A DNA stretch of 38,708 bases from Persephonella sp. (lineage in GTDB: Bacteria > Aquificota > Aquificia > Aquificales > Hydrogenothermaceae), in the NCBI RefSeq assembly GCF_027023985.1, contig NZ_JALVTW010000016.1, positions 1-38,708 on the forward strand. Reading direction: 5' to 3'. Position numbers and translations under genes: made by a program. Of the stretch, positions 1-38,708 are shown piece after piece (positions within the stretch are counted from its first letter, which is position 1; the number at the start of each line of letters is the position of its first letter). The notes beneath the pieces are model-generated. The model searched no databases. It was not told the DNA's origin and saw nothing but the letters and a program-made list of their open reading frames with translations.

Positions 1-100
1 GCTTTATATATGGCTTATAGAAAATAATAGTAATTAAAATAGACAGAATAATGACATTTAGGAAAGGTTCAAAAAGAAGATATCCTAAAAAAAGTAGAAA

Positions 101-135
101 AGATAGGAAACCGAAAAAGAAAAAGTTTCCTATCT
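101..135 (-). terminator. Rho-independent terminator of the minus-strand aldolase operon
   Basis: Perfect 11-bp inverted repeat (AGATAGGAAAC at 101-111, GTTTCCTATCT at 125-135) with a 13-nt spacer. On the minus strand it is followed by a T-rich stretch (TTTTCTACTTTTTTT), the usual intrinsic terminator layout. It lies about 26 bases past the stop of the 32-aa membrane peptide. Confidence 0.75.
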
Positions 136-161
136 GCTCATTGAAATTCAATTATCTTTAA

Positions 162-260
162 TTATTCTTCTCCTTTCTTAAGTGCACCAGCAACAAAAGC
201 AACAATAGCTGTTAAAATCGCAAAAGCTGTCATGATGATAAATGCAAGCCATGGTCCCAT
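162..260 (-). CDS. 32-aa single-span membrane peptide
   Basis: A very short gene with a strong ribosome site: GGAGGAGAT sits 4-5 bases before its ATG. The product begins MGPWLAF, has one hydrophobic helix (about residues 4-27) and ends in a charged tail (KKGEE). It has its own promoter-like element (318-345) in the gap after the aldolase gene and a clear terminator behind it, so it is probably real and separately expressed. Size and layout resemble the tiny accessory subunits of respiratory oxidases (CydX/CcoQ type), but nothing in the sequence identifies a partner and no oxidase gene is in the window. Function unknown. Confidence 0.65.
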   Translation of the reverse strand: MGPWLAFIIMTAFAILTAIVAFVAGALKKGEE

Positions 261-317
261 CTTAATCTCCTCCAGATATGATTTTATATCTTATATATGC
301 CCGAGTTAATTATTTAC

Positions 318-345
318 TCTATATTATTTCCTGTATATCAGTCAA
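318..345 (-). promoter_or_regulatory. Promoter upstream of the 32-aa peptide
   Basis: On the minus strand, TTGACT (340-345) and TATAGA (318-323) are separated by 16 bp. The -35 lies just after the stop of the aldolase gene. The predicted leader is about 50 nt and carries a small AGATAT/ATATCT stem just before the GGAGGAGAT site. This would let the peptide be made independently of the operon. Confidence 0.45.
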
Positions 346-347
346 GT

Positions 348-1148
348 TTAACTTTCTAATATTTTTAATGCTTCGTCAACAGTGGCGTTTTCATGAACTA
401 TTTTAGAAAGTGCTTTTGTGATTTTCGCTACGTCGTCATGTTGGAATACATTTCTTCCCACAGATAATCCTGCACATCCTGCTACTACAACAGCATCGTA
501 AATCATCTGGAGAAGTTCTCTATCTGAATTCACCTTTGGACCTCCCGCAATAACAACAGGAACAGGACAACCTTCAACAACTTTTCTAAAGCTTTCAGGG
601 TCTCCTGTATATGGAACTTTTACAATATCTGCCCCCAGTTCTGCTCCAAGTCTTGCGATATGTGCTATTGCATCAGGGTCAAATGGATTTTTAACCTCTG
701 GCCCTCTGTAATAAAGCATTGCAACCAGAGGCATCTGCCATTCAAGACATGCCTTTGAAACAGCTCCGAAATCTTTTAACATCTGTTTTTCATCTTCTGC
801 ACCAATATTTACATGTATAGAAACCCCATCTGCACCCAGTTTTATAGCTTCTTCCACCGTGCAGACAAGGACTTTATCATTTTTGCGGAGGGAAAGGTCT
901 GTTGATGCTGACATATGGATTATAAGACCAACATCTTTTCCTTTTCCTCTGTGTCCCTGTTCAACAATACCTTTATGCAAAATTATTGCGTTTGCTCCAC
1001 CTTCTGCTATTTTTTCAACAGTTTCTTTTATGTTGATTAATCCTTTCATTGGTCCTGAACTAACCCCGTGATCCATAGGCACAATAACAGTTTTTCCTGT
1101 GTCCCTGTTCATGATTCTTTCCAGTCTGACCCTTTTACCGATACCCAA
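348..1148 (-). CDS. MJ0400-type class I aldolase (fructose-bisphosphate aldolase / ADH synthase family)
   Basis: A 266-aa DhnA/DeoC-fold Schiff-base aldolase. Visible signatures are PMDHG with Asp26, the paired Tyr146-Tyr147, the probable Schiff-base lysine Lys177 in [12 protein letters not shown], and the phosphate-binding AGGPK (201-205) and GRN (231-233). The whole sequence closely follows archaeal MJ0400, which makes 2-amino-3,7-dideoxyheptulosonate for an alternative aromatic pathway and also has fructose-1,6-bisphosphate aldolase activity. In a bacterium the glycolytic/gluconeogenic aldolase role is the safer guess; the sequence alone does not decide. The start is TTG with AGGAGGG five bases upstream. 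It is fourth in an operon behind the 47-aa peptide (gap 21 bp). Confidence 0.85.
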
Positions 1149-1169
1149 TTTTTCCCTCCTGAAACACTT

Positions 1170-1313
1170 TTATATAATTTTACCTAAAATAAATCCTAAA
1201 ATAAAAGCAATTATCACGGCAATAATTAGTTTTGTGTTATTTCCTGATGGTTTCTGGCCTAAATAACCACCTGTTTTCCTTTCTCTTATGTAATCTCTGT
1301 CATATAGTCCCAT
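1170..1313 (-). CDS. 47-aa single-span membrane peptide (MGLYDRDY type)
   Basis: A short gene whose ATG overlaps the stop of the LapA-like gene by one base (TAATG), so it is probably translated by coupling. The product starts MGLYDRDYIRERK, has a Gly/Asn-rich link, then one hydrophobic helix with small-residue spacing (IIAFILGFILGKII) to its end. The polar N-terminus followed by a C-terminal anchor suggests a tail-anchored inner-membrane peptide. Similar MG(L/Y)YDRDY starts occur ahead of membrane segments in some small bacterial proteins (recalled, not searched). Function unknown. Confidence 0.65.
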   Translation of the reverse strand: MGLYDRDYIRERKTGGYLGQKPSGNNTKLIIAVIIAFILGFILGKII

Positions 1314-1693
1314 TACTCAACACCTTCCTGTTTAACAGTAATATTTTCTTTATTTTTCATTACCTCAAGCTCAATCTTAAGCTCTTCTATTTTTTTGTCT
1401 TTTTCTTCCAATTGTTGTCTGCATTTTGCCAGTTCTTTTTCTGTACTCTTTAGGTTTCTGCTTAACTTCATTTTGTCTATCTTGTAAGCTATCCAGTCGG
1501 TAATGGCAAAAATTATGATTAATGCTGCTCCGATTATAATACTGGCAATTATGATAAGTGCCAGAGGTATTTCAGGGGTTTGAAGTGTCGGAAGTATCTT
1601 AACAGATACATTTGGGGATGTGTTCATAGAAACAAAATAGGCTACAGCCAATAAAATAATAAGCCATAATATTAATTTAATTTTGTTCCACAT
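1313..1693 (-). CDS. LapA-domain (DUF1049) inner-membrane protein
   Basis: A 126-aa protein with two predicted membrane helices (about 5-22 and 45-66) around a periplasmic loop containing NTSPNVSVKIL, followed by a cytoplasmic Lys/Glu-rich coiled coil (about 75-115). This is the layout of LapA (YciS), which in enterobacteria helps regulate lipopolysaccharide assembly through LapB/FtsH. No LapB gene is adjacent, so the same role here is inference. The start is ATG with AGGAG upstream, three bases after the HIT gene; its stop overlaps the next gene. Confidence 0.75.
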   Translation of the reverse strand: MWNKIKLILWLIILLAVAYFVSMNTSPNVSVKILPTLQTPEIPLALIIIASIIIGAALIIIFAITDWIAYKIDKMKLSRNLKSTEKELAKCRQQLEEKDKKIEELKIELEVMKNKENITVKQEGVE

Positions 1694-1696
1694 TTT

Positions 1697-2194
1697 TTAT
1701 TCTCCTTTTAACTGCTCAATGGCATTTTTAAGTTTATTGTATATATCTTTTAAATCCTGTGAAATTACTTTAACCTCACCAATCACAGGCATAAAATTAG
1801 TATCTCCATTCCATCTTGGAACAATATGATTGTGCAGATGGTCTTCCAGTCCGGCTCCGGCAACTCTACCAAGATTATATCCCAGATTAAACCCATGGGG
1901 ATTTAAGGCTTTTTGTAAAGCTTTTATACCAAGTTGTGTGAGCTGTGATATTTCGCAAAGGGTCTCCCTATCCAGTGCTGTGTAATCTCCTATATGCTCA
2001 TAAGGAACAACCATAAGATGACCAGCGTTATACGGATAAAGGTTCATTATGATAAATGCTTTTTCCCCTCTGTATAAAACCAGTCTTTTTTCATCTTCTT
2101 CCGGATTTTTTGCAGCTGCACATAAAAAACATTCTTCCATCTTGTCGTAGGTTTCTATATACTGACTCCTCCACGGAGAATAAAGCCTTTCCAT
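1697..2194 (-). CDS. HIT-family nucleotide hydrolase/transferase
   Basis: A 165-aa histidine-triad protein. The active-site triad HLHNH (His119, His121, His123) is intact, and a CFLC pair (Cys22, Cys25) near the N-terminus resembles the zinc-binding CxxC of the Ap4A-phosphorylase-like HIT branch. Family members cleave or transfer nucleoside monophosphates from dinucleotides such as Ap4A; the exact substrate cannot be read from sequence. It is the first gene of the minus-strand operon, with GGAGG six bases before the ATG. Confidence 0.85.
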   Translation of the reverse strand: MERLYSPWRSQYIETYDKMEECFLCAAAKNPEEDEKRLVLYRGEKAFIIMNLYPYNAGHLMVVPYEHIGDYTALDRETLCEISQLTQLGIKALQKALNPHGFNLGYNLGRVAGAGLEDHLHNHIVPRWNGDTNFMPVIGEVKVISQDLKDIYNKLKNAIEQLKGE

Positions 2195-2317
2195 AATTCC
2201 TCCTAAAAACCACTTTTTATTTATTATAAATCAATAAAAACTTTTGAAATTTAAAAGTCTAAAAGCTTCTGATTTATTTGGAATATTGGCTTGATATCAA
2301 AATTTTATCTCCAAGAA

Positions 2318-2359
2318 TTTACATTTTTCGTTTTTGAATTATAATAATCTAAAAACGAA
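2318..2359 (+). promoter_or_regulatory. Promoter of the DUF234 ATPase, with an operator-like inverted repeat
   Basis: TTTACA (2318-2323), a 16-bp spacer and a perfect TATAAT (2340-2345). The -10 box sits in the centre of a 9-bp perfect inverted repeat (TTCGTTTTT at 2327-2335, AAAAACGAA at 2351-2359). A dimeric regulator bound there would block the promoter. The predicted transcript start is only about 20 bases before the ATG. Confidence 0.5.
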
Positions 2360-2370
2360 TTTTTGTGGAA

Positions 2371-3750
2371 ATGAAATTCATAAACAGAGAAAAAGAAATA
2401 GCAACTTTAGAAAAAGAATATCAAAACAAAAAATCTTCTTTTGTTGTTATATATGGAAGAAGAAGGGTTGGCAAAACAACTCTTATTGAAAAATTCATAC
2501 AGGATAAGTTAGCTATATATTTTCTTGCAGATTTACAAAATGAAAACCTTCAGATAGAAAGATTCAAAAATGTTGTTGCAGAGGCTTTAAGAGACGAGAT
2601 TTTAAAATCCTTGCAAATAAATGATTGGGAAACTTTATTTAAGTATATTTTCCAAAAAAAATACAGCCAAAAACTCATAATAGCTATAGATGAATTCCAA
2701 TATCTTGCGAAAGTAAACAGGGCAATTCCTTCTATTTTTCAGAGAATCTGGGACAATATTTTAAAAAATGAGAATGTAATGTTAATTCTTTCAGGCTCTT
2801 TAATAAGCCTCATGTATGATATTGTCTTAAGTTACTCAACTCCTTTGTATGGTAGAAGAACGGCACAAATAAAGCTTCAACCTATGGATTTTTTTGATTT
2901 TAAAAAATTTTTCTCTTTAAGGGATAACAATACTCTTTTACAGTTTTATAGCGTTATAGGTGGTATTCCTAAATATATAGAGTTTTTCAGTGAAGACAAA
3001 AATATTTTTGAAAACATAAAAGACAATATATTAGATAAGAATAGTTTTCTATATGAAGAACCTAAATTCGTTTTAAAAGATGAAGTAAAGGAACCTATAA
3101 CCTATTTTTCCATACTCCAGATAATAGCTCAGGGAGAACATAAAATTGGAAAGATAGCCTCCAGGCTGGGAATACAAACGCAAAATTTGACATCTTTTAT
3201 TGAAAAACTGATAGACCTTGAAGTAATAAAAAGGGAAGTTCCTGTTACTGAAGAAAATCCTGCAAAAAGTAAAAAAGGTCTTTATTTCATAAAGGATAAT
3301 TTCTTTAATTTCTGGTTTAGATATGTTTTCCCTTATCAGAGTTATCTGGAAACAGAAAGATATAATTTTGTTCTTGATAAGATACAATTGGAGTTTAATT
3401 ACTATGTTTCCTTAATTTTTGAAGATGTTTGTAGAGAGTTTATATTAAGAACCGAAACATTACCGTTTGTAGTGAAAAAAGCAGGAAAATGGTGGGATAA
3501 AAATACAGAGATTGATTTGGTTGCCTTAGGGGATAGGGAGATTTTGTTTGGAGAATGTAAATACTGGGATAATCCTGTGGGATTAAATGTTCTTAATGAA
3601 CTTAAGGGAAAATCAAAATATGTAGATTGGAGAAAAGGTGAGAGGAAAGAATTCTTTGCAATTTTTTCCAAAAAGGGTTTTACAGAGGAACTAAAAAAAC
3701 TTGCAGCCTCTGAGGAAAACATACTTCTGTTTTCTTTGGAAGACTTTTAG
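2371..3750 (+). CDS. Archaeal-type ATPase with C-terminal nuclease-like (DUF234) domain
   Basis: A 459-aa STAND/AAA-like ATPase: Walker A GRRRVGKTT (residues 29-37), Walker B IIAIDEFQ (Asp107-Glu108), then a winged-helix-like middle and a C-terminal PD-(D/E)XK-like core with EID (Asp382) and ECK (Glu395, Lys397). This matches the ATPase_2 plus DUF234 family, very common in archaea and thermophilic bacteria and usually unlinked to a pathway. An upstream in-frame GTG (2365) is less likely than ATG 2371; neither has a good Shine-Dalgarno site. It is a single gene with its own promoter, converging on priA with a 4-bp stop-codon overlap. Its isolated position and archaeal affinity hint at horizontal transfer. 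Cellular role unknown; conflict or mobile-element function is possible. Confidence 0.8.
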   Translation: MKFINREKEIATLEKEYQNKKSSFVVIYGRRRVGKTTLIEKFIQDKLAIYFLADLQNENLQIERFKNVVAEALRDEILKSLQINDWETLFKYIFQKKYSQKLIIAIDEFQYLAKVNRAIPSIFQRIWDNILKNENVMLILSGSLISLMYDIVLSYSTPLYGRRTAQIKLQPMDFFDFKKFFSLRDNNTLLQFYSVIGGIPKYIEFFSEDKNIFENIKDNILDKNSFLYEEPKFVLKDEVKEPITYFSILQIIAQGEHKIGKIASRLGIQTQNLTSFIEKLIDLEVIKREVPVTEENPAKSKKGLYFIKDNFFNFWFRYVFPYQSYLETERYNFVLDKIQLEFNYYVSLIFEDVCREFILRTETLPFVVKKAGKWWDKNTEIDLVALGDREILFGECKYWDNPVGLNVLNELKGKSKYVDWRKGERKEFFAIFSKKGFTEELKKLAASEENILLFSLEDF

Positions 3751-5828
3751 TATGTCTGTCTTGGGTCAACATCAATAATTAGTTTTATATTTTTTTTACT
3801 GCACAGATTATATAACTCTTTTAATTTTTCCTTTTCTTTAAAATTCCTCATTAAGATTTGAAATCTGTTTTTTTCTCTAACTTTTGAAAAAATAGCAAAA
3901 AAAGGTCCTTCATACTCAATTGAGCTTATTTTTTCCTTTTTAATCCATTCCTGAAAAATCTGTTTTACCTTGTCCAGCTCCAGACCTTTTTTTTCAAATG
4001 TAAGCAGTATCAGCTTGCTATAAGGTGGCATATCGGTTAGTTTTCTGTTTTGTAGTTCATATTTGTAAAAAATAGAGAAATCCTTTTTATCAAGTGCTTC
4101 AAATGCTATATGTTCAGGATGATTTGTAAAAATGATATATTTAGAAGATACTTTAAAATAAGGTAAAGCAATACTCCTGAAAAAACTTTCTTCCCCTCTA
4201 AAATCCGGAATATTCAGGAAAAAATCAGGATAAATATTGATTATCCTGTCATAAATTCCAAAAACAAAATCCCTTGAGGTTACCGATGTTGTAATGGTTA
4301 TACTGGCATTTTTTTCAGGGTCTATAGAAACATTGTCTCCAAACTTTTCTTTTAGTATCTTCCCAACCTTTTCTATCCCAAATCCAATCTCTTCCAGTTT
4401 ATGTTCACATTCAGGACAGGTTTTTATGTAAGGATACCTTTTCTCGCATATCTCACACTGGAGATATTTTTGCTCTGCAGTTGAATGGATTTTTAAAGGA
4501 ATATCACATCTTTCGCATTTAATCTCTTCCTCACATACAGGGCAGTATAAAAATGATGCATACCCTTTTCTGTTGACTATTATCAGGTTTTTTTCTTCAG
4601 GTTTAATAGCTTTTATCAGCTCTTTTTTCAGGTCTTTGTATGAAAAACTCTTAAGCGAAATCTCCGGTTTTTTATTAATATTCTTGAATATATCCTTTCT
4701 GGACAGGGATTTTGCCTTTTTGGTGTAAAGCATATAAATACTTTCAACAGAGGGGACTGTAGAGGCATAAATCAGAGAAATATCTTTTTTAACCCTGAAT
4801 ATCTCAAATGCCACTCTCCTTGCGTCAAATCTGGGGGTTCTGTCTGCTTTGTATGCCTGTGAGTATTCTTCCTCAATTATAATTGCTTTTAGATTTTTTA
4901 TGGGTATAAATAAAGCACTATAAGTGCCTAAAACTATTTTTTTAGACGTTTCTTTCAAGCTAAACCAGATTTTAATCTTTTCTTTCTCTGTAATTGCATC
5001 GTGGTAAATAAAAACCCTTTCACCGAATATTTTTTTTAACTCTGGGTAAATTTTCTGTATAGTGGCAATATTAGGAAGAATTATAAGCAGGCTTTCCCCA
5101 TTTTTTATAACTGATAGTCCAAGTTTTATATATTGTTTCAGTCTGTTTTGTGCTGTCTGGTTTTTATAAAGATATATTCCGGATTTCAGATTAATGGACT
5201 GATATTTTATTTCCGGTTGTTTAACAGATTTTTCTTCTCTGAATATAAACCTTTCTTCCTGAACAAGTCCCTTTTTGATTAATGTTTTAAGAGTATTCAG
5301 TGAAAATCCAGCTTCTTTGACCTGATTTCTATCTACCTCCCCTTTTTCCAGTATAAACTCAAGGAGTTTTCTGGCTTTTTCTGATAAATGGGGGATGTCT
5401 GAAAGGGTTACAACTGCCGGACGGTATATCTTTTCTTCTGATATACCTTTTATCCAGTTTCCTGTTTTTCTGTTTAGTTTCCATCTCAGACCTTCAGGCA
5501 TTGCATAATAAATGGTGGTTCCTATCGGAGATACATAATACTCTGAAATATTTTTCAGGATTTGAATGTAATCCTCAGACCATACAGGTTTTTTATCAGG
5601 TATCTGGTATATTTCTCTTATTGATTTCAGGTCTTTGTTTTCTGCAAAGCCTGTTATTATCCCTGTTAGACCTAAATTTCTAAAAGGAACAAGAACCCTT
5701 CTGCCTATTAACTCTTTGTTTTCAAGATGGTTTATATAGGAAACAGGAATTTTGTATGTAAATGTCATAAAAAGGGCTACAGGGAGAGCAACATCTACGT
5801 AAATATACTCTTTGTCATCGGCTTTCAC
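3747..5828 (-). CDS. priA: PriA-like replication restart protein without helicase motifs
   Basis: A 693-aa PriA homologue. Retained parts are the N-terminal 3'-DNA-binding domain (about 1-110), the zinc region with eight cysteines as four CxxC pairs (Cys429/432, 438/441, 458/461, 471/474), the NRKGYA motif (419-424), PDFRGEE (541-547) and the C-terminal PPYSKL...DVDPR region. The ATPase motifs are degraded: the GVTGSGKT Walker A is replaced by YKNQTAQN (221-228), the DEEH box reads EEEY (319-322), the GSATP motif reads ASTVP, and the motif V/VI region lacks GTQ-x-x-KG and the QVxGRAGR arginines. It probably cannot hydrolyse ATP and may act as a structural loader at stalled forks; dead-helicase PriA proteins are known in actinobacteria and Deinococcus. 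The start is GTG, overlapping the hslV stop by one base (TAGTG). Confidence 0.85.
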   Translation of the reverse strand: MKADDKEYIYVDVALPVALFMTFTYKIPVSYINHLENKELIGRRVLVPFRNLGLTGIITGFAENKDLKSIREIYQIPDKKPVWSEDYIQILKNISEYYVSPIGTTIYYAMPEGLRWKLNRKTGNWIKGISEEKIYRPAVVTLSDIPHLSEKARKLLEFILEKGEVDRNQVKEAGFSLNTLKTLIKKGLVQEERFIFREEKSVKQPEIKYQSINLKSGIYLYKNQTAQNRLKQYIKLGLSVIKNGESLLIILPNIATIQKIYPELKKIFGERVFIYHDAITEKEKIKIWFSLKETSKKIVLGTYSALFIPIKNLKAIIIEEEYSQAYKADRTPRFDARRVAFEIFRVKKDISLIYASTVPSVESIYMLYTKKAKSLSRKDIFKNINKKPEISLKSFSYKDLKKELIKAIKPEEKNLIIVNRKGYASFLYCPVCEEEIKCERCDIPLKIHSTAEQKYLQCEICEKRYPYIKTCPECEHKLEEIGFGIEKVGKILKEKFGDNVSIDPEKNASITITTSVTSRDFVFGIYDRIINIYPDFFLNIPDFRGEESFFRSIALPYFKVSSKYIIFTNHPEHIAFEALDKKDFSIFYKYELQNRKLTDMPPYSKLILLTFEKKGLELDKVKQIFQEWIKKEKISSIEYEGPFFAIFSKVREKNRFQILMRNFKEKEKLKELYNLCSKKNIKLIIDVDPRQTY

Positions 5829-6361
5829 TATAATTCTTCAATGGTAAAGTTATCATTTGTATAAATACATATTTCTGAGGCAATTTTCATTGCCTGTTCA
5901 ACAATCTCTCTGGCAGACATATCTGTATTTCTATAAAGAGCAAGTGCTGCAGACCTTGCAAAATCTCCACCTGAACCTGTGGCAAGGATTGGTTCATCAG
6001 GTTCAATAACATCTCCATTACCGGAAATCAGAAACATATTATTCTTATCTGCAGCAAGTAAAACAGCTTCTAATCTCCTTAAAAATTTATCTGTTCTCCA
6101 ATCTTTTGCAAGTTCAACGGCAGCTTTCAGGAGATTTCCCCTGTATTTATTAAGTTTTTCTTCAAGTCTTTCCATAAGTGCCAGTCCGTCAGCTGCAGCT
6201 CCTGCAAAACCAACAACTACTTTGCCGTCCATCAATTTTCTAACTTTTTTTGCAGAAGCTTTCATAACACTATGACCAAGGGTAACCTGTCCATCTCCGG
6301 CCATTACAGTTTTTCCGTCTTTTCTGACTACCAGTATTGTTGTGCTTCTACTTTTTTGCAT
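5828..6361 (-). CDS. hslV: ATP-dependent protease peptidase subunit HslV (ClpQ)
   Basis: A 177-aa threonine protease of the proteasome-like Ntn fold. After removal of a six-residue leader the nucleophile is Thr7 in [21 protein letters not shown] and the GSGG...A core match HslV closely and the length is usual. HslV works as a double hexamer capped by HslU in the cytoplasm; hslU is not in this window. The gene begins inside the end of the NlpC gene (14-bp overlap) and ends on the priA start, so the three genes are one transcriptional unit. Confidence 0.95.
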
Positions 6362-6905
6362 ACTTTTCCCCTACTATCTGTTTAGGGTCATAAAGGAAAA
6401 TTCTTTTGGCAAAAAGAAATCTTTTTTCATAATAAGGTTTATGAATACTGCTTATTATAATTCTTTTCCCTGCAGATGAGGCATGTATCATCTTTCCATC
6501 CCCAACATATATTCCAACGTGGGATGGGTATCTGGCATAAGTCTGGAAGAATAAAAGGTCACCAGGTTTAAGGTCTTCTTTGTTTACAAAGACACCGTAT
6601 TGAGCCTGTGCCCTTGCTGTTCTTGGAAGGTTTATACCGGCCATTGCATAAACTTTCTGAACAAATGCCGAGCAGTCCATTCCCCAGATAGACTGACCAC
6701 CAAATCTGTATTGAATACCAAGCAGACCTATTGCAAACTCAACGATACTTTCCTGAAATTTTGGAGCTGGAATGCCATCATCTAACATAACGGCTTTGTA
6801 TCTTTCTTTTGCGTAAGAGTATTCAGGAATATTGCCGTTATTTGAATCCAATGCAAATGCTGTGGCTGAAAGGAAAACACCGGCAGCAGCTAATAATCTC
6901 TTCAT
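6348..6905 (-). CDS. Secreted NlpC/P60 cell-wall endopeptidase
   Basis: A 185-aa protein with an N-terminal signal peptide ([18 protein letters not shown], cleavage about residue 18) and an NlpC/P60 domain. The catalytic residues are visible: Cys78 in GMDCSAF, His129 in PSHVGIYVG and the third polar residue His141. Such enzymes cut gamma-D-Glu-meso-DAP or similar bonds in peptidoglycan in the periplasm. It is the first gene of the unit with hslV and priA, and its promoter (TTTACG, 18 bp, TATAAT) lies in the short divergent region shared with rsmD. Confidence 0.9.
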
Positions 6906-6927
6906 GGCCTCTAACCCTTTTTTTCAT

Positions 6928-6972
6928 ATTATAAGCTTTAAGATTACTTTTCGTAAAGCTTTTTGATATTAT
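6928..6972. promoter_or_regulatory. Divergent promoters of the NlpC unit and rsmD, sharing an inverted repeat
   Basis: Minus-strand promoter: TTTACG (6952-6957), 18 bp, TATAAT (6928-6933). Plus-strand candidate: TTACTT (6944-6949), 17 bp, TATTAT (6967-6972), placing the rsmD start almost at its ATG (6980), i.e. a leaderless message. An 8-bp perfect inverted repeat (AAGCTTTA 6933-6940, TAAAGCTT 6954-6961) lies across both. Confidence 0.4.
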
Positions 6973-6979
6973 TAGTTTT

Positions 6980-7441
6980 ATGAAAGAAAAGGATTTAAGA
7001 CCTACATCTTCAAAGGTAAGACAGGCACTTTTTAATATTCTGTATGATGTTTCCGGAGAAAGATTTTTAGACCTGTTTGCAGGAACTGGGGAGATAGGCA
7101 TAACGGCATTGAAAAAAGGTGCTGAGTTTGTTTATTTTGTTGAGAAAAACAGAAAAAGGGCAGAAGATATAAAGAAAAAAGCCTCTAAATTCTCAAAAAA
7201 TTTTAAGGTGGTGCCTGTGGATGCCTTGAAATTCCTGAAAACATACAAAGACCAGCCATTTGATATTATATTTGCTGACCCACCTTACAACTACAAAGAT
7301 TATGATAAATTAATAGATATGGCACTTAAAAAACTTGCTGATGGAGGAGTTTTTATTCTTGAACACAGAAGTAATAAACACTTTGGTGCAGATGAAGAAA
7401 GAAAATACGGGGACACAGTTTTGTCTTTCTGGAGAAAGTAA
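6980..7441 (+). CDS. rsmD: 16S rRNA guanine-N2 methyltransferase RsmD, N-terminally short
   Basis: A 153-aa Rossmann methyltransferase: SAM-binding motif I DLFAGTGEIGI (31-41), catalytic DPPY (100-103) and the RPTSSKVRQALFNIL signature (7-21). RsmD methylates G966 of 16S rRNA in the 30S subunit. Family members are usually about 180-200 residues and begin with a GG-x-x-RGR-x-L hairpin, which is missing here; no in-frame upstream codons restore it. The ATG has no Shine-Dalgarno site and a TATTAT box lies 8 bases upstream, so it may be read from a leaderless message. It heads the rsmD-coaD-lptE-holA-ruvB operon and abuts coaD with no gap. Confidence 0.85.
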   Translation: MKEKDLRPTSSKVRQALFNILYDVSGERFLDLFAGTGEIGITALKKGAEFVYFVEKNRKRAEDIKKKASKFSKNFKVVPVDALKFLKTYKDQPFDIIFADPPYNYKDYDKLIDMALKKLADGGVFILEHRSNKHFGADEERKYGDTVLSFWRK

Positions 7442-7927
7442 ATGATAACAAAGATATGTGTATATCCGGGAACTTTTGACCCTGTTCATTATGGGCATCT
7501 GGATATAGTAAAAAGAGCTTTAAATATATTTGAGTATGTTGTGGTAGCTATAGCTACAAATCCAAAGAAAAATCCCCTTTTTTCAGTTGAAGAAAGGGTG
7601 GAGATGTTCAGAAAGTCTGTTGAGGATTTTGGCAAAGACAGGGTAATTATTGAGCCTTTTGATGGGCTGCTGGTTAATTTTATGAAAAAGTATGATACAA
7701 AAATAATAGTTAGAGGAGTTCGTCTATTTACTGATTTTGAGTATGAGCTCCAGATTGCAATGACTAATTACAATTTAGACCAGGTTGAAACTTTATTCCT
7801 TATGCCTTCCCAAGAACTGATTCATATAAGCTCTTCAATCGTAAAGGATGTGGCAGCCCACCACGGAGATGTGTCAAAAATGGTTCATCCTTATGTGGAG
7901 AAAAAATTAGAGGAGAAATTCCTGTGA
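7442..7927 (+). CDS. coaD: Phosphopantetheine adenylyltransferase
   Basis: A 161-aa nucleotidyltransferase for the fourth step of coenzyme A synthesis (4'-phosphopantetheine + ATP to dephospho-CoA). The N-terminal YPGTFDPVHYGHLD carries the T/HxGH adenylate-binding motif, and ISSSIVKDVA near the C-terminus matches the family ISSTxVR loop. Length is usual. Its ATG directly follows the rsmD stop, and its end overlaps the GTG of the lipoprotein gene by 4 bases. rsmD-coaD is a widely conserved pair. Confidence 0.95.
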   Translation: MITKICVYPGTFDPVHYGHLDIVKRALNIFEYVVVAIATNPKKNPLFSVEERVEMFRKSVEDFGKDRVIIEPFDGLLVNFMKKYDTKIIVRGVRLFTDFEYELQIAMTNYNLDQVETLFLMPSQELIHISSSIVKDVAAHHGDVSKMVHPYVEKKLEEKFL

Positions 7928-8400
7928 GGGTATTGCTTGTTTTAATTCTTGTTTTTTTTGCTTCCTGTGGATATAAACCTGTGTCCTATGATATACAAAA
8001 GAAAGAGGTTTATTGTATAAAAAGGATACATTTTCCCCGTGCTGAAGCAACAGCCCTTGATGTTTTTACAAGAGCAGTTTCTGATGCTGTTATATCCTCA
8101 GGTAATATCCTTGAGTGTTCAGGTCGCACCACAAGATTTATTATCGTAAATATAAAATCTTTGAACATTTCTCCGATAGGATACTCACGGGCACAAAGGG
8201 CAAGTATTTATAAAGTTACTGTTGACCTTGATTTTATTATCCAAAACAGAAAAAATGAGGAAACATTCAGGAAAAATATTAAAGAGATTGCCCAGTATAC
8301 AGGAGCAGGTCTAAGGGGAGATGTGGAGAGAAGATACGCAATTGAAGAAATCGGGAAACTTGTAAACATTAGAATTTATTCTATATTATCAAAACTATAA
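7924..8400 (+). CDS. lptE: LptE-like LPS-assembly lipoprotein
   Basis: A 158-aa lipoprotein: signal sequence MRVLLVLILVFFASC with the lipobox cysteine at 15, followed by the GYKP start typical of LptE. The mature part is a small alpha/beta domain as in the LptE/RlpB family, which plugs the LptD barrel and helps place lipopolysaccharide in the outer membrane. Sequence identity in this family is low, so position carries much of the call: lptE directly before holA is conserved in many Gram-negative bacteria. The start is GTG, overlapping the coaD stop by four bases; the stop overlaps holA by one base. Confidence 0.75.
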   Translation: MRVLLVLILVFFASCGYKPVSYDIQKKEVYCIKRIHFPRAEATALDVFTRAVSDAVISSGNILECSGRTTRFIIVNIKSLNISPIGYSRAQRASIYKVTVDLDFIIQNRKNEETFRKNIKEIAQYTGAGLRGDVERRYAIEEIGKLVNIRIYSILSKL

Positions 8401-9392
8401 TGGCAGAAAAAAGTATTGTTCAGCTTATTAAAAATTTTGACCTTAAAGAGCTACAGCCTGTTGTTCTTGTTTATGGGAGTGAAGATTTTTTAAAAAAACA
8501 GCTTGTTGATAAACTAAAAGAAAGAGCAGATGTCCATATTTTCTGGGGAGATGAGACTACATATTCACAGGTAAAAGAGGTCTTTGCCAGTTCATCTTTA
8601 TTTTCAGATGGAAATATAGCTGTAATTTTTGATTTTGATGCATTTCTATCTAAAATCTCAAAAGATGAACAAAAGCAGTTAATAGATTTAGTTAAAAACT
8701 TTTCTTTGCCTGACAGATTTTTTCTTATTTCAAACAAAGAAAAACTCCCTGCAAAAGAGCCTTATAAAACTATTAAATCTGTTGCAGATATTGTTGTATC
8801 CCAGAAATTAACCCCTAAAGCTTTTGCAATTTCAATAAAAAAGAAGCTGGAAAGGGAAGGTAAAGAGATAGACGATGAAACATTAAAATATCTGGTATCA
8901 AAGCTAAAAAATGACCTTTGGTATGCAAAACAGGAAATAGAGAAACTTCTGCTTTATACTTCCGATAAAAAGCAAATCACAAAAGAAGATATTGATGCAG
9001 CTATAAATCCAAAGATTGAAGAAAATGTTTTTGTTTTTCTGGATAAATTTTTTGCCAAAGATAAAGATGCAGTAAGAATATTCAGGCAGCTTATAGAAAC
9101 AACTCACCATCCTTTTGAGATACAATCATTACTGCTTGGTCAGATAAACAGACTGCTGTTATTCAGAACATACATAGAAAAAGGAAAACCTACAGAAACA
9201 GCATTTTCCCTTATGAATGTAAAACATCCTGCTATGAAAGGAAGCATCCAAAAACAGGCTTCCAAAACAACAACCAGAGAACTAATTCAGCTAATAAAAG
9301 ACCTTTACCAGCTGGAAAAAAACCAGAAAATAAATTATCTGGACATAAATAGCTCCCTTGAGGAATTTATATTAAAAAGAGTTCTACAATGA
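8400..9392 (+). CDS. holA: DNA polymerase III delta subunit
   Basis: A 330-aa clamp-loader subunit. The N-terminal domain begins with VVLVYGSEDFLKKQ, the usual delta opening, with no working Walker A as expected; the middle has the KFSLPDRFFLIS-like lid region, and the C-terminal helical collar includes LLLGQINRLLLFRTY. Delta opens the beta clamp and works in the clamp-loader complex at the replisome. The ATG overlaps the upstream stop (TAATG) and the gene ends inside the ruvB start (ATGA, 4 bases). Confidence 0.9.
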   Translation: MAEKSIVQLIKNFDLKELQPVVLVYGSEDFLKKQLVDKLKERADVHIFWGDETTYSQVKEVFASSSLFSDGNIAVIFDFDAFLSKISKDEQKQLIDLVKNFSLPDRFFLISNKEKLPAKEPYKTIKSVADIVVSQKLTPKAFAISIKKKLEREGKEIDDETLKYLVSKLKNDLWYAKQEIEKLLLYTSDKKQITKEDIDAAINPKIEENVFVFLDKFFAKDKDAVRIFRQLIETTHHPFEIQSLLLGQINRLLLFRTYIEKGKPTETAFSLMNVKHPAMKGSIQKQASKTTTRELIQLIKDLYQLEKNQKINYLDINSSLEEFILKRVLQ

Positions 9393-10357
9393 ACAATGAA
9401 ACATCTTTTGAACTTAGCTTAAGACCTAAAAAGCTTAGCGAGTATATAGGACAGAAAAGAATAAAACAGCAGATAGCTGTTTTTATAGAAGCAGCAAAGA
9501 AAAAAGATGGTGTTTTAGACCATGTGCTAATTTCAGGTCCAGCAGGTCTGGGTAAAACTACACTGGCACAGGTTATAGCAAATGAGCTTGGGAAAAATAT
9601 AGTTTTTACATCGGGGCCTATTCTTGAGAAAAAAGGAGATTTGGCCGGAATTTTATCCTCACTGGAAGAAGGGGATATTCTATTTATAGATGAAATCCAC
9701 AGACTAAATCCTTCTGTTGAGGAGGCTTTATATCCGGCAATAGAGGATTTTAAACTGGATATTGTTATAGGAAAGGGAAATTCATCACGGAGTATCAGAA
9801 TAGACCTGAGCAGATTTACCCTTATTGGAGCTACAACAAGGACAGGGATGCTAACATCTCCTTTGATTTCCAGATTTGGGATAATTCTTAATATGGAATA
9901 TTACGATAACGACTCCCTTGCCCAGATAATAAAACGTTCCGCAGATATTCTTTCTATAAAAATCACCGATGAAGGAGCATTTGAAATAGCAAAACGTTCC
10001 AGAGGAACTCCCAGAATAGCAAACAGACTGCTTAAAAGGGTTCATGATTATGCCATCGTTCATGGTTCTGATATCATTGATAAAAAAATTGCAGACAAAG
10101 CCTTGACCTTTCTGGGAATAAATGAGTTTGGTTTGGATGAAACAGATATTAAGTATCTATCGGCTCTGATTGAAAAATTTGGCGGCAGACCTATAGGCCT
10201 TACAACCATATCCTCTGCAATCTCAGAAAGCAAAAACACCATAGAAGAAGTAATAGAGCCTTATCTCCTTAGAGAAGGATATATCCAGAAAACCCCAAAA
10301 GGCAGAATCCCCACCGAAAAGGCAATAAAGCTGATTAAAACAAGAGGATATATTTGA
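9389..10357 (+). CDS. ruvB: Holliday junction branch-migration ATPase RuvB
   Basis: A 322-aa AAA+ motor: RPKKLSEYIGQ opening, Walker A GPAGLGKTT (about 50-58), Walker B DEIHR, sensor I GATTRTG, arginine finger in SRFG, and the C-terminal winged helix with GGRPIGLTTISSAI. RuvB hexamers pull DNA through RuvA-bound Holliday junctions during recombination repair. Slightly shorter than the usual 330-350 residues but complete. Last gene of the overlapping operon; about 60 bp separate it from the lipoprotein gene. Confidence 0.95.
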   Translation: MNNETSFELSLRPKKLSEYIGQKRIKQQIAVFIEAAKKKDGVLDHVLISGPAGLGKTTLAQVIANELGKNIVFTSGPILEKKGDLAGILSSLEEGDILFIDEIHRLNPSVEEALYPAIEDFKLDIVIGKGNSSRSIRIDLSRFTLIGATTRTGMLTSPLISRFGIILNMEYYDNDSLAQIIKRSADILSIKITDEGAFEIAKRSRGTPRIANRLLKRVHDYAIVHGSDIIDKKIADKALTFLGINEFGLDETDIKYLSALIEKFGGRPIGLTTISSAISESKNTIEEVIEPYLLREGYIQKTPKGRIPTEKAIKLIKTRGYI

Positions 10358-10416
10358 AACTTGATAAAATATCATTTCTTATCCCATAGAAAAAAATAAT
10401 ATAGGGAGGTAAGGAA

Positions 10417-11580
10417 ATGAGAAAGAAAATAGCGACACTTTTAGCAGGAGCGATTTTAGTAGCGTCTTGTGGTGGAGGTGGTGGAGGAGAAAGTGCAGGG
10501 AACACAGGAACAGGAAACACAGGAGGGAGTTCAGGAGGAAGTGGAACTGCGAGTGTAAGTGGATATGCGGTTGACCCTGCAATAACAGGAACAATATCTG
10601 TGGAATTGGTTGACAGCAAAAGTATGAATCCGTTTTCTTCTTATCTTGTGGGAACATTTAGCGTAAACAATGGAAAGTTTAGTTTTAGCTATGATACAAG
10701 TAAGGTAAATCTTTCAGAATATTCATATTACAAGATATGTGTAACCAGTGGAACAGACGGGATAACAAATTTTGACTCATCTACGCCTTTATGTGATTTT
10801 TATCCTCTTGATGATACAGATGGCGGGAGTGTAAGTGGCATACTGGTATCTCCTTTAGGTTCTATCGCAGGAATTTTTGGATTGACAGATACAGAACTTT
10901 TAAACTATCTACAATCTAAAGGAGTAACTATTCCGAATTCTATAAATAGCATTGAAGAGGCAGAAACATTTATAAATCAGGTAAGGTCTGCACTTGGACT
11001 ATCTGACACTGATGGATATTTCGGATGGATTGCTAAAGCCTGCGAAGATTTAAACCTTGCAAGTAAAAACAAAAGATTTGGATACAAGGTTGTAGATGCT
11101 ACTAAATCAACCCCTGAAACCACATCATCAATGACAGATGCCTGCACAGTTTACGATAACGAATACAACCAAATTTCCAGTATACCTTGCCAAAAAGACC
11201 CTTCAGGCAATTTTGCTGTTGACTTATACGGAAACCTTTACGGATACAATGCTGAAACAGGAAATTATCACTACTTAATGCTACTTCCTAATGGAACATC
11301 TGACTCTATTATAGAAAGCGTTTACGGAATTCCTTGTGATACAGATAACACACCGGGAAATGGAAACGAAATATCTTTTGACTCTACTTCCGTAGAGGTT
11401 ACAAGTTGTGATTTTAGCCAGTTTTCAAAAGATGGCAGAATTACTTGTAATATAAAAGGAACGACAAAACAATCAACATTCATAGCAGACACTCTACCTG
11501 CCTGTCCTTCAGATATTCAAGTAAACCAAACTTACGGAGCTACTTTTACAATCAAACCTGATTTATCAGATGTGAAATAG
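10417..11580 (+). CDS. Large Gly-rich surface lipoprotein, function unknown
   Basis: A 387-aa predicted lipoprotein: MRKKIATLLAGAILVASC with lipobox Cys18, followed at once by six glycines and then a Gly/Ser/Thr linker to about residue 45. Gly at +2 favours outer-membrane sorting. The mature part has a beta-rich start (VSGYAVDPAITGTISVEL, similar to carboxypeptidase-regulatory-like or Ig-like folds), and about ten cysteines spread through the chain, which could form disulfides in the periplasm or on the surface. GGGAGG lies 7 bases before the ATG. Base composition is a little less AT-rich and codon use differs from the preceding operon, as often in exported low-complexity proteins. No family recognised. 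Confidence 0.75.
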   Translation: MRKKIATLLAGAILVASCGGGGGGESAGNTGTGNTGGSSGGSGTASVSGYAVDPAITGTISVELVDSKSMNPFSSYLVGTFSVNNGKFSFSYDTSKVNLSEYSYYKICVTSGTDGITNFDSSTPLCDFYPLDDTDGGSVSGILVSPLGSIAGIFGLTDTELLNYLQSKGVTIPNSINSIEEAETFINQVRSALGLSDTDGYFGWIAKACEDLNLASKNKRFGYKVVDATKSTPETTSSMTDACTVYDNEYNQISSIPCQKDPSGNFAVDLYGNLYGYNAETGNYHYLMLLPNGTSDSIIESVYGIPCDTDNTPGNGNEISFDSTSVEVTSCDFSQFSKDGRITCNIKGTTKQSTFIADTLPACPSDIQVNQTYGATFTIKPDLSDVK

Positions 11581-11586
11581 TATCGC

Positions 11587-11601
11587 AGGGGCTTTGCCCC
11601 T
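11587..11601 (+). terminator. Short GC hairpin after the lipoprotein gene
   Basis: AGGGGC, TTT loop, GCCCCT, followed by TTAATTTTAT. This is a compact intrinsic-terminator-like hairpin 6 bases after the lipoprotein stop. It is only 7 bases before the ATG of the next gene, so it would also limit read-through into that gene or occlude its start. Confidence 0.5.
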
Positions 11602-11608
11602 TAATTTT

Positions 11609-12469
11609 ATGAAAATTATGAAACTAAAAATCTACGTCCATAATTTCCATTTTAAACCTGTTTCTCTTAATATTGTAGATGGAGAAAGGTTTAAACAGGA
11701 AGACATTCAAGGCTTAGTTGACATTCATCTAAACGGAAAAAAGCTGATTGAATATGCCTATGAGTATGATATGGAGAATAATATTTTAGATAGGGAAACC
11801 TTTCCAACCCCTTATGATGAATTTTTGCCAAACTATGCAGAATATTACTTCTTGGAGCTTGATAACCATTGCGGTGAAAAGTTAAAGCACATAGTAGAGG
11901 GATTAACCTGCACATGTCAGGTTTTTGGCTGCTGGGATTTTGAATTTATGGTTTATTTTGGTAAGCAAAATATAATCTGGTTTGACTTTAATAATTACCA
12001 TAGAGAAGGAGAATATAAAAATTTTCCTATTTTTATTTTCTCAAAAGAAATTTATCAAAAAGGTCTTAAACAGCTTGAAAGTTTATTAAGAGAAAAACCA
12101 CAAATTGATTGCGAGAAACAGCAGCAACGCAATTTAGAGGAATTAAAGAAGTATCTAAAAGAAACTATTCAGGAATATCTAACTGCAAAACTTGCATTGG
12201 AAAACACACCATCAAAATCTGACATTAAAAAAGCATTATCTCAACTGTCTAAAGATTTACAGCAACTTTCACGTTTTTATAATCTTTGGGGATTAGACGA
12301 AAAAAGAATAATTTTTTACCTGCAAATGCTAAGGGAACTATCCAAAGAAGAAAAAGAAAATCTCCTTTATCTGCTAAATTCTGATATAAACCAAATAAAA
12401 ACAGAAATTCTCCTCAAAACTTTAAAATCAACAAGATATAAACTTCTTAAAAAAGCAGGGATATTTTAA
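11609..12469 (+). CDS. Unknown protein with CxCxxxxCW motif
   Basis: A 286-aa soluble protein. The first half is beta-rich and contains the segment CTCQVFGCW (Cys101, Cys103, Cys108, Trp109) followed some 15 residues later by WFDFNNYHRE. That pattern, a C-x-C cluster, C-W, then (V/I)W-x-D-F and HR, recalls a family of uncharacterised bacterial proteins, mostly actinobacterial (from memory, not searched); the cysteines could bind metal. The second half (about 165-286) is Lys/Glu-rich helical, probably coiled coil. No Shine-Dalgarno site is visible before ATG 11609 or the alternative ATG 11618; a hairpin ends 7 bases upstream. It sits between a lipoprotein and a toxin-antitoxin pair, so it is probably accessory. 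Confidence 0.65.
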   Translation: MKIMKLKIYVHNFHFKPVSLNIVDGERFKQEDIQGLVDIHLNGKKLIEYAYEYDMENNILDRETFPTPYDEFLPNYAEYYFLELDNHCGEKLKHIVEGLTCTCQVFGCWDFEFMVYFGKQNIIWFDFNNYHREGEYKNFPIFIFSKEIYQKGLKQLESLLREKPQIDCEKQQQRNLEELKKYLKETIQEYLTAKLALENTPSKSDIKKALSQLSKDLQQLSRFYNLWGLDEKRIIFYLQMLRELSKEEKENLLYLLNSDINQIKTEILLKTLKSTRYKLLKKAGIF

Positions 12470-12500
12470 TAAATTTGCATTAAAAAACATAAGGATTTAT

Positions 12501-12526
12501 ATTTTAAGTAATATATTACTTAAAAT
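12501..12526. promoter_or_regulatory. Perfect 26-bp palindromic operator of the toxin-antitoxin pair
   Basis: A perfect palindrome with half-site ATTTTAAGTAATA and its exact reverse complement, no mismatch and no spacer. It ends 13 bases before the antitoxin ATG and contains -10-like TATATT and TTAAAAT strings. RHH antitoxins bind such sites as dimers of dimers and repress their own operon. Confidence 0.7.
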
Positions 12527-12539
12527 CTTAAGGAAAAAG

Positions 12540-12782
12540 ATGAAAACAATTACTTTAAAAACAGGAGAAGAATTTTTTGAGTATTTAGAAAACCTTAGCA
12601 AAAAATTAGGGAAACCAAAATCTCAGATTATTAGAGAAGCTGTTATTGAGTATGGAGAAAAGATAAAAAGAGAAAAAATCCATCAAAAAATGGAAAAACT
12701 TGCAAGACAGCTAAGTAAAGATAAAAACTATCTAAAAGAAATCAAAGAATTTGAAGAGTTAAGCGAGGATTTTATTGAATAA
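12540..12782 (+). CDS. Ribbon-helix-helix antitoxin
   Basis: An 80-aa CopG/MetJ-fold protein. The N-terminal strand MKTITLKTGEEFFEYL is followed by two helices with the KSQIIREAVIEYGEKI pattern usual for RHH DNA-binding domains (about 1-45); the Lys/Glu-rich C-terminus (50-80) would wrap and neutralise the toxin. AAGGA lies 5 bases before the ATG. A perfect palindrome just upstream is the likely autoregulatory operator. The toxin gene starts inside its last codons (8-bp overlap), giving coupled translation. Confidence 0.85.
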   Translation: MKTITLKTGEEFFEYLENLSKKLGKPKSQIIREAVIEYGEKIKREKIHQKMEKLARQLSKDKNYLKEIKEFEELSEDFIE

Positions 12783-13110
12783 GGGTGATATATATCTGGC
12801 CAATCTAAATCCAACTAAAGGCTCAGAACTTAGCAAAGTTAGGCCTGTTATTATATTTCAGTCAGAACATCTAAAAGACCTTCCAACAGTAATAATTATT
12901 CCTTTATCAACGGATTTGAGAGATAACTGGTTTCCATTAAGAGTGAGAATTCCCAAAAGAGGAAAACTTGAAAAAGATAGTGATGCTGTCGTGGAACAAA
13001 TCAGAGCTATAGATAAAAGCAGAATTATAGGAAATCCCATAGCCTCTTTGTCAAAAGAGGAATTAAGTCTCTTAGATGAGGCTGTTTTATTTGTCTTAGG
13101 AGTTAAATAA
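12775..13110 (+). CDS. MazF/PemK-family toxin endoribonuclease
   Basis: A 111-aa MazF-like toxin. The opening GDIYLANLNPTKGSELSKVRP and the IIIPLSTD strand match the MazF fold; the conserved Arg of KVRP and the Ser/Thr of PLSTD are the expected RNA-cleavage residues. Family members cut single-stranded mRNA at short motifs; the site cannot be predicted. The start is TTG at 12775, supported by GAGG (12765-12768) six bases upstream and by homology from the second residue onward. RHH-MazF is a mixed but well-known pairing. Confidence 0.88.
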   Translation: MNKGDIYLANLNPTKGSELSKVRPVIIFQSEHLKDLPTVIIIPLSTDLRDNWFPLRVRIPKRGKLEKDSDAVVEQIRAIDKSRIIGNPIASLSKEELSLLDEAVLFVLGVK

Positions 13111-13176
13111 TTTAACCCCTTTCCTCCCTCATTGAAAAATAAAAACATATTGTATATATTTTATTACCATTTAATA

Positions 13177-13197
13177 AAATCAAACGATGTTTGATTT
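13177..13197. promoter_or_regulatory. Inverted repeat in the nadA leader
   Basis: Perfect 9-bp arms AAATCAAAC and GTTTGATTT around GAT, ending 4 bases before the GGAGG site of nadA. A promoter-like TTGTAT (13150-13155) and TAATAA (13172-13177) lie just upstream. It could be a repressor site for NAD synthesis or an mRNA hairpin that hides the ribosome site. Confidence 0.5.
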
Positions 13198-13209
13198 GAA
13201 GGAGGAGCA

Positions 13210-14154
13210 ATGGCAACAGCAGTAGAAAACAGACAAGAGCAGTTAATAGAGAAGATAAACAGGCTCAGAAAAGAAAAAAATGCGATAATTCTGGCACACT
13301 ACTACCAGAGAGGTGAAATACAGGATATAGCTGATATAGTTGGTGATTCTCTGGAACTGGCAAGAAGAGCACAGGAAACAGATGCAGATATTATAGTTTT
13401 TGCCGGTGTTAAATTTATGGCTGAAACTGCAAAAATCCTGAACCCAGAGAAAAAAGTCCTCCACCCTAACCCTGAAAGCGGCTGTCCGATGGCAGATATG
13501 GCAACTTATGAAGGAGTCAAAAAACTGAAAGAAGAGCATCCAGATGCTATGGTTGTTGCTTATGTAAACACAAACGCAGATGTTAAAACACTGGCAGACG
13601 TGATAGTTACCTCCAGAAATGCTGTCAAAGTTGTTAAAAAATTAGATACCCAAAAAATTATATTCGTTCCTGACCAGTTTTTAGGTTCTTTCATAGCCCA
13701 GCAGGTTCCGGAAAAAGAGTTTATTCTGTGGAAAGGTTTCTGTCCTCCACACTTTAATCTTACACCAGACCAATTACTTGCCTTAAAAGAAAAATATCCT
13801 GATGCAAAAATAGCAGTTCACCCTGAATGTAATACCGAAACTGTGAAAATTGCAGACTTTGTGGGTAGCACATCCCAGATAATTGAATTTGCAACAACCT
13901 GTGATGCCCAGAATGTTATTATCGGAACAGAGGTAGGACTGAAACACTGGCTTGAAAAGGTAAATCCAAACAAAAATTATATATTCCCTGTTAATGCAGA
14001 TTACTGCGGGACAGTCCACTGCTGTGATATGAAGAAAAATACATTAGACAAAATTGCAGATGTTTTAGAAAAAGAAACTAACGAAATTGTTTTACCACCG
14101 GATATTATAGAAAAAGCAAGAAAACCACTTGAGCGTATGCTTTCAATAGTATAA
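13210..14154 (+). CDS. nadA: Quinolinate synthase
   Basis: A 314-aa iron-sulfur enzyme that condenses iminoaspartate with dihydroxyacetone phosphate to quinolinate in NAD synthesis. Recognisable are AHYYQRGEIQDIAD (29-42), GDSLELAR (45-52), the HPNPESGCPMADM loop with Cys92, WKGFCPPH with Cys178, and VHPECNTE. The third [4Fe-4S] ligand is in the YCGTVHCCDMK segment, best matched by Cys271 in the C-x-x-M-K pattern. Excellent ribosome site (GGAGG five bases before ATG). Single gene with its own leader and terminator; nadB/nadC are not nearby. Confidence 0.95.
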   Translation: MATAVENRQEQLIEKINRLRKEKNAIILAHYYQRGEIQDIADIVGDSLELARRAQETDADIIVFAGVKFMAETAKILNPEKKVLHPNPESGCPMADMATYEGVKKLKEEHPDAMVVAYVNTNADVKTLADVIVTSRNAVKVVKKLDTQKIIFVPDQFLGSFIAQQVPEKEFILWKGFCPPHFNLTPDQLLALKEKYPDAKIAVHPECNTETVKIADFVGSTSQIIEFATTCDAQNVIIGTEVGLKHWLEKVNPNKNYIFPVNADYCGTVHCCDMKKNTLDKIADVLEKETNEIVLPPDIIEKARKPLERMLSIV

Positions 14155-14156
14155 AA

Positions 14157-14179
14157 AAAGCCTCCTTTAAGGAGGCTTT
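14157..14179. terminator. Bidirectional terminator between nadA and rhodanese gene
   Basis: AAAGCCTCC, TTTAA loop, GGAGGCTTT: a perfect 9-bp stem with an A-tract before it and TTTCCTTCTT after it. It lies between the convergent stops of nadA and the rhodanese gene and can serve both. Confidence 0.85.
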
Positions 14180-14184
14180 CCTTC

Positions 14185-14535
14185 TTAATATTTTCTAACC
14201 GTTGGATCTATATAATCACTCCAGGCAAGAATACCACCCTCAACGTTTTTCACATTATCAAACCCATGTTGAAGGAGCCATAATGTTGCCTGAAGGCTTC
14301 TGTTTCCACTTCTGCATAAAACATAAATAGGCTTGTCCTTTGGAAGCTGGTTAACAACAGAAGGCAGTTTCATAAGAGGAACAAGCATAGCCTCTTTTTC
14401 TTTAATTCTGGAAAAGTTATACTCCTGAGGTTCTCTCACATCAAGGAGAACAAAATCCTCTCCCTTATCAATCTTTTCCTTAAGTTCCTGCACAGAAATG
14501 TGAATTTTGTTATAGGTATCTCTGTCTAAAAACAA
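14185..14535 (-). CDS. Single-domain rhodanese (sulfurtransferase)
   Basis: A 116-aa rhodanese domain: VLLDVREPQEY (29-39), then the active-site loop CRSGNRS with the persulfide cysteine Cys74, and the closing GGILAW. Single-domain rhodaneses carry sulfane sulfur to acceptors in the cytoplasm; the true donor and acceptor are unknown, although sulfur-oxidising Aquificota carry several. The start is TTG with a strong AGGAGG seven bases upstream. Monocistronic, with a shared terminator. Confidence 0.9.
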   Translation of the reverse strand: MFLDRDTYNKIHISVQELKEKIDKGEDFVLLDVREPQEYNFSRIKEKEAMLVPLMKLPSVVNQLPKDKPIYVLCRSGNRSLQATLWLLQHGFDNVKNVEGGILAWSDYIDPTVRKY

Positions 14536-14686
14536 TCTCTTTCCTCCTTTTGATTTTATTTAAATAATATAATATCAATATGTGCAAATATTTTTATGAC
14601 ATAAATCTACCTGTGATGATTGTCATTTCCAGAAATAGCTTAAATTGATAATATTTATTAACAAACCTTTTAAACAGGAGCGAAAA

Positions 14687-16093
14687 ATGTTTGAAGCAAA
14701 ACAAAGAGAAGTAATAAAAGTTCCAGATAGAGTTAAAAGAGCCCTCAGGGAAATTTTGGGTCCTGAAAACTGCCTTGATGATGAGATGGATAGACTTCTG
14801 TATTCTTATGATGCAACCAGAATAAAAATGCTTCCTGACCTTGTTGCTATCCCTCAAAATCAGGAACAGGTTCAAAAAATAGTCCAGATATGTTATGAAG
14901 AAGGTATTCCTGTTACTCCAAGGGGAGCCGGTTCAGGATACACAGGAGGAGCCCTCCCTGTAAAAGGCGGCGTTGTTGTTTCCTTTGAAAAAATGGACAA
15001 AATTCTGGAAATAGATGAAGATAACGCTATAGCAAGGGTTCAGCCGGGGGTTATAACATATAGACTCCAGAAAGCAGTTGAAAAAGTAGGCCTGTTCTAT
15101 CCACCAGACCCTGCAAGCTACAAATACTGCACCCTTGGTGGAAATGTGGCCGAAAACGCTGGTGGCCCCAGATGCGTGAAATACGGAGTAACCAGAGAAT
15201 ATGTAATGGAGCTTAATACTGTTATTCATACCGGAGAAATAATTCACACAGGCAGACCAACACTTAAAGATGTTGCAGGATACGATATAACAAGACTTTT
15301 CATAGGTAGTGAAGGAACACTTGGATTGTTTACAGAAATCACAGTTAAACTGATACCAAAACCACAGGCAGCAAAAACCGTAATGGCAATATTTTCAGAT
15401 ATAGCTGCTGTAGGAAAAACAGTAAAAGACATATTCAAAGCAGGAATACAGCCTTCTGCACTGGAATTTATGGATAAACTGGCAATTAATGCAGTTGAGG
15501 ATTTTGGTCATTTCGGTCTTCCAAGGGACGCAGAAGTGCTGCTTTTGATTGAAGTTGACGGACACCCAAAAGCTATAGATGACCAGATTGTTGAAGTTGC
15601 AAGAATATGTGAGCAAAACGGAGCCAAAGTCCAGATTGCAAAAACAGCAAAAGAAGCAGAAAAACTATGGGAAGCACGAAGGGCTTTATCCCCTGCAGTA
15701 TCAAAACTGGGAAGAGTAAAAATAAACGAAGATATAGTATTCCCAAGAAGCTATTTACCGGAAGCCCTACCAAGACTGAGAGAAATAGGTAAAAAATACA
15801 ATCTGAAAATGGTTAATTTCGGACATATCGGAGACGGAAACGTCCACGCAAACTTTATGATAGATGGAAGAGATGAGGATGAGCTGAAAAGAACAGAAAA
15901 GGCAGTGGAGGAAGTTTTTGAACTGGCACTTTCCTATGGTGGTTCAATAACAGGTGAACACGGGGTAGGAATAACCAAAGCAGCATTTATGAAAAAACAG
16001 TTTAGACCTCAGGAACTTGAAATAATGAGAGGTATTAAAAAAGTATTTGACCCTAAAGATTTAATTAACCCGGGAAAAATGGATATAGATTAA
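14687..16093 (+). CDS. GlcD-type FAD-linked oxidase (glycolate/D-lactate dehydrogenase subunit)
   Basis: A 468-aa FAD-binding PCMH protein. The flavin site shows PRGAGSGYTGGALP and GGNVAENAGGPRCVKYG; the C-terminal cap has GHIGDGNVHANF (metal/substrate histidines), TGEHGVG and the closing INPGKMD. This is the GlcD/D-lactate dehydrogenase family, oxidising 2-hydroxy acids. The usual partners GlcE and GlcF (iron-sulfur subunit) are not adjacent, so the electron acceptor and exact substrate are open. An upstream in-frame ATG at 14645 exists, but AGGAG lies six bases before ATG 14687, and homology begins after it. Confidence 0.88.
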   Translation: MFEAKQREVIKVPDRVKRALREILGPENCLDDEMDRLLYSYDATRIKMLPDLVAIPQNQEQVQKIVQICYEEGIPVTPRGAGSGYTGGALPVKGGVVVSFEKMDKILEIDEDNAIARVQPGVITYRLQKAVEKVGLFYPPDPASYKYCTLGGNVAENAGGPRCVKYGVTREYVMELNTVIHTGEIIHTGRPTLKDVAGYDITRLFIGSEGTLGLFTEITVKLIPKPQAAKTVMAIFSDIAAVGKTVKDIFKAGIQPSALEFMDKLAINAVEDFGHFGLPRDAEVLLLIEVDGHPKAIDDQIVEVARICEQNGAKVQIAKTAKEAEKLWEARRALSPAVSKLGRVKINEDIVFPRSYLPEALPRLREIGKKYNLKMVNFGHIGDGNVHANFMIDGRDEDELKRTEKAVEEVFELALSYGGSITGEHGVGITKAAFMKKQFRPQELEIMRGIKKVFDPKDLINPGKMDID

Positions 16094-16142
16094 TAAATAT
16101 GCTAAAATATTTTTTTCGTTAATTAACCTGTGGAGGAAGAAA

Positions 16143-16337
16143 ATGGCAGTCTGTCAAATATGCGGAAAGAAAACTGCACATGGAAACAGAGTTGCACACT
16201 CTGCAACAACATCTAAAAGAGTATGGAGACCTAACCTCCAAAGAGTAAAAGCTGTTATGCCAGATGGTTCTACAAAAAGAATATATGTATGTGCAAAATG
16301 CCTTAAAGCAGGCAAAGTTAAAAAAGCGGTCAGATAA
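16143..16337 (+). CDS. rpmB: 50S ribosomal protein L28
   Basis: A 64-aa zinc-binding (C+) L28: MAVCQICGKKTAHGNRVAHS opening, two CxxC pairs (Cys4/7 and Cys50/53) and the KRVWRPNLQ segment. L28 sits near the E site of the large subunit. GGAGG lies about 8 bases upstream. The stop codon is inside a terminator-like hairpin. rpmG is not beside it. Confidence 0.95.
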   Translation: MAVCQICGKKTAHGNRVAHSATTSKRVWRPNLQRVKAVMPDGSTKRIYVCAKCLKAGKVKKAVR

Positions 16338-16354
16338 GGTCTTCTTGTCTGACC
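16328..16354 (+). terminator. Hairpin overlapping the rpmB stop
   Basis: GGTCAGATAAG and CTTGTCTGACC can pair over 11 positions (one U-G wobble) with a GTCTT loop, followed only by TTT and then a pyrimidine-rich stretch. It includes the rpmB stop codon. A plausible but weak intrinsic terminator. Confidence 0.5.
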
Positions 16355-16419
16355 TTTCTCCCTCTTGCCTTTCTCCCCCTTTTCCTTCATATTTATCTTA
16401 AAAACCACTCAGGAATAAT

Positions 16420-18363
16420 ATGAAAATACTAAAAAAAGAAGAGATATATCCTGTTTTAAAACAACTTTTTTCCTCAGCACAAAAAGAAGTAAAAATATCA
16501 TCACCATGGATAAAATCAGAGGTTTTATCCACACTTTTAGATGAAAAAGAAATAGACATTCAACTGATAATCCGAGGTTCTGAGCTTGAAGATTTTACAA
16601 TAACAGATATAGACATCCTGAAAAAAATAAAATCTATCGGTGGTAGAGTTTATCTAAATCCAAACATACACTCAAAATTTGTAATTATAGATAACCAAAA
16701 AGCTGTTATAGGCTCTGCAAATATTACAAAATCAGGTCTTTATGAAGACGGAAACATAGAAACGGCAGTTTTAATTGAGAATAAACAGGAGATAAAAGAA
16801 TTACTCCAGCAATTTGAGGAAATAAAGAAAAAATCAATAAACCTGTTTGAAAATATAGCCGGCATTGTCCTTAACAGCCTTAGTTCAATAACCGTTGAGG
16901 CATTTTTGTTTGAGGAACTTCCCCAGCAGACATACATAAAAATCCCAATCTCTGAAACAGCTTTTTTACTTGGAAGAATAGCTGTGATTAAAGAGTTAAA
17001 CAGTTCTTTATTCTCAACATTTTATAATTTTGCATCCCGTTCAATGCTGTCAGAAACCCATAAAATAGAAACTGTTCTGGGACAGAAAGATGAACTTTTC
17101 AGAAAAGCCCTGTTATTTGCATATCTAAATGAAAAAAATCAAAATTTACGGATAGCCCAGATAGAGATACTTGCAGAATTTAATCCTGAAAAAATCCGAG
17201 AAAAGGAAAGCATTTTAAAAACCCCTATGACACCGCCGCAAGCAGGTTCATTAATTTACACACTTCATGATGAAAAAGAAATAGAAGATATTATGCAGAT
17301 AAACCATGCAGGATACCAGATGGGCAAGCCTGTAAAATTTGGGAAACTGTTTAATACATCCCTTAATGCCTTTATTGATTTGGAAAAGATATACACAATG
17401 CACATGGCTGTGCTGGGAACCACAGGTTCAGGTAAAACAACATTTGTCCGGAGGGTGCTGGAAAATCTGGAATACTCAGATATCCAGACATTTATAATAG
17501 ACCTTTACGGTGAATATAAAAAATCAGTTAGAAATTCCCATATCTTAGAAATTCCGGATATACTTTATCCTGTTAATTTTGATGATATAAAAAATCTGTT
17601 TAAAGAATATGGAATAAGCTTTCAGGAAAAATCTTATGAAGAAAAAAAGGTGGCTGCATACTTTAGAAAACTTCTTAAACCTGACCTTCAGATAATCGGT
17701 TTTAGAGAAATCTCCCTTGAAGAAGCAATATTAAATGCAGTGGATATGACAGAGCTTAAAGGAGAGTTAAGGTCTGAGCTTTTAACATTCCTTGATATGC
17801 TAAAAAGAGATTACCCTGAAGAAGCCCTAAGCTATCATATAAATCTTACGCAGGAATTATTTGAAGCAATCGGTAGTGATAAGAACTTTGTTATCTTTGA
17901 TTTTGAAAAAGTTGAAAATCCTATCACAAGGGTAAATATAGCCGGTCTTGTAATGAAAGAGATATTCAGGAAGGCAAAATCAGATGACAAAAAACGGGTT
18001 GTTATTCTGGAAGAAGCCCAGAATTTTGCTCCGGAAAAAGGATTTGGAGAAGTTCAGGCAGGTTCTTCAAATATTTCTTATGTAATGGCAAGGAAAATAG
18101 CCACAGAGGGAAGAAAGTTTGACCTTGGCCTTATTGCAATAACACAAAGGCCTGCAAACATAAGCAAATATGTCCTCTCACAGCTTAATACACAGGCAGT
18201 TTTCAAGCTGATTAACAGAAATGACCTTGAGGCTGTATCTGTATTTTTTGAGTATTCTAAAGAGGATATTTTCAACATCCTGCCATTTTTAAAACCGGGA
18301 ACCGGATTTATCACAGGTCTTGCCGTTCCTTTTGGTATCCTAACCGAGATAAAATTAGGATAA
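16420..18363 (+). CDS. PLD-nuclease / HerA-like ATPase fusion
   Basis: A 647-aa two-part protein. Residues 1-145 form a single phospholipase-D-type domain: His84-x-Lys86, Asp91, then GSAN (98-101), the HKD signature used by nucleases such as Nuc or Bfil as dimers. Residues about 160-325 may be a HAS-barrel-like region. From about 325 comes a HerA/FtsK-class motor: MAVLGTTGSGKTT (Walker A 333-340), VVILEEAQNFAP (Walker B, Glu531/Glu532), the EGRKFDLGL arginine-finger segment (563-571) and TQRP (575-578). HerA hexamers pump DNA and normally team with the NurA nuclease, and a nurA gene lies 2.8 kb downstream. The fused PLD domain suggests built-in cutting of DNA ends. The ribosome site AGGA is six bases from ATG. 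A role in repair or in defence are both open. Confidence 0.85.
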   Translation: MKILKKEEIYPVLKQLFSSAQKEVKISSPWIKSEVLSTLLDEKEIDIQLIIRGSELEDFTITDIDILKKIKSIGGRVYLNPNIHSKFVIIDNQKAVIGSANITKSGLYEDGNIETAVLIENKQEIKELLQQFEEIKKKSINLFENIAGIVLNSLSSITVEAFLFEELPQQTYIKIPISETAFLLGRIAVIKELNSSLFSTFYNFASRSMLSETHKIETVLGQKDELFRKALLFAYLNEKNQNLRIAQIEILAEFNPEKIREKESILKTPMTPPQAGSLIYTLHDEKEIEDIMQINHAGYQMGKPVKFGKLFNTSLNAFIDLEKIYTMHMAVLGTTGSGKTTFVRRVLENLEYSDIQTFIIDLYGEYKKSVRNSHILEIPDILYPVNFDDIKNLFKEYGISFQEKSYEEKKVAAYFRKLLKPDLQIIGFREISLEEAILNAVDMTELKGELRSELLTFLDMLKRDYPEEALSYHINLTQELFEAIGSDKNFVIFDFEKVENPITRVNIAGLVMKEIFRKAKSDDKKRVVILEEAQNFAPEKGFGEVQAGSSNISYVMARKIATEGRKFDLGLIAITQRPANISKYVLSQLNTQAVFKLINRNDLEAVSVFFEYSKEDIFNILPFLKPGTGFITGLAVPFGILTEIKLG

Positions 18364-18420
18364 TTAGCAAAAAATTGCTGCAGGAATAAATTATTCCCAA
18401 AAAAAGACAGAGGGAGAAGT

Positions 18421-19449
18421 ATGAAATTTGTAGATAAAGCCAAGATTTATGTAAAAGGTGGAGATGGTGGAAATGGCTGTGTTGCTTTCCGCAGGGAGAA
18501 GTTTGTTCCTTTAGGTGGCCCTGCAGGTGGTAACGGCGGAAAAGGTGGAGATGTAATATTACAGGCTGATGATAGACTGACAACACTGCTGGATTTTAAA
18601 CATAAAAAGCATTACAAAGCACAAAGAGGGCAGCATGGTTCAGGAAGTAATAAACACGGAAAAAATGGGGAAGACCTTATAATAAAGGTTCCTGTTGGAA
18701 CAGTTGTTAAAGATGCAGAAACAGGAGAGATAATAGCAGACCTTACTAAAAATGGACAAACGGTTGTTGTGGCAAAGGGTGGTAAAGGTGGTAAAGGAAA
18801 TGCAGCATTTAAAACCTCAACAAACCAGTCCCCTGATTATGCAGAAGAAGGACAACCGGGAGAGGAGAAATGGATAGAGCTTGAGCTTAAGCTGATAGCA
18901 GATATAGGTATAGTAGGATTTCCAAATGCTGGAAAATCAACCCTCATATCTGTTTTATCTAATGCAAAACCAAAGATAGCAGATTATCCATTTACAACAC
19001 TCGCCCCAGTCTTAGGTGTTTTAAAACTGGATTATGGAAAAAATGTTGTTATAGCTGATATCCCCGGACTTATAGAAGGAGCAACAGAAGGGCACGGTCT
19101 TGGACATGAATTTTTAAGACATATAGAAAGGACAAAGGCATTAATCCATATGATTGATATATCAGATTACAGGGAAAGGGAGCCTGAAGAGGCATTTGAG
19201 GTAATAAACAAGGAAATGGAAAAATTTTCTCCACAATTACTTGAAAAACCACAGATTGTTGTAGGAAATAAAATAGACATCCTGTCAGATAAAACAGAAA
19301 TAGACAGGCTTAAAAAATATTTTGAAGAAAAAGGATATACATTTGTTCCAGTTTCCCTTGCAACCCTTGAAGGAGTTGATAAACTTAAAGAAGAGGTATC
19401 AAAACTTTATGAAAAAATTACGGGAGAGGGGAGGTCAACTACCCCCTAA
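18421..19449 (+). CDS. obgE: Obg-family GTPase
   Basis: A 342-aa ribosome-assembly GTPase. The N-terminal Gly-rich Obg fold spans 1-158 (KGGDGGNGC, GGNGGKGGD), followed by the G domain: G1 GFPNAGKST (166-174), switch TT (192-193), G3 DIPG (213-216), G4 NKID (283-286) and G5 SLA (312-314). There is no long OCT tail. It assists late 50S assembly and stress signalling. The last residues GEGRSTTP are encoded in a G/C-rich segment that joins the odd structured sequence after the stop, so the tail may have been altered by an insertion. AGGGAG precedes the ATG. Confidence 0.95.
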   Translation: MKFVDKAKIYVKGGDGGNGCVAFRREKFVPLGGPAGGNGGKGGDVILQADDRLTTLLDFKHKKHYKAQRGQHGSGSNKHGKNGEDLIIKVPVGTVVKDAETGEIIADLTKNGQTVVVAKGGKGGKGNAAFKTSTNQSPDYAEEGQPGEEKWIELELKLIADIGIVGFPNAGKSTLISVLSNAKPKIADYPFTTLAPVLGVLKLDYGKNVVIADIPGLIEGATEGHGLGHEFLRHIERTKALIHMIDISDYREREPEEAFEVINKEMEKFSPQLLEKPQIVVGNKIDILSDKTEIDRLKKYFEEKGYTFVPVSLATLEGVDKLKEEVSKLYEKITGEGRSTTP

Positions 19450-19565
19450 TAAATTAGGAGACTTGTAGCTGATGCATAAAAGCACCGTTACATTAGGACG
19501 GTTGATAACGCCCCACTGGAAGGGATATACCGCTTTCAGCCCCAGCTTAAAGCTGGATAGTTTTA
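19441..19565 (+). other. Structured non-coding segment resembling an IS200/IS605 right end
   Basis: No gene fits here. The segment has three successive hairpin-forming repeats: CCTAAT/ATTAGG (19445-19458), ACCGT/ACGGT (19484-19502) and the perfect CCAGCTT-A-AAGCTGG (19542-19556). It is clearly more GC-rich than its surroundings. The last hairpin, embedded in CAGCCCCAGC...GCTGGATAGTT, looks like the terminal subterminal hairpin of IS200/IS605 elements, whose right ends also encode TnpB guide (omega) RNA scaffolds. No tnpA or tnpB is present. It may be a solo end, a degraded copy or an adopted small RNA. Identification rests on recalled resemblance. Confidence 0.3.
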
Positions 19566-19753
19566 TTTTTACCCCGAAACCGTTTTTCTCCACTTTGGAG
19601 AGTGCCTTTGGGATTTTATGAGATACTTTTTATGAGATACTTTAACAAAAATTTAAAAAATATTATTGGTTTTCTCCCAATTTTAACAGTTCTTTGAATT
19701 GGGTAAACAGAAGGTAAACAAAAACTGGGTTTCAGGTTGATAGGAGGTGAATT
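19566..19753 (+). other. AT-rich leader region before the membrane-anchored protein gene
   Basis: No reading frame of note. Visible are a small CTCCA/TGGAG hairpin (19588-19600), a 14-bp tandem duplication (19614-19641), a 7-bp inverted repeat CCCAATT/AATTGGG (19676-19703) and two GGTAAACA boxes 11 bp apart (19702-19709, 19713-19720). The stretch ends in a strong AGGAGGTGA ribosome site. It probably carries the promoter for the four-gene run that follows. Confidence 0.4.
19614..19641 (+). repeat. 14-bp tandem duplication
   Basis: TTTTATGAGATACT occurs twice with no spacer and no mismatch. Such short duplications are typical slippage or excision scars. Confidence 0.8.
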
Positions 19754-20665
19754 ATGAACAAAAAACTTATAGCAATCGGAGCAGTTGTTTTAATCCTGCT
19801 GGGAATATCCGGAACATATCTTTATGCAAAATGGACGGGGGTTCAGAAGGTTAAAGAAACAGTAAATAAAATACTTTCTCAGGATGAGTTGAAAGACAAA
19901 ATAACAATAGGTGAATATGATTTTGAGCCTATAACAAACACAGCTATTTTAAAAAATATCACCATAAAGGATTATCCTGAAAAGGGATACACAGGAAAAA
20001 TAAAAGAGATTAAGGTTTATGATTTTGGGGAGAACAAAGATTTTAAATTTCCAATAAAACTAACTGCAGAAGTCCAAGATTTTGAAGCCAGTTCAAAAGA
20101 TTTTCATATAAATCTGAATATAAAGCAGTCTTACATTTATCAACCTGAAAAGAAAATTTATCACCTGAAATATTCAGAGATTTATAACGATAAGTTCCAT
20201 TTGAAATTTTCATTTAGACTAAAAGATGTTGACCCGATAATCTTTAACTACGATTATGAGAAACAATCAAATCCTGCAGATTATATGATGCTTTTTAGCA
20301 AATTACTCCAGATAAAGCCGCAATTTTTAAGTATTGAATATATAGACAGAGGGGCTACACAACAGCTGATTGAAGATATGGCAAAAAGGGAACATAAATC
20401 ACCTGAAGAAATCAAATCAAAAATAATATCTGACCTGCAAAAAGAGCTTGCAAAAGCCACAAATCCTGTGGAAAAAGAGCTAATAAAAGGATTTATTTCC
20501 ATAATAAAAAATGGAAAAGGTAAAATAACCATAAACATAAAAGCAAAAAATGATGTAGCATTTCAAGATATGATGGTGCTTATGATGATGTCCAATAAGC
20601 CTGATGATATGTTTAGTTATTTAGGTAAATTTTTTGATGTCCAGATTAAATATCAGGAGACATAA
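19754..20665 (+). CDS. Membrane-anchored periplasmic protein, unknown
   Basis: A 303-aa protein with one N-terminal helix (about 5-25, LIAIGAVVLILLGISGTYLY) and a long mainly beta-strand body (about 45-190) with short amphipathic strands such as TITIGEYDFEPIT and AILKNITIKDYPEKGYTGKIKEIKVYDF. That build recalls DUF945/AsmA-like periplasmic proteins but I cannot assign it. A helical part (200-250) follows. AGGAGGTGA lies five bases before the ATG. It is directly followed by the next gene with no gap, so the two are cotranscribed. Confidence 0.75.
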   Translation: MNKKLIAIGAVVLILLGISGTYLYAKWTGVQKVKETVNKILSQDELKDKITIGEYDFEPITNTAILKNITIKDYPEKGYTGKIKEIKVYDFGENKDFKFPIKLTAEVQDFEASSKDFHINLNIKQSYIYQPEKKIYHLKYSEIYNDKFHLKFSFRLKDVDPIIFNYDYEKQSNPADYMMLFSKLLQIKPQFLSIEYIDRGATQQLIEDMAKREHKSPEEIKSKIISDLQKELAKATNPVEKELIKGFISIIKNGKGKITINIKAKNDVAFQDMMVLMMMSNKPDDMFSYLGKFFDVQIKYQET

Positions 20666-21109
20666 ATGCTGGTAAACAGATTTCCTAAAATGGCTGCCCT
20701 TCAAAAATACAGAGCATTAAAACTTGGATACCCTGAAGACCTTGCAGAAGCAATAGGAATAGCAGAAGCTTTAAAATATGCTATATTCAAAAGATTAGCT
20801 CATTCAGAAAGGAGATATCATGAAGAAGAAGAAAAAAGAAAAAAGGAAAAGCAACAACTGGACTGGGAAACATTTAAAACATTTAAACTTGCTGCCTATA
20901 ACGGCTGGCCTTACGTGGCAGGTAAGGTAGAAACCCCTGAAGAATACAAAAAAAATATCTACTGGAGATTTGGAGAAGAAGGGGGTAAAAAGATAGAAAA
21001 ATGGGCAGAAAATATAATCAAAAAAGTCCCTGAAGACTATCTGAAAAACGAACAAAAATTCTTCCGTGAAGTTTGGGTTCCTCACAGAGACGACCCGATT
21101 GATGTATAA
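20666..21109 (+). CDS. Small soluble protein of unknown function
   Basis: A 147-aa cytoplasmic protein starting immediately at the base after the previous stop (TAA-ATG), with AGGAG overlapping the end of that gene. It is helical and highly charged: a first helical part (about 5-45), a Glu/Lys-rich coiled stretch (48-65) and a Trp/Tyr-rich second half with NGWPYVAGKVETPEEY and REVWVPHRDDP. No family recognised. It lies 24 bp before nurA, in the same run, so it might assist DNA processing, but that is position only. Confidence 0.7.
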   Translation: MLVNRFPKMAALQKYRALKLGYPEDLAEAIGIAEALKYAIFKRLAHSERRYHEEEEKRKKEKQQLDWETFKTFKLAAYNGWPYVAGKVETPEEYKKNIYWRFGEEGGKKIEKWAENIIKKVPEDYLKNEQKFFREVWVPHRDDPIDV

Positions 21110-21133
21110 TATCCTCAAAAAGAGGGGATACAC

Positions 21134-22282
21134 TTGAGACTTGAACTTTTAAATAAAACTTACCGTTTAAAACAGGAACTATCCCAGCTTGCAATAACAC
21201 TTTCTGATGAAATAACCAAAGAAGAAGTCCTTTCAAAATGGAACCTTTATGAACCTTCTCCGGTATTCAGGACAACGGCAGCAGAGGACGGTTCCCTTAA
21301 CAAAAAGCATTATCTTGGTTTTTATTTATATTCAGTCGCAGGTTATTCAATAAACTTTCATCAGGAGCAGGAATATTCAGAAGAGGTAGTAGGCGAAATA
21401 GGCCTTTCTGTGATTAAAAAAACAGAACTTATTGACCAGTATCTCAGAATGTTAATGTTTTTGTGCGAACTGAAAGCATTGCTGAAACTTGCTTTAAAAG
21501 AAAAACCGGAATTCTTGCTTATAGATGGAACACTTAGCAGCAGATTTATAACAATATTTCCTAAAACAGACTGGTTTTCTGGGGAAGAGTTTGAAGGGAA
21601 GATAGCAAATGTTGCAGGTGAGTTTATAAAAGAGCTTAAGGAAAATCTATTTGATGAGGATATAGCTGCTTTCTCAATAAAAAATAAAGTAATTGCAAGG
21701 CTTATTGAAGTTCTGGGAAATAAAGGAAATAGAACAGATGTGATTGAAGCAACACTGGCAAAACTTGCATATTTTGAGTATCTGCTGCTTCTTCATAAAT
21801 TATTTTATGGACTTGACTGGAAGCCTGTTGTTATTGGAATAGCAAAAACTTCCCATTCAACAGAGCTGTTTAATAAGTCATTACCGGATATCAGAATTTT
21901 ACATCAGCATATTACAGAAACAGGTTATACAAAGCCGATTTATCTTAATCTTGAAGAAACAAAATGGGAATTTTCAGAAATATTTGAAATGGTAGAAAGG
22001 GAAATAGCATTCCAGCTTAAAGAGGTAAATATAAAATATTTTTACTCTAAATATGATGAAGGCAGAACAATATCTCTGATAGAAGTTTATGAAAATCCTG
22101 AACATACAAATATAACCCCTGAGTATATAATGGACACCCTGCATTATTTTGCCGTCTCAGGATATCCTTTCCCATTGAGAAAGGCGGATAATGAAGTGAG
22201 AATAACACACAAAGATATGGAACTGATAGAAAATCTACTGGGTCTTCAGAGGGAGCTTCATGGCAGAGAGGGTCTTACTTAG
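21134..22282 (+). CDS. nurA: NurA-domain 5'-3' nuclease
   Basis: A 382-aa NurA protein. Key features: AAEDGSL with metal-binding Asp52, FLLIDGTLSSRF with Asp131, VVIGIAKTSHSTEL (Lys238-His241) and YPFPLRKADNEVRITHKD (344-361) with His359. These are the conserved blocks of the RNase-H-like NurA nuclease, which together with HerA resects DNA ends in archaea. The HerA-type partner is the PLD fusion at 16420-18363, separated by obgE and two unknown genes. The start is TTG with AGAGGGG six bases upstream. Its end overlaps the ComEA-like gene by 23 bases. Confidence 0.85.
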   Translation: MRLELLNKTYRLKQELSQLAITLSDEITKEEVLSKWNLYEPSPVFRTTAAEDGSLNKKHYLGFYLYSVAGYSINFHQEQEYSEEVVGEIGLSVIKKTELIDQYLRMLMFLCELKALLKLALKEKPEFLLIDGTLSSRFITIFPKTDWFSGEEFEGKIANVAGEFIKELKENLFDEDIAAFSIKNKVIARLIEVLGNKGNRTDVIEATLAKLAYFEYLLLLHKLFYGLDWKPVVIGIAKTSHSTELFNKSLPDIRILHQHITETGYTKPIYLNLEETKWEFSEIFEMVEREIAFQLKEVNIKYFYSKYDEGRTISLIEVYENPEHTNITPEYIMDTLHYFAVSGYPFPLRKADNEVRITHKDMELIENLLGLQRELHGREGLT

Positions 22283-22556
22283 ATATCAAGTCTTACTGGT
22301 GTTATTGATAGTTGGTTTATCCCTTGGGATAAATAAGATTTTTTTACAGAAAGGAAAAGTATTTTCACCTGACAGATTAAAAGTGAATATAAACGCGGCA
22401 GATATAAATACTTTGGTAAAAGTTCCCTATATAAAGGAAAAAACTGCAACAAAAATAATAGAAATAAGAGAAAAAAGCGACGGTTTTACAGATTTAAATC
22501 AGCTTAAAAATTTGAGATACTATAAAAAATTTAAATACTTTTTGAAGGTGGAGTGA
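22260..22556 (+). CDS. ComEA-like membrane-anchored helix-hairpin-helix protein
   Basis: A 98-aa protein: N-terminal membrane helix (about 8-27, YQVLLVLLIVGLSLGINKIFL) and a C-terminal double HhH DNA-binding module (42-98) starting VNINAADINTL, with KVPYIKEKTATKIIEIREK and the GFTDLNQLKNL second hairpin. ComEA proteins bind incoming DNA on the periplasmic face during natural transformation. The usual Gly of the first hairpin (PGIG) is replaced (PYIK), so DNA binding may be weaker. It begins inside nurA with GGGAG five bases upstream. Confidence 0.8.
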   Translation: MAERVLLRYQVLLVLLIVGLSLGINKIFLQKGKVFSPDRLKVNINAADINTLVKVPYIKEKTATKIIEIREKSDGFTDLNQLKNLRYYKKFKYFLKVE

Positions 22557-23299
22557 TGCTGCTGGAAAATCTGTCTTATGTGGAAGTAGAAGCATATTTA
22601 GTGGAAAAGGATATTGTCCTTATTCCTATTGGTTCAACAGAGCAGCATAGCCCTTACGGCCTTATTGGAACTGATTTTATTACAGCTGAGGCTATTGCCA
22701 GAGAGGTAGGAAAAAGACTTGATATTCTGGTGGCACCAACCCTGACTTACGGTATGTCCCAACACCACATGGGATTTAAAGGCACAGTAACACTTTCACC
22801 TGAAACAATGGTAGGTGTAATTAAGGATATTGTTAATTCTTTTTTAGACCATGGTTTTAGAAGAATTGTTTTTATAAACGGGCATGGTGGGAATATAGAG
22901 CCTGTAAAAACAGCCTTTACACAGCTGAAATATGAAAACAAAAAAGGAATATTTGAAATTATATCCTGGTTTTTACTTCCAGAGGTTCAGGAGATAGAAA
23001 GGGATATATTTGAGGATAAAAATGGATATCATGCTACTCCATCTGAAGTTTCAATAACAAAATTACTTAGACCTGAGGCTTTCAAAACAAAACCATCAGA
23101 GAAAAAAAGATTAACCAAACCAAGAAATCAGATTTATTACCCACTTTCCCGTGAAGAATTCAAACAGGCCTATCCAGATGGTAGAATGGAATCAGCCCCA
23201 TGGCTTGCCAAGGAAAAATACGGAAAACTAATTATGGAAGAAGCCGTCAGAGTAATCTCAAACAGAATTAGAGAAATTTTAAAGATGAAAATGTTATAA
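22556..23299 (+). CDS. Creatininase-family amidohydrolase
   Basis: A 247-aa metal-dependent amidohydrolase. The two-metal site is visible: Glu29, His31 (STEQHSPYG) and Asp40 (GTD), His110 in NGHGGN, and Glu164 in HATPSEVS. The family includes creatininase, the riboflavin/F420 pathway enzyme ArfB and the mycofactocin peptidase MftE; the substrate here cannot be read. The ATG overlaps the previous stop by one base (TGATG) with AAGGTGG five bases upstream; a GTG three bases earlier is too close to that site. Confidence 0.85.
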   Translation: MLLENLSYVEVEAYLVEKDIVLIPIGSTEQHSPYGLIGTDFITAEAIAREVGKRLDILVAPTLTYGMSQHHMGFKGTVTLSPETMVGVIKDIVNSFLDHGFRRIVFINGHGGNIEPVKTAFTQLKYENKKGIFEIISWFLLPEVQEIERDIFEDKNGYHATPSEVSITKLLRPEAFKTKPSEKKRLTKPRNQIYYPLSREEFKQAYPDGRMESAPWLAKEKYGKLIMEEAVRVISNRIREILKMKML

Positions 23300-23320
23300 A
23301 AATATCTCTTGTTGTATTTT

Positions 23321-23618
23321 ATGAATAAATTAGCATTAAATAAAATCAAAAATTTTGTTTGTGAAAATTTTATAGGAAGTAAACTTTTTGTTTACGGCTC
23401 AAAAATTTATGGAGAACATACACAAGAAAGTGATTTAGATTTACTAAATTCCAAATTTAAATTGGAAAATGAAGAAAAAAATCATTAATAAAATAACAGA
23501 GATTAATTGGAAAGATAATACAAATATAAGTCCTGTTGTTGTTTCAAAGGAAGAATGGATTAAATATCATTCAATACCTTTATTCCAAGAAGTCAAAGAA
23601 AAGGGATTGATAATTTGA
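23321..23618 (+). pseudogene. Frameshifted MNT-type nucleotidyltransferase (minimal, HEPN-MNT antitoxin class)
   Basis: Two out-of-frame pieces of one protein. Frame A (23321-23488, 55 aa) carries FVYGSKIYGEHTQESDLDLL, the GS-x10-D-x-D nucleotidyltransferase signature, and then runs into a stop. Frame B (23469-23618, 49 aa) continues with KKKIINKITEIN and ISPVVVSKEEW...IPLFQEVKEKGLII, the usual C-terminal part of MNT proteins. The frame changes around 23440-23470. The stop of frame B overlaps a TTG-AAG-GAA start, as HEPN partners often do, but that frame (LKESLNRNI) stops after nine codons, so the HEPN toxin appears lost. The remaining 98 bp up to sir2 hold nothing coherent. A decayed HEPN-MNT toxin-antitoxin module. 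Confidence 0.7.
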
Positions 23619-23716
23619 AGGAAAGTTTAAACAGAAACATTTGAACAGCAATATTCCTTTTATCTATGAAATTACGTAAAATATCTTCAAATACAAATGG
23701 ATTAAGAATATTTAAT

Positions 23717-24559
23717 ATGGATTTAGAAAAAAATATCCAGCAAGCTAAAGAAGTTTTAAAAGAGGCGGATGCCCTGCTGATTACTGCAGGGGCAGGAATG
23801 GGAGTTGATAGTGGTCTGCCTGATTTCAGGGGAACAGAGGGTTTCTGGAGAGCTTATCCTATTGCCAAAAAACTGGGTCTGAGATTTGAAGAGCTTGCCA
23901 ATCCAAGATGGTTTAAAGAAAATCCAAAGCTGGCATGGGCTTTTTATGGACACAGACTTAATCTATACAGGAAAACACAGCCACATGAAGGATTTCATAT
24001 ACTCAGAAAATTAGGTGAAAGCAAAAAAGGAAAATATTTTGTTTTCACCTCCAATGTTGATGGTCAGTTCCAGAAAGCCGGTTATGATGAAAAAAGAATT
24101 GTTGAGATACACGGTTCAATCCATCATCTTCAGTGCACATTGCCCTGCACGGATGATATCTGGCCTGCAGACAATATAGAGATAGATATAGATATGGAAA
24201 AATTTGAGGCAAAAGAACCTCTACCAAGATGTATCCATTGTGGAGAGATAGCACGGCCAAATATACTGATGTTTGGAGACTGGGAATGGATTCCTCACAG
24301 AACGCAGGGGCAGGAATTTAGATTTGAAAACTGGCTTGAACATATATATGACATGGATTATAAGCTTGCCATTGTTGAGATAGGAGCAGGAAAAGCTGTT
24401 CCAACAGTGAGAGTAACATCTGAAAGTATTGCTTACAGATACAATGGAACACTTATAAGAATAAATCCAAGGGATTATGACGTTCCATCTTCAAAGCATA
24501 TATCCCTCCCAATGAAAGGATTGGAAGGGATAAGAGCAATAACAGAAGGGCTTGTATAG
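23717..24559 (+). CDS. Sir2-family NAD-dependent deacylase
   Basis: A 280-aa sirtuin: GAGMGVDSGLPDFRG (25-39) for NAD, TSNVD (111-115), catalytic His132 in EIHGS, and a Cys4 zinc site (Cys140, Cys144, Cys172, Cys175). It removes acyl groups from lysine (or ADP-ribosyl-linked targets) with NAD consumption. The Zn module and compact length point to a metabolic deacylase rather than a defence Sir2. The C-terminal part has EIGAGKAVPTVRV where most sirtuins have GTSL-x-V-x-P. ATG 23717 is preferred to ATG 23666 because the upstream 17 residues look unlike the family and derive from the decayed module; neither start has a good ribosome site. It converges on pyk with a 2-bp gap. Confidence 0.85.
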   Translation: MDLEKNIQQAKEVLKEADALLITAGAGMGVDSGLPDFRGTEGFWRAYPIAKKLGLRFEELANPRWFKENPKLAWAFYGHRLNLYRKTQPHEGFHILRKLGESKKGKYFVFTSNVDGQFQKAGYDEKRIVEIHGSIHHLQCTLPCTDDIWPADNIEIDIDMEKFEAKEPLPRCIHCGEIARPNILMFGDWEWIPHRTQGQEFRFENWLEHIYDMDYKLAIVEIGAGKAVPTVRVTSESIAYRYNGTLIRINPRDYDVPSSKHISLPMKGLEGIRAITEGLV

Positions 24560-24561
24560 TC

Positions 24562-25980
24562 CTATTTACCAAGTAGCTGTTTCAGGTCTTTATCCCTTAT
24601 TATCCTGACTATACTGGTTGAGCCTGTAAGACCACCTACATAACCAAGTAAAGCAACGATGATATCTTTTTTGCTAAAGTCCTTTTTGTAAGCCTGTTTT
24701 ACAAATCTTCTCAGCATATCGTCTGTATCTAATTCCTCTTCTATAACCATATAAGGCTCAACTCCCCAGACTATATTCAGTCTTCTTAAGACCTTTATAT
24801 CGTGTGTAATCCCCAGTATTCTACAGGCAGGTCTGAATTTGGCAACATTGATAGCTGTTCTACCTGACTTTGTAAATGCCACTATTGAGCTTGCATTAAC
24901 GTCTTTTGCAAGTGAGCTACCTGCAGAAGCTATGGCTGTTGTTGTATCCTCAACAGGTCTATCCTGATAAAACGGATATATCTTCTCTGTTTCTTCAATC
25001 GTTCTTCTCATTACTTTTACAGCTTCTACAGGATACTTACCTACTGCTGTTTCATCAGAAAGCATTACTGCATCTGTTCCATCTAAAACAGCATTAGCTA
25101 TATCTGAAACTTCAGCCCTTGTTGGTCTTGGTGAAGTAAGCATTGAAGTTAGCATCTGTGTTGCTGTTATAACAGGCTTACCTTTTTCATTACATTTTTT
25201 AATTATCATTTTTTGAAGGACAGGGACCTTTTCCATATCTATCTCAACTCCCAGATCACCTCTGGCAACCATTATTCCATCAGCTTCATCTATAATTTCA
25301 TCTATATGTTCTATTGCTTCATGTTTTTCTATTTTGGCAAATACAGGAACATCTCCACCGAATTTTTTGACATACTTTTTAGCTTCTTGAACATCCTTTG
25401 CTGTTTTTACAAAGGAAAGGGCAACAATATCAACTCCTATTTCAATACCGAATTTCAAGTCTTTTTTATCCTTTTCTGTTAAAGCTGGAATATCAAGCTT
25501 TAGATTTGGGAAATTAACACCTTTACGGGAAGAAACCATCCCTCCAACCAGAACTTTACATAAAACTCCTTTCTTAGTTTTTTTGATTACTTCCAGTCTG
25601 ATTGTTCCATCAGCTATATATATTCTGTCGCCTTTTTTTAGTTTATCTAATATCTCAGGATGGTTTATTGTTATTTTTCCTTTGTTTCCTACGATATCAT
25701 CTTTAACTATCCATATTTCGTCTTCATAGTGTAGATAAAAAGGTTCCTCAACTTCTCCTACTCTTATTTTGGGACCTGATAAATCCTGCAAGATAGCAAC
25801 TTCTTTTTTCAATTTTTTTGAAACTTTTCTGATTTTTTCCAGATTTTTCTTATGGGTTGGGTGGTCTCCATGGGAAAAATTAAATCTAAAAACATCTACA
25901 CCACTTTTTATTAATTCTTTTATTTTATTTTCTGTGTTAGTTGCAGGACCCAGTGTAGCTACGATTTTGACCCTTTTCAT
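24562..25980 (-). CDS. pyk: Pyruvate kinase
   Basis: A 472-aa glycolytic enzyme (phosphoenolpyruvate + ADP to pyruvate + ATP). Visible blocks: VATLGPA and the FNFSHGDH active-site loop, ILQDLSGPKIRVGEV, the B domain (about 70-170), FAKIEKHEAIEHIDEI with the catalytic Lys, MVARGDLGVE, and TATQMLTSM. The C-terminal domain (about 345-472) is complete. Start ATG with GGGAGG five bases upstream. Monocistronic; the divergent gene is a Fur-family regulator. Confidence 0.95.
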   Translation of the reverse strand: MKRVKIVATLGPATNTENKIKELIKSGVDVFRFNFSHGDHPTHKKNLEKIRKVSKKLKKEVAILQDLSGPKIRVGEVEEPFYLHYEDEIWIVKDDIVGNKGKITINHPEILDKLKKGDRIYIADGTIRLEVIKKTKKGVLCKVLVGGMVSSRKGVNFPNLKLDIPALTEKDKKDLKFGIEIGVDIVALSFVKTAKDVQEAKKYVKKFGGDVPVFAKIEKHEAIEHIDEIIDEADGIMVARGDLGVEIDMEKVPVLQKMIIKKCNEKGKPVITATQMLTSMLTSPRPTRAEVSDIANAVLDGTDAVMLSDETAVGKYPVEAVKVMRRTIEETEKIYPFYQDRPVEDTTTAIASAGSSLAKDVNASSIVAFTKSGRTAINVAKFRPACRILGITHDIKVLRRLNIVWGVEPYMVIEEELDTDDMLRRFVKQAYKKDFSKKDIIVALLGYVGGLTGSTSIVRIIRDKDLKQLLGK

Positions 25981-26102
25981 ATTGCCTCCCTGATGTTTTA
26001 TAATATATTGGTTATGTTTCCTGTTTTATATCATACTTTAAATCAGGTTTGATTACTATTAATATTTTTAACAGAAGTAAAACTTACTAACAGGTGAGGT
26101 AA

Positions 26103-26498
26103 ATGAAAGAGATTAAAAGAAGAAACACCCAGCAAAGAAAGGTTATTCTGGATATATTAAGGTCTACAGACACCCATCCAACAGCAGACTGGATATATGA
26201 AAGGGCAAGGGAAGTTATACCTAATATTAGCCTTGGCACAGTGTATAGAAACCTGAAAATTCTCAAAGAAGAAGGGCTTATATTAGAGCTAAATGATGGA
26301 AAACAAAGCAGATTTGATGGAAGAATAGACAGACATTTCCATTTCAAGTGCACACAATGTAACAGCATTTATGATATAGAAACAGAAGGAATTGTTCAGG
26401 TAAATACTGATATTCTTAATAAAGAAGGCTACTCAGTGGAAAGCTGGGATATAGTATTTACAGGAATATGTCCCGCCTGTGGTGGTAAGCAAAGTTGA
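26103..26498 (+). CDS. Fur/PerR-family metal-dependent repressor
   Basis: A 131-aa Fur-family protein. The N-terminal winged helix ends with ISLGTVYRNLKILKEEG; the structural zinc site is two CxxC pairs (Cys83/86, Cys123/126). The regulatory site is PerR-like: His25, Asp72 (SRFD) and RHFHF (His78, His80). PerR senses peroxide through oxidation of these histidines with bound iron. It is followed with a 4-base overlap by a molybdopterin oxidoreductase. AGGTGAGG precedes the ATG. Fur-versus-PerR assignment is inference. Confidence 0.88.
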   Translation: MKEIKRRNTQQRKVILDILRSTDTHPTADWIYERAREVIPNISLGTVYRNLKILKEEGLILELNDGKQSRFDGRIDRHFHFKCTQCNSIYDIETEGIVQVNTDILNKEGYSVESWDIVFTGICPACGGKQS

Positions 26499-27085
26499 GA
26501 AGGATAATCAGTCCGATAAACAATAGACCCGATAGACTACCTCCGGGGCAGCACTGGACAAGTAAACTTCATATCCTTGGCATATCTGACCCTCCTGATA
26601 TAGATTTATCTTCTTACAGACTCAAAATTTTCGGTGAGATTGAAGAACCTGTTGTTTTAACATGGGATGATATTCTGGAACTGGAAAAAGTAGAGCTGAT
26701 AGCTGATTTTCATTGCGTTACCAGATGGAGCTATCCTGATGTTGAATGGATAGGCTTCCATGTTGATGAGATTAAAAAGTTAGTAAATATAAAAAATACT
26801 GCAAAGGCAGTGATGATACATTCTTTAGATGGCTATACCACAAACATTCCCCTTGAATATTTCTTTGATGAGGATGTGATATTTGCCTATAAATTATTTG
26901 GCAAACCTTTGCCAGCAGACCACGGTTATCCATTGAGGCTTATTGTTCCCAAACTATACTCATGGAAAAGTGCCAAATTTGTGTCAGGTATTGAGTTTAT
27001 GCCTGAAAATAGACCGGGGTTCTGGGAACAACGGGGATATCATATTCTTGGAGACCCATGGAAAGAGCAGAGATACTCAGTTTAG
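26495..27085 (+). CDS. Sulfite-oxidase-fold molybdopterin oxidoreductase
   Basis: A 196-aa single-domain SUOX-fold protein. The molybdenum-coordinating cysteine is Cys74 in DFHCVTRWS; the closing KLYSWKSAKFVSGIEF is the family signature. No Tat or Sec signal is visible, and the dimer domain is absent, so this is the cytoplasmic YuiH-like type of unknown substrate. The TTG start overlaps the end of the Fur gene (TTGA); GGTGG lies about 10 bases upstream. Its end overlaps the M20 gene by 28 bases. Regulation by the Fur/PerR protein is plausible from linkage. Confidence 0.85.
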   Translation: MRRIISPINNRPDRLPPGQHWTSKLHILGISDPPDIDLSSYRLKIFGEIEEPVVLTWDDILELEKVELIADFHCVTRWSYPDVEWIGFHVDEIKKLVNIKNTAKAVMIHSLDGYTTNIPLEYFFDEDVIFAYKLFGKPLPADHGYPLRLIVPKLYSWKSAKFVSGIEFMPENRPGFWEQRGYHILGDPWKEQRYSV

Positions 27086-28134
27086 AAAAAAAGCTTAAAA
27101 ATGAGCTTTTTAAACTGATATCCATACCATCCCACAGAGATTGTTCACAGATACAGGAATATATAAAAGACAGGCTAAGTTTTATAAAATTTGAAGACCA
27201 GAAAATAAATAAAAATAATCTCTATAATATTTACAGCATTTCTTCTGAAAAGCCAATTTTAGTTAATACCCATGTTGATACTGTTCCACCTATTAATATG
27301 AAAGACCCTTTTAAGCCTTATGAAAAAGACGGCAGAATTTACGGCAGAGGTGCTGCAGATACAAAAGGTTTAATAGCAGCTCTTATAATAGCCCTTGAGG
27401 ATTTTTATAAAAAGTATGGCTTTGTTCCTGTATCTGTTGCCTTCACGGTAGATGAGGAGCAGAACACCGCCCTTGGTTCACAGGAATTAATAAAGGTTTT
27501 AGAGCCAATTAAAAGCATTCTTGTTTTAGAACCAACCTATGGTAAGCTATGCACTGCCCAGATGGGAACTTATGAGTTTCGCCTAAAGGTTCATCTACCG
27601 TCTGCCCACGCCTCTGAGTTTGAAAAATTCAAAAATCCTGCAAAAGAAGCCTTTAAAGCAATAAATCTTATTGAAAAAGAGTTAAACAGACCTGTTAATA
27701 TTCTCAGATTTAACAGCGGCTGGGAACATTATGCAGTTCCTGATAAAGCAGAGGTTTTATGTGAGTTTAAGATATTTGAAAATGAGCTTGTTTCTGACAT
27801 AGAAAGCAAGCTTACAGATGTTATAGATAATCTTGATACACAGATAGAAATTATTGTTGAGGATTACGAGGAGTTTAACAGATTTAAAAAGGGACAATTG
27901 ATTGGTCTATTGGAAAAAGCATATAAGGAAGAATTTAACACCGAAGCAAAAAAAGGAATTATGCCTTCATGGACAGATGCTTCTAATTATCATAAAGCAG
28001 GTTTTGAATGTGTTATTTTTGGTTTTGCAGATTTATCAATTTCCCATTCTGACAGGGAAAGCATTTCTATTGAGGAACTAATCAATAACTATAGATTTCT
28101 TTACAGATTTTTCTCCATTCTGACCCAGCCGTAA
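27058..28134 (+). CDS. M20-family deacetylase/peptidase (ArgE/DapE-like)
   Basis: A 358-aa di-zinc amidohydrolase. Metal and catalytic residues: His72-x-Asp74 (NTHVDTVPP), Asp101 (GRGAADTKG), Glu133-Glu134 (DEEQ), Glu158 (LEPT), and the C-terminal HSDRE histidine. PSWTDAS matches the ArgE/DapE/LysK type. It probably removes an acyl group from an N-acyl amino acid such as acetylornithine or succinyl-DAP; which one is not decided by sequence. Begins inside the previous gene with GGAG four bases upstream; its 3' end overlaps the convergent GNAT gene by 34 bp. Confidence 0.85.
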   Translation: MERAEILSLEKKLKNELFKLISIPSHRDCSQIQEYIKDRLSFIKFEDQKINKNNLYNIYSISSEKPILVNTHVDTVPPINMKDPFKPYEKDGRIYGRGAADTKGLIAALIIALEDFYKKYGFVPVSVAFTVDEEQNTALGSQELIKVLEPIKSILVLEPTYGKLCTAQMGTYEFRLKVHLPSAHASEFEKFKNPAKEAFKAINLIEKELNRPVNILRFNSGWEHYAVPDKAEVLCEFKIFENELVSDIESKLTDVIDNLDTQIEIIVEDYEEFNRFKKGQLIGLLEKAYKEEFNTEAKKGIMPSWTDASNYHKAGFECVIFGFADLSISHSDRESISIEELINNYRFLYRFFSILTQP

Positions 28135-28565
28135 TATTTTATCCCTGTTTCCTGAAATCCATGTTTTTTATAAAAATCAATAGCCCGTTTATTTTTTTCT
28201 CCCACCCATAATCCAGATTTTTTTAATCCAAGCTCTTTAAAATGCTCCAGCACTTTGTTCAAAAGTAAATCTCCCAATCCTTTACCCCAGAACTTTTTCT
28301 TTACAGAAAGTTCATGAATTTCCCCTACATGTTTTCCTTCAATATCAATCCAGTTTCCATCCCCTACAATAAAAGCTGCTGGTTCATCCTCATAAAATAA
28401 GATCTTGAAAAATGTTGAATGCTTTTTGAGCCATTTAATATATCTTTTGGCCTGTTTACGATTAGCTTCTCCATACTCAGGAATGTCCTGATATGCATCC
28501 ATAAGTATGTCAATAACTGTGTCTAAATATTTATCTTCAAAATCTTTTAGCTCAATCCTTTCCAT
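28101..28565 (-). CDS. GNAT-family N-acetyltransferase
   Basis: A 154-aa acetyltransferase with motif A ELSVKKKFWGKGLGDLLLNKVLEHF (in part: the Q/RxxGxG/A loop reads FWGKGLG) and a closing AIDFYKKHGFQETG typical of motif B. It moves acetyl from acetyl-CoA to an unknown amine. The frame is open to 28661, but ATG 28565 is chosen because the MERIELKDF start matches a GNAT beginning and a TATAAT box lies just ahead, consistent with a leaderless message. Overlaps the M20 gene tail to tail. Confidence 0.85.
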   Translation of the reverse strand: MERIELKDFEDKYLDTVIDILMDAYQDIPEYGEANRKQAKRYIKWLKKHSTFFKILFYEDEPAAFIVGDGNWIDIEGKHVGEIHELSVKKKFWGKGLGDLLLNKVLEHFKELGLKKSGLWVGEKNKRAIDFYKKHGFQETGIKYYGWVRMEKNL

Positions 28566-28572
28566 AAGAAAT

Positions 28573-28603
28573 ATTATAAATTCTGGAAAGCAAAAATAAG
28601 CAA
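28573..28603 (-). promoter_or_regulatory. Promoter giving a leaderless GNAT message
   Basis: Minus-strand TTGCTT (28598-28603), 19 bp, TATAAT (28573-28578). The start of transcription would fall at or within a base or two of ATG 28565, and there is no Shine-Dalgarno site. Confidence 0.4.
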
Positions 28604-28651
28604 TGAAAATGTTAAAATTTAATAAATTTTTGAAGTCTACAGGGAGATTTA

Positions 28652-29857
28652 ATGCTCTCAAAGATATACGGGCAACAGAAAAAGGATATATATCTGCTTA
28701 TATTTAATCTGCTAAAGGATAGTAATGTATTTGGAATTCTTTATGGTAAAAAAGGGATAGGCAAAAAATATGTTGTCACAAGTGCAATCAATAATCTGTC
28801 TTCATCATTTGATAAAAAGATATTCATTGAAGCAACACCTCTATGGAAAAATGAAATTCTTTCAACCCTTGGCATAGAAGCAGATGCAGAAATATCCAAA
28901 GAGGAATTTTTAATTAAATTAATAGATTTTCTGGAAGGTTTTGATGGCAGAGTGTTTATTGTTATAAATAATGCACAGAATTTGACAGAAAAAGAGTTGT
29001 CAGAACTTGCACATCTTTTAAATATAAAAGAGAAATTATCTGTTTTTGTAATAGGCACATCACAGCTGAAAGAAAAGCTAAACCCATTTAAGATAGGAAA
29101 AATAGAAGGTAGCATAAACTTTATTCTTGAGGTTGAACCTCCTGAGTTTGAGGAGTTCAAAAAATACTTTACAGATAAGTATGGTTCCCAGATTGAAGAA
29201 AAAGCCTTAAAAATACTTTATAAAATGACAGACGGTTCTATAGAAGAAGCTGAAAATACCATATTAAGAATAGGAAAATTCCCTATAGAACCTAAAGATT
29301 TAGGATACAAACCGGATTTTTTGAAACCTGTTTTGCTTGGAGTGGCTATTTTTACAATTATAGGTGTAATTTCATACGGAATTTATTACGGATGGAGTTA
29401 TTTTAATTCACCAAAAGAAGAAGAAATAGTAGAAAAAATCAAAAAGTTAGATAAAAAACTACCGGAAGAAGGGATAATTACAGAAGGATTACCTATCAAA
29501 CCAAAGCCAAAAAAACATAAAAAACCTGTGATTAAAAAGATAGAGTTCAATGAAGAAGATATTATTCAGGAGATTAACCGGCAGTTAGATAATCTTTCTT
29601 TTGATATACCTGAAGTAAAGTTCTATCAGCCGGTTTATAATTATCTTGTTCAGGTAGCAGCATTCAGGAATTTTGATAATGCGAAAAAGTTTGCCGATAG
29701 TCTGAAAAAAGAATTTCCGGATATAACTGTAATTAAAACCAAAAAAGGACTCAGCCTTGTTGTAATCAAAGCCGAGAATAAAGAAAAAGCTGTTAAGATT
29801 AAAAATAGACTTAAAAAATATAAATTGAGTGCGGTAATTAAAAGGATTAGAAAATGA
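28652..29857 (+). CDS. DamX-like membrane protein: degraded AAA domain plus SPOR domain
   Basis: A 401-aa bitopic protein. The N-terminal cytoplasmic part (1-220) follows the ExeA/GspA ATPase fold but Walker A reads GKKGIGKK (32-39, no Thr/Ser after the Lys) and Walker B reads FIVINNAQ (102-109) where the family has the IDEAQ of its neighbour, so ATP hydrolysis is probably lost. One membrane helix (224-250) and a Pro/Lys-rich periplasmic linker (255-300) lead to a C-terminal SPOR domain (331-398) beginning YLVQVAAFRNFDNAKKFA. SPOR domains bind denuded septal peptidoglycan. The layout equals DamX. The gene ends inside the start of its intact-ATPase neighbour (ATGA). GGGAG precedes the ATG. Confidence 0.85.
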   Translation: MLSKIYGQQKKDIYLLIFNLLKDSNVFGILYGKKGIGKKYVVTSAINNLSSSFDKKIFIEATPLWKNEILSTLGIEADAEISKEEFLIKLIDFLEGFDGRVFIVINNAQNLTEKELSELAHLLNIKEKLSVFVIGTSQLKEKLNPFKIGKIEGSINFILEVEPPEFEEFKKYFTDKYGSQIEEKALKILYKMTDGSIEEAENTILRIGKFPIEPKDLGYKPDFLKPVLLGVAIFTIIGVISYGIYYGWSYFNSPKEEEIVEKIKKLDKKLPEEGIITEGLPIKPKPKKHKKPVIKKIEFNEEDIIQEINRQLDNLSFDIPEVKFYQPVYNYLVQVAAFRNFDNAKKFADSLKKEFPDITVIKTKKGLSLVVIKAENKEKAVKIKNRLKKYKLSAVIKRIRK

Positions 29858-31056
29858 TGGATTTTTTAGAGTTTTTTAATTTAAAGGAAAATCCCTTTAA
29901 ACTTACGCCTGATGTAGATTTTTTCTATATGTCATCTGTCCATCAGGAAGCCCTTGCTTCACTTGAATACTTACTTAATTCTGAAGAAGGGTTTGCAGTA
30001 ATTATAGGTGAACCTGGAACAGGAAAAACAATAACAATCCGTAAATTCCTCAGTCAGATTCCGGACAATGTGGAATATGCTTATATTCTTTTTCCTAATT
30101 TATCTCCTGAAGAGTTATTTATGGCAATATTAGAGGATTTTGGCATACAACTATCTGATAAAGTTTCTAAAAATAAGCTTTTTTCTACATTAAGAGACTT
30201 CCTGATACAAAAAAGGAAAGAAGGCAAAAAAGTTCTTGTGATTATTGATGAAGCCCAGAATTTACCTGTGGAAACCCTTGAAGAACTCAGAATTTTATCA
30301 AATCTGGAAACTGATAAAGAAAAACTACTTCAAATAATACTTCTTGGTCAGCCTGAATTAGAAGAAAAACTGAACTCATCAGAACTTAGACAACTCAGAC
30401 AAAGGATAAGTATTCTGACCAGTCTGTCAAATCTGGATTACAGAGAAATGGTTGATTATATCAACTACAGACTATCAAAGGCAGGTAACTCAACAATAAG
30501 AATATCAGAAAAAGCCTATAAAGCTATTTATAAATACACACAGGGAAATCTAAGACTGATAAATCTGCTAATGGAAAGAGCCCTTATGTCAGCTTTTGTT
30601 GAAAATAAACACCAGATTGATAAAGAAAATATAGAAAGTGCAGCGGAAAGTCTTGCCTTAAGAAAAGAAACTGAGAATAAAAAGTATCCTGTTTTAATAG
30701 GTGTTTTTGCATTTATAGTCTTTATATTTGCCGGTGGTTTTGCCTATATCTATTTTTCAGATAAAAATCCTCCTAAAAGAAATACCGTTATTAAAAAAAT
30801 TAATAAATCTGCCATTCAACATAAATTTGGAATAGTAATTGCAAGCACTTTAAATATGAGGGAGTCTCCATCTATTAATTCAAAAATTATTAATAAATTA
30901 AGAAGAGGTGATAAAATAGAAATTGTTGAGGATACAGGGGACTGGGTAAAAGTAAAAAAAGACACCCTTCAGGGATGGGTTAAAAAAGAGTACATAAAGA
31001 TAGAAAATGGAACAGCTAAAAAAACGAATCAACCAGATAATAGGAAAGAATTTTAA
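29854..31056 (+). CDS. ExeA/GspA-like ATPase with periplasmic SH3 domain
   Basis: A 400-aa bitopic protein. The cytoplasmic AAA domain opens with FFNLKENPFKLTPDVDFFY, the GspA/ExeA hallmark, and has intact Walker A GEPGTGKT (52-59) and Walker B LVIIDEAQ (127-134), plus LRQRI. One membrane helix (279-300) and a linker lead to a bacterial SH3 domain (327-383) with ASTLNMRESPS...GDKIEIVEDTGDWVKVK. ExeA-type proteins bind peptidoglycan and help assemble secretin or pilus machinery. Here it is paired with a non-hydrolysing SPOR paralogue, so the two may form one complex. No secretin genes are in the window. Confidence 0.88.
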   Translation: MMDFLEFFNLKENPFKLTPDVDFFYMSSVHQEALASLEYLLNSEEGFAVIIGEPGTGKTITIRKFLSQIPDNVEYAYILFPNLSPEELFMAILEDFGIQLSDKVSKNKLFSTLRDFLIQKRKEGKKVLVIIDEAQNLPVETLEELRILSNLETDKEKLLQIILLGQPELEEKLNSSELRQLRQRISILTSLSNLDYREMVDYINYRLSKAGNSTIRISEKAYKAIYKYTQGNLRLINLLMERALMSAFVENKHQIDKENIESAAESLALRKETENKKYPVLIGVFAFIVFIFAGGFAYIYFSDKNPPKRNTVIKKINKSAIQHKFGIVIASTLNMRESPSINSKIINKLRRGDKIEIVEDTGDWVKVKKDTLQGWVKKEYIKIENGTAKKTNQPDNRKEF

Positions 31057-31360
31057 ACATGTGGAAGCTATTTTTGTGTATAAAGATGATAGTTTGATTT
31101 CATACAAATTTGCTCCATTTATTGAAGACAATCCTGACAACTTTTATAAATATACATCTCATATAGATAAGATTTTGAAATATAAGAATAGATTAAGGGA
31201 AAAAGTCCTGTATTATTACAAAGTGCATATTGGAAAGAAATATGTCTACTTGTATGTTTACCGCTTATATGATATTTATTTCTTTATTTTCACAGATAAT
31301 TTGAGTCTGGATACAGCACCTATTGTTTATGAACAAATCTTAAAACCTGTTACCCTTTAA
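31007..31360 (+). CDS. Small cytoplasmic protein cotranscribed with ExeA-like pair, unknown
   Basis: A 117-aa protein whose ATG lies 50 bases inside the preceding gene. It is Tyr/Lys/Phe-rich with alternating strands (AIFVYKDDSLISYKF, KKYVYLYVYRLYDIYFFIFTD) and two helices, an alpha/beta sandwich order that loosely recalls Roadblock/LC7 proteins; I cannot assign it. No ribosome site is evident, so expression is probably by translational coupling. It overlaps lipA tail to tail by 11 bp. Tight overlap suggests a role with the two ATPases. Confidence 0.65.
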   Translation: MEQLKKRINQIIGKNFKHVEAIFVYKDDSLISYKFAPFIEDNPDNFYKYTSHIDKILKYKNRLREKVLYYYKVHIGKKYVYLYVYRLYDIYFFIFTDNLSLDTAPIVYEQILKPVTL

Positions 31361-32192
31361 GTTGATAAAAAATCTCATCTGCGTGGAATGAACTTCTAAC
31401 CAGGGTTCCGCTAAAAACCTGTTTGAAACCTATTTCATATCCTATTTTTTCCAGTTCATTGAATTCCTCTTCAGTGTAGTATTTTTTGACAGGATAATGG
31501 TTTTTTGATGGTCTGAGATACTGCCCTATTGTTAGTATTTCACAGTTTACATTTACTAAATCTTCCATAACCTGCACTATCTCTTCTTTTGTTTCTCCAA
31601 GTCCAACCATAATACCTGATTTTGAGGTTATATTTTTGTCAAGCTCCTTAATCCATTTTATAATCTGTAATGACCTTTGATAATCGCCTCTATGTCTTAC
31701 CACAGGAAATAATGAAGGAACCGTTTCTATATTATGATTAATGACTTCAGGCTTTGCTTCAGCAACGATTTTGAGGGCTTCTTTATCCCCTAAGAAATCA
31801 GGAATAAGCACCTCTATACTGCAATCAGACTTTTCTTCCCTGATTGCTCTAATAACCCGTGCAAAATGGGATGCACCACCATCAGGAAGGTCATCTCTGT
31901 TCACAGATGTTATAACTACATGCTTCAGATTTAGGAATTTTACGGCTTTTGCTATGTTATATGGCTCAGAAGGGTCAAGGGGTAGTGATCTATCATGGGA
32001 AACATCACAATAGGCACAATTCCTTGTGCATCTATCCCCCATTATCATAAATGTTGCTGTTTTCCTGCCAAAACAGTCTCCTATATTTGGACAGGATGCT
32101 TCCTCACAAACAGTATGGAGATTAAGCATCCTGAGCATAGCTTTCATTTTTGTAACATCTTCAGATAAGAAATTTTTTACCTTTGGTTTCAT
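31350..32192 (-). CDS. lipA: Lipoyl synthase
   Basis: A 280-aa radical SAM enzyme that inserts two sulfurs into octanoyl groups on lipoyl domains. Both clusters are visible: auxiliary [12 protein letters not shown] (Cys29, Cys34, Cys40) and radical [11 protein letters not shown] (Cys55, Cys59, Cys62); the C-terminal RSSFHAD holds the serine ligand. Of the two adjacent ATGs (32195, 32192) the second is seven bases from AGGAGG; a longer hydrophobic N-terminus (to 32240) is in the neighbour's leader and not credible. Divergent from the YjbQ gene with 46 bp between. Confidence 0.95.
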
Positions 32193-32238
32193 CATTAAAC
32201 CTCCTATAATAAAAATAATAACAGAAGAGGAGGTTGCC

Positions 32239-32655
32239 ATGACAAAAGCTTATACAGAGTATCTAACATTTAACACAAAAAACAGAAGGGAGCTTATAAA
32301 GATAACAGATAGAGTGCAGGAAGCCGTTGAAAAATCAGGAATAAAAGAAGGTTTATGTCTTGTTTCAGCAATGCATCTAACAGCTTCGGTTTTTATTCAG
32401 GATGATGAGGAAGGGTTACACGAGGACATATGGCAGTGGCTTGAAAAACTTGCACCGTTTAAGCCCGATTATAAACACCATTTAACCGGTGAAGATAATG
32501 CAGATGCCCATCTAAAAAACCTTCTTACACATCTTCAGGTTGTCCTTCCTGTTACAAATGGAAAACTTGATTTAGGACCCTGGCAGGAGATTTTTTATGC
32601 CGAGTATGATGGACAAAGACCTAAAAGAGTTATTATAAAAATACTGGGAATATGA
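32239..32655 (+). CDS. YjbQ (UPF0047) family protein
   Basis: A 138-aa protein of the YjbQ family: [22 protein letters not shown] (in part), [20 protein letters not shown] and [20 protein letters not shown]. The three conserved histidines of the family trimer are present. Some members show weak thiamine-phosphate synthase activity; the true role is unknown. AGAGGAGG lies five bases before ATG 32239, which overrides a longer open frame reaching into lipA. Confidence 0.9.
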
Positions 32656-32691
32656 TATATTTTTATAAGAATATTTTTATATGGTGGGAAG

Positions 32692-32928
32692 ATGTTAGAG
32701 TTTATTTTAACTGCTGCAGCCGAGCAGGAAGTATTTAACAAACAGCTTGACAAATGTGACCCTTATTCTGCCTTTGGTGTTTTCTGTAATGCAAATGGAT
32801 TGATAGAAGGATTTTTAATTATAGCCGGTGTTATTGTTCTGGTTGCAGGAACTCTCTGGTTTGTTAAGAAAAATCAGGAAGCAAATGCAGAAAAGCACAG
32901 GGAAAAGTATAAGAAATATACTCAGTGA
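32692..32928 (+). CDS. 78-aa single-span membrane protein
   Basis: A small protein with a periplasmic N-terminus holding two cysteines (KCDPYSAFGVFCNANG), one membrane helix (about 38-58, IEGFLIIAGVIVLVAGTLWFV) and a short charged cytoplasmic tail. GGTGGGAAG precedes the ATG. The stop overlaps the convergent cytochrome gene by 7 bp. The paired periplasmic cysteines and the nearby cytochrome genes make a respiratory role conceivable, but no family is recognised. Confidence 0.65.
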   Translation: MLEFILTAAAEQEVFNKQLDKCDPYSAFGVFCNANGLIEGFLIIAGVIVLVAGTLWFVKKNQEANAEKHREKYKKYTQ

Positions 32929-33362
32929 AACTGTTCAGCTTCATCTATTATATCTTCAACATCTTCTTTTTTCTCATTTTTCTTGTTTTTTAACTCTTTT
33001 ATAGAATCTATTAGGACATATTTTGCAAGGGCTTTTGCCTCTTCAAATGGAATATCAAAAGGAGGCATGTAAGCCATTCCCGGCCAGTGTTCAGGTTTTG
33101 GTTTTATAATAAGTTTTGCAACAGTTTCTATGGCCTTTTGGCTTTGGCCGTATCTTTTAGAGATTTCAAGGAAAGAAGGTCCCACCACTCTTCTGTCAGG
33201 GGCATGACAGGAAGAACAGTTATACTTGTAGAATAAAGTTTTACCATCAAGTGCAAATGAAGTTAATGAAAAGAATAAATATATAAAAAGCCCCCAAATA
33301 AAGGGGGCTTTAGTTTTATTTGTGGCTAAGAATGAATTGTGCAAGAGCTTTAAGTTCCTCAT
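32922..33362 (-). CDS. Monohaem c-type cytochrome with uncertain start
   Basis: A class I cytochrome c: haem motif CSSCH, GPSFLEISKRYG (the usual VGP segment), Met ligand in MAYMPPFD, then a Lys/Glu-rich tail. A hydrophobic signal or anchor segment (WGLFIYLFFSLTSFA) precedes it. The only ATG (33362) lies inside the upstream cytochrome gene (46 bp overlap), has no ribosome site, and the frame from it runs through a strong terminator hairpin (33287-33311). After the hairpin no ATG, GTG or TTG exists before the signal segment; ATT or ATA would be the only choice. Expression probably depends on coupling to the upstream gene. It is otherwise intact. Confidence 0.75.
   Translation of the reverse strand: MRNLKLLHNSFLATNKTKAPFIWGLFIYLFFSLTSFALDGKTLFYKYNCSSCHAPDRRVVGPSFLEISKRYGQSQKAIETVAKLIIKPKPEHWPGMAYMPPFDIPFEEAKALAKYVLIDSIKELKNKKNEKKEDVEDIIDEAEQFH
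33287..33311 (-). terminator. Strong intrinsic terminator inside the second cytochrome frame
   Basis: AAAGCCCCC, 7-nt loop, GGGGGCTTT; on the minus strand followed by TTATATATTTATT. It begins 5 bases after the stop of the 33316-33642 cytochrome and would end its message, yet sits inside the open frame of the second cytochrome. Confidence 0.85.
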
Positions 33363-33642
33363 CAGAAAGTTGTTTTGTTGTGTTGAGCTGTGGTTTCATT
33401 GTAGCGAACATAGAAGGTAATACTTTTGGTTTAGCTTCGCCTTTGAGGAATTTAATTAAAGCAGCTTCATCTCCGTTGTAAGCTTGAGCAATTTGTTTTA
33501 AAGATGGTCCTACAGTTTTAACTGCTGCTTGGTGGCATGCTGTACATCCTTTGCTTTGGAAAATTGCTTTTCCGTCAGCTGCCATTGCTGCTGATACAGC
33601 TACAGCCAGTCCGAAAGTAGCCGCTGCAACTAATTTTTTCAT
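33316..33642 (-). CDS. Periplasmic cytochrome c552-like protein
   Basis: A 108-aa monohaem cytochrome: signal peptide MKKLVAAATFGLAVAVSAAMA (about 1-21), haem motif CTACH, VGPSLKQIAQAY and the Met ligand in LPSMFATM, closing LAQFILSHK like Hydrogenobacter c552. It carries electrons in the periplasm between respiratory complexes. ATG 33642 has GGAGG eight bases upstream. A strong promoter lies 30 bp ahead and a strong terminator follows, so it is probably abundant and mostly monocistronic. Confidence 0.93.
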   Translation of the reverse strand: MKKLVAAATFGLAVAVSAAMAADGKAIFQSKGCTACHQAAVKTVGPSLKQIAQAYNGDEAALIKFLKGEAKPKVLPSMFATMKPQLNTTKQLSDEELKALAQFILSHK

Positions 33643-33674
33643 TTGTCTAACCTCCATTAGTTTGATTTAATCTT

Positions 33675-33704
33675 TTTATAATATAACCTATAGTTTAAAG
33701 TCAA
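33675..33704 (-). promoter_or_regulatory. Promoter of the c552-like gene
   Basis: Minus-strand TTGACT (33699-33704), 18 bp, TATAAA (33675-33680), leaving a leader of about 25 nt with GGAGG. One of the best sigma-70-like matches in the window. Confidence 0.6.
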
Positions 33705-33832
33705 CTTTTATTTTATGTTTTATATCATATTTATTTTAATATATTCTAATTTCATATTTTAGCTAATTTTTGAAATTTTTGATAATAATCTAAGGTAGAA
33801 TATTACTAAATTTTTTCTGAAGAGAGGAGAAG

Positions 33833-34873
33833 ATGGATAAACCTAAAAATGATTTGCTAATAAGGGCAGCACATAGAGAACCTATAGAAAGGACACCTAT
33901 ATGGCTTATGAGACAGGCAGGCAGATATATGCCTGAATACAGGGCATTACGCCAAAAGGCCGGTAGTTTTATGAATTTTTATAAAAATGTTGAGCTATCA
34001 GTTGAGGCAACAATTCTGCCCTATAAAATTTTGGGAGTTGATGCTTCAATAATATTTTCAGATATACTTACTCCCCTTGAAAGTATCGGAATGAAATTTG
34101 AGTTTAGGGAAGGGGAAGGACCTGTATTTTTAAATCCTATTGAAGCTCCGGATGATATCCTAAAGCTTAAAAAATTTGACCCTAAGGACGTTTATTATGT
34201 GGGGGAAATAATAAAAGGAGTTAATCAGGCTTTAAATAGGGCTATACCGACTATAGGCTTTTGTGGTGCACCGTTTACCCTTGCAGCCTATATGATAGAA
34301 GGAAGAACCTCAAGGGATTTTAAAAAGGCAAAATCTTTTATGTATAACCATCCAGATGCATTTAAAGAGTTGTTAGACAAGCTATCAGATATGCTTATTA
34401 AATATCTAAACTTCCAGATCGAAAGCGGTGCCGATGCTGTCCAGATTTTTGATAGCTGGGGTGGTTATCTATCTCCTGATGATTATAGAGAGTTTGCACT
34501 GCCTCCTATAAAGAAAATCATAAAAGAGATAAAGAGGGATTATCAGCCTGTTATACATTTTACAAGGGGGGTTGCTGGATTTTTTGATGATATGATTACC
34601 TCTGGAGCAGATGTTTATAGCGTTGATTGGATGATTGACCTTACGGATGTAAAGAAAAAATTAAACGGGAAAGCTGCAGCTCAGGGCAATCTTGACCCTA
34701 TTGTCCTTTATGCAGATAAAGAGGTAATAAAAGAAAAAGCTGTGGCTATTTTAAACAAATGGGGCGAGGATACAGGACATATATTCAATCTGGGGCACGG
34801 GCTAATGCCTGATATGGAGGTAGAAAAGGTTAAGTATCTGGTTAAAGTAGTTCAGGAAGAAAGCCGAAGGTAA
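33833..34873 (+). CDS. hemE: Uroporphyrinogen decarboxylase
   Basis: A 346-aa haem-pathway enzyme converting uroporphyrinogen III to coproporphyrinogen III. Hallmarks are PIWLMRQAGRYMPEYR (22-37), FSDILTPLE with the catalytic Asp, and GFCGAPFTLAAYMIEG; the C-terminal NLGHGLMPDME is also conserved. Length is usual. GAGAGGAGAAG precedes the ATG. The neighbouring cytochrome genes on the other strand share only the intergenic region. Confidence 0.96.
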   Translation: MDKPKNDLLIRAAHREPIERTPIWLMRQAGRYMPEYRALRQKAGSFMNFYKNVELSVEATILPYKILGVDASIIFSDILTPLESIGMKFEFREGEGPVFLNPIEAPDDILKLKKFDPKDVYYVGEIIKGVNQALNRAIPTIGFCGAPFTLAAYMIEGRTSRDFKKAKSFMYNHPDAFKELLDKLSDMLIKYLNFQIESGADAVQIFDSWGGYLSPDDYREFALPPIKKIIKEIKRDYQPVIHFTRGVAGFFDDMITSGADVYSVDWMIDLTDVKKKLNGKAAAQGNLDPIVLYADKEVIKEKAVAILNKWGEDTGHIFNLGHGLMPDMEVEKVKYLVKVVQEESRR

Positions 34874-34949
34874 AATAAATTATTAATTAGTGTTAATGTA
34901 TAATAATATATAAAAATTTTAATAAAAGCGGGAGAGATAAAATAAATAT

Positions 34950-35993
34950 ATGCTTGCCCTTAGATACTATGGAAATAGAGATATTAGATTAGAAGATATT
35001 CCTATTCCAGAGGTTAAAGAAAACGAAGTATTAATCAAAGTAACTGATGCTGGACTGAGTCAGACTCAGGTCAATGAGTTTATTGAAGGTCCTTTAATCA
35101 TAAACACACAGCCACACCCATTAACAGGAAAAAGTATTCCCCTTATTCCTTGTCAGGAATATGGAGGTATTGTTGAGAAAGTCGGTAAAAATGTTGACCC
35201 TTTATGGATAGGAAAACAAGTTGCTGTCTTACCTCTGGTTTATTGTGGTGAATGCGAGTATTGCAAAAAGGGAAAGCAAAATCTGTGTGATAAGAGGGCA
35301 TACCATGGTTTATTAGGATTAGATGGTGGTTTTGCAGAATACTCTGTGGTAAATGTGAATAATATATTTCCAGTTGATAAAAAAGAATTACTCACTTTTA
35401 TTGAACCAATTCTTGTAGGTATAAATACACTTGATTTGTATAAAAGGCATTCAGGGTTAGATTCTGTTAAGAATTTAAAAGTTCTTATACTTGGTGCAGG
35501 TGCCGTTGGTCTTTCTATTGCTGCTGTTTGGAAATTTTTTGCACAGGCAAATGTTTATATAAATGAGATATTAAACTTCAGAAAACAAAAAGCAGGAGAA
35601 GCCGGATTTAAAATAATAGAAAAAAATGAATTGAGAGAAAATAGCTTTGATGTTGTGATTGATGCTGCAGGGATGGATCCTCTGTCTCCTCAGGAGGCTT
35701 TAAAAGAAGGCTTAAGATACGTCAAAAAAGGAGAATTTTTTATAAGTGTAGGCTCATATTTTCATCCCATATCTTTCGTCCCTGTATATATAACAGCAAA
35801 CGAGAAGCATGTTCTTTCATCAATGGCATACAAACCACGGCAAGTAGATTTACTTCCTCATATAATAGAAAAAATAAATATAGACTTTTCAAAATTCATA
35901 ACAGAAATTCCTTTAAAAAATATTATAGAAGATGGATATTACAGGGCGGAGGTAGAAAAAGAAAGTTTTATCAGGATAGTTGTTAAATGTTAA
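34950..35993 (+). CDS. Butanediol-dehydrogenase-like MDR protein with altered catalytic zinc site
   Basis: A 347-aa medium-chain dehydrogenase/reductase. The structural zinc lobe is intact (Cys99, Cys102, Cys105, Cys113), the Rossmann loop GAGAVG (182-187) and a Glu in IEPI (152) are present, and the insert GPLIINTQPHPLTG is like (R,R)-butanediol dehydrogenases. The catalytic zinc ligands are changed: the usual C-G-(T/S)-D reads S-Q-T-Q (Ser37) and the usual G-H-E reads C-Q-E (Gln69, Glu70). It may be zinc-independent or no longer a dehydrogenase. The only ribosome-like GGGAG is about 15 bases upstream. Its end overlaps the EAL gene by 7 bases, so the two are cotranscribed. Confidence 0.85.
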   Translation: MLALRYYGNRDIRLEDIPIPEVKENEVLIKVTDAGLSQTQVNEFIEGPLIINTQPHPLTGKSIPLIPCQEYGGIVEKVGKNVDPLWIGKQVAVLPLVYCGECEYCKKGKQNLCDKRAYHGLLGLDGGFAEYSVVNVNNIFPVDKKELLTFIEPILVGINTLDLYKRHSGLDSVKNLKVLILGAGAVGLSIAAVWKFFAQANVYINEILNFRKQKAGEAGFKIIEKNELRENSFDVVIDAAGMDPLSPQEALKEGLRYVKKGEFFISVGSYFHPISFVPVYITANEKHVLSSMAYKPRQVDLLPHIIEKINIDFSKFITEIPLKNIIEDGYYRAEVEKESFIRIVVKC

Positions 35994-37786
35994 AGGCTTT
36001 AGAAGACTGTTTAAGAATTGATTTCAATTTGGAGGATGTTAGGATATTTCCTAAAGAAAAAATATTTTCTTATCAAGAATATAAAAAATTACCTCTCGAT
36101 AATAAATATATTTTGGCAATAAAAGGAAATATTCCTTACAAAAAAGCCCATTATTTTCTTGAAACAGCAAGAGAACTATTTAATAAGCTAAAACAAGCTG
36201 AAGAGTCTATAAGAAAATTACATATATTTCAAGAAGAAGTTGATATAGTTATAAAATCAAGCGAATTATTTTTCTCTGAGGGAAATATAGAGAACTTTTT
36301 TCTTTTTTTAAAAGACAAAAAAATAGCTTTGATTGAAAATGGAAAAATAATTTTAAACACAGGAATAGATAAATTCACAATAGATACTTCTATTATAAAA
36401 CTGAGAAAAATAAAAGAGTTTTCATCTCCTTTTAAAGAAGGAGAAATTTATGGTGTTGAGTTTGGAGTATATCAACTTATAGTTCAGGACGAGAAAGAAA
36501 AATTAGATGAGTTTTCCAAAAAAATAATTAAAACAAGGCTTTTATGGCTTGATAAATTATTTAAAGAAAGAAATGAGTATCTAATTGATGAGTTAACCGG
36601 ATTATACACAAGGAAAAAGTTTTTTTATGACTTAAAAAGAAATTACAATAAATCAGCTATATTTATAAACCTTAAACAGTTCTGGCTCATCAACAGTATT
36701 TATGGAATTGAACTTGGTGATGAATTTTTGAGGCGGTTTGGCCAGCTACTGAAGAAATTGGCACATTCCGAAGATGTTTACCGCATTTACGGGGAAAAAT
36801 TTGCTGTGGTATTTGATAATCCTGAAGAAGCTATAGATTTTAGAGAGTTACTGTTATCAAAAGTTTCGCAGGGTATAAAACTTTATAATGAAAAACTATC
36901 AATTTACTTTGAAATCAAACCGGAAGTATCAACTGTTATTATTTTTTCTTTAAATGAGCTTTCAGTTGAAGAAGTAATGATTACATTTAAAGGAAAATAC
37001 ACCGGCAATCGAAACCACTCTATTTTAGAAATAGATATACTCCCCAAACTAAAAAAAGAAAAAGAGATAATAAAACTTCTGGAAAAAGCAATATCAGAAA
37101 AGAAGATAATTTCCCATTATCAGAAAATCCAAAATTTACAGGACAAAGATGATTTTTATTTTGAATCTTTAATAAGAATAGATAATGGGAAAGATTTACT
37201 TTATCCAGCTCAGTTTCTTGACATATCCAGAATGCATGGTTTTTATCCAAAACTGAGTGAGTTATTACTGGAAAAGGTAATTCAGGATAGCAAAAAAACA
37301 GGCAAAAAGTTTTCTATTAATATTGAAGTTCTGGATATTCTGAGAAAGGATTTTCTGGATTTTGTTAAAGGATTGGTTCAGGAACATAAAATAGATACTG
37401 GTAATATTATTTTTGAACTTACAGAAAATGAGGATTTTGTTAAGGTTGTTGAGGATAAAAAGGATATATTTTTTAAGCTTAGGGATATGAATATTTGTTT
37501 TGCTATAGATGATTTTGGTAAAGGTTATTCAAATTTTAATTATTTAACAATACTACCTATATCTATTGTAAAAATAGATGGTTCTTTGATAAGTAAAATA
37601 AGCACAGATAATAAAGCATTACTAATAGTTGAAAATATCAATTCTATCGCCCATGGATTAGGAATAAAAACTGTGGCGGAATTTGTATCAAATGAACAAA
37701 TATATCATCTTGTAAAGAATATAGGTATAGACTATGCTCAAGGTTTTTATATATCAAAACCTTTACCTTTAAGTAGAATTATCTAA
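35987..37786 (+). CDS. c-di-GMP phosphodiesterase candidate: degenerate GGDEF plus EAL
   Basis: A 599-aa protein. The N-terminal 180 residues are an unassigned helical/sensor region. A GGDEF domain (about 198-345) starts DELTGLYTRK but its signature reads YGEKF (268-272), so cyclase activity is lost. The EAL domain (about 355-599) has ESL-I-R (Glu393), Asn445, Glu477, Asp508-Asp509 in AIDDFGKGYSN, Lys529 in VKIDG, Glu565 and Gln585 in YAQGFYISKP, i.e. a complete metal and catalytic set. It probably hydrolyses c-di-GMP, perhaps gated by GTP on the dead GGDEF. ATG lies 7 bases inside the preceding gene. It ends 18 bp inside a convergent cyclase gene. Confidence 0.88.
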   Translation: MLKALEDCLRIDFNLEDVRIFPKEKIFSYQEYKKLPLDNKYILAIKGNIPYKKAHYFLETARELFNKLKQAEESIRKLHIFQEEVDIVIKSSELFFSEGNIENFFLFLKDKKIALIENGKIILNTGIDKFTIDTSIIKLRKIKEFSSPFKEGEIYGVEFGVYQLIVQDEKEKLDEFSKKIIKTRLLWLDKLFKERNEYLIDELTGLYTRKKFFYDLKRNYNKSAIFINLKQFWLINSIYGIELGDEFLRRFGQLLKKLAHSEDVYRIYGEKFAVVFDNPEEAIDFRELLLSKVSQGIKLYNEKLSIYFEIKPEVSTVIIFSLNELSVEEVMITFKGKYTGNRNHSILEIDILPKLKKEKEIIKLLEKAISEKKIISHYQKIQNLQDKDDFYFESLIRIDNGKDLLYPAQFLDISRMHGFYPKLSELLLEKVIQDSKKTGKKFSINIEVLDILRKDFLDFVKGLVQEHKIDTGNIIFELTENEDFVKVVEDKKDIFFKLRDMNICFAIDDFGKGYSNFNYLTILPISIVKIDGSLISKISTDNKALLIVENINSIAHGLGIKTVAEFVSNEQIYHLVKNIGIDYAQGFYISKPLPLSRII

Positions 37787-38708
37787 AACCCCTACTATTA
37801 CTTTATTCTTTCCTAATTTTTTAGCCTGATACATAAGATTATCTGCTTCTTTAAGAGCCTTTGATAAAGGAACAACATGTTTCGTGCCTATAACAACTCC
37901 TCCTATACTTACCGTTACATTTACAGGTTTACCGTCTACTTTAATATCAATTTGACTTACTCTTTTTCTTATTTTATCAAGTAATTTGTAGAAAGTGTTT
38001 TTTGTTGTAGCAGGGACAATTATAATAAATTCTTCTCCTCCATATCTAAAAATATAATCACTTCTTCTTAGCGTGTTTTTTAGGATTTCTGCAATTTTTT
38101 TGAGAACTAAGTCTCCAATATCATGGCCATAAGTATCATTTATTTTTTTGAAATTATCAATATCAAGAAATGCAACTCCGAAAGGTTCTCCGGTAATTAA
38201 GGATATATCCATAACATCAAAATATATACTTTCAAGGCTTCTTCTGGTTAGTAGATTGGTTAGAGGGTCTCTTTGAAGTTCTTCAATTTCTTCATTAAAT
38301 AGGAATGTAATTAATGTTGACATAAACAATAGATTTTGTTTTATAAACTGGTTATATTCATCAAGTAAAAGGGTATATTTCTCCAGTTTTTTGAAGGTTA
38401 TTATATTTTCAGCAGTAAGATGAAGCTTTTCATGTAAAAGATATAAGTTCTTAATAGTTTCTTTATTTTTTGTTTTTATATTATTTAGCCATTTTCCCAT
38501 TTCACAGGAAGACGAAGCTATTTGTATTTTTTTAGATGCAACATCTTTTGCAAGATATTCCAAAATATTTTCCTCCCAACTTATATGTTTTTCTATTGTT
38601 GATTTTATATTTAAAAACTTATTGCCTAAACTTTGTTCTATATATGTTCTAATTAAATTAATTTCGTTTTTTACATACTCGATTAAATAGCCTTTTGCAG
38701 TGTAGTTT
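37769..38708 (-). CDS. CZB-GGDEF diguanylate cyclase (DgcZ-like), 5' end outside the window
   Basis: The frame stays open to the window edge, so the N-terminus is missing. The visible part begins with a CZB zinc-binding domain: KHISW (His), SSSCEMGKWL (Cys) and LYLLHEKLHL (two His), the 3His-1Cys pattern of chemoreceptor zinc-binding domains. A GGDEF domain follows from DPLTNLLTRR: LDIDNFKKINDTYGH, intact RYGGEEF signature and an RRSD product-inhibition site five residues before it. The architecture equals E. coli DgcZ (YdeH), whose cyclase is switched off by zinc. A TTG at 38563 behind GGGAGG would cut the CZB domain and is unlikely. It overlaps the EAL gene tail to tail by 18 bp. Confidence 0.85.
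   Translation of the reverse strand, partial: NYTAKGYLIEYVKNEINLIRTYIEQSLGNKFLNIKSTIEKHISWEENILEYLAKDVASKKIQIASSSCEMGKWLNNIKTKNKETIKNLYLLHEKLHLTAENIITFKKLEKYTLLLDEYNQFIKQNLLFMSTLITFLFNEEIEELQRDPLTNLLTRRSLESIYFDVMDISLITGEPFGVAFLDIDNFKKINDTYGHDIGDLVLKKIAEILKNTLRRSDYIFRYGGEEFIIIVPATTKNTFYKLLDKIRKRVSQIDIKVDGKPVNVTVSIGGVVIGTKHVVPLSKALKEADNLMYQAKKLGKNKVIVGVLDNST

Follow-up and report, generated by a model that had tools for sequence, protein, structure and literature searches.

A tandem of degenerate and intact ExeA-like ATPases in Persephonella, the intact one probably linked to an MSHA-type pilus

Introduction

ExeA, MshM and DamX have usually been treated separately, the first in secretin assembly, the second as an ATPase whose loss has no clear phenotype, the third in cell division. 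ExeA is reported to bind peptidoglycan, to form large complexes with ExeB and to be needed for secretin assembly (PMC4098917). One account counts mshM as mandatory in MSH systems and lists the carriers of MSHA-type pili as Gammaproteobacteria, Chrysiogenetes and Epsilonproteobacteria (PMC6668835). A V. cholerae mshM deletion mutant is described as producing pili as the wild type does (PMC4624765), so pili can form without an ATPase of the MshM type. PA5037 of Pseudomonas is presented as a DamX homologue (PMC9712689). It has also been termed ExeA-like, and mutants without it are reported to bear fewer pili and to twitch less while forming PilQ multimers normally (PMC6321873).

Here, we describe a locus of Persephonella sp. 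where a protein of the DamX plan adjoins one of the ExeA/MshM type, in several relatives beside a pilus operon. The arrangement raises the testable idea that DamX-plan dead ATPases are wall-anchoring partners of live ones, which, if true, would give a reason for the effect of the DamX homologue on Pseudomonas pili. The locus also points to MSHA-type pili in Aquificota. A description of a tandem dead-live ExeA pair was not found in the literature searched; others may exist.

Results

The window, the whole stretch of DNA analysed, comprises positions 1-38,708 of contig NZ_JALVTW010000016.1 (Persephonella sp. assembly GCF_027023985.1, genome G000 below). The three open reading frames that a first-pass annotation had proposed all exist on the + strand: P1 (28652..29857, 401 aa), P2 (29854..31056, 400 aa) and P3 (31007..31360, 117 aa). 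They are followed by the convergent lipA (lipoyl synthase, named by reading of its sequence; 31350..32240, - strand), which lies outside the pair and serves as a synteny marker. P1 and P2 overlap by 4 bp, an overlap typical of coupled translation. P3 had been described as embedded in the end of P2; the two do overlap, by 50 bp, but most of P3 lies outside P2.

P1 is a degenerate ExeA-like AAA protein with one transmembrane helix, a linker and a SPOR domain. It matches Pfam AAA_22 with 38.9 bits (cut-off 27) and SPOR, a domain of the cell-wall-binding type (29639..29839), with 39.3 bits (cut-off 21). Its Walker A motif, GKKGIGKK (28745..28768), carries a lysine in the usual Thr/Ser position, and its Walker B motif, INNAQ (28964..28978), lacks the catalytic glutamate. 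The transmembrane helix is predicted from a hydrophobic stretch (29318..29395) and is helical also in a poor structure model (mean pLDDT 43.4), which served solely for this point. A conserved juxtamembrane motif, DKKLPEEG (29450..29473), is a putative binding site; the form [KM]KLPxEG just outside the membrane is present in 12/12 genus members with P1 and in 0/5 P1 proteins from other genera. When P1 was aligned with 14 relatives, 14 of the 15 sequences matched SPOR (E<=0.01).

P2 is an intact ExeA/MshM-like AAA ATPase with one transmembrane helix and an SH3_3 domain (30844..30999), matching AAA_22 with 104.6 bits and SH3_3 with 53 bits (cut-off 27). The motif columns place its Walker A, GEPGTGKT, at 30007..30030 and its Walker B, IDEAQ, at 30244..30258, and a hydrophobic stretch predicts the helix at 30685..30756. 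In P1, as in P2, a single hydrophobic stretch separates the AAA domain from the periplasmic-type domain. The motifs, the shared plan and the presence of a cell-wall-type domain in each protein agree with the first-pass annotation, now by sequence and Pfam.

Comparison of the window with two relatives gave dN/dS values of 0.09-0.10 for P1 and 0.12-0.15 for P2. The value for P1 indicates purifying selection and rules out a pseudogene. That for P3 is unreliable, since its dS has reached saturation and part of the gene is shared with P2. Same-order orthologues in ten genomes of the genus, together with the low dN/dS, argue that P1-P2-P3 is more than a chance arrangement. P2 scored 265.1 bits against TIGR03015 (XrtA/PEP-CTERM ATPase), under the curated cut-off of 324.5, and was thereby ruled out as a PEP-CTERM ATPase; P1 scored 28.5 bits against the same model. 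A plasmid search for P1 relatives returned none at E<=0.01, and a scan of genome contigs returned one match, a close relative. The P1 of a Persephonella MAG locus is 90% identical to that of the window.

Motifs were compared in an alignment of 17 P1, 2 P1sdr (P1 standing alone at an SDR-gene locus), 4 P1up (the dead protein that precedes P2 in genera g2 and g6), 30 P2 and 4 short paralogues. Both the Walker B catalytic glutamate and the arginine that we take to be sensor 2 are absent from all P1-type proteins (0/23) and present in all P2-type proteins and short paralogues (34/34). Arginine at the presumed arginine-finger position is found in 0/17 P1, 0/2 P1sdr and 4/4 P1up, so P1 is unlikely to trans-activate the ATPase of P2. 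Walker A has decayed unevenly: lysine or arginine replaces the threonine in 12 of the 17 P1 proteins (all 12 from the genus of the window), GKT is kept in three, and the motif is unrecognisable in two. The hydrolysis residues are thus gone throughout, while some P1 proteins might still bind nucleotide. Judged by motif, P1 is dead in every orthologue and P2 is live, the assignment already made in the first-pass annotation. P1, P1sdr and P1up lie together on one side of a branch in the tree (support 30/45); the alternative that joins P1up to P2 of the same genera was not rejected (p-AU 0.128).

One Aeromonas record served as a yardstick, carrying ExeA-ExeB, an MSHA operon and pilQ-aroK-aroB-DamX-dam, with gene names assigned by reading. 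(A 4.9-Mb sequence labelled as an Aeromonas plasmid, NZ_AP026896.1, reads like a complete chromosome.) ExeA/GspA and P2 share an intact AAA_22 ATPase with Walker A and B, one transmembrane helix, a periplasmic wall-binding domain and an adjoining gene for a second protein, and their AAA domains are 40.7% identical. They differ in the wall domain: Aeromonas ExeA has GspA_C39-like and PG_binding_1 domains, whereas P2 has SH3_3 instead, and PG_binding_1 was absent from P2 among the 25 Pfam families listed. They also differ in the neighbours, which for ExeA is ExeB, with which it works, and for P2 are the dead ATPase P1 and the roadblock-like P3, with no GspB/ExeB gene. The AAA protein (MshM) encoded between mshL and mshN in Aeromonas shares 38% identity with P2, and a Legionella operon has its AAA gene at that position too. 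Both MshM and P2 are ExeA-like ATPases tied to mshL and mshN. However, mshM lies inside the operon and P2 outside it, and P2 has 400 aa compared with 303 aa in Legionella, the extra length being its periplasmic domain.

The tie between P2 and the pilus was examined in a scan of 136 genomes of the phylum, with full-length P2 defined by E<=1e-100 plus an open reading frame of 370 aa or more, and MshL by E<=1e-40. MshL was found in 30 of the 33 genomes with P2 versus 18 of the 103 without it (Fisher p 2e-14, kinship ignored). Inside the family the figures were 18/20 versus 7/21 (Fisher p 3e-4, kinship again ignored). In 11 of the 33 genomes with full-length P2 the distance between P2 and MshL is 1.8-5.5 kb, and in G076, G077 and G110 a P2 truncated where its contig stops stands beside the operon. 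The operon near P2 reads mshI-J-K-L-N-prepilin, with P2 at its end and no mshM inside. We named mshI, J and K from where they lie and from their likeness to one another; none of the three has a Pfam match, and mshK has a weak NCBIfam match to another family.

Exceptions occur in both directions. Full-length P2 is present in only 3 of the 88 genomes without MshL: G007, in which an MshL fragment exists, G046 and G101. Full-length P2 is missing from 18 of the 48 MshL genomes. Five of these 18 hold distant MshL matches (31-34% identity), and three are G076, G077 and G110 with their truncated P2. G022, G048 and G054 have a pilus operon without P2 and also without mshN in the operon; in G054 a TPR gene with a weak MshN match (E 4e-4) lies a few kb away. 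G008, G010, G016, G042, G080 and G111 have MshL without full-length P2 and are incomplete, end near the place or are not settled. The clear exception is G066, whose operon contains mshN and lacks P2.

The window genome has an MSHA-type operon, in which mshL is directly followed by mshN with no mshM between them; P1-P2 and the operon are on different contigs. Its MshL scored 241.3 bits against TIGR02519 (NCBIfam), just below the cut-off of 250.2. The pilus motor is MshE-like, with MshEN and an MshE-related c-di-GMP domain, and a GspF-like MshG is present. No major pilin was identified for the MSHA-type pilus of this genome. P2 is best read as the MshM/ExeA ATPase of the MSHA-type pilus, and we infer that it is the mshM of the window genome's own system. 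The link between P2 and the pilus is, in our judgement, highly probable. The first-pass annotation had proposed a heteromer that reads the state of peptidoglycan outside and drives ATP hydrolysis inside, with the septum among its possible sites. This idea is partly supported; the surroundings of the genes point to the building of pili and not to wall reading at the septum, where P1 may nonetheless have a role.

The operon of the window genome (L097, G000:C14, 5308-15609) ends with a gene for a 609-aa prepilin-like protein, which has an Ig-like (He_PIG) match below the cut-off, suggestive of a pilin and an adhesin in a single molecule.

Gene order was then compared among relatives. P1-P2-P3 followed by convergent lipA is found in ten genus members (G000, G001, G003-G007, G009, G011 and G013), and in G010 the locus is split over contigs. 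P1 is followed by lipA without P2 at the locus in G002 (74% complete), and P2 by lipA without P1 in G012 (70% complete); at this completeness a copy elsewhere is possible, the loci themselves being whole. No P1-P2-P3 locus was found in G008 (55% complete). The P1-P2 tandem stands on one contig in 14 genomes of three genera, those of other genera in the family being G015 (g3) and G017, G024 and G041 (g5); in G043 (g5) the two genes fall on separate contigs. Four genomes of two further genera have a P1up-P2 pair (G014 of g2; G018, G046 and G047 of g6). The P1up of G014 and G018 carries SH3_3 by Pfam, the C-terminal domains of the remaining P1up being judged by eye, and both genomes hold P1sdr elsewhere, with two SH3 domains. 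In g5, P2 has a C-terminal domain that is SPOR-like by eye; Pfam SPOR gave E 0.019 in G024 and no match at E<=0.05 in G017 and G041. In a second family of the order, P1 is absent from 9/9 inspected P2 loci. Conservation of gene order, whose loss in relatives the first-pass annotation had named as refuting its idea, is therefore partial: the P1-P2 tandem and the P1up-P2 pair recur, whereas the genes are separated in G002, G012 and the nine second-family loci. The trio is not obligate, and P1 is a common but dispensable partner.

P3 is present in 12 of the 136 genomes, and in G015 it neighbours lipA, with P1-P2 some 58 kb away, so a conserved three-gene module was rejected beyond the genus. P3 has no Pfam or NCBIfam match. 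A two-sequence model (mean pLDDT 76.9, pTM 0.74) predicts the roadblock topology of helix-2 strands-helix-3 strands-helix. Foldseek gave three matches at E<=0.001, all to human Ragulator-type complexes. A second fold comparison placed Mon1-Ccz1 longin-type domains at the top (Z 13.3), followed by a Streptomyces roadblock domain (Z 11.6), MglB 3t1x (Z 10.8, 106 residues, rmsd 2.5) and MglC 7ct3 (Z 10.8, 110 residues, rmsd 3.1). The predicted fold is thus like that of the roadblock/LC7 proteins MglB and MglC, but P3 lacks a match to the Pfam family, 0/11 orthologues matching Robl_LC7 at E<=1, and no GTPase gene was recognised beside it. A PDB profile search with P3 returned just three chance-level matches. 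The matches to the model speak for a fold, not for a function. Within the genus P3 is a partner of the locus and at most a candidate part of the pair. Elsewhere in the window genome (L081, G000:C18, 2328-3944), a roadblock/LC7 protein with a Pfam score of 67.8 bits is encoded with a GTPase-like gene nearby.

Discussion

The observations are the sequence features, the motifs that mark P1 as dead and P2 as live, the tandem arrangement and, in relatives, the co-occurrence of P2 with the pilus operon and its position close by. On these we base the following explanation. P2 would serve an MSHA-type type IV pilus as its ExeA/MshM-type ATPase, encoded outside the operon and bearing its own transmembrane helix and SH3 wall anchor. 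Using ATP, it would build the MshL secretin and inner-membrane parts into the peptidoglycan layer or set their position, in the way that ExeA acts on ExeD. P1, encoded directly upstream, would be a paralogue that hydrolyses no ATP; anchored to the wall by SPOR, it would dock on P2, supply a second wall contact and bias the building site of the machine. P3 may be a small roadblock-like adaptor or a bystander of the locus. The action of P2 on MshL and the docking of P1 are inferred, and the normal PilQ multimers of the PA5037 mutants, which have fewer pili, fit a positioning or stabilising role of the dead partner. We lean slightly towards accepting the explanation as a whole; physical association of P1 with P2, taken by itself, is quite possible but falls short of probable.

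A broader form of the idea is that a live and a dead ExeA-type ATPase make up one dedicated wall-reading assembly unit of the MSHA-type pilus. The dead member would have been established or exchanged on two or more occasions (P1; the separate P1up lineage of g2 and g6), with interchangeable wall domains (SPOR with SH3, SPOR with SPOR-like, SH3 with SH3); conservation would extend to two wall contacts and one motor. We regard this form as rather doubtful.

P1 could instead be a DamX-like septal protein, its SPOR domain bringing it to denuded glycan at division sites and its dead AAA domain binding division or wall enzymes, with the adjacency of P2 incidental. Full-length Aeromonas DamX has the plan of P1, namely a degenerate ExeA-like AAA domain, a transmembrane helix, a long linker and SPOR, and it has lost the catalytic residues as P1 has (GKPGSGRG and IIERAD instead of live motifs). 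SPOR is described as a septal targeting domain (PMC9712689), and G002 keeps P1 without P2 and without detected MshL, in a genome 74% complete. However, the profile comparison of P1 with DamX by hhalign was weak (probability 11.9, E 0.0025), and the P1 profile run against the whole Aeromonas record gave three matches at E<=1, DamX not among them. In one tree P1 and DamX, candidates for common descent, were joined with support 83/74 and an end branch of 5.84. Aeromonas DamX is encoded between aroB and dam and separated from a pilQ-like gene by two genes, whereas no dam, aroB or pilQ was recognised beside P1 in the loci read. Unlike DamX, P1 is coupled to a live paralogue, in 14 genomes of three genera, and the DamX homologue PA5037 is itself tied to type IV pili (PMC6321873). 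We consider this septal reading improbable.

Another reading is that P1 and P2 are co-transcribed but functionally separate, the tandem being a remnant of gene duplication beside the pilus operon. Each is found alone, in G002, in G012 and in the nine second-family loci, and P1 lacks the arginine-finger position. Against this reading stand the 4-bp overlap and the state of G014 and G018, in which the lone P1 is at the SDR-gene locus and another dead AAA protein has taken its place upstream of P2, suggesting selection for a dead-live pair. Separate functions appear unlikely. It is less likely still that P2 serves another secretin, of a PilQ-type pilus or of type II secretion, as ExeA does: its AAA domain is as close to ExeA as to MshM, P2 lies near a PilQ-like secretin in the MshL-less G101 (L146, G101:C168, 4187-9269) and G046 has P2 without MshL, but P2 stands beside the MshL operon in eleven genomes and is nearly confined to genomes with MshL, though most of 41 genomes have other secretins.

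Beside the proposed P2-P1 pilus pair, the window genome encodes a short ExeA-like paralogue of 307 aa (L081, G000:C18, 9513-11424), which ends soon after its hydrophobic stretch and follows two short lptC-/lptA-looking genes. This order of three genes also occurs in G019, G020 and G021 (L109-L111), genomes without MshL. Within the window, two adjacent, mutually similar genes for small c-type cytochrome-like proteins lie on the - strand at 32922-33657.
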